Made by a program: the position numbers and the translations under genes. Shown here piece by piece: positions 1-29,689 of a stretch of 29,689 nt of DNA. Source of the stretch: an uncultured Oscillospiraceae bacterium (GTDB lineage Bacteria; Bacillota; Clostridia; Oscillospirales; Ruminococcaceae); assembly GCA_934454435.1 (NCBI GenBank), contig CAKSGA010000014.1, positions 1 to 29,689 on the forward strand, in the 5' to 3' direction. The notes beneath the pieces were generated by a model. The model was given only the letters and a program-made list of their open reading frames with translations. It did no database searches and had not been told where the DNA came from. Positions within the stretch are counted from its first letter, which is position 1; every line of letters starts with the position of its first letter.

Positions 1-19
1 TTTTTATGCCGTAACAGGT

Positions 20-2446
20 TTAGTTGCCTTTCTTGAGCACCTTATCCTGAACCCAGATCCAGATAGGACCAGCCAGGCATACGGAGCTGTAGAAGCCGAC
101 CAGCATACCGATAGCAAGCGGAATAGAGAAGGTCAGTATCGAGGTTACACCCATAAGGGCGCACACGATGGAAACGGAGATCATTGCGCAAACTGTGGTA
201 GCGGTGGTGATGATGGAACGAGGAAGCGTCTGGTTGATGGAGAGGTTAACGAGCTCGGAGTCGTTGAACTTCTTGCCGTACTTGGAGCGGTTCTCACGCA
301 GACGGTCGTAGATGATGATGGTGTTGTTGATGGAGTAGCCGAGCAGCGTCAGGATAACCGCCATGAAGTTGGAATCCAGCGACATGCCGCCGAATACGTA
401 TACGGCGTAGGTGATCGCAACGTCATGCAGCAGGCAGATGATCGCAATGATACCTGCTGAAAGACCGCCGATCTTCTGGAAGCGGAATGCGATGTAAATA
501 GCCAGGAGCACGAATGCAACAGCCACCGCAATAACGCAGGAGATAAGGAACGAAGTACCAGAGGAAGCACTGACGTTCGTGGTGTCGATGTTCTCGACAT
601 TGTTGTCGGGGAGCGCAGCCTCTACCTTGGCATTGATGGCGTTCAGTGTATCATCGTCCATCTTCTCATCGGAAGCAAAAGAGATCACCATTGTGTTCAG
701 ACCGCCTGTGAAGCTCGTACCGGTGGTAACGGAAACCTCAGGAACATTCTCCAGGGATTTTACATCGGCAGCGACCTTTGCAGTATCGGCCTCGGTTATC
801 TCGCCTGTGTAGCTGTAGGTAAGCATGGAACCACCCTTGAAGCGGATATCTACCTTGACGCCCAGGACAAACGAGAAGATAACGGTCAGGGCGATAACGG
901 AAGCGGAGATGATAACGAAGATCTTTGTCTTGCTTACGAAGTCAGCCTGCGGCTTTTCGGGAAGAGCAGGAGTTGTACTGATATCAGCGACCTTGTCTGC
1001 CGAAGCGGTCTTTTCACCGCCGTAAAGCCAGGGCTTTCTGAATACCTTGAACTGGGACAGTGACGTCACCATAAGTCTGGTAGCCCAGCATGCCATGATG
1101 AAGTTCATGATAACGCCGACCAGCAGGGTGAAGCCGAAGGAGTAGATGGTACCGTCTGTGGAAGCGCCGAACCATGTGCCGAATACCAGCATAAGGATAA
1201 CGGCAACGATGATAACTGTGAGGTTAGAGTCCAGGATAGCGGTAAAGCCTCTCTGGAAGCCGTTCTTGATTGCGCCGTCAATGGTTCTGCCAGCCTTGAG
1301 CTCCTCCCTGATACGCTCAGCGGAGAGCACGTTGCCGTCAACGCCCATGCCGACCGACAGGATAATACCTGCGATACCGGGGATAGTCAGCGTGCTTGCG
1401 GCGTTGAAGCCGAAGAAACCGGTGGAAGCAGCAAACATACCAGCGATCTGGCCAGCGAGTGCGATCACAGCAACCACACCGGGCAGGCGGTAGTAAACTA
1501 TCATGAATATAGCGATAACTATGAATGCGATAACGCCTGCGATACCCATAGCGTCACGTGCGCCGGTACCGAGTATCGGGGAGATGGTGGAGAGGTTCTT
1601 TATTTCCAGCTTGAACGGAAGAGCGCCGCCCTTGATGGTGTCAGCGAGCTTCTTTGCGTTGGTGTAGCCCTCGTCGCCGGTGTAGTTGCCGGAGATGGAA
1701 GCGGAGCCGTCAGCAATAACGGCGCTTACAGTGGGGGCACTGATCTCCTCATCGTCCATCCAGATGGAGATACGCTGTTTCTCTTCAACAGCCTTCTGAG
1801 TATATTCCTTGAACGCCTGCTTGCCGCTTTCGTTCAGGGTCAGGCTGATCTCGTAGCTTGTGGTAGTGTTCTTGTTCTGGGTGTTGACGTAAACACGTGC
1901 GTCGGAAACGTCCTTGCCCTCAAGAACTAACGGGAGATCCTCGTAGGTCTGGTCGCCGGTGAGGTCGCCGCTGTAGCCGTAACGGAATGTCAGCCTTGCG
2001 GTTGCGCCGATCTCCTTGACTGCCTGCTCCGGATCGAAGCTGGTGTCGTCAGCCTGCCACGGGAAACGAACGATGATGTTGTTCGCACCGAGGTCCTCAT
2101 AGACCTCATAGTCGTTGATGTTCTGGCTGACAAGACGGTTCTCGATGATCGTTTTTGCAGCGTCAAGGTCCTCTGCGGTGATCGGGTCTGTGTAGTCGTC
2201 CGGTGCGCCGAATGTTACGTTAACGCCGCCACGGATATCAATGCCCCATCTTACGTCGCCGAGTCCTGCGATTATGGTGGTCTTGTTATCGCCGTACTGT
2301 GTGCTTATTCCGAGGGTGGAAAGCAGTGCGAATGCGATGATAAGTACCGCCAGAACGAAGAACACGGGTCTGCCTATTCTTCTCTTCAAATGTAGTTCAC
2401 TCCATTTCACTTTCACGGCAGCAGACATACTGCCGAATATAATCAT
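20..2446 (-). CDS. secDF: Protein translocase subunit SecDF (SecD-SecF fusion)
   Basis: SecDF is an RND-superfamily membrane protein that works with SecYEG and uses the proton gradient to help complete export of secreted proteins. The 808 residues hold a SecD half (first membrane segment about 26-48, DIRGG motif near 70, large external P1 region, then a cluster of membrane segments with GMGVDGNV followed by ERIREEL) joined to a SecF half (first segment about 510-530, RFKGG motif, then GYSINNT and YDRLREN). The fused arrangement is usual in Bacillus and many Firmicutes. The SecD membrane Asp is kept, but the SecF Asp of the usual SINDT motif is Asn here (see findings). The open frame starts at the ATG ending at 2446; a second ATG six codons in (2428) may be the real start, because the -10 box lies only 8 bp upstream of the first one. 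No convincing Shine-Dalgarno precedes either. The stop is TAA at 20-22. Family assignment is very secure. Confidence 0.95.
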   Translation of the reverse strand: MIIFGSMSAAVKVKWSELHLKRRIGRPVFFVLAVLIIAFALLSTLGISTQYGDNKTTIIAGLGDVRWGIDIRGGVNVTFGAPDDYTDPITAEDLDAAKTIIENRLVSQNINDYEVYEDLGANNIIVRFPWQADDTSFDPEQAVKEIGATARLTFRYGYSGDLTGDQTYEDLPLVLEGKDVSDARVYVNTQNKNTTTSYEISLTLNESGKQAFKEYTQKAVEEKQRISIWMDDEEISAPTVSAVIADGSASISGNYTGDEGYTNAKKLADTIKGGALPFKLEIKNLSTISPILGTGARDAMGIAGVIAFIVIAIFMIVYYRLPGVVAVIALAGQIAGMFAASTGFFGFNAASTLTIPGIAGIILSVGMGVDGNVLSAERIREELKAGRTIDGAIKNGFQRGFTAILDSNLTVIIVAVILMLVFGTWFGASTDGTIYSFGFTLLVGVIMNFIMACWATRLMVTSLSQFKVFRKPWLYGGEKTASADKVADISTTPALPEKPQADFVSKTKIFVIISASVIALTVIFSFVLGVKVDIRFKGGSMLTYSYTGEITEADTAKVAADVKSLENVPEVSVTTGTSFTGGLNTMVISFASDEKMDDDTLNAINAKVEAALPDNNVENIDTTNVSASSGTSFLISCVIAVAVAFVLLAIYIAFRFQKIGGLSAGIIAIICLLHDVAITYAVYVFGGMSLDSNFMAVILTLLGYSINNTIIIYDRLRENRSKYGKKFNDSELVNLSINQTLPRSIITTATTVCAMISVSIVCALMGVTSILTFSIPLAIGMLVGFYSSVCLAGPIWIWVQDKVLKKGN

Positions 2447-2454
2447 ACTATTCT

Positions 2455-2483
2455 ATTATAATATAAAAACCGGAAATAGTCAA
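2455..2483 (-). promoter_or_regulatory. Housekeeping promoter of secDF
   Basis: On the minus strand TTGACT (plus 2478-2483) and TATAAT (plus 2455-2460) are separated by exactly 17 bp. The predicted transcription start falls at about 2447, directly at the first ATG of secDF, so the mRNA would have almost no leader if that ATG is used, or about 18 nt if the ATG at 2428 is used. Confidence 0.75.
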
Positions 2484-2499
2484 TAGCAAAATAACGGCA

Positions 2500-2529
2500 G
2501 GCGGAGAATTTCTGTGATTTTTCTCCGCC
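2500..2529 (-). terminator. Hairpin terminator after the 200-aa membrane protein gene
   Basis: GGCGGAGAA (2500-2508) and TTCTCCGCC (2521-2529) form a perfect 9-bp stem with a 12-nt loop, six bases past the stop codon of the minus-strand gene. The minus-strand downstream sequence is only moderately T-rich, so efficiency is uncertain. Confidence 0.6.
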
Positions 2530-2535
2530 CGGGGG

Positions 2536-3138
2536 TCATTTATACATTATATTGTCCTTATTGAACTTGTCGGTGTATCCCACGTACCAGCCGAGCTGGG
2601 TCATGACCGGTATCACCGCATAGAACAGCAGCATCAGCGCCGGGAACAGCGGCGACATATCGTCTATCTGGCGGTAGTCGGTCTGGACCCAGGCCTTGTC
2701 GGCAAGCTCAGGCATGGGGACGAAGGTCTGTATGAACGGGTATGCGCTGCCGCTTATGAAACGGTAGACGTAGAACGTGTCCGCCTCCGGGAAGAACAGC
2801 TTGTTCAGCAGGAGCACAACCGTCGGCGCAGCGGCTGTTACGAACATTATCAGCCCGAGGAATATCCACCGCCTTGGCAGCGGAGCGTCCACACGGTGGT
2901 TTTTCACGAGGGAGCGCTCCCGGGCGCCGTCCTTCCAGGCAACGGTGAACATCAGCATGTGGAAAATCGCCAGGGAGCACAGCATGGCGATAATGTTCAT
3001 CATGATAACGAAGCCGGGGTTGTCGGACTTGCTGGTGAACATCGTCAGCGCCATCGTCATGAAGAAGCACAGCAGGTTCCCCAGTACGATGTATCCCACG
3101 CCTTTCAGCAGCAGGAGGTAAAAGGGTTGTCTTTTCAT
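2536..3138 (-). CDS. Hypothetical four-segment membrane protein
   Basis: A 200-residue protein of unknown function. It has four predicted membrane segments: about 8-33, 41-65, 92-113 and 162-185. A basic loop (KDGARERSLVKNHR) follows the second, which places that loop in the cytoplasm, and a longer external loop rich in aromatic residues follows the third. No catalytic motif or family signature is recognisable. The start ATG at 3138 is supported by AAAGGA 6-7 nt upstream. It is divergent from the gene at 3248 and ends in its own hairpin terminator, so it is probably a single-gene unit. A role in membrane physiology cannot be narrowed further. Confidence 0.75.
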   Translation of the reverse strand: MKRQPFYLLLLKGVGYIVLGNLLCFFMTMALTMFTSKSDNPGFVIMMNIIAMLCSLAIFHMLMFTVAWKDGARERSLVKNHRVDAPLPRRWIFLGLIMFVTAAAPTVVLLLNKLFFPEADTFYVYRFISGSAYPFIQTFVPMPELADKAWVQTDYRQIDDMSPLFPALMLLFYAVIPVMTQLGWYVGYTDKFNKDNIMYK

Positions 3139-3247
3139 TGTAGTTCCTTTCGGTGGAATATGTTTCCTGAAAAGTAAGGGTGTATTTCACGTGAGTGATG
3201 GGATAATATCCATAAGGAAAAACCTGAATTAATATGGAGGTCACGAA

Positions 3248-3691
3248 ATGAGCAGTTTCAGGAATGATCAGAGCGCCGAGATACTCGGCAGCGTTTACAG
3301 GAATGCGGAGATGGCGTATGAGTCCTCCGGGGACGTGCTGAAGCACTGTCCTAACCGGAAGCTCGCCGGGGAGATAAACGCCCAGCGTGAGCGTTACCGT
3401 GAGGTCGCTGCCCAGACCCGCAGCGAGATAGTCCGCCGTGGCGGAGTGCCGAAGGACTACCCCGCCTACACAAAAATGATGGCTAGAATGGGCATAGCCA
3501 TGCGCACGGCGAACGACCACAGCAGCCAGAACATCGCTTCCCTTATGATACGTGGAACCACGATGGGGATAATCGACATGCAGCACGCAGTCAACCGTTC
3601 CCACCAGGCGGAGGGGCGCATACGCACTGACGCCCAGCAGCTTCTCCGGCGTGAGCAGGACTTCTGCGACCATCTGAAGGACTACTTGTGA
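3248..3691 (+). CDS. Small helical protein, ferritin-like four-helix type
   Basis: A 147-residue soluble protein, almost entirely predicted helix, with no signal peptide or membrane segment. Its helical pattern, including SAEILGSVYRNAEMAYES near the start, a central MIRGTTMGIIDMQHAVN and a final LRREQDFCDHLKDYL, resembles small ferritin-like four-helix proteins common in Clostridia, from memory of that family; no search was possible. The regularly spaced Glu/His metal ligands of true ferritins are not evident, so iron storage should not be assumed. A strong GGAGG lies 8 nt before the ATG. It is a lone plus-strand gene, divergent from the membrane protein at 2536-3138 and convergent with the one at 3761-4717. 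Sure that it is a gene, unsure of function. Confidence 0.75.
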   Translation: MSSFRNDQSAEILGSVYRNAEMAYESSGDVLKHCPNRKLAGEINAQRERYREVAAQTRSEIVRRGGVPKDYPAYTKMMARMGIAMRTANDHSSQNIASLMIRGTTMGIIDMQHAVNRSHQAEGRIRTDAQQLLRREQDFCDHLKDYL

Positions 3692-3724
3692 TGGACAAGG
3701 AGAAAGTTCCATGTGACGTTGAGG

Positions 3725-3743
3725 GAGCCCGCCAGCGGGACTC
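3725..3743. terminator. Possible weak hairpin between convergent genes
   Basis: GAGCCCG (3725-3731) can pair with CGGG-A-CTC (3736-3743, one bulged A) around a CCAG loop. It lies in the 69-bp gap between the convergent genes ending at 3691 and 3761. There is no T tract on either side, so termination is only a guess from position. Confidence 0.3.
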
Positions 3744-3760
3744 GGCACGGAAGAGCCCGG

Positions 3761-4717
3761 TCAGCGGCCCTGCCAGTCGGGGTTCACAAGATTGTTGTTG
3801 ACGATATTGTCCAGGACTATCTCGGCACGGCGGCGCTGTTCCCTGGCATGGTCGGAGTTTCCGGTCATGTCCACGGCGAATTCGTTGCGCAGGTAGATGC
3901 CGATGTCGTCCGGGCAGCTCGACCAGCGCATCTGGTCCATCATACCGGTGGTGTTGAGCTGGAGCCCGACGTCCTGGTACAGTACTGCGTCAGGGTAGAG
4001 CTCCGTCAGGTCTCGGAAGAACTCGGAGTGCAGCGGGACTTCTGCCGTAGAGGGTTCCTCTGACGCCTCCGTGGTGACGTTGGAGCTTGCGTCCGTGACG
4101 GTGTTTATCAGGCGAATGATCTGCCGGTCGGAGATATAGAGCTGGCTGTCGCCGGTGAAAAGCTCGGCGTGGAACTTCTGGTTCATGGCGTCGGTGTATT
4201 CGCTCATGCCGTTCTTGGTGGAAAGGTCGATGTAGTTCACGCCGACATGCACATAGCCGTTGTTGTCAAAGTCCGGGCAGTAGCGCTCCAGTGCGACTTC
4301 AAGCTCCTCGGTGTTGACAAAAAGGTCGTCGGAGTGGGTGTTGGAGATGATCAGCACATACAGGTCGTTTTTCTCACGGGTGAGGGTCTGAACGGTCAGG
4401 AAAGTCACCAGTGCCACTGCGAAGATGGTGCCGAACATCGCCCACTTGTAGTGGTAGAAGAAGTTCTCCACCGCTTTCCAGCCCTTTGGCTTATCGTAGG
4501 TGGGGGGAGAGTCCTCGGGTATCTCCTCACTTTCCTCAATAAGACCCTGGCGGAGCTTCAGCAGCTCTGCCTTTTCGTGCTGCTGGCGCTGCTGCTCTTC
4601 TATCTCCCGGCGGACTTTCGCCATGGGGTCTGCTTTTTTGCGGCGAATGGGCTGGGCGTTTCCGTCGTCGTCCGACAGCAGGCTTTTGTATTCTTTGTTT
4701 TCGTTGTTATCTGGCAT
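3761..4717 (-). CDS. Hypothetical single-pass membrane protein with large external domain
   Basis: A 318-residue protein of unknown function. The first 80 residues are charged and cytoplasmic, with a likely coiled coil at about 32-60 (REIEEQQRQQHEKAELLKLR). One membrane segment follows at about 92-112, then an external domain of about 200 residues with a Thr/Ser/Glu-rich loop. The start chosen is the ATG at 4717, which has AGGAGA at the right distance; an in-frame ATG at 4741 overlaps the stop of the upstream gene (ATGA) and would place that Shine-Dalgarno inside the coding region. The gene follows the 129-aa membrane protein gene directly and the two are almost certainly one transcript. No enzyme motif is seen; a sensor or envelope-assembly role is only a guess. 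Confidence 0.75.
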   Translation of the reverse strand: MPDNNENKEYKSLLSDDDGNAQPIRRKKADPMAKVRREIEEQQRQQHEKAELLKLRQGLIEESEEIPEDSPPTYDKPKGWKAVENFFYHYKWAMFGTIFAVALVTFLTVQTLTREKNDLYVLIISNTHSDDLFVNTEELEVALERYCPDFDNNGYVHVGVNYIDLSTKNGMSEYTDAMNQKFHAELFTGDSQLYISDRQIIRLINTVTDASSNVTTEASEEPSTAEVPLHSEFFRDLTELYPDAVLYQDVGLQLNTTGMMDQMRWSSCPDDIGIYLRNEFAVDMTGNSDHAREQRRRAEIVLDNIVNNNLVNPDWQGR

Positions 4718-4737
4718 TATTTTCTCCTGTGGGGATA

Positions 4738-5127
4738 TCATTCAGACTTCCCGTATTTTCTTACAAGGTGAGTGACCGGGGCGGCGGTCACGGCGATAAC
4801 GGCGTATATCACAAAATACACCATGAACGCTCCGGTTTCCGTCCGGAACACCGTTGCCGCCGAAAGCAGGAAAGCGATGGGCGGAAACAGTGCCGTGTAC
4901 CATCTCCGGCGGAGGTCCCACCCGGCAAAAATGGCCGCCGCAAGGCAGAATGCCGGGTCGAGAAAGAAGAACAGCGCCAGGCACACCATCATTCCTGCGT
5001 CTGACGGCACAGCGCCGATCATCGCCGCCGGAATTCCCAGCATTACAGCAAGACTTGCCGCAAGGCACGCCGCTGAGATGATTATGTCCCTCCGGTGCGA
5101 CTTTATGAAAGCGATGATCTTTTCCAC
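4738..5127 (-). CDS. Small four-segment membrane protein, unknown function
   Basis: A 129-residue hydrophobic protein with about four membrane segments (14-38, 45-69, 76-93, 98-118) and a basic C-terminus. The start is GTG at 5127, chosen because GAGGTGG lies four bases upstream; no ATG is available in frame near it. It is the first gene of a two-gene minus-strand unit with the single-pass membrane protein at 3761-4717. No known family signature. An overlapping 135-codon frame (4742-5149) lacks membrane character and is treated as a shadow. Confidence 0.7.
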   Translation of the reverse strand: MEKIIAFIKSHRRDIIISAACLAASLAVMLGIPAAMIGAVPSDAGMMVCLALFFFLDPAFCLAAAIFAGWDLRRRWYTALFPPIAFLLSAATVFRTETGAFMVYFVIYAVIAVTAAPVTHLVRKYGKSE

Positions 5128-5180
5128 TTCCCCACCTCTTTTCGGGCATAATTATGGATTTGAATTGGTCGTAATAAACT

Positions 5181-5207
5181 ATAAAGCCGCACGATCGGCG
5201 GCTTTAT
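5181..5207. terminator. Bidirectional-looking hairpin between lysS and the 129-aa gene
   Basis: ATAAAGCCGC (5181-5190) and GCGGCTTTAT (5198-5207) form a perfect 10-bp stem with a 7-nt loop. On the plus strand it is followed by TTTTTG, on the minus strand by TAGTTTATT. Its position, downstream of lysS and upstream of the next minus-strand gene, fits a terminator for readthrough from lysS. Confidence 0.6.
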
Positions 5208-5271
5208 TTTTGTTCAGTTGACATTACAGAAAGTATAAACACTTTGTGATTATGCTAAATGTAATACCAAA

Positions 5272-5286
5272 ACCCGCTTAACGGGT
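5272..5286 (-). terminator. lysS terminator hairpin
   Basis: On the minus strand ACCCG-TTAAG-CGGGT followed by TTTTGG begins 6 nt after the lysS stop codon. The stem is only 5 bp, so it may act together with the larger hairpin at 5181-5207. Confidence 0.5.
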
Positions 5287-5292
5287 GGTCAG

Positions 5293-6816
5293 TCACTTCT
5301 CCGGCTTCATCGTCGGGAACAGCAGAACGTCACGAATGCTTGCGGAGTCGGTCAGCAGCATAACAAGACGGTCGAAGCCGAAGCCAAGTCCGCCTGTGGG
5401 GGGCAGACCGTATTCCAGGGCTGTGATGAAGTCCTCGTCCACCTGGGCGTCGTTGCCGCCCTGGGCACGCTTTGCAGCTACCTGCTTAACGAAGCGCTCC
5501 TTCTGGTCGATGGGGTCGTTCAGCTCGGAGAACGCATTACCGAACTCTGTACCATTCATGAAGTACTCGAAACGTTCGGTGAACGCCGGGAACTCCGGCT
5601 TTCTCTTTGCGAGCGGCGAGTTCTCAACGGGATAGTCGTAGATGATGGTCGGCTGAATGAGGTTCTCCTCAACGAACGCCTCGAAGAATGCGATGAGGAC
5701 ATGACCCTTTGTGGAGTTCCCGTCCAGCTCATCGTCAACGTGGTGCTCCTTTGCGCAGGCTCTTGCGGCTGCGTCGTCAGCCCAGCTGTAGTAGTCAACG
5801 CCGGCGTACTTCTTTACGGCGTCTATCATGGTCAGGCGCTCCCAGGGCTTGCCTACTGCGATCTCCCTGCCCTGGTAGGTAACGGTGTCAGTGCCGCATA
5901 CGTTCAGGGTAACTGTACGGTAAAGCTCCTCGATAAGATCCATCATGCCGAAGTAATCGGTATATGCCTGATACATCTCAATGGAGGTGAACTCAGGATT
6001 GTGAGTAGCGTCCATACCCTCGTTTCGGAAGATCCTTCCGACCTCGTATACCTTGTCGAAGCCGCCTACGATAAGGCGCTTTAAGTAGAGCTCGGTTTCG
6101 ATACGCAGATACATGTCGATGTCAAGAGCGTTGTGGTGGGTCTTGAACGGACGTGCAGCGGCACCGATCTCCAGGGGAAGAAGAGTAGGCGTATCAACTT
6201 CGAGGTATCCACGGCTGTCAAGGAAGTTCCTTATCTCACGGAGAATTCTGGAGCGCTTTACGAAGGTGTCCTTGTTCTCGGGGTTTGCTATGAGGTCGAG
6301 GTAACGCTTTCTGTAACGCTCCTCCTTGTCCTTCAGGCCGTGCCACTTCTCGGGCAGGGGCAGCAGGGACTTGGACAGCAGCATTATCTCGTCTGCGTGC
6401 ACGGATATTTCGCCCATCTTGGTGCGGAATACCTTGCCCTTTATGCCCACGATATCGCCGAGGTCCCACTTCTTGAACTCTGCGTATGCGTCATCGCCGA
6501 TCTCGTCACGGCGTACATATACCTGCATTCTGTCGGAGCCGTCACGGACGTCTATAAAGCTTGCCTTGCCCATGATACGGCGGGTCATCATTCTGCCTGC
6601 GATGGCGACCTCGGAGTTCTCAAGCTCCTCGAAACGGTCACGTATATCCTTGTTGGCGATGGTGACGGGGTACTTTGTTATAGTATAGGGATCCTTGCCT
6701 GCTGCCTTGAGCGCTGCCAGCTTCTCCAGCCTTACACGGTGCTGTTCGTCGAGCTGCTCTGCGGTCATTTCCTCGGGCTCGGTGTTTGCGTTCTGGTTTT
6801 CGATCTGGTCTGCCAT
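5293..6816 (-). CDS. lysS: Lysyl-tRNA synthetase, class II
   Basis: Charges tRNA-Lys with lysine in the cytoplasm using ATP. The 507 residues show an N-terminal anticodon-binding OB fold (about 68-150) and a class II catalytic core: motif 1 around 187-211, motif 2 at 257-280 (VYEVGRIFRNEG then HNPEFTSIE), and motif 3 at 475-488 (GGLGFGFDRLVML). The THHNALD and YDYPVENSPLAK segments are typical of bacterial LysS. The length matches the family. The ATG at 6816 is preceded by AAGGAGG inside the end of greA, and greA's TAA is only three bases upstream, so the pair is translationally linked. greA-lysS adjacency is known in several Firmicutes. No T-box motif precedes it. Identification is secure. 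Confidence 0.97.
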   Translation of the reverse strand: MADQIENQNANTEPEEMTAEQLDEQHRVRLEKLAALKAAGKDPYTITKYPVTIANKDIRDRFEELENSEVAIAGRMMTRRIMGKASFIDVRDGSDRMQVYVRRDEIGDDAYAEFKKWDLGDIVGIKGKVFRTKMGEISVHADEIMLLSKSLLPLPEKWHGLKDKEERYRKRYLDLIANPENKDTFVKRSRILREIRNFLDSRGYLEVDTPTLLPLEIGAAARPFKTHHNALDIDMYLRIETELYLKRLIVGGFDKVYEVGRIFRNEGMDATHNPEFTSIEMYQAYTDYFGMMDLIEELYRTVTLNVCGTDTVTYQGREIAVGKPWERLTMIDAVKKYAGVDYYSWADDAAARACAKEHHVDDELDGNSTKGHVLIAFFEAFVEENLIQPTIIYDYPVENSPLAKRKPEFPAFTERFEYFMNGTEFGNAFSELNDPIDQKERFVKQVAAKRAQGGNDAQVDEDFITALEYGLPPTGGLGFGFDRLVMLLTDSASIRDVLLFPTMKPEK

Positions 6817-6819
6817 GGA

Positions 6820-7305
6820 TTATGCGTCCTCCTTCTTGCTGATGTTGAGTATCTTGAACTGAAGATCGCCGGAGGGCGTTTCAGCAGTTACGATATCACC
6901 GATGGTGTGATCCAGAAGAGCCTTGCCTATCGGGGACTCATTGGACATGTGGCCCTTGTCGATATTGGCTTCGCTCGTACCTACGATCTGGAAAGTCATT
7001 TCCTCTTCCATCTCCATATCGAGGATCGTGACAACGTTGCCTATGCCTACCTTTTCAGTGGTGATGTCGCTGTCGTCTACTATCTCAGCGTGCTTCAGGG
7101 TAGCCTCGATCTCAGCGATACGGGATTCTACAAGGCCCTGCTCGTTCTTTGCTTCATCGTACTCACTGTTCTCGGAAAGGTCGCCGAAGGAAAGAGCCAC
7201 CTTGATCTTGGCTGCGACTTCGGGACGGGTAACGGTCTTGAGGTGTTCCAGTTCCTCACGGAGCATCTTCTCGCCGGCTTTTGTAAGTTTGATAGTTGAA
7301 CTCAT
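6820..7305 (-). CDS. greA: Transcription elongation factor GreA
   Basis: GreA enters the RNA polymerase secondary channel and stimulates cleavage of backtracked RNA. The 161 residues have the expected N-terminal coiled coil (about 8-75) with the conserved acidic tip GDLSENSEYDEAKNEQ, in which D42 and E45 match the Mg-coordinating pair of the family, and a C-terminal FKBP-like domain (about 85-157) with SPIGKALL and GD..T..TPSG. The start ATG has GGAGG about 8 nt upstream. The S41 peptidase gene ends 57 bp upstream and no good promoter or T-tract terminator is visible in that gap, so greA may be read from the ftsE promoter as well as a local one. Confidence 0.97.
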   Translation of the reverse strand: MSSTIKLTKAGEKMLREELEHLKTVTRPEVAAKIKVALSFGDLSENSEYDEAKNEQGLVESRIAEIEATLKHAEIVDDSDITTEKVGIGNVVTILDMEMEEEMTFQIVGTSEANIDKGHMSNESPIGKALLDHTIGDIVTAETPSGDLQFKILNISKKEDA

Positions 7306-7362
7306 GATAGTTGTCCTCCAAATATATTCTCAGGTGTGCCGTCCTGCGGCGCAGCCTGTTTT

Positions 7363-8556
7363 TTACTGAGCTGATATGCGGGGAGCCAGTACCTCCAGCG
7401 CCTTCAGAAGCTGTGCGTCGGAGTCATCGCCGTCGTCGGGGCTGACCCCTGCGGCGAGCTCAACGGAGTAGTCCGGTTTCAGACCGCTCTCGTCCCAGGT
7501 GCCTGACTTTGTGTATATCTTTCCGACCGAGAGCGTGAGTGCGCTGCCGTCAGAGAACTCAAACGTTTTCTGCATCACTGCCTTGCCATAGGTGTTGGTG
7601 CCTATCAGGAGTGCGCCGTATTCGTCCCGCATAACCGAAGCGAAAAGTTCTGCGGCCGAGGCTGTTCCGGAGTCCACAAGCACTGCCACCGGCAGGTCGA
7701 GCACATTTTCGGAGTCCGTTTCGATGAGGGTCTTGCGGCTGTGGTCGGAATATTCCACCGTGGCGACTACCCCCGAGGGCAGGAACTGGTTCAGTATGGG
7801 TTTCAGTGCGCTTGTCACTCCTCCGGAGTTCTGGCGCAGGTCGATGACGAGCGCCTTTGCGTCAACGTTCAGAAGCGTTGTAACGGCGTTGCTGAACTGC
7901 TCCGAGGTCTTGGCGTTGAAGGTGTCTATGCGGATATAGCCGATGCTGTTGTCGAGCAGCCTGCATGTTACCGACTCCACCTCGAGCTGCTGACGTATGA
8001 GGTTCACGGAAATGCTCTCGCCGTCACGCAGGAGCTGAAGAGCGAGCCTTGTTCCGGTCTCACCGGAAAGCTTCTCCAGCGCCTGACCCGGCTCCATGCT
8101 GAGCAGGCTCTTGCCGTCTATCGCAGTGATAACGTCCCCGGACTTCACCCCGTTAAGCTCGGCGGAGCTGCCCTTGTACACAGTGGTGACTGTAAGGTAG
8201 CCGCTTCCGTTCTCCTCAGCGTCAAAACCTGCGCCGAGAATAACGCCGTCGTAGCTCTGCTGGAGCTCATAGTAGGCGGATGGGGTGGAGTAGTATGCGT
8301 ATTTGTCGCCGATGCCGGCGATGTAGCCGCTGATGGTGCTTGCTTCGAGAGCGTCGTCGCTTACCGGGCCGATGTAGTTCTGGCGGACGGCGGTGTCTAT
8401 CTCACGGAGCTTTGCGTAAACGCCCTCGTATTTTTCGGAGGTGCCTATTTTGGTGTTGTAGATATTCAGCGACACCGTCCAGGTGAGGACGAAGGTTATG
8501 GCGCAGCCGATGGCAACAAGGCTTATCGCTATGCCAAGGGATATCTTCTTGTTCAA
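7363..8556 (-). CDS. S41 family C-terminal processing peptidase with PDZ domain
   Basis: A membrane-anchored serine protease of the CtpA/Prc family, acting outside the cytoplasmic membrane on cell-envelope proteins. Order of parts: one membrane segment (about 9-31), an N-terminal helical region, a PDZ domain (about 95-185, with the KGSSAELNGVKSGDVITAIDG core), and the S41 catalytic fold. The Ser-Lys dyad is visible: S300 in DSGTASAAE and K325 in GTNTYGKA. The start is TTG at 8556; AAAGGA lies 8 nt upstream, just after the ftsX stop, and no better ATG exists. The gap from ftsX is 15 bp, so this protease is in the ftsEX operon, which suggests it processes a wall hydrolase or division protein; that link is inferred from position. 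Confidence 0.93.
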   Translation of the reverse strand: MNKKISLGIAISLVAIGCAITFVLTWTVSLNIYNTKIGTSEKYEGVYAKLREIDTAVRQNYIGPVSDDALEASTISGYIAGIGDKYAYYSTPSAYYELQQSYDGVILGAGFDAEENGSGYLTVTTVYKGSSAELNGVKSGDVITAIDGKSLLSMEPGQALEKLSGETGTRLALQLLRDGESISVNLIRQQLEVESVTCRLLDNSIGYIRIDTFNAKTSEQFSNAVTTLLNVDAKALVIDLRQNSGGVTSALKPILNQFLPSGVVATVEYSDHSRKTLIETDSENVLDLPVAVLVDSGTASAAELFASVMRDEYGALLIGTNTYGKAVMQKTFEFSDGSALTLSVGKIYTKSGTWDESGLKPDYSVELAAGVSPDDGDDSDAQLLKALEVLAPRISAQ

Positions 8557-8571
8557 GGTGCTGTTCCTTTC

Positions 8572-9474
8572 TCAGACCTTAAGGTATTTTCCGGTGCTGA
8601 ACACGGTGCCCACAGCTCCCAGCAGCGCACCTGCGGCGCAGTTCACCGCAAGGACTATCCACATGATGTCGTCAAACGGGATAAGCCCGTAGAAGCCGAA
8701 CATCTGCCACAGCGTGAGGTCGGTGGAGAATAGCGAGAACACTGCGTCATACACCACCCAGGTAAGACCCCAGGCGGCAGCGCCGGCGAGAATGCCGATA
8801 AACATACCCTCTACGAAGAACGGGGTCTTGATGAACCCGCTCGTTGCGCCGACATAGCGCATTATGCTTATCTCAGTGCGGCGTGCGAACACGCTGGTGC
8901 GTATGGTGTTTGAAACTATAACTATGCTGACTATGACCAGTGCGATGAGCACGGCGCCTGCGATTAACGAGAATGTATTGCGTATCTCGATGAGAATGCT
9001 TGCGAAGTCATAGGGCGCCTGGACCTTTTCGACCCCTTCGATGGAGTTTATCTCCACCACCACCTGGCGTATCTTGGATATATCGTCCACACGGACCAGG
9101 AACGTTTCCGGCATGGGGTTCTCTTCAAGGTAGTCGAGGAGCTCGCTGTATTCCGCCATGTTGCTGCGGAAATCCGCCAGCGCCTCCTCCTTGGAGCGGT
9201 AGGTGACCTCGGTTATCTGGTCGTTCTTTTCGAGGACGGAGCGGATATGGTCCACCTGCTTCTGTGTGATGCCCTCGTTGAGATATATTGCTATTTCGTT
9301 GGTATCCTCGATGTTCTTCATGATGGTGTTGACGTTCATCATCATGAGTACGGAGCAGCCCACCAGCAGCAGGCTCACCATCAGAATGCTGAAGCTCGCA
9401 AAGGACATCAGCAGGTTCTTCCAAACGGAGGATATTCCCTTTTTCACAAGGTATGTGACATTACTCGTCCTCAT
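8572..9474 (-). CDS. ftsX: Cell division ABC permease-like protein FtsX
   Basis: FtsX is the membrane partner of FtsE; the complex controls peptidoglycan hydrolases at the division site rather than moving a substrate. The 300 residues show the family layout: a cytoplasmic tail, membrane segment 1 (about 22-45), an external loop of about 110 residues, and three further segments (about 165-190, 222-245, 268-290). The FARRTEISIMRYVGAT motif after the second segment is diagnostic. The start at 9474 is chosen because GGAGG lies 6 nt upstream; the longer frame starting at 9498 would overlap ftsE by 38 nt and lacks such a site. ftsE and ftsX still overlap by 14 nt, which implies coupled translation. 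Confidence 0.95.
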   Translation of the reverse strand: MRTSNVTYLVKKGISSVWKNLLMSFASFSILMVSLLLVGCSVLMMMNVNTIMKNIEDTNEIAIYLNEGITQKQVDHIRSVLEKNDQITEVTYRSKEEALADFRSNMAEYSELLDYLEENPMPETFLVRVDDISKIRQVVVEINSIEGVEKVQAPYDFASILIEIRNTFSLIAGAVLIALVIVSIVIVSNTIRTSVFARRTEISIMRYVGATSGFIKTPFFVEGMFIGILAGAAAWGLTWVVYDAVFSLFSTDLTLWQMFGFYGLIPFDDIMWIVLAVNCAAGALLGAVGTVFSTGKYLKV

Positions 9475-10150
9475 CTGAACCTCCGATATTGTCGTCAAAT
9501 GTTATCGTGCCGTCCTGGATATTTATTATCCTGCCGCCGAAGTGCTTGACCAGGTCATGCTCATGCGTGACCATGATTATCGTGGTCCCTGCGGAACGGT
9601 TGATGTCTTTCAGCAGCTCAACTATTTCGTAGGAGAGCTGCGGGTCGATGTTTCCTGTGGGCTCGTCCGCTATGATGAGCCCGGGGTCATTCGCCAGAGC
9701 CCTTGCGATCGCAACACGCTGCTGCTCGCCGCCGGAAAGCTCCTTGGGCTTGCTGCGTGCCTTGTGTGCGAGGTCCACAAGGTTCAGGACATATGGCACA
9801 CGCTGCTTGATGAAGCGGCTGCTCTGGTCGGCTATGCGCAGCACGAACGCAACGTTCTCGTACACGTTCAGCTCCTGTATCAGCCGGAAGTCCTGGAACA
9901 CCATGCCTATCGAGCGGCGGAACTTCGCTATCTTGTTGCCCTTTACCTTGGCGAGATTGTAGCCGTTCACGAATACCCTGCCCGATGTGGGGGTTATTTC
10001 ACGGGTCATGAGCTTCACCAGCGTGGATTTGCCGGCTCCGCTTCCGCCCACTATAAACACGAATTCACCGTCGTTTATGCGCAGATTGACGTCCTGCAGT
10101 GCGTCCACTCCGCTGGAGTAATGCACATTGACATTCTTTAATTCTACCAT
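9461..10150 (-). CDS. ftsE: Cell division ATP-binding protein FtsE
   Basis: ATPase subunit of FtsEX, attached to the inner face of the membrane. The 229 residues carry Walker A GGSGAGKST (35-43), a Q-loop Gln at 86, the ABC signature LSGGE (138-142), Walker B ending in D162-E163 (LIIADEPTGNID), and a switch His at 196 in MVTHEHD. The ATG at 10150 has an AGGGAG Shine-Dalgarno. It is the first gene of the minus-strand cluster ftsE-ftsX-S41 peptidase-greA-lysS. The acidic C-terminal tail (GGSDEDE) overlaps the start of ftsX. Identification is secure from motifs and from the ftsX partner. Confidence 0.96.
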   Translation of the reverse strand: MVELKNVNVHYSSGVDALQDVNLRINDGEFVFIVGGSGAGKSTLVKLMTREITPTSGRVFVNGYNLAKVKGNKIAKFRRSIGMVFQDFRLIQELNVYENVAFVLRIADQSSRFIKQRVPYVLNLVDLAHKARSKPKELSGGEQQRVAIARALANDPGLIIADEPTGNIDPQLSYEIVELLKDINRSAGTTIIMVTHEHDLVKHFGGRIINIQDGTITFDDNIGGSDEDE

Positions 10151-10202
10151 TGTTATTCTCCCTCGGAATATCAGATATTTTCCCTAATTATTTTTAAGTA
10201 TG

Positions 10203-10260
10203 GGGCTTTTTCAGCCCTCTATAACACTTCAAAGGCTGTCCCGTGGTGAGCGGGGCAGCC
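10203..10260. terminator. Two hairpins between the CdaR-type gene and ftsE
   Basis: GGCTGTCCC (10234-10242) pairs with GGGGCAGCC (10252-10260) with one mismatch, and GGGCT (10203-10207) pairs with AGCCC (10213-10217). The first probably ends the minus-strand regulator transcript, though its minus-strand T run is short (TTTG). The second lies in the leader of ftsE. No clear -35/-10 pair for ftsE was found in the remaining sequence. Confidence 0.45.
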
Positions 10261-10288
10261 GGTTTTTGCAGTAATTACGCCTGCCCCG

Positions 10289-11374
10289 TCAGAACTTGGT
10301 GGGGTTTGCGGCGAGATATTTCTTGACCATCAGCGCTATCTTGAAGATTATCGCATGGTCGAATTCACGCAGGTCGAGCCCGGTCAGCTTCTTTATCTTG
10401 TCCAGGCGGTAAACCAGCGTGTTTCTGTGTACGAACAGCTTCCTGGAGGTCTCGGAAACGTTCAGGCTGTTCTCGAAGAACTTCTGGATAGTGAACAGCG
10501 TTTCGTGGTCGAGGGACTCTATGCTGTTTTTCTTGAACACTTCCTTGAGGAAGGTTTCGCACAGGGTGGTGGGCAGGTGATATATAAGGCGTGCGATACC
10601 GAGATTGTCGTAGCTTACGATGTTCTTGTCGGTGTCGAATACCTTGCCGACCTCAAGGGCGGTCTGCGCTTCCTTGAATGAGCGTGCGAGGTCCTTTACG
10701 CCGACAACGGGGGTGCCTATGCCAACGTTCACCTTGGTGAAGAACTCGCTCGAAAGCGTGTCGGAGATGGAACGTGCCAGCTTCTCCAGGTCACGCACAT
10801 CGATGTTGTTCTTGACTTCCTTTACAAGCACGATGTCGGTTTCGGTTATGTTGAACACGAAATCCTTGTTCTTGTCCGGGAACAGGTTCTGTATAACGTC
10901 GTATGCGGAAACATCGTTGGATGATATAACGTTTATCAGGAATACTACCCTGCTGATATCAGAGTTGAAGTGCAGCTCACGTGCCTTGAGACTGATGTCG
11001 CCGGGAAGCACGTTGTCAAGGATTATGTTCTTGACGAAGTTGTTGCGGTCGTACTTCTCATCGTAGTACTGCTTTATGCCGGAGAGGGAGATGGCGATGA
11101 CGCTTGCATACTTGCCTGCGGGCTCGTCGGTGCCCTCCACGAAAACTGCGTAGTCCGGCTTTACGTGTATACCGAAAGGCTTGTAGGTGTAGCCGTCACG
11201 GATAAAGACCTCATGGGAGTCGCCCAGCTCTATGGGGAAGAAATCGTTGCCGCCGCCGACCCTTGTAAGGTCGCTGCATGCGATTATGGTGCCATTTTCA
11301 TCTATAACGCCGATGACACGGTTTACTGCGTCCTTCATCTGGTGGACGATGCCCTGGAAAAGTCTGTTTGACAT
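10289..11374 (-). CDS. PucR/CdaR family transcriptional regulator
   Basis: A 361-residue regulator of the sugar-diacid regulator (CdaR)/PucR type. The N-terminal half (about 1-120) has the CdaR sensor look (IGVIDENGTIIACSD, then a VFVEG...YASVIAISLSGIKQYY stretch). The middle is a GGDEF-like domain typical of the family (about 140-270, with VNVGIGTPV and SFKEAQTALEVGK). The C-terminal PucR helix-turn-helix (about 295-352) contains NVSETSRKLFVHRNTLVYRL. Start: ATG at 11374 with AGAGG upstream; an upstream TTG at 11410 in the same frame has no such site. The gene stands alone with its own promoter and an unusually long structured leader. The ligand is not predictable; sugar acid names used for this family should not be assumed. 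Confidence 0.88.
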   Translation of the reverse strand: MSNRLFQGIVHQMKDAVNRVIGVIDENGTIIACSDLTRVGGGNDFFPIELGDSHEVFIRDGYTYKPFGIHVKPDYAVFVEGTDEPAGKYASVIAISLSGIKQYYDEKYDRNNFVKNIILDNVLPGDISLKARELHFNSDISRVVFLINVISSNDVSAYDVIQNLFPDKNKDFVFNITETDIVLVKEVKNNIDVRDLEKLARSISDTLSSEFFTKVNVGIGTPVVGVKDLARSFKEAQTALEVGKVFDTDKNIVSYDNLGIARLIYHLPTTLCETFLKEVFKKNSIESLDHETLFTIQKFFENSLNVSETSRKLFVHRNTLVYRLDKIKKLTGLDLREFDHAIIFKIALMVKKYLAANPTKF

Positions 11375-11394
11375 TTCTGATACCTCTTTCTGCG

Positions 11395-11518
11395 AAGCTG
11401 CGTGCGTCAATGCCCGTATCTCCCGTTTTACAGACCCCTCTGGGTCAGGAGATATGCAGCTGACGACTGCGCATGTTTTATGATTCCCCTGCCCGGAAGC
11501 GGGCAGAATTATTCCCTA
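11395..11518 (-). ncRNA. Structured leader RNA (rod-like hairpin plus GC hairpin) of the CdaR-type gene
   Basis: Between the promoter and the start codon lie about 140 nt that fold well. A 7-bp GC stem with a 4-nt loop (11489-11495 with 11500-11506) is followed by a long interrupted rod: 11399-11402 with 11470-11473, 11405-11409 with 11461-11465, 11411-11413 with 11456-11458, 11417-11423 with 11448-11454, and 11433-11437 with 11442-11446. A nine-codon open frame (11445-11474, MRSRQLHIS) sits inside it. It could be a regulatory leader, an attenuator or a processed RNA such as a 6S-like RNA. No named riboswitch motif was recognised. The strand is chosen from the promoter. Confidence 0.5.
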
Positions 11519-11524
11519 CTCTAT

Positions 11525-11553
11525 ATTGTACTAAAAAATTCAGAAAAAATCAA
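11525..11553 (-). promoter_or_regulatory. Promoter of the CdaR-type gene and its leader
   Basis: On the minus strand TTGATT (plus 11548-11553) and TACAAT (plus 11525-11530) are spaced by 17 bp. Predicted transcription start near 11518, giving a leader of about 144 nt before the ATG at 11374. Confidence 0.75.
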
Positions 11554-11601
11554 GGGTTTTTTATCTATTATGTAAAAGTTTCTTTATTTTTTTTGGTATG
11601 C

Positions 11602-11630
11602 TTGCAAAATTATCCGAAAAGTAATATAAT
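11602..11630 (+). promoter_or_regulatory. Promoter of metG
   Basis: TTGCAA (11602-11607) and TATAAT (11625-11630) with a 17-bp spacer in an A/T-rich region. The predicted start is about 11638, giving a leader of about 75 nt that contains a GGGGAT-TTTT-ATCCCC hairpin at 11655-11670. No T-box or S-box sequence is present in this leader. Confidence 0.75.
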
Positions 11631-11711
11631 AAAATAGCATAATATATTTGCAGGGGGGATTTTTATCCCCGTGCACTATCACTATTTGTAGAAAAAGAGG
11701 TAAGTATAACA

Positions 11712-13655
11712 ATGTGTAATTGCAGCAAGGGAAAATATTACATCACCACTCCGATCTATTATCCGTCCGGAAATCCGCATATCGGGCACTGCTACACCAC
11801 CGTGGCATGCGACACCATCGCCCGTTTCAAGAGAATGCAGGGCTATGACGTGATGTTCCTCACCGGCACGGACGAGCACGGTCAGAAGATAGAGCTCAAG
11901 GCGGAGGAAAAGGGCGTCACCCCGAAGGAGTATGTAGACGAGATAGTTGCGAACTTCAAGCGTCTGTGGGAGACCATGGGCATAAGCTACGACAGATTTA
12001 TCCGCACCACCGATGACTACCACGTTGCCGCCGTGCAGAAGATATTCAGGACCCTCTACGACAAGGGCTATATCTACAAGGGCGAGTACACCGGCAAGTA
12101 CTGCACCCCATGTGAGAGCTTCTGGACCGAGAGCCAGCTTGTGAACGGCAAGTGTCCCGACTGCGGCAGAGATGTCATCGATGCCCACGAGGAAGCCTAC
12201 TTCCTGCGCCTTTCCGACTACGCAGACAAGGTGGAGAAGTTCCTTACCGAAACTGATTACCTCCAGCCCAGGAGCCGTGTGAACGAGATGGTCAACAACT
12301 TCATCAAGCCCGGACTTGAGGACCTCTGCGTTTCCAGGACCAGCTTCAAGTGGGGCGTTCCGGTGGATTTCGACCCCGGCCATGTCGTTTACGTATGGGT
12401 GGACGCCCTGTCCAACTATATCACTGCGCTGGGCTACGACAACGACAAGTACAATGATTTCAGCAAGTACTGGCCGGCTGACCTGCACATGACCGCCAAG
12501 GAGATCGTGCGCTTCCACTCCATCGTATGGCCCATCATTCTGATGATGCTCGACCTGCCGCTGCCGAAGCACCTTTACGGCCACGGCTGGATAAACTTCA
12601 ACGGACAGAAGATGTCCAAGTCCCTGGGCAACGTTATCGACCCGTTCGTGCTGGCTGAGCGCTACGGCTCCGACGCTGTGCGTTACCAGATACTGCGTGA
12701 CATGCCCTACGGCTCCGACTGCAACTTCTCCAACGAGATAATGATAGGACGTATCAACACCGACCTTGCGAATGACCTCGGCAACCTGGTTTCCAGGACC
12801 GTTGCGATGGCTGACAAGTACTTCGGCGGAACGCTCCCCGAGGAAAAGAAGGCAGAGCCCATCGATGACGAGCTCCGCAATATGGCTGCTGCACTGGTGG
12901 AGCCGGTTTCAAGGCTCATCGAGGAGGTTCAGCTCTCCAGGGCGCTGGAGGAGATTTTCAAGGTAGTTTCCCGTGCGAACAAGTACATTGATGAAACGGC
13001 TCCGTGGATCCTGGCAAAGAGCGAGGAGAACATGCCCAGACTGGCGGCTGTGCTCTACAACCTGCTTGAGAGCATACGTATCTGTTCCGGTCTGCTGTTC
13101 CCGTTCATGCCTAAGACCATGCCTAAGGTATGGGAGCAGATAGGCGCTGACGAGAGCCTGACCGCATACGATACCCTCGGGACCTTTGGCGTTCTGCCGC
13201 AGAACGTTACCGTACACAAGGGCGAGGTGCTGTTCCCCAGAATAGACATGGAAAAGGAGATAGACGAGCTCAACAGCCTGCTCACTCCCGCAAAGACTAT
13301 CCGTGAGGACGAGGATCTCGACAAGGCTAACATAATCAGCATCGACCAGTTCGCAGAGGTGAAGCTCCGCAGCGGCGAGATAACCGCCTGCGAAAAGGTG
13401 AAGAAGTCCAAGAAGCTGCTGAAGCTCACCGTTGACGACGGCAGGAACGGCAGACAGATAGTTTCCGGCATTGCGTCCTGGTACCAGCCGGAGGACCTTA
13501 TCGGAAAGAAGATAGTGTTCGTTGCGAACCTTGCGCCCGCAAAGCTCTGCGGAGAGCTCAGCGAGGGCATGATACTCGCCTGCGACGCCGGCGAGAACGA
13601 CGTGCGTGTACTGTTCCTCGACAAGGACGTTCCGAACGGAAGCACTATAAGATAA
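11712..13655 (+). CDS. metG: Methionyl-tRNA synthetase with C-terminal tRNA-binding domain
   Basis: Charges tRNA-Met and initiator tRNA. The 647 residues contain the class I HIGH motif at 23-26 (NPHIGH), a zinc-binding knuckle with C131, C134, C148 and C151, the KMSKS loop at 300-304, the anticodon-binding helical domain (about 370-500), and a C-terminal OB-fold tRNA-binding domain (about 545-647, with SGEITACEKV and SGIASWY) that makes the enzyme dimeric in related species. The start ATG has AGAGG somewhat far upstream (about 11 nt). It heads a plus-strand run ending with nth; metG-tatD linkage is known in Bacillus (metS-yabD). Identification is secure. Confidence 0.97.
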   Translation: MCNCSKGKYYITTPIYYPSGNPHIGHCYTTVACDTIARFKRMQGYDVMFLTGTDEHGQKIELKAEEKGVTPKEYVDEIVANFKRLWETMGISYDRFIRTTDDYHVAAVQKIFRTLYDKGYIYKGEYTGKYCTPCESFWTESQLVNGKCPDCGRDVIDAHEEAYFLRLSDYADKVEKFLTETDYLQPRSRVNEMVNNFIKPGLEDLCVSRTSFKWGVPVDFDPGHVVYVWVDALSNYITALGYDNDKYNDFSKYWPADLHMTAKEIVRFHSIVWPIILMMLDLPLPKHLYGHGWINFNGQKMSKSLGNVIDPFVLAERYGSDAVRYQILRDMPYGSDCNFSNEIMIGRINTDLANDLGNLVSRTVAMADKYFGGTLPEEKKAEPIDDELRNMAAALVEPVSRLIEEVQLSRALEEIFKVVSRANKYIDETAPWILAKSEENMPRLAAVLYNLLESIRICSGLLFPFMPKTMPKVWEQIGADESLTAYDTLGTFGVLPQNVTVHKGEVLFPRIDMEKEIDELNSLLTPAKTIREDEDLDKANIISIDQFAEVKLRSGEITACEKVKKSKKLLKLTVDDGRNGRQIVSGIASWYQPEDLIGKKIVFVANLAPAKLCGELSEGMILACDAGENDVRVLFLDKDVPNGSTIR

Positions 13656-13710
13656 ACTTTCCGGCAAACAGCTTTCAGGTACTGTTGGAATTGAATTCGG
13701 GGGTGATTTT

Positions 13711-14346
13711 TTGGATATTTCGAGAATGGCGGATATTGCGTCTGTCAGCAGAACTACGCTTACTCATTCGTCCGAGCACCGCACGCAGGAGAAGTCCTCC
13801 ACGCTGGCGGCGGACCATACTGACGCCTTTATAAAGTCCGAGGCGACGTTTACTCCGGCGTATACCAAAAAATCCGCCCAGAAACAGGCGAGCGACAATA
13901 ATCTCACCCAGCGTGAGGACAGCGAGGACACCGTCAGCGCCGTAAAACAGCGTGAGGGCAGGGGCAGAGCCGAGCTCATGACCGAGGGCGTTCAGCACAT
14001 AATACGTGCGATGTTCGTTAAGCAGGGCGAGGTGATCACCGGTAACGTCCCGAGCGTTGGTGCAAAGCTGTACGCTGAGGAGCTCCTGTCGCAGATACGT
14101 AAGCTCTACGGAAATTCCGAGGCGGACGAGAATACCATGCAGTACTGGTCGGCCGAGAATACCGCTGACCGCCTGCTGACTTTCTTCGACTGCGTTTCGG
14201 TGGAGGGCGACAAGTACGCCATGCTTGAAAAGAGCTTCCGGGGCGCTTTCAACGACACTGAGCAGCTTTTCGGCGGCCGTGGCAGGCTCCCCCTCGAGAG
14301 CTACGAAACAAAGTCACTGATAATGGAGCGATATTTTACTAAATAA
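13711..14346 (+). CDS. Hypothetical 211-aa protein between metG and tatD
   Basis: No signal peptide or membrane segment. The first 85 residues are Ser/Thr/Gln/Lys-rich and probably disordered. The C-terminal 125 residues look folded, with an AENTADRLLTFFD segment and an RLPLESYETKSLIMERY tail. This tail loosely resembles the DUF5610 type of unknown domain, which is a memory-based impression only. The start is TTG at 13711, preceded by GGGGGTG; no in-frame ATG occurs until the sixth codon (13726), which has no ribosome binding site. It lies 55 bp after metG and one base before tatD, so it is very probably translated as part of that transcript. Function unknown. Confidence 0.7.
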   Translation: MDISRMADIASVSRTTLTHSSEHRTQEKSSTLAADHTDAFIKSEATFTPAYTKKSAQKQASDNNLTQREDSEDTVSAVKQREGRGRAELMTEGVQHIIRAMFVKQGEVITGNVPSVGAKLYAEELLSQIRKLYGNSEADENTMQYWSAENTADRLLTFFDCVSVEGDKYAMLEKSFRGAFNDTEQLFGGRGRLPLESYETKSLIMERYFTK

Positions 14347-14347
14347 T

Positions 14348-15106
14348 ATGGGAATATTCGACACACATGCGCATTATCTCCGGGAGGACTTCGGCGACGG
14401 GCTGGACAGCCTGCTTGCCGGAATGCCGGAGATGGGCGTTGAAAGGATCATGGCGGTGGGCTACGACCTCGCTTCCTCTGCGGAGGAGGCGGAGCTTGCC
14501 CGGCGCTATACTTTTATTACGGCGGCGGCGGGAGTCCACCCGGAGAACTGCGTGGGGCTCCCTGCGGACTGGCTGGACGGGATAGAGGAGCTTCTGCGCC
14601 TGCCGGAAGTCACGGCGCTGGGAGAGATAGGTCTTGACCGCCACTATGAGGGCTATGACCGTGAGCTCCAGGCGGAGGTCTTTGAGCGCCAGCTTGAGCT
14701 TGCGAAGAGCCTGGACATGCCAGTCATAATCCACAGCCGGGACGCCTGCGAGGACACGATGGAGCTCCTGCGCAGGTACAGACCGAAAGGGGTCATGCAC
14801 TGCTTCTCCTACAGCCCGGAGATAGCCCGGGAGGTCGTGGGGCTGGGAATGTACGTAGGCTTCACCGGCGTGCTGACCTTCAAGAACTCGAAAAAGGCGT
14901 GGGCTGCATGTGAAGAGGTCCCCATGGACAGGCTGCTGCTTGAGACCGACTGCCCCTATATGGCTCCGGTACCGCACCGGGGGGAGAAGTCCCACAGCGG
15001 CATGATAAAGTACACGGCGGCGAAGATGGCGGAGATAAAGGGCGTTTCCCCGGAGGAAATGATACGGATATGCCGTGAAAACGGCGAAGGGTTGTTCAGA
15101 ATATGA
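14348..15106 (+). CDS. tatD: TatD family metal-dependent deoxyribonuclease
   Basis: A cytoplasmic TIM-barrel hydrolase of the TatD family (YabD in Bacillus); family members act as 3'-5' DNases or RNases. All expected metal ligands are visible in the 252 residues: H7 and H9 in FDTHAHY, E93 in GEIGLD, H129 in IIHSRDA, H151 in MHCFS, and D201 in ETDCPY. Length is usual. The ATG is separated by a single base from the stop of the 211-aa gene, so translation is probably coupled; there is no strong Shine-Dalgarno of its own. The stop overlaps the next start (ATGA). Confidence 0.95.
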   Translation: MGIFDTHAHYLREDFGDGLDSLLAGMPEMGVERIMAVGYDLASSAEEAELARRYTFITAAAGVHPENCVGLPADWLDGIEELLRLPEVTALGEIGLDRHYEGYDRELQAEVFERQLELAKSLDMPVIIHSRDACEDTMELLRRYRPKGVMHCFSYSPEIAREVVGLGMYVGFTGVLTFKNSKKAWAACEEVPMDRLLLETDCPYMAPVPHRGEKSHSGMIKYTAAKMAEIKGVSPEEMIRICRENGEGLFRI

Positions 15107-15567
15107 GCGATATCACAGTAAGAATGGCAGTTCCCGGCGATATGCCGGAGCTGCTGAGAATACGCCGGGAAATGCTGGCGATAGTGAATGATGTCCCGGA
15201 GAGCGGCATTTCAGACGAGGTAATGTGGCTTTCTGAGGAATATTTCAGAAACGGAGACCAGACGACGGCGCTTGCATTCTGCGGAGAGGAGCTTGCAGGG
15301 TGCGCCACGATATGCTGGTTGACGGTTATGCCGACGTATTCACACCCATCCGGGAAAAGGGCGCACATCATGAATGTGTACACCCGCACGGAATTCCGCA
15401 GAATGGGAGCGGCGTGCGCAATGGTGACTGCGCTTCTTGGCGAAGCCCGCAGGCGTGGCGCAACGAGCATAACACTCGATGCAACTGAGAACGGCAGACC
15501 GCTTTATGAAACATTGGGCTTCCATGGTTCCGAGGAACACATGGAACTTATTTTAACACAAGATTGA
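15103..15567 (+). CDS. GNAT family N-acetyltransferase
   Basis: A 154-residue acetyl-CoA-dependent acetyltransferase of the GNAT fold. The acetyl-CoA pyrophosphate loop is RRMGAA (99-104), preceded by the beta-strand segment AHIMNVYTRTEFR and followed by the helix AMVTALLGEARRRG; the C-terminal NGRPLYETLGF is the usual motif B. The substrate cannot be told. The gene overlaps tatD by four bases (ATGA) and is part of the same transcript. The start has no separate Shine-Dalgarno, consistent with reinitiation. Confidence 0.9.
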   Translation: MSDITVRMAVPGDMPELLRIRREMLAIVNDVPESGISDEVMWLSEEYFRNGDQTTALAFCGEELAGCATICWLTVMPTYSHPSGKRAHIMNVYTRTEFRRMGAACAMVTALLGEARRRGATSITLDATENGRPLYETLGFHGSEEHMELILTQD

Positions 15568-15583
15568 TTCTATCGGAGGAAAC

Positions 15584-16567
15584 ATGGACGCAGACGGTAA
15601 TCGAAGTAACAATCAGAACGATGATGAAAAGCAGACTCACAGCGTGCGCAGGTTCATGCTGGGCTGGCTGGTGGCGCTCAACAAGGGCATAACCAGGCTG
15701 CTCAAAAAGGCTCTCGGTCCTGACTACATGGCGGTGACCGAGGACGAAGTGCTCGACATGGTGAACGCCCTTGCGCAGACCCAGGACGAGGACAGCGGCG
15801 ATAATGTCATAGAGGAAAGCTCGGCGCAGATGATAAACAACATCTTCGAGTTCCGTGACCTTACCGCCGGGGACGTCATGACCCACCGCACGAACATCGT
15901 GGGGGTGGATATGTCGGTCAGCCTGGACGATATAATATACCTGGCGCTGGATATGGGCTTTTCAAGAATCCCGGTGTATGAGGACAGCATTGACAGGATA
16001 GTCGGCATAATCATCGTCAAGGACCTGCTCTGCCTGGTAGGAAAGGACCGGGAAACGCTGGACACGTTCGATGTGCATGATTTTATCCGGGACGTGAATT
16101 TCGTGCCGGAGTCCTGCCCGTGCTCTGATGTGTTCAAGTCGCTGACCAGCCTGAAATCCGGCATGGCGGTAGTCGCTGACGAGTACGGAGGGACGGCGGG
16201 CATTGTCACGCTGGAGGACATCATCGAGGCGGTAATGGGAAATATCCAGGACGAGTATGATGATGAGAAGTCCGAAATAGTAAAGGTGAGCGACGGCGTG
16301 TATGATGTTTCCGGCGAAGCCGATCCGGACGAGGTGTTCGGGCTGTTCGGGGTGGAGCTCCCGGAGGAGCACGAATACGAAACCATCGCAGGGTTCGTGA
16401 CAGATAAGCTGGGCTACTGTCCCGAGGGTGACGAGGTCACTCCGCCAAGCGTAGAGTACGAGGGCGTGAAGCTGGTGGTCATGCAGGTAGAGGACCGCTG
16501 CATACAGAAGATAAGGGCGTCAAAGCTCCCGGAGGACGCCGGGACGAAACCTTCTGACGAGGACTGA
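15584..16567 (+). CDS. CorC/HlyC-like protein with paired CBS domains
   Basis: A 327-residue protein with a charged N-terminus, a short amphipathic stretch (about 22-45), two CBS domains (about 98-158 and 165-222, with GDVMTHRTNI and VVADEYGGTAGIVTLEDIIE), and a C-terminal CorC_HlyC transporter-associated domain (about 235-315). It lacks the DUF21/CNNM membrane domain that many Firmicutes homologues have in front of the CBS pair, so it resembles the soluble CorC type linked to magnesium and cobalt efflux. CBS pairs usually bind adenosyl ligands. GGAGG precedes the ATG. The old name hemolysin is not evidence of toxicity. Confidence 0.88.
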   Translation: MDADGNRSNNQNDDEKQTHSVRRFMLGWLVALNKGITRLLKKALGPDYMAVTEDEVLDMVNALAQTQDEDSGDNVIEESSAQMINNIFEFRDLTAGDVMTHRTNIVGVDMSVSLDDIIYLALDMGFSRIPVYEDSIDRIVGIIIVKDLLCLVGKDRETLDTFDVHDFIRDVNFVPESCPCSDVFKSLTSLKSGMAVVADEYGGTAGIVTLEDIIEAVMGNIQDEYDDEKSEIVKVSDGVYDVSGEADPDEVFGLFGVELPEEHEYETIAGFVTDKLGYCPEGDEVTPPSVEYEGVKLVVMQVEDRCIQKIRASKLPEDAGTKPSDED

Positions 16568-16568
16568 T

Positions 16569-17246
16569 ATGGCAGAACGAATGACAAGGAAGAAGCGGGC
16601 GGCGGAGGTCATAAGGCTGCTTCGTGAGGAATATCCGGACGTAAAGTGCGCACTGGTGTACACAAAGCCGCACGAGCTGCTTATTGCGACAAGGCTGTCG
16701 GCGCAGTGTACGGACAAGCGTGTGAACCTGGTCACGCCGGCGCTGTTTGAGCGTTTCGGCAGTATAGAGGAGTTCGCCGCAGCGGACCCGGAGGAGGTCG
16801 GGGAGTATATACGTACGTGTGGTCTGTACAAGACCAAGGCGGCGGATATAGTCAACATGTGCGTAATGCTTCGGGACGTCTGCGGGAGCCGTGTACCGGA
16901 TAATATAGAGGAGCTTGTGAAGCTCCCGGGCGTGGGCAGAAAGACGGCGAACCTGATAGTCGGCGACCTGTACGGGAAGCCTGCGATGGTATGCGACACG
17001 CACGTGATACGTCTGTCGAACCGACTGGGCCTTGCGGACTCTACGGACGCCGGGGTGGTGGAAAGACAGCTCCGTGAGGTCGTTCCGCCGGAGGAGGGGC
17101 TGATGTTCTGTCATCGTCTGGTGCATCACGGCCGTGACGTCTGCGAAGCGAGATCCCCGAAGTGCGAAGCGTGCGTCCTGCGGAACGTCTGTAAGTCGAA
17201 GGATAAGCCTGCGGTGTCGTACCGTGCGGGCAGCTCCAGAAAATAA
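16569..17246 (+). CDS. nth: Endonuclease III (DNA glycosylase/AP lyase)
   Basis: Removes oxidised pyrimidines and cleaves abasic sites in base excision repair. The 225 residues have the helix-hairpin-helix LPGVGRKTA with the catalytic Lys at 125, the catalytic Asp at 143 (CDTHVIR), and the iron-sulfur motif C192-X6-C199-X2-C202-X5-C208, an exact match to the family. A tail of 17 residues follows the cluster. The ATG lies one base after the CorC-like gene's stop with GAGGA upstream. It is the last protein gene of the metG run, followed by the tRNA-Ala promoter. Confidence 0.96.
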   Translation: MAERMTRKKRAAEVIRLLREEYPDVKCALVYTKPHELLIATRLSAQCTDKRVNLVTPALFERFGSIEEFAAADPEEVGEYIRTCGLYKTKAADIVNMCVMLRDVCGSRVPDNIEELVKLPGVGRKTANLIVGDLYGKPAMVCDTHVIRLSNRLGLADSTDAGVVERQLREVVPPEEGLMFCHRLVHHGRDVCEARSPKCEACVLRNVCKSKDKPAVSYRAGSSRK

Positions 17247-17271
17247 TTTGCCGGATTTTGAGCGTTCCCAC

Positions 17272-17300
17272 TTGATTTTTGCCGGGTATAGTGGTATAAT
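17272..17300 (+). promoter_or_regulatory. Promoter of tRNA-Ala
   Basis: TTGATT (17272-17277) and TATAAT (17295-17300) with a 17-bp spacer and an extended TGG before the -10. The predicted start lies a few bases before the mature tRNA 5' end at 17311. Confidence 0.8.
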
Positions 17301-17310
17301 CAGGGTATAT

Positions 17311-17386
17311 GGGGGTGTAGCTCAGTTGGGAGAGCGCTTGCTTCGCATGTAAGAGGTCAGGGGTTCGACTCCCCCCATCTCCACCA
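17311..17386 (+). tRNA. tRNA-Ala (anticodon CGC)
   Basis: A 76-nt cloverleaf. The acceptor stem GGGGGTG pairs with CATCTCC and includes the G3-U70 pair that specifies alanine; the D stem is GCTC/GAGC; the anticodon stem CTTGC/GTAAG holds the loop TTCGCAT, so the anticodon is CGC and reads GCG codons; the T loop is TTCGACT. The CCA end is encoded. The outermost T-stem pair is an A-C mismatch. It is a single tRNA with its own promoter. Confidence 0.95.
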
Positions 17387-17397
17387 AATAAAACAAG

Positions 17398-17453
17398 AAA
17401 GAATGGCTTAACAATGCAGGTCGTCTATTGACTATGCTGTTAAGCCATTCTTT
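17398..17453. terminator. Bidirectional terminator between tRNA-Ala and the anti-sigma gene
   Basis: A perfect 16-bp inverted repeat (17398-17413 with 17438-17453) around a 24-nt loop. On the minus strand it is followed by TTTCTTGTTTTATTT, a good U-rich tail for ending the sigma/anti-sigma transcript; on the plus strand by GTATTTTAG, 11 bases after the tRNA CCA. Confidence 0.7.
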
Positions 17454-17486
17454 GTATTTTAGAGTTTCCCATGTGACCCGGGCATT

Positions 17487-18419
17487 TCACCGTGGAGCGT
17501 CCAGTGTGATATCGGTTTCAATGAAGTCATCGTAGTCGGCGGCGGGAAGATCACTGGCTGTGTCTGAAGCGATTTCAGGTTCGGAGGTTTCCTGTTTTTC
17601 CTGAGGGAAAACTACCTCGGTTCCTGTAAATTCAGACAGCTTTTCCCCGAACGCCGTTCTTGCCTGGTCTGTGAAATATATATTGGAGTACAGCGGCACT
17701 TTGCTCAGTATAGCTTCGGGAGTTATCCCGGCGGACCTGTATTCCCCGGCGGAATGGTAATAAACCCAGCACGGGCTGTAGATCTTATCACCGCATACTA
17801 TTGAGTATTCGGAAGCAAATATCCGTGTGATCTCTGTAATGTTTCCGGAAAGTATAACGTCAAGCTCCCCGTGCGTTATCCGGAGCTGATCGTCGTCGGA
17901 CTCCAGATAGTATGCCAACGCCGTTTCCGCTTCCTGACGGGTTATTCCGAAGTCGGTTATGAACGAGTACAGATTGTGATAGTCCTTTATGCTGCATGAG
18001 TTTTTCAGGTCCGTCCAGGAAATGGAGCTTATCCACTCCTCCACCGCAGAACTGTCCCTCAGCTGCATTATTGACCCCGGGATATTGTCGAGCACCCTGT
18101 TGCAGGGCTGATAGAACACCCAGTTTTCATCTCCTCCGGAGTTCTGGGACAAAGAAAAGGGTTCCGGCATGTCTGACAGCACCGGCTGCGACTCCAGGGT
18201 GCTTATGGAAGTGTCCGGCGCTGAAGTCAGGCTTTGCGAGCCGTGTAATGACAGCGCACAGGCTGCCGCCGCCACGACTGCCACTGCGGCAGCGGCTGCC
18301 CGTATGATACGCAGCGGACGCCGCCGTACAGCTTCTTCGGGAGCAGCCCGTTCAAGCATTTCGTCCGGAATATCCCCCAGGGCTTCCAGGAGCTTTTCGG
18401 CCTTTGAGTTTTCGGTCAT
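17487..18419 (-). CDS. Probable membrane-bound anti-sigma factor
   Basis: A 310-residue protein encoded directly after an ECF sigma factor, overlapping its stop by four bases (ATGA), with GGAGG in front. Parts: a short acidic cytoplasmic N-terminus (1-35, LLEALGDIPDEMLERA), one membrane segment (about 38-58, Ala/Val-rich), and an external domain of about 250 residues ending in a low-complexity acidic tail. The layout matches regulators of ECF sigma factors that hold the sigma at the membrane, but no zinc-binding anti-sigma (ZAS) motif is seen. The external domain shows no known enzyme motif, so the signal is unknown. Function rests mainly on gene order and topology. Confidence 0.7.
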   Translation of the reverse strand: MTENSKAEKLLEALGDIPDEMLERAAPEEAVRRRPLRIIRAAAAAVAVVAAAACALSLHGSQSLTSAPDTSISTLESQPVLSDMPEPFSLSQNSGGDENWVFYQPCNRVLDNIPGSIMQLRDSSAVEEWISSISWTDLKNSCSIKDYHNLYSFITDFGITRQEAETALAYYLESDDDQLRITHGELDVILSGNITEITRIFASEYSIVCGDKIYSPCWVYYHSAGEYRSAGITPEAILSKVPLYSNIYFTDQARTAFGEKLSEFTGTEVVFPQEKQETSEPEIASDTASDLPAADYDDFIETDITLDAPR

Positions 18420-18976
18420 ATAGCTATTCCCTCCTTTTCAAGAAACTTTCGCAGGGCGTTGCGGGTGCGTGCAAGCATTGACTTCGCCCTGCTCTCGCTC
18501 ATGCCGAGCTGTTCTGCGATGTCCTTTACGGGAACGAGATACCAGTACCTGCGCAGGAATACGGTGCGTTTGATCTCGGGGAGCCCGGTCAGAAACCGGC
18601 TCAGCGCTGCGGAAAGCTCTGCCCGGTCCAGCTCCTGGTCTACGGTGCAGCCGCCGGGAATGCACTCCTCAAGCTCCGACAGCACCAGCGGGACTTCGCC
18701 GCCGCCACGCCGGGCTGTACGCTGCTGTTTCCATTTGTTGATCGAGAGGTTCCGCATTATTTTTGCAATGAATGCCAACAGTCTTTCCGGGCGATCAGGA
18801 GGTATGCAGTTCCAGATCTTCAGGCAGGCGTCGTTCAGGCATTCTTCTGCGTCCTGTGCGGAGTGGAGTATGTTCATGCTGATACTGCGCAGCGGGCTTC
18901 CATATTTGCGTGTGAGCTCGGCTATGGCGTTTTCGTCCCGGGCGAAGAACATCTCAATTATTCTTTCGTCCTCCAT
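18416..18976 (-). CDS. ECF-type RNA polymerase sigma factor
   Basis: A 186-residue sigma-70 family member with only regions 2 and 4, the ECF pattern. Region 2 spans about 10-85 (YGSPLRSISMNILHSAQDAEE, then DACLKIWN and FIAKIMRNLSINKWK); region 4 spans about 125-180 (LPEIKRTVFLRRYWYL, then IAEQLGMSESRAKSMLARTR). The ATG at 18976 has AAGGAGG at a good distance; the frame continues upstream to 19057 but without such a site. It is cotranscribed with the probable anti-sigma gene. The target regulon cannot be read from this window; no typical GGAAC-type ECF promoter was found nearby. Confidence 0.92.
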   Translation of the reverse strand: MEDERIIEMFFARDENAIAELTRKYGSPLRSISMNILHSAQDAEECLNDACLKIWNCIPPDRPERLLAFIAKIMRNLSINKWKQQRTARRGGGEVPLVLSELEECIPGGCTVDQELDRAELSAALSRFLTGLPEIKRTVFLRRYWYLVPVKDIAEQLGMSESRAKSMLARTRNALRKFLEKEGIAI

Positions 18977-19062
18977 TGAAGTCCTCCTTTTTTGGCGGTT
19001 CAGTCCCGCCTTTTCGTTCTTACCCTTTATGACAGCAAAAAAACTCCCGGGTCGCATTTTCG

Positions 19063-19094
19063 AAAAAAAAAATCCGCAGACGGGGTGTCTGCGG
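19063..19094 (-). terminator. Strong intrinsic terminator upstream of the ECF sigma gene
   Basis: On the minus strand an 8-bp perfect stem CCGCAGAC/GTCTGCGG (19074-19081 with 19087-19094, 5-nt loop) is followed by A then ten T residues. It lies 86 bp before the sigma gene start, with no annotated minus-strand gene upstream of it. Confidence 0.85.
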
Positions 19095-19220
19095 GAAACT
19101 CAAATGAATTAGCCGAACGCTTGGGGAAAAGCGCTTTTACTCGGCTGAAATAATTGGGGAAAATATATTAAGAAGTATGTCAGCCAATTTAGCTTACAAT
19201 ACTGTCTTGTCTTGATTTAC
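19063..19220 (-). ncRNA. Candidate small RNA or attenuated leader upstream of the ECF sigma gene
   Basis: An intergenic transcript is predicted from a strong promoter (19227-19255) to a strong intrinsic terminator (19063-19094), about 155 nt. The RNA contains a stem AGCCGA/TCGGCT (19111-19116 with 19141-19146) enclosing a second stem (19118-19122 with 19129-19133). The segment 19143-19148 can instead pair with 19180-19185, and 19152-19157 with 19184-19189, so alternative folds exist. Two copies of UUUUCCCC occur (minus strand of 19123-19130 and 19156-19163), at least one in a loop. It may be a free regulatory RNA or a leader that stops transcription before the sigma gene. Confidence 0.55.
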
Positions 19221-19226
19221 AATGAT

Positions 19227-19255
19227 ATTATAGCATTTTTCAGTTTTTTTTTCAA
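19227..19255 (-). promoter_or_regulatory. Minus-strand promoter of the candidate small RNA
   Basis: TTGAAA (plus 19250-19255) and TATAAT (plus 19227-19232) on the minus strand, spaced 17 bp, with an A-rich spacer. Predicted start near 19220. Confidence 0.75.
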
Positions 19256-19351
19256 CCCGCATATAGCACAAATTTTGTTCATCAATTATGGGTATATTGT
19301 ACAATTGACCTGCTTTTGTATATTATTTTAGCCAAAACATTTCACGAAGTG

Positions 19352-19370
19352 TTGTGCATATCGCAGAATT
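19352..19370 (+). promoter_or_regulatory. Dyad element, copy 1 (upstream of the 137-aa gene)
   Basis: TTGTGCATATCGCAGAATT. The core is an imperfect dyad TTGTGC-N5-GCAGAA. Its last base is 13 bp before the first base of the -35 box at 19383. Copy 2 (20069-20087) differs at one position and has identical spacing to its -35. Confidence 0.6.
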
Positions 19371-19382
19371 GATATCTGGTGC

Positions 19383-19411
19383 TTGCTTTTTTGTTGAGCC
19401 TGGTGTATAAT
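19383..19411 (+). promoter_or_regulatory. Promoter of the 137-aa membrane protein gene
   Basis: TTGCTT (19383-19388) and TATAAT (19406-19411) with a 17-bp spacer; predicted start near 19418, leader about 50 nt. Confidence 0.7.
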
Positions 19412-19468
19412 GGAATTAAAACAAAGGGTGCAGATTTTCTCTGCCGATAACCAGGACAGGAGGTCATT

Positions 19469-19882
19469 ATGGAACGTATAGTTAAAAAACTGTATATTTG
19501 TATTCCCGCACTGATCTTTGCGGTGATGTTCGCAGCGGAATACCTCTACTGCTTCGATGGCTGGCTGACCGACCCCGGATCTTCATATGTGTTCATGATA
19601 TTGTGTGTGGCAGTCCAGACCGCCTGCGTGGAGTACATCTGCTTCTCCCTCGGCGCAAGGCACAGGTGGGTGGTAATGCTGGCGGCTTCCCTAGGAACGG
19701 GCGCCGTGTTCTCCGCAATGCTGTTCTGGAACCTTTACATAACGATGTGCAGCGACAGCGCAATGCTGCATTCGGCAATGATCTTCAATATGCTCCCGCT
19801 GGTGACCGGAGCAGTTCTGCTGGCGTTCCAGCTGCTGTTCACTGGGCTTTCCGGAGGAATGAAGCTCCGCACCGGGCGCTGA
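19469..19882 (+). CDS. Small four-segment membrane protein, unknown function
   Basis: A 137-residue hydrophobic protein with four predicted membrane segments (about 8-28, 41-60, 67-90, 104-127) and short loops. No family motif recognised. A strong AGGAGG lies 6 nt before the ATG. It has its own promoter with the upstream dyad element, and a hairpin terminator 22 bp past its stop, so it is a single-gene unit. The shared dyad element suggests that it is switched together with the secreted-protein operon at 20212-21805; any functional link is inferred from that alone. Confidence 0.75.
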   Translation: MERIVKKLYICIPALIFAVMFAAEYLYCFDGWLTDPGSSYVFMILCVAVQTACVEYICFSLGARHRWVVMLAASLGTGAVFSAMLFWNLYITMCSDSAMLHSAMIFNMLPLVTGAVLLAFQLLFTGLSGGMKLRTGR

Positions 19883-19904
19883 ACCTGTTCTGAACAATAA
19901 CCGT

Positions 19905-19936
19905 CCCCCACACAAGGCACTGCGCCGGTGTGGGGG
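19905..19936 (+). terminator. Terminator after the 137-aa gene
   Basis: CCCCCACAC (19905-19913) and GTGTGGGGG (19928-19936) form a perfect 9-bp stem with a 14-nt loop, followed by ATTTGTGC. A second small hairpin (TCCCC 19951-19955 with GGGGA 19961-19965) follows. The right arm is part of the 29-bp direct repeat. Confidence 0.65.
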
Positions 19937-19947
19937 ATTTGTGCTGT
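19919..19947 (+). repeat. 29-bp direct repeat, copy 1
   Basis: Identical over 29 bp to 21811-21839. It begins ACTGCGCCGG and ends TTGTGCTGT. This copy includes the right arm of the terminator of the 137-aa gene. Confidence 0.85.
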
Positions 19948-20068
19948 AAATCCCCGTTTGGGGGAATATACAGCCTGCTGCGGCTGATCTCAGGCCCTCC
20001 TATCCAAAAAAACGTTTTTCTTTGACATTAAATCTGATCCACTGTGAGCAGAATTATGACATTGGAAA

Positions 20069-20087
20069 TTGTGCATATAGCAGAATT
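20069..20087 (+). promoter_or_regulatory. Dyad element, copy 2 (upstream of the secreted-protein operon)
   Basis: TTGTGCATATAGCAGAATT, 18 of 19 bases identical to copy 1. The last base is 13 bp before the -35 box at 20100, exactly as in copy 1. A further half-site GCAGAATT lies at 20048-20055, and a partial copy GCATATAGCA lies at 19259-19268, next to the minus-strand promoter of the candidate small RNA. Confidence 0.6.
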
Positions 20088-20099
20088 TCAGAAAACATG

Positions 20100-20128
20100 T
20101 TGCAATTTTGACACTTATGGTATATAAT
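20100..20128 (+). promoter_or_regulatory. Promoter of the secreted papain-like protein operon
   Basis: TTGCAA (20100-20105) and TATAAT (20123-20128) with a 17-bp spacer; predicted start near 20135, leader about 75 nt. Confidence 0.7.
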
Positions 20129-20211
20129 ATTGGGCAACAGCATATGATTTCAAACAAGTCGTGATTGCTGCCAGACAAAAAAACAATAATTAATTTAGGA
20201 GGAAAATCAAA

Positions 20212-20991
20212 ATGAAAACAAGGACTGTAAAAAGAATCCTGAGCACATTTATGGCGGTAGCTATTTCTGGCGCTATGATGGGGGCAGTTCCTGCCGTTGC
20301 GCAGAATGCTCCGGATATTTCAGCAGAGATAGCAGTACTGTCGGCAAAATATGATGAAAGTTCAAATTTCGCTAAGCTGGAGAGCTGGTTTGAAGAGCAT
20401 AATGCTGACGAGGAACAGATCAGACTCATTCTGAGTGATGAGGAAATGATGGAGGATATTCTTCGTGATCGCTTCTGGGAAGATAATGATAACCAGGCAG
20501 TAACATTAGCTGCACGGTCAACCTCTTATCCTATTGCCGGTTATGGAAATGGCACTTACTTTTCAAAAAACAGAAAGGCTTGCACTCATCACCGTAATAG
20601 TGTGGCTTCTTGTAGTCTTGACGGTTCATGCGGGTGCCAGTCTTTTGATAGCTCGATCCAGTGCAATGGATTTGCTAAACTTGTTTATTGGACATCGACA
20701 GGCAATCATATAGGAAATAACAGCCTTGGTCTTGGCATGTCCGGAACATGGAATACAACCAACATAAAAAATTATTTTACAAATAAAGTTGACGTAGGGT
20801 CTTATGTAAGACTGACCACTAAGAGCGGATTAGGTCATTCTATCATTGTGACCAATATAACAAGTTCCGGTATTACTTTGTATGACTGCAACTATGACAT
20901 GCAGTGCGGCGTACGCATAAAGACATATACCTGGAACAGCATTTATAATTCATTCAGCGCAATAAATGGCGTATACAAGTACTCAAACTGA
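20212..20991 (+). CDS. Secreted papain-like (NlpC/P60/CHAP superfamily) protein
   Basis: A 259-residue exported protein. A signal peptide covers about 1-30 with a likely cut after AVA; then an acidic helical region (35-95) and a cysteine-rich catalytic-looking domain (105-259). Candidate active-site residues are C151 in QCNGFAK, H209 in GLGHSIIV and N227 in YDCNY, the Cys-His-polar order of the NlpC/P60/CHAP group, which usually cleaves peptidoglycan peptides or amides. An unusual insert before the active Cys holds C124, C134, C140 and C142 and two His. AGGAGG precedes the ATG. Base composition is clearly more A/T-rich than the neighbouring housekeeping genes. It is followed after 16 bp by a lipoprotein gene. 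It could also be a peptidase of another papain-like family; the substrate is unknown. Confidence 0.7.
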   Translation: MKTRTVKRILSTFMAVAISGAMMGAVPAVAQNAPDISAEIAVLSAKYDESSNFAKLESWFEEHNADEEQIRLILSDEEMMEDILRDRFWEDNDNQAVTLAARSTSYPIAGYGNGTYFSKNRKACTHHRNSVASCSLDGSCGCQSFDSSIQCNGFAKLVYWTSTGNHIGNNSLGLGMSGTWNTTNIKNYFTNKVDVGSYVRLTTKSGLGHSIIVTNITSSGITLYDCNYDMQCGVRIKTYTWNSIYNSFSAINGVYKYSN

Positions 20992-21007
20992 CAAGGAGGC
21001 AATCAAT

Positions 21008-21805
21008 ATGAAGTCAAAGCGTTTTATACCTGCTATAGCGTTGTTCCTCATGCTTACCGGCTGTTCTTCCAGTAACGGGAATGCCCCGGCGGAGAGCGCT
21101 GACAGCAGTTCACAGTCTACCTCAGCGGCTGCAAACAGCAATGTTTCAGCGCAGGAGAACCCCGGCAACGAACAGTGGGACACCTACCTGATGTTCGTTA
21201 AAGCAAAGGAGAACACTGTCGATGGAATGTACAACGTTTACTTCCCGGACAGCACCGGAAAATTTGTCGATGACAGCGGCAAGCTGTGCGTGGATGAGGT
21301 ATATTCAGCAAACAGCGGAACTGTACTCAACCTGGGATTTGCATATGTCAGGGACGTGATCACCGACGAGCTCACCCGTATCTATTCACCGGACCTGCAT
21401 GTTACTGCACCCCAGTCCATAGGCGGTCATGAGGTGCTGTGCGCTTCGATGTCGTTCACCGGGTTCGATGGACTGTACACGAACTCCGTTACCCTGCTCG
21501 GCGAATATACGCTGACCGCTGATGTATCCCAGGCGGCAGATCTTGACGGAAACCCCATTGACGGCGCCGGTCTGGTACTTACGTTTACTGATACTGACGG
21601 GCTTACCTCGGCGGCTCCCGATAAGGACAAGGACACATTCACTATGAGCGTTTCCCCTGATGATGAGGGCTACGACAAGGTAAAGCAGGCGTTTGACAGC
21701 GGCAGCCAGGTCAAGATAAAGGCTGATCAGGTCACCATAAGCTGCCTGCCGTTCGCAGGCGAGCTCAACACGGCAGTGACTGCGAAGAGCGTTACTGTTC
21801 TTTAA
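21008..21805 (+). CDS. Hypothetical lipoprotein paired with the papain-like protein
   Basis: A 265-residue lipoprotein of unknown function. The start ATG at 21008 has AAGGAGG at the right distance; the open frame begins earlier at 20966 but overlaps the previous gene without a binding site. The signal peptide ends in the lipobox LTGC with the lipidated Cys at 19, followed by a Ser/Ala/Asn-rich linker (20-50) and a beta-rich domain (about 55-265) with no recognised family motif. It is cotranscribed with the secreted papain-like gene. No hairpin terminator follows, only the second 29-bp repeat copy. Confidence 0.75.
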   Translation: MKSKRFIPAIALFLMLTGCSSSNGNAPAESADSSSQSTSAAANSNVSAQENPGNEQWDTYLMFVKAKENTVDGMYNVYFPDSTGKFVDDSGKLCVDEVYSANSGTVLNLGFAYVRDVITDELTRIYSPDLHVTAPQSIGGHEVLCASMSFTGFDGLYTNSVTLLGEYTLTADVSQAADLDGNPIDGAGLVLTFTDTDGLTSAAPDKDKDTFTMSVSPDDEGYDKVKQAFDSGSQVKIKADQVTISCLPFAGELNTAVTAKSVTVL

Positions 21806-21810
21806 TACTG

Positions 21811-21839
21811 ACTGCGCCGGTGTGGGGGATTTGTGCTGT
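21811..21839 (+). repeat. 29-bp direct repeat, copy 2
   Basis: Exact copy of 19919-19947, starting 5 bp after the lipoprotein stop. Unlike copy 1 it lacks the CCCCCACAC arm upstream, so it cannot form the terminator hairpin. The two copies lie 1,892 bp apart. Confidence 0.85.
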
Positions 21840-21858
21840 GTCTGCGAACGCTTGTGCA

Positions 21859-21877
21859 ATATATATATATATATATA
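21859..21877. repeat. (AT)n dinucleotide repeat
   Basis: An uninterrupted 19-nt AT alternation (nine and a half units) between the two lipoprotein genes, about 55 bp upstream of the -10 box of the next gene. Such tracts can slip in length or extrude as cruciforms. Confidence 0.85.
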
Positions 21878-21928
21878 TAAACTGTTGTTTTTTCGGGAGT
21901 TTTGCGTCTAGCCTTGAATTTAAGTGTG

Positions 21929-21937
21929 TGGTATAAT
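21929..21937 (+). promoter_or_regulatory. Extended -10 promoter of the 395-aa lipoprotein gene
   Basis: TGGTATAAT, an extended -10 (TGn then TATAAT at 21932-21937). No -35 hexamer of good quality lies 16-18 bp upstream. Predicted start near 21944. Confidence 0.55.
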
Positions 21938-21981
21938 TAATTCTGGAAAATATCCGCACTAAATAAAAGGAAGGTAATCAA

Positions 21982-23169
21982 ATGAAAAGAAAACTCACGC
22001 TTGCACTTGCAGTAATTATGGCTGCGGGCACGCTGACCGGCTGCAGCGGCTCCACACCGTCGGAGAACAGCACAAGCTCCGTGGCTGATGAATCCGCTCC
22101 TGCGGGAACTACTGCTCCTGTCGAGAGCCAAATTGAAAGCCAGACCGAGCCTGCAACAGACACCAGCGCAACTGAGCCTGCGCAGGAAACTGTTTCTGAG
22201 CCGGAAATACAGCCGCTCCCCGAGGAAATCGAGTTCGACGGTTTTGCCTATAAGACAGCAGGTTTCGATAATATCAATCCTGAGGCTCCGCTTGGTGAAA
22301 CGATTTGCACCGAAGAAGCCAAAGACCTGGTAATCCCCGAGTTCCCTTTCAAGGCTACACCCACCAATATCGAAACATGGGGCAAAACTGGAAAAGCGAT
22401 ATTTCTGCCGGAATCAGCATCTGACAACAACGACATGTGCCAGATCACAACTCTTACCATAAGACCTGATCACACAGCTGATTATTTTAACATTCCTTAC
22501 GCTTCATACAAAAATACTGATACCGGTTCGTATTACAATTCATGTATAGAATACAAAAGTATAACATCTGATGTGCGTGGAGTTTTCCGGGCAACTGGAA
22601 ATAATACTACTTCCGAGTATTCGCTTGTATCAGACAAATACGCCGCAAAAGGCATTAATGCACATGACGTGGCGATTAACGAACTGCCGTTAATTCTCTC
22701 ACACAATGTTGATACGAATTCAAATTTGTATGTAAATTTTAAGGATGGGTATTTTCACAGTCGTCATGGAAACAAAGCCATGAGATATAACATTTCTACT
22801 GAAGATCCCTCAATATCTAAAGCATATTTATATATCTGTGAAATAGATATAATGAAAGACGGTAACAGCGGTGATGATTACGTCTTGTATTCAATAGGTC
22901 ACGGAGATTATCAGTGTATGGCCGTATATTTATACGAAGACGGAACGCTGACCGTAACTCAGATTTTATCAGGCATGTCAGTTTACGATTCAGTATCATC
23001 CTGCTACGTGACCGTGCCCTCTGAGGAACTTGCCACCCTCGATGACCTGCGCAATTCCGACCCCGAATTCGACACCGCCTACACCGCATGGCTTGACGGC
23101 AAAATGCCTTTCATGATACCGCTCGATGAGTATCTTGAAAAGTACGCCGCTGATTCCGCCAACGGCTGA
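21982..23169 (+). CDS. Hypothetical lipoprotein, 395 aa
   Basis: A lipoprotein with the lipobox LTGC (Cys at 21), then a Ser/Thr/Glu/Pro linker (22-75) and a domain of about 320 residues of unknown fold. GGAAGG lies 8 nt before the ATG. The first and last parts are G/C-rich like the neighbours, while roughly 22,420-22,960 is visibly A/T-rich with different codon choice, which suggests a mosaic gene or an exchanged central segment. It ends in a strong terminator, so it is a single-gene unit. No homologue is recognised from sequence; extracellular attachment to the membrane is the only firm statement. Confidence 0.75.
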   Translation: MKRKLTLALAVIMAAGTLTGCSGSTPSENSTSSVADESAPAGTTAPVESQIESQTEPATDTSATEPAQETVSEPEIQPLPEEIEFDGFAYKTAGFDNINPEAPLGETICTEEAKDLVIPEFPFKATPTNIETWGKTGKAIFLPESASDNNDMCQITTLTIRPDHTADYFNIPYASYKNTDTGSYYNSCIEYKSITSDVRGVFRATGNNTTSEYSLVSDKYAAKGINAHDVAINELPLILSHNVDTNSNLYVNFKDGYFHSRHGNKAMRYNISTEDPSISKAYLYICEIDIMKDGNSGDDYVLYSIGHGDYQCMAVYLYEDGTLTVTQILSGMSVYDSVSSCYVTVPSEELATLDDLRNSDPEFDTAYTAWLDGKMPFMIPLDEYLEKYAADSANG

Positions 23170-23182
23170 TGATAAACAGCAT

Positions 23183-23214
23183 AAAATTGCGCCGAGCTCC
23201 GGCGCAATTTTTTT
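23183..23214 (+). terminator. Strong terminator after the 395-aa lipoprotein gene
   Basis: AAAATTGCGCCG (23183-23194) and CGGCGCAATTTT (23200-23211) form a perfect 12-bp stem with a 5-nt loop; the T run continues to 23214 (seven T in all). Confidence 0.9.
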
Positions 23215-23247
23215 ACCCCGAATTTTCAAAAAACTGTGAATTACCCC

Positions 23248-23275
23248 TTGATTTTTTCTGAAAAAGGTGTATAAT
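23248..23275 (+). promoter_or_regulatory. Promoter of htpG
   Basis: TTGATT (23248-23253) and TATAAT (23270-23275) with a 16-bp spacer. The predicted start lies at about 23282, inside the CIRCE operator. Confidence 0.75.
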
Positions 23276-23279
23276 AGAT

Positions 23280-23306
23280 TTAGCACTCAGAAGAAGAGAG
23301 TGCTAA
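23280..23306 (+). promoter_or_regulatory. CIRCE operator (HrcA binding site)
   Basis: TTAGCACTC, nine bases, then GAGTGCTAA: a perfect match to the CIRCE consensus. It begins five bases after the -10 box of htpG and covers the predicted start site, so HrcA binding would block transcription until heat shock. Confidence 0.95.
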
Positions 23307-23353
23307 AAACATAAAAAACGGCATACACCGATAAATATAAGGAGATGTTTGAA

Positions 23354-25246
23354 ATGTCAGAAACAAAAGAATTCAAGGCGGAATCCAAGCGCCTGCTGGA
23401 AATGATGATCAACTCCATCTACACCCACAAGGAGATATTCCTGCGTGAGCTTATATCCAACGCAAGCGACGCAATGGACAAGCTCTACTTCAAGTCCATG
23501 AGCGAGAACACCGGTATCACACGCTCAGATATGGCTATCAAGCTGGAGGTCAACAAGGACGACAGAAAGCTCATCATCACCGATAACGGTATCGGCATGA
23601 CCAAAGACGAGCTGGAGAACAACCTCGGTACCATCGCAAAGTCCGGCTCGCTGGCGTTCAAGAACGAGAACGAAAAGACTGACGATGTGAACATCATCGG
23701 TCAGTTCGGCGTGGGCTTCTATTCTGCATTCATGGTTGCAAAGAAGGTCACCGTTATCTCAAAGGCTTACGGCGCTGACACTGCTTACATGTGGGAGAGC
23801 GAGGGCGTGGACGGCTATACCATCTCCGAAGCCCAGAAGGACGACCACGGCACCCAGATAATCCTTGACATCAAGGACAACGCCGAGGAGGAGAACTATG
23901 ACGAGTTCCTGGCTCCCTACAAGATAAAGCAGCTTGTAAAGAAGTACAGCGACTATATCCGCTACCCCATCAAGATGGACGTTGAGCACGAAAAGCTCAA
24001 GGAGGGCAGCAAGGACGAGTACGAAAAGGAGATAGTCACCGAGACCCTCAACAGCATGACGCCTATCTGGAAGAAGTCCAAGAGCGAGCTTACCGACGAG
24101 GAATACGACCAGTTCTATAAGGATAAGTTCTTCGACTACGACAAGCCGCTGGCTCATATTCACACCCGCACCGAGGGCACTGCGACCTACACTTCCCTGC
24201 TGTATATCCCCGCAAAGGCTCCCTACGACTACTACTCCAAGAACTTTGAAAAGGGGCTCCAGCTGTACTCCAGCGGCGTCCTTATCATGGACAAGTGCGC
24301 TGACCTGCTGCCGGACTATTTCAGCTTTGTAAGAGGTCTGGTGGACAGCGAGGATCTGTCGCTGAACATCTCCCGTGAAATGCTCCAGCATGACCGTCAG
24401 CTCAAGCTCATCGCAAAGAGCCTTGAAAAGTCCATACGCAACGAGCTCAAGAAGATACTCAAGAACGAGCGTGAGAAGTACGAGAAGTTCTTTGACGCAT
24501 TCGGCACACAGCTTAAATACGGCATTTATGAGAGCTTCGGCGCAAACAAGGAGAACCTCCAGGATCTGCTGATGTTCAGGAGCAGCTCCGGCGGCTATGT
24601 CACCCTGGAAGAGTACGTTTCCAGAATGAAGGACGAGCAGAAGTACATCTACTTTGCAAGCGGCAGCAGCATCGCACGCATCGAGGCGCTCCCGCAGACC
24701 GAGATGGTCCGTGACAAGGGTTATGAGATACTGTACTTCACCGACCATGTTGACGAGTTCACCATGCAGATGATGCATGACTTCAACGGCAAGGAGTTCA
24801 AGTCAGTTTCCGCTGACGACCTCGGACTTGAGACCGAAGAGGAGAAGGAAGAGATAAAGAAAGCGGAAGAGGACAACAAGGGTCTGTTCGACCTCATGAC
24901 CGAGAAGCTCGGCGGAAAGGTCAAGGCAGTCAAGCTGTCCCAGCGCTTAAAGACCCACCCGGTATGCATCACCAGCGAGGGCATGCTCTCTGTCGAGATG
25001 GAGAAAGTCCTCTCCGCAATGCCGGATGAGCAGGCTCACAACGCAAAGGCAGAAAAGATACTGGAGATCAACGCCTCCCACCCCATCTTTGAGAAGCTGA
25101 AGAAGCTCTACGCCGAGGACAACAAGGATAAGGTCGGCGAATATGCTGATATACTGTATTCTCAGGCCCTGCTTATCGAGGGCATGCCGATAGAGGACCC
25201 GGTCGGATTCACAAACAAGCTCTGCGGGATCATGGCAGAGAATTGA
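23354..25246 (+). CDS. htpG: Molecular chaperone HtpG (Hsp90)
   Basis: Cytoplasmic ATP-dependent chaperone. From the ATG at 23354 it has 630 residues, the usual length. The N-terminal GHKL ATPase shows [19 protein letters not shown] and [11 protein letters not shown]; the middle domain has [13 protein letters not shown]; the C-terminal dimerisation domain follows. The open frame begins at 23345, but that ATG overlaps the AAGGAG ribosome site, which is correctly spaced for the ATG at 23354. Regulation is visible: promoter plus a perfect CIRCE operator. In Bacillus subtilis htpG is not HrcA-controlled, so this arrangement is a lineage difference. Identification is secure. Confidence 0.97.
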
Positions 25247-25288
25247 TTCGGCGTATATATCCGGCTTTTATGGACGGATCATAACAGA

Positions 25289-25311
25289 AGGGCTGCGAAA
25301 TTCTCGCAGCC
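25289..25311 (+). terminator. htpG terminator
   Basis: GGGCTGCGA (25289-25297) pairs perfectly with TCGCAGCCC (25303-25311) around AATTC, followed by ATATTTGTTTT. It lies 42 bp after the htpG stop. It is almost identical, in inverted orientation, to the hairpin at 25449-25475. Confidence 0.75.
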
Positions 25312-25353
25312 CATATTTGTTTTGGCAATATTACTCGGACGCCTGATATGAAC

Positions 25354-25441
25354 GTAGGGGCGGATCCTGTATCCGCCCGGCTCATAGCGGGCAGGTCCGT
25401 GTTCCGATATGTGACCGGGCGGAAACGGGTTCCGCCCCTAC
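25354..25441. mobile_element. MITE/REP-like nested inverted-repeat element
   Basis: An 88-bp element bounded by GTAGGGGCGG (25354-25363) and CCGCCCCTAC (25432-25441). The terminal inverted repeats extend over 27 bp with three differences. Each arm is itself a hairpin (GGGCGGAT...ATCCGCCC on the left, GGGCGGAA...TTCCGCCC on the right), and two of the differences are compensatory. There is no coding potential and no clear target duplication. Sequences of this GTAGGGGCGG type are common intergenic repeats in gut Clostridia, from general memory. Confidence 0.65.
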
Positions 25442-25448
25442 AAAATAA

Positions 25449-25475
25449 ATGGGCTGCGAGAATTTCACAGCCCAT
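25449..25475 (-). terminator. Terminator of the BaiN-type gene
   Basis: ATGGGCTG (25449-25456) pairs with CAGCCCAT (25468-25475); on the minus strand it is followed by TTATTTTG. It lies 34 bp past the stop of the minus-strand flavoprotein gene and mirrors the htpG terminator. Confidence 0.7.
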
Positions 25476-25509
25476 TATCTATATTGACAATAAATCCGCA
25501 TTAAGAATT

Positions 25510-26736
25510 TCAGTTTGATATCAGGCTTTCCGCCGCCGTGAACGCAGTGGAGAACGCTATCTGTAAATTGAACCCTCCCGTGTAGCCGTCCACGTCTATT
25601 ATCTCCCCGGCGAAGTAAAGTCCGGGACACAGGCGGCTTTCCATGGTGTTCGGGCGTATCTCGGAAACCTTCACGCCGCCACGGGTGATGATGGCTTCCT
25701 CTATCGGGCGGAAGCGCTTTATGTGGAGCGTCAGGTGCTTTAACAGCGTGCCGAGCTGACGGCGCTGCTCCCTGGTTATCTCGTCAACATGGAGGTCTGC
25801 GGGAATGCCCGAAAGCTCCGCTATGACGGGTGCGAGCTGAGCCGGGAGAAGCCCCCGCAGGCTGTCCGCAAAACGCATTCCCCGGCGCTCTGAGAAGTCC
25901 CGGAGTATACGCTCGTCCAGCTTTTTTTCAGTGAGTGCAGGCTTCAGGTCTATTTCGATGGAGAATTCCCCGGACTTCATCTGCGGAATGTGCGCCGAAG
26001 CGCTCAGCACCGTGGGACCTCCCACGCCGTATGCCGTGAACAGCAGCTCGCCGAAGTCCTCGTATATGGCCTTTCCGCCCTGCATGAGCTTCATGGAGAT
26101 GTTCCGCAGGTCCAGCCCCGCCGCCTGAGCCACCCAGCGTTCCTCTGTTTCCATCGGTATCAGCGAGGGCTCCGGGGGAATTATCGTGTGCCCTGCCTGG
26201 CGTGCAAGCCCGTAGCCCGAGCCGTCAGAACCGGTCGCCGGGTAGGAAGCGCCGCCGGTGGCAAGCACCACAGCCCGTGCCCGTACCTCTTTCCCGGAGA
26301 TAACAGCGCCAACACAGCAGCCGTCCTCAATGAGCAGCTTGGTGCAGTTCCCGTGAATGAGCTCTGCGCCGTGTTTTTTCATCTGCCGCTCAAGGGCTGA
26401 AACGATGTCGGCGGCACGGTCGGACACAGGGAACACCCTGTGCCCACGCTCTGTTTTCAGCGGGACCCCCGCCTGCTCGAAAAAGTCCTTTACGTCCTGC
26501 GGCGAGCACTTTGACAGGGCACTGTACATGAACCTCGGGTTGCGGGGTATGTTCTTCATGATCTCTTCCGGGGTGGAGTCGCTGGTGACGTTACAGCGGC
26601 CCTTTCCGGTTATGCCGAGCTTCCTGCCCGGGCGCTTCTCATGCTCCGCAGCGGCGGTGCTGAGCCCGGCAGCGGCGGTCTGCACGGCGCAGAACATTCC
26701 CGCCGCCCCGGCGCCGATTATCAGAACATCATACAT
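25510..26736 (-). CDS. NAD(P)/FAD-dependent oxidoreductase, BaiN/HI0933 family
   Basis: A flavoprotein of 408 residues. The N-terminus has the FAD-binding Rossmann motif GAGAAG (about 8-13 from the ATG at 26736); GRKLGITGKGRCNVT is diagnostic of the HI0933/YhiN family; ATGGASYPATGSDGSGY and a C-terminal GLYFAGEIIDVDGYTGGFNLQ complete the FAD site. Members include BaiN, reported in bile acid 7-dehydroxylation, but the family is widespread and most members are uncharacterised, so a bile acid role should not be assumed. The frame continues upstream to 26799 but that part lies inside the RpiR gene. The start overlaps the RpiR gene end by eight bases; there is no strong Shine-Dalgarno, consistent with coupled translation. 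Confidence 0.88.
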   Translation of the reverse strand: MYDVLIIGAGAAGMFCAVQTAAAGLSTAAAEHEKRPGRKLGITGKGRCNVTSDSTPEEIMKNIPRNPRFMYSALSKCSPQDVKDFFEQAGVPLKTERGHRVFPVSDRAADIVSALERQMKKHGAELIHGNCTKLLIEDGCCVGAVISGKEVRARAVVLATGGASYPATGSDGSGYGLARQAGHTIIPPEPSLIPMETEERWVAQAAGLDLRNISMKLMQGGKAIYEDFGELLFTAYGVGGPTVLSASAHIPQMKSGEFSIEIDLKPALTEKKLDERILRDFSERRGMRFADSLRGLLPAQLAPVIAELSGIPADLHVDEITREQRRQLGTLLKHLTLHIKRFRPIEEAIITRGGVKVSEIRPNTMESRLCPGLYFAGEIIDVDGYTGGFNLQIAFSTAFTAAESLISN

Positions 26737-27589
26737 CTTTCTTATAAACGTCGTTGGTGTCCCAGAGGGTCTCCAGCTTGCGGAACGTCTGCTCGACACG
26801 GCAGCGGTTGCGGCTCGACACGGCGACTATCAGCGCATTCAGCAGGCTCATGGGTGCAACAAGGCTGTCTACGAAGCTCACCATATCAGAGGTGGCGCAC
26901 AGTGTTGTGTGTGCGTACTGTGCCAGGGGCGAGTTCTCGCTGTCGGTGATGGCGATTATCTGGGAGCCGCAGTCGTGGGCGAACTTGCAGGCATTGATGG
27001 TGCTCTTGGCGTATCTCGGGAAAGAGAGCCCGATAAAGACGTCCCCCTCGCCGATGTGTATCATCTGCTGATAAATTTCGCTCGTTGCGACCGAGCCGAT
27101 AAGCGTCACCTTGTCGAATATCAGGCGGAGATAATAGTGCATGAAGCTCGCAAGAATGCCGCTGGACATAGCGCCCTGAATATATATCCGGCGTGCGTCC
27201 ACGATGGTGTTGACGGCGTTGTCAAAGGCCTCACGGTCCACCTGTTCAAGAGTACGGCGTATCTTGTCCATATCCTGGGAGAGAACACCCTCGATGGGAT
27301 CAAGGTCGCCTATGCGGCTGCGGGTGACGTCCATACGCTGGATAGTTGTAAGGCGGTTCTTTATGTGGCTCTGGAGGGAGCGCTGGAGCTGAGGGTAGCC
27401 TTCAAACCCGAGCTCTATGGCAAAGCGGACTACCGTGGACTCACTGACGTTTACGGCATTGCCGAGTTTCAGGGCGGTCATATAGGCAGCCTTTTCATAG
27501 TGGTTGAGAATATAGTTCGCAATGAGCTTCTGGCTCTTTGAGAACGTAGGCATGAGCTCCTCTATCTTCTGGAGCAGATCATCTTTCAT
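26729..27589 (-). CDS. MurR/RpiR family transcriptional regulator
   Basis: A 286-residue regulator with an N-terminal RpiR helix-turn-helix (1-78; FSKSQKLIANYIL, then LGNAVNVSESTVVRFAIELGFEGYPQLQ) and a C-terminal SIS sugar-phosphate-binding domain (about 125-255; RRIYIQGAMSSGILA, then GDVFIGLSFPRYAKSTI and IIAITDSENSPLA). Effectors of this family are usually phosphosugars. The ATG at 27589 has GAGGTG six bases upstream; the frame runs on to 27790 but that stretch covers the promoter and a terminator, so it is not coding. Three phased TTTGCAA boxes overlap its promoter, suggesting autoregulation. Partner gene: the flavoprotein just downstream. Confidence 0.9.
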   Translation of the reverse strand: MKDDLLQKIEELMPTFSKSQKLIANYILNHYEKAAYMTALKLGNAVNVSESTVVRFAIELGFEGYPQLQRSLQSHIKNRLTTIQRMDVTRSRIGDLDPIEGVLSQDMDKIRRTLEQVDREAFDNAVNTIVDARRIYIQGAMSSGILASFMHYYLRLIFDKVTLIGSVATSEIYQQMIHIGEGDVFIGLSFPRYAKSTINACKFAHDCGSQIIAITDSENSPLAQYAHTTLCATSDMVSFVDSLVAPMSLLNALIVAVSSRNRCRVEQTFRKLETLWDTNDVYKKDV

Positions 27590-27643
27590 CTGAACACCTC
27601 GTTTCAAAACATCAGAGCAGTCCTCAGAAACTGCCCTGTAAAT

Positions 27644-27672
27644 ACTATACACCATTTGCAATATTTTTGCAA
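27644..27672 (-). promoter_or_regulatory. Promoter of the RpiR-type gene
   Basis: On the minus strand TTGCAA (plus 27667-27672) and TATAGT (plus 27644-27649), 17 bp apart. Predicted start near 27637, giving a leader of about 48 nt. Confidence 0.75.
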
Positions 27673-27686
27673 GTGGTTTTGCAAAA
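27655..27686. promoter_or_regulatory. Three phased TTTGCAA boxes, possible operator
   Basis: TTTGCAA occurs at 27655-27661, within 27664-27672 and within 27677-27686. The TGC cores are 11 and 12 bp apart, about one helical turn. The boxes cover the spacer, the -35 and the upstream region of the RpiR promoter. TTGCAA is itself a palindrome. Confidence 0.45.
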
Positions 27687-27725
27687 TCTTTTATAAAAAC
27701 TCTCGGAACAGCTCGTAATATCCAT

Positions 27726-27764
27726 AAAAAGCCACAGGAACGGCACGAAAGCGCACCGTTCCTG
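27726..27764 (-). terminator. Terminator of the vWA lipoprotein gene
   Basis: CAGGAACGG (27735-27743) and CCGTTCCTG (27756-27764) form a perfect 9-bp stem; on the minus strand it is followed by TGGCTTTTT. It lies 28 bp past the stop codon. Confidence 0.8.
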
Positions 27765-27791
27765 AAAGGGAATATATCCATTAACTGCAAA

Positions 27792-29420
27792 TCAGCCGAG
27801 GTATTCGTTACAGATACGCACCATCATGTCGTTGAGCTTCTCAACGGTGTAGCTGCCGATGGTGGGCTGGGTGTGACCGAAGCCGATACCGCTGTCGTCC
27901 GTGAGGAACGCATAGGTGCCGCCGGTCATGAACGCAAGGTTCCGCAGCAGGAACTCACAGGACTTGTCAACGCCGCTGGCTGCGACCGGGACTATGCGGA
28001 TACCCATTCCCGCCGCCTTTTCGGTGAGGGACAGCACCTGGCTCACTATCTGGGCGTCCTCATGGGGAGGGGCGTCCAGAACCAGGAACATCACCTTGAC
28101 GGAGTCCTCGTCCCAGTCGTGGGAGTTCACAGCGCTGTCAAGAGCCGTGTGGACCGCCTCTGGAGTGTCACCGCCGCCATCTGAGTACTGCTCTGCTATC
28201 GCCCCCACCGCAAGGGAGAGGTCATCGGTGAACGGGAATTCCCGCACTACGTACTCATCGCCCTCGTCACGGTAGAAATTCACGCTGATGCGCACCGGAA
28301 TATTGCCGTTGTCATTGCGCACCCGGGTCACGACGTCCTCGAGCTCTTTCTTGAGATACTCGAGCTCATCGCCCATGGAACCGGTGGTGTCGCACATTAT
28401 CATAAGGTCAAGGGACTTTGCGGCGGGCTTCACGGTGCCGTCCAGCGTGAATGAAAGCTCAGTGTCCCCGGAAATTATCTCGCTGAACCTCTGGGTGGTA
28501 TCTCCGGCGGCGACGGTGAATTCAGTGGGACCGTTCACGAGCTCCCGCTCCGAATAGAACAGGAACGCCTCGCCCCTGTTGTTGGTCACGGCGGAGTACC
28601 CCGGCTTTGCGGTGGAGATCTTCGCTCCGCTCACTGGTGCGCCGTCGCTGTCCGTCAGGGTGACTTTCACACGCAGGTCATTGTGCGTGTTCCAGTGATC
28701 CCGGAACGAGTTCCAGGCGTCATTGTAATAGTAGTAATCATCGTACTGACCGCCCTGCTGTTCCGGCTCCCGGTCGAAAAGGGACTTCCAGAAATCCCAG
28801 TTGTCGTTGTCGTTCCACTCGCCGCCGGTCAGCAGCCCCGCTTCGGGCTGGATATCCCACCCGGGGACAGGTTCGATGGGCTCTATCGGGTCTATGGGAT
28901 CGATGTAACCGTAGTCAGATATTGCGCCTGCGCTGACCGCAGACATTTCGCCGTCAAGTCCCACTACATCTTCTGCGCATTCTGCGTCATCGAAAGTGAT
29001 GTCATCGGAAGTCCTGCCGGTGCCGCCGATGTCCCTGCCCGTGTACGCCGTGGTGGCGGCGGGTCTGGTTTCGTCTTTGGGGTCGGGCTTCGTGGCGGGT
29101 TTTGTGGCGGGTTTTGTGGTGGAGGCTCCGGAAGTCCCTGTAGTAGAAGCAGGTGCGGTGGTTTCCGCCGGGCTGGCGGGCGCTGTTGACTCCGTGGGCG
29201 TGGTGGCTTCTGTAGGTCCGGCGGTAGAAGTCCCTGCGGAGGGTGTGGTCACGGCGGGTTCTTCCGAGCTTCCGGCGCTGGTCGTATCGTTATCGGGGGA
29301 GGCTGCCGTGGAGGGGTCGGCGGAGGTCACGGGGTCGGTAACTGTCTGGCTCCCCGTCTGCGGGGAACACCCGGTGAGCATTCCCGCCGCTATCAGTGCT
29401 ATGAGAATTCGTTTCTTCAT
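27792..29420 (-). CDS. Lipoprotein with von Willebrand factor A domain
   Basis: A 542-residue surface lipoprotein. Lipobox LTGC with Cys at 18; a long Thr/Ser/Pro/Ala linker (20-125, with KPATKPATKP); an acidic low-complexity region with DPIDPIEPIEP (170-185); an Asp/Tyr/Trp-rich stretch (200-245); an Ig-like segment (about 250-325, VKVTLTDSDGAPVSGAKIS); and a vWA domain (about 336-540). The MIDAS metal site is intact: D344, T346 and S348 in DTTGSM, a Thr in GGGDTPEA, and an Asp in LVLDAPPHED. vWA lipoproteins usually bind other surface proteins in a metal-dependent way. The start ATG overlaps the upstream MATE stop (ATGA) and has no clear Shine-Dalgarno. The ligand is unknown. Confidence 0.88.
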   Translation of the reverse strand: MKKRILIALIAAGMLTGCSPQTGSQTVTDPVTSADPSTAASPDNDTTSAGSSEEPAVTTPSAGTSTAGPTEATTPTESTAPASPAETTAPASTTGTSGASTTKPATKPATKPDPKDETRPAATTAYTGRDIGGTGRTSDDITFDDAECAEDVVGLDGEMSAVSAGAISDYGYIDPIDPIEPIEPVPGWDIQPEAGLLTGGEWNDNDNWDFWKSLFDREPEQQGGQYDDYYYYNDAWNSFRDHWNTHNDLRVKVTLTDSDGAPVSGAKISTAKPGYSAVTNNRGEAFLFYSERELVNGPTEFTVAAGDTTQRFSEIISGDTELSFTLDGTVKPAAKSLDLMIMCDTTGSMGDELEYLKKELEDVVTRVRNDNGNIPVRISVNFYRDEGDEYVVREFPFTDDLSLAVGAIAEQYSDGGGDTPEAVHTALDSAVNSHDWDEDSVKVMFLVLDAPPHEDAQIVSQVLSLTEKAAGMGIRIVPVAASGVDKSCEFLLRNLAFMTGGTYAFLTDDSGIGFGHTQPTIGSYTVEKLNDMMVRICNEYLG

Positions 29421-29689
29421 TCTATCTGCACGCCTTGCTTATTTAATTCTTTATAGGTTTTATAGATAAGAAACACGGCGATGATACATGTTAAAATATC
29501 TGATATTGGCATAGAAAGCAATACGCCGTCCAATCCCCAAAAAACGGGCAGGAGCAATGCAAGGCCCACACCGAACACAATTTCACGAATCATGGAAAGG
29601 GCAGTAGAAGCCATGGCTTTGCCCATTGCCTGTAAAAAGATAAAACAGGCTTTATTCGAACAGAGCTTATTTTTCCAATCTGTGTATTT
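29417..29689 (-). CDS. MATE family efflux transporter, C-terminal part (cut by the window edge)
   Basis: The frame stays open from the stop at 29417-29419 to the last base of the window, giving 90 residues of the C-terminal end of a multidrug and toxin extrusion (MATE) transporter. Recognisable family features are CFIFLQAMGKAMASTALS, then a hydrophobic segment, GLDGVLLSMPISDILT, and a final segment before a Lys-rich tail. An internal ATG at 29626 is not the true start. Codon use is more A/T-rich than in the lipoprotein gene that follows. The stop overlaps the lipoprotein start by four bases. Confidence 0.85.
   Translation of the reverse strand, partial: KYTDWKNKLCSNKACFIFLQAMGKAMASTALSMIREIVFGVGLALLLPVFWGLDGVLLSMPISDILTCIIAVFLIYKTYKELNKQGVQIE

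Follow-up and report, generated by a model that had tools for sequence, protein, structure and literature searches.

A small RNA gene kept across one genus of uncultured Ruminococcaceae and predicted to pair with the mRNA of a GHL10 lipoprotein

Introduction

What might be transcribed from the gap ahead of an ECF sigma factor gene in an uncultured Oscillospiraceae bacterium, and on what would the transcript act? The window analyzed here, the whole stretch of 29,689 nucleotides, carries in this gap a minus-strand promoter followed by a terminator. The original prediction, made from the letters of the window, offered two readings of this unit, namely a trans-acting small RNA of the RoxS/RsaE type, which uses C-rich single-stranded motifs to cover Shine-Dalgarno sequences, or a leader with a terminator that governs readthrough into the sigma and anti-sigma genes. 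RoxS/RsaE is a free-standing transcript of Bacillus subtilis and Staphylococcus. To our knowledge, base-pairing small RNAs of the bacterial group studied here are little known, and none was reported for the group among the literature matches listed.

Results

Promoter, terminator and fold of the unit

The anticipated minus-strand TTGAAA-17-TATAAT promoter is present, with 11 of 12 consensus matches and a TG ahead of the -10 box (Table 1), and ranks best among the seven promoter-like sites in 18000-20500, where shuffled sequences give 2.8 ± 1.7 such sites. The stem with ten T that had been noted downstream proves to be an eight-pair terminator. Terminator-like sites per se are not above chance in number (4 observed, 3.1 ± 1.9 expected); it is the comparison with relatives, described below, that marks the RNA unit as more than chance. 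The predicted fold of the RNA reaches -41.7 kcal/mol vs -23.7 ± 3.1 for shuffled sequences (z = -5.85), none of the 200 shuffles being as stable. The C-rich sequence TTTTCCCCAA occurs exactly twice in the whole window, both times inside the RNA (19121-19130 and 19154-19163, minus strand), against an expectation of 0.06 and two copies in 0 of 100 shuffles. The claim of two C-rich motifs, one of them in a hairpin loop, thus holds, and both regions are kept in the genus. Upstream of the promoter, the AAAATTTGT element may serve as an UP element or as an activator site.

Table 1. Positions of the small RNA gene, its parts and the adjoining sigma gene within the window.
Feature	Position	Strand	Remarks
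ECF sigma factor gene	18416..18977	-	Pfam Sigma70_r2, r4_2; neighbor outside the conserved unit
Small RNA gene	19063..19220	-	About 158 nt from predicted start (near 19220) to end of T run; start inferred from the -10 box
Intrinsic terminator	19063..19094	-	Stem 19094-19074 with 8 pairs (6 G-C), loop ACCCC, ten U (ten T at 19072-19063)
Hairpin 2	19111..19146	-	Second UUUUCCCCAA (19121-19130) in and beside the loop
Near-invariant stretch UACUUCUUAAUAUAUUUUCCCCAAUUAUUU	19148..19177	-	3' part (19148-19168) single-stranded in the predicted fold; predicted seed
Hairpin 1	19170..19208	-	Lower stem AAGA.AGUAU / AUACUUCUU nearly invariant; upper stem variable with compensation
Promoter	19227..19255	-	-35 box TTGAAA (19250-19255), 17 nt, TG, -10 box TATAAT (19227-19232)
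AAAATTTGT element	19268..19276	-	Exactly 12 nt separate its TTTGT from the downstream -35 box

The unit had also been said to contain no credible open frame, and no reading frame is conserved among its relatives, in which the longest frames vary in start, length and place (median 21 codons). Short frames of at most 51 codons do exist in some relatives and might be taken for a small protein gene; their inconsistency, length differences in the alignment that are frequently indivisible by three, and a best-kept part that is invariant at almost every base make such a coding role scarcely credible.

A covariance-model scan against Rfam 15 at gathering score returned no RNA family in the gap, and the sole match in the window was a tRNA gene (17311-17383, plus strand, 57.5 bits) close to where the gene following sigma ends. 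Across 18950-19480 there was no RsaE match up to E 10, only sub-threshold matches to unrelated families. Because the scan gave no match, the RNA is not counted as a member of RoxS/RsaE; it belongs to a putative family that the Rfam 15 scan does not recognize. No report of this RNA appeared among the literature matches listed, and the supplementary candidate lists that accompany PMC8040213 may contain it.

Conservation and covariation

An alignment of 43 sequences (the window and 42 relatives, some truncated) reveals one order of elements. Hairpin 1 comes first, followed by the near-invariant UACUUCUU(A)AUAUAUUUUCCCCAAUUAUUU, by hairpin 2, which has UUUCCCCAA at the loop, and by the terminator hairpin. 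Within the core only two positions vary, an A that some relatives lack and a C that is altered in a single sequence (L106). The terminator loop, ACCCC in the window, reads ACCCCCUU in most relatives, and the C-rich single-stranded places kept in the genus comprise the two copies of UUUUCCCCAA together with this loop of four to five C.

Compensatory changes, which the original prediction had proposed to seek by comparative alignment, are found in hairpin 1, in the inner stem of hairpin 2 and in the terminator. The upper arms of hairpin 1 pair with -6.7 kcal/mol in their native combinations vs -3.9 kcal/mol after swapping arms between species, and 6 of its 15 pairs have changed on both sides. 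For the inner stem of hairpin 2, native arms form 6.8 pairs and swapped arms 5.3 (5.9 in the best of 1000 swaps); the outer stem gave no significant effect in the arm-swapping test. The terminator stem is paired in 99.7% of cells across 41 sequences, and both partners have changed in 4 of its 9 pairs. With the structure of L091 projected onto a 41-sequence alignment (A2), 88.4% of cells pair, vs 36-45% with slid partners; in the same alignment the covariation score is 0.172 vs 0.128 ± 0.006 for shuffles, and double-sided pair changes number 13 vs 9.3 ± 1.3. The number of further pair types in this alignment is not above that of shuffles (35 vs 34.1).

The promoter is kept along with the RNA. 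TTG[CA]AA-17-TATAAT lies within 260 nt upstream in 39 of the 41 sequences having upstream DNA (at about 155 nt in L122), and the remaining two carry TTGCAC or TTGCAT in the same place (L109, L106), so that the count becomes 41 of 41 once a single deviation is tolerated in the last position of that box. TTTGT stands 12 nt ahead of the -35 box in 33 of these sequences, and TTTG followed by T, G or A in 39; it is absent in L107 and L110. The combined pattern TTTGT-12-TTGnAA-17-TATAAT has 103 exact matches in the 43 genomes (for example G009:C5:18818, G035:C8:41805 and G046:C6:13031) vs one for the reversed pattern. Thirty-two of the 103 are the promoter of the RNA itself. A recurrent subset of the matches contains TATTGCAATATA and resembles a separate operator.

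A different motif, GCATAT[A/C]GCA[C/G]AATT, occurs on the plus strand at 19259-19274, 19356-19371 and 20073-20088, that is, upstream of the RNA promoter (on the other strand) and of the frames starting at 19469 and 20212. With up to three mismatches it has 4 matches where 1.1 are expected, and 3 of 100 shuffles have as many, the pattern itself having been derived from these sites.

Taxonomic range

The genus was reached from the genomes of two RNA-bearing loci, L001 and L002, and a blastn search with the RNA (E <= 0.001) detected it in 42 of its 43 genomes. Under stricter filters, a covariance model built from 41 sequences recovered it in 7 of 396 genomes sampled from the family, all of them members of the genus. 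A 30-nt core pattern, which is blind to relatives without one A such as G039, a genus member within the order sample, matched 2 of 394 genomes sampled from the order, again both from the genus. Among 200 relatives, the single match outside the genus was weak and partial (33 nt, in G095) and was not recovered on re-reading the loci. By the searches used, the RNA marks, and is kept across, one genus of uncultured Ruminococcaceae/Oscillospiraceae-type bacteria, a placement indicated by protein names (Ruminococcaceae, Oscillospiraceae, Eubacterium sp. CAG:786). Plasmid and phage collections contained no match to the RNA at E 1e-5 and IMG/VR contigs no exact copy of the 21-nt core, and a mobile or phage origin was dropped from consideration on these grounds.

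Four genomes (G002, G014, G020 and G021) have second matches running up to contig ends, apparently split or partial copies. In G014 the second, truncated copy (C111:1-109) differs slightly from the full copy on C48, and may be a true second copy or reflect a mixed assembly. In G034, a 26-nt stretch 92% like the RNA core lies away from the RNA gene (C7:85674-85701, L127); it may be a remnant, a second RNA or a target site.

Neighboring genes

We placed the start of the sigma gene at 18977 from its 186-aa homologues and an AAGGAGG; the longest frame (18416-19057, minus strand) extends back almost to the terminator. The 310-aa protein encoded after sigma (17487-18419, minus strand) has no Pfam match and a sub-threshold NCBIfam match to CU044_5270, and an anti-sigma role is suggested for it by position only.

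In the window, as in G001 and G002, the sigma gene comes next after the RNA on the same strand, and in the window alternative stems can be drawn, which together speak for the reading of the RNA as a leader with a readthrough-controlling terminator. However, the sigma gene adjoins the RNA in only 2 of 42 relatives, G001 and G002, and the RNA was present at just two (L001 and L002) of the 80 loci reached by way of the sigma protein. A gene other than sigma comes next in G021 and G026, whose RNAs are 96 and 92% identical, and downstream genes vary among relatives, often lying on the opposite strand (the downstream stretch read varies between loci and is incomplete in G029). The proposed competing stem, 19143-19148 with 19180-19185, is feasible in the window (-12.2 kcal/mol). 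Only 10 of 43 sequences have it in strong form (<= -6 kcal/mol), however, and it shows no covariation, native arms being no better than arm-swapped controls (-3.8 vs -4.0 kcal/mol); the terminator stem is kept in the 41 aligned sequences. Because of the rare linkage and the lack of covariation in the alternative stem, we reject the leader or attenuator of sigma/anti-sigma as a very unlikely explanation.

Upstream, a permease gene of the Mem_trans family (assigned by Pfam on one member) ends 91-397 nt from the RNA, mostly near 100 nt, on the same strand in at least 30 of 42 relatives. This arrangement would agree with an RNA that derives from the permease mRNA, either as its 3' UTR or by processing. 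A complete promoter nevertheless separates the two, and RNA and promoter persist beside another upstream gene in the window, G001, G002 and G026, so that this origin is even less probable than a leader. As far as the genomes reveal, then, the RNA has its own promoter and terminator, kept though the neighbors differ, as befits a trans-acting base-pairing small RNA.

A complementary site in the GHL10 lipoprotein mRNA

We next turn to the predicted partner of the core. A search of the 43 genomes for the core complement AAATAATTGGGGAAAATATAT, allowing at most three mismatches, yields 24 sites besides the RNA itself vs 6 for the reversed pattern, and 14 of the 24 overlap or closely precede a start codon. 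With the left flank permuted the genomic pattern finds 13 sites, 3 of them common to the real pattern. Three complementary sites belong to the same gene in G030, G040 and G041, which encodes a lipoprotein with a GHL10 domain (PF02638). This gene is present in 40 of 43 genus genomes; two of the three in which it is undetected (G044, G046) carry the RNA. The third, G027, is the sole genus genome without an RNA match, and this double absence may reflect genome incompleteness.

To define the site we used 28 GHL10 loci from the genus, that is, 30 fetched less two (L208, L209) dropped for a mispicked start. TTGGGGAA precedes the start in 17 of these 28 ribosome-binding sites, and GGGGAA in 22, or 23 with one start moved. 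In 29 orthologues from sister genera, that is, other genera of the family with genomes among those lacking an RNA match, TTGGGGAA is found in none and GGGGAA in one; starts were picked by a heuristic that favors the motif equally in both groups. As background, a single gene among 1006 sampled from four genus genomes has TTGGGGAA, and in a control, the permease gene, the most shared 8-mer reaches 5 of 31, some of those starts being mispicked.

Duplexes with the core average -15.9 kcal/mol over 29 genus sites (the 28 with G001 added), vs -6.4 over the 29 sister sites and -7.0 over the 1006 genes. An energy of -12 kcal/mol is reached by 28 of 29 genus sites vs 2 of 29 sister sites, and by 4.7% of the 1006 genes. 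None of 200 flank-permuted cores attains -15.9, the best mean being -14.8 kcal/mol, and variants with a single bulge, such as TTGAGGGAAAA (G001, G026) and TTGGGTGAAA, keep the pairing. The conserved seed is thus matched by a conserved site, and the comparisons strongly predict pairing with the GHL10 lipoprotein mRNA, the best candidate target. The joint presence of RNA and target site could trace back to a small number of evolutionary events, the genus being a single clade.

Three exposed C-rich stretches could attract a protein, and the RNA might then act mainly as a decoy or scaffold, the TTGGGGAA of the lipoprotein gene being kept for another reason. Two further observations fit such a role: the invariance of the RNA exceeds what pairing with one target needs, and complementary genes show no general excess. 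The contrast between genus and sister genera in TTGGGGAA, the single-bulge variants that preserve pairing and the flank permutations nonetheless favor base pairing. We regard protein binding as the unlikely, though not negligible, alternative to base pairing with the lipoprotein mRNA.

Other candidate targets

Among the 1006 sampled genes, complementary sites are no commoner than with flank-permuted cores (20 vs 17 ± 8), and a large regulon is therefore not supported. The pattern TTGGGGAAWW-ATG occurs 135 times in the genomes vs 60 for its reversal. We left out 15 sites on RNA or GHL10 contigs, a further 10 were unread, and 110 were read. At 63 of these TTGGGGAA-ATG sites no frame of at least 60 aa starts; 47 do start one, and 29 of the 47 frames remain open over more than 30 codons upstream, so that these sites probably lie inside genes.

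For an OmpR-type response regulator, complementarity is seen in five species, those whose protein is most similar (about 85% or more). By energy, one other of the 25 sites read is complementary, 5 of the 30 loci having given no start. Sites seen singly belong to genes for an MBOAT protein in G009 (with a near-identical counterpart in G032), MltG/YceG-like and GDSL proteins in G026, an Amidase_6 lipoprotein in G023 and a CotH-domain lipoprotein in G035. We infer an envelope theme for these; other single sites fall outside it, for example a FapA-like gene in G015, a GAF-domain gene in G001 and a gene in G011 judged RecA-like by eye.

Discussion

The evidence assembled above argues that the unit is probably a gene in its own right, encoding a trans-acting small RNA of about 158 nt whose core is predicted to pair with the GHL10 lipoprotein mRNA and to block ribosome binding. 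Comparison lends good support to the option of a C-rich trans-acting RNA in the original prediction, promoter, terminator, core and complementary target site all being kept; membership in RoxS/RsaE falls away by Rfam.

In the mechanism that we propose, the single-stranded core would pair with the Shine-Dalgarno sequence of the mRNA for the GHL10 (glycosyl-hydrolase-like) lipoprotein, the predicted contact being RNA UUCCCCAA with mRNA UUGGGGAA, and in some species it would cover the start codon as well. Ribosome binding and initiation on this mRNA would then be blocked and the lipoprotein turned off. The loop copy of UUUUCCCCAA offers a possible second contact. In some lineages the RNA would meet further mRNAs, namely that of the OmpR-type response regulator in the five related species and, singly, those of other envelope genes.

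As to history, we lean toward a course in which a genus-specific RNA arose together with the unusual Shine-Dalgarno sequence TTGGGGAA of the GHL10 mRNA and the two have been locked since, while the leader of that mRNA otherwise diverged and single-bulge variants appeared in several lineages. Further targets, such as the OmpR-type response regulator of five related species, would have joined in subclades, giving rise to an envelope-control RNA. If this is true, the target history of such an RNA can be read straight from the genomes of uncultured bacteria. Here sequence alone yields an RNA together with its structure, its promoter, its range among taxa and a specific predicted target site, and the genomes that carry it, set against sister genomes that do not, form a natural experiment on the tying of a small RNA to its target.

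Of the known systems, RoxS is the closest in design. RoxS has several C-rich regions, with the C4 motif CCCCUUUGUU present twice, pairs with Shine-Dalgarno sequences, and relies on one CCCCUUUGUU copy as key for blocking ppnKB (PMC4409812). The present RNA resembles RoxS/RsaE in repeating C-rich motifs in single-stranded places, in its predicted pairing with a Shine-Dalgarno sequence and in being a putative free-standing transcript. It differs in its motif, UUUUCCCCAA with an AU-rich near-invariant flank, in its host group, and in its predicted main target, one envelope lipoprotein, whereas RoxS/RsaE acts on redox and central metabolism. The 6C RNA of Actinobacteria forms hairpins with C-rich loops. 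Such loops are shared by the RNA described here, which belongs to another phylum and matches no Rfam family at gathering score. MicA and RybB are small RNAs that control envelope proteins. With these and with LhrC (PMC4132741), our RNA would share the lowering of an envelope protein through a covered ribosome-binding site, predicted in the present case. No family relation to them is known, and the present RNA is set apart as a single gene per genome within an uncultured Ruminococcaceae/Oscillospiraceae genus.
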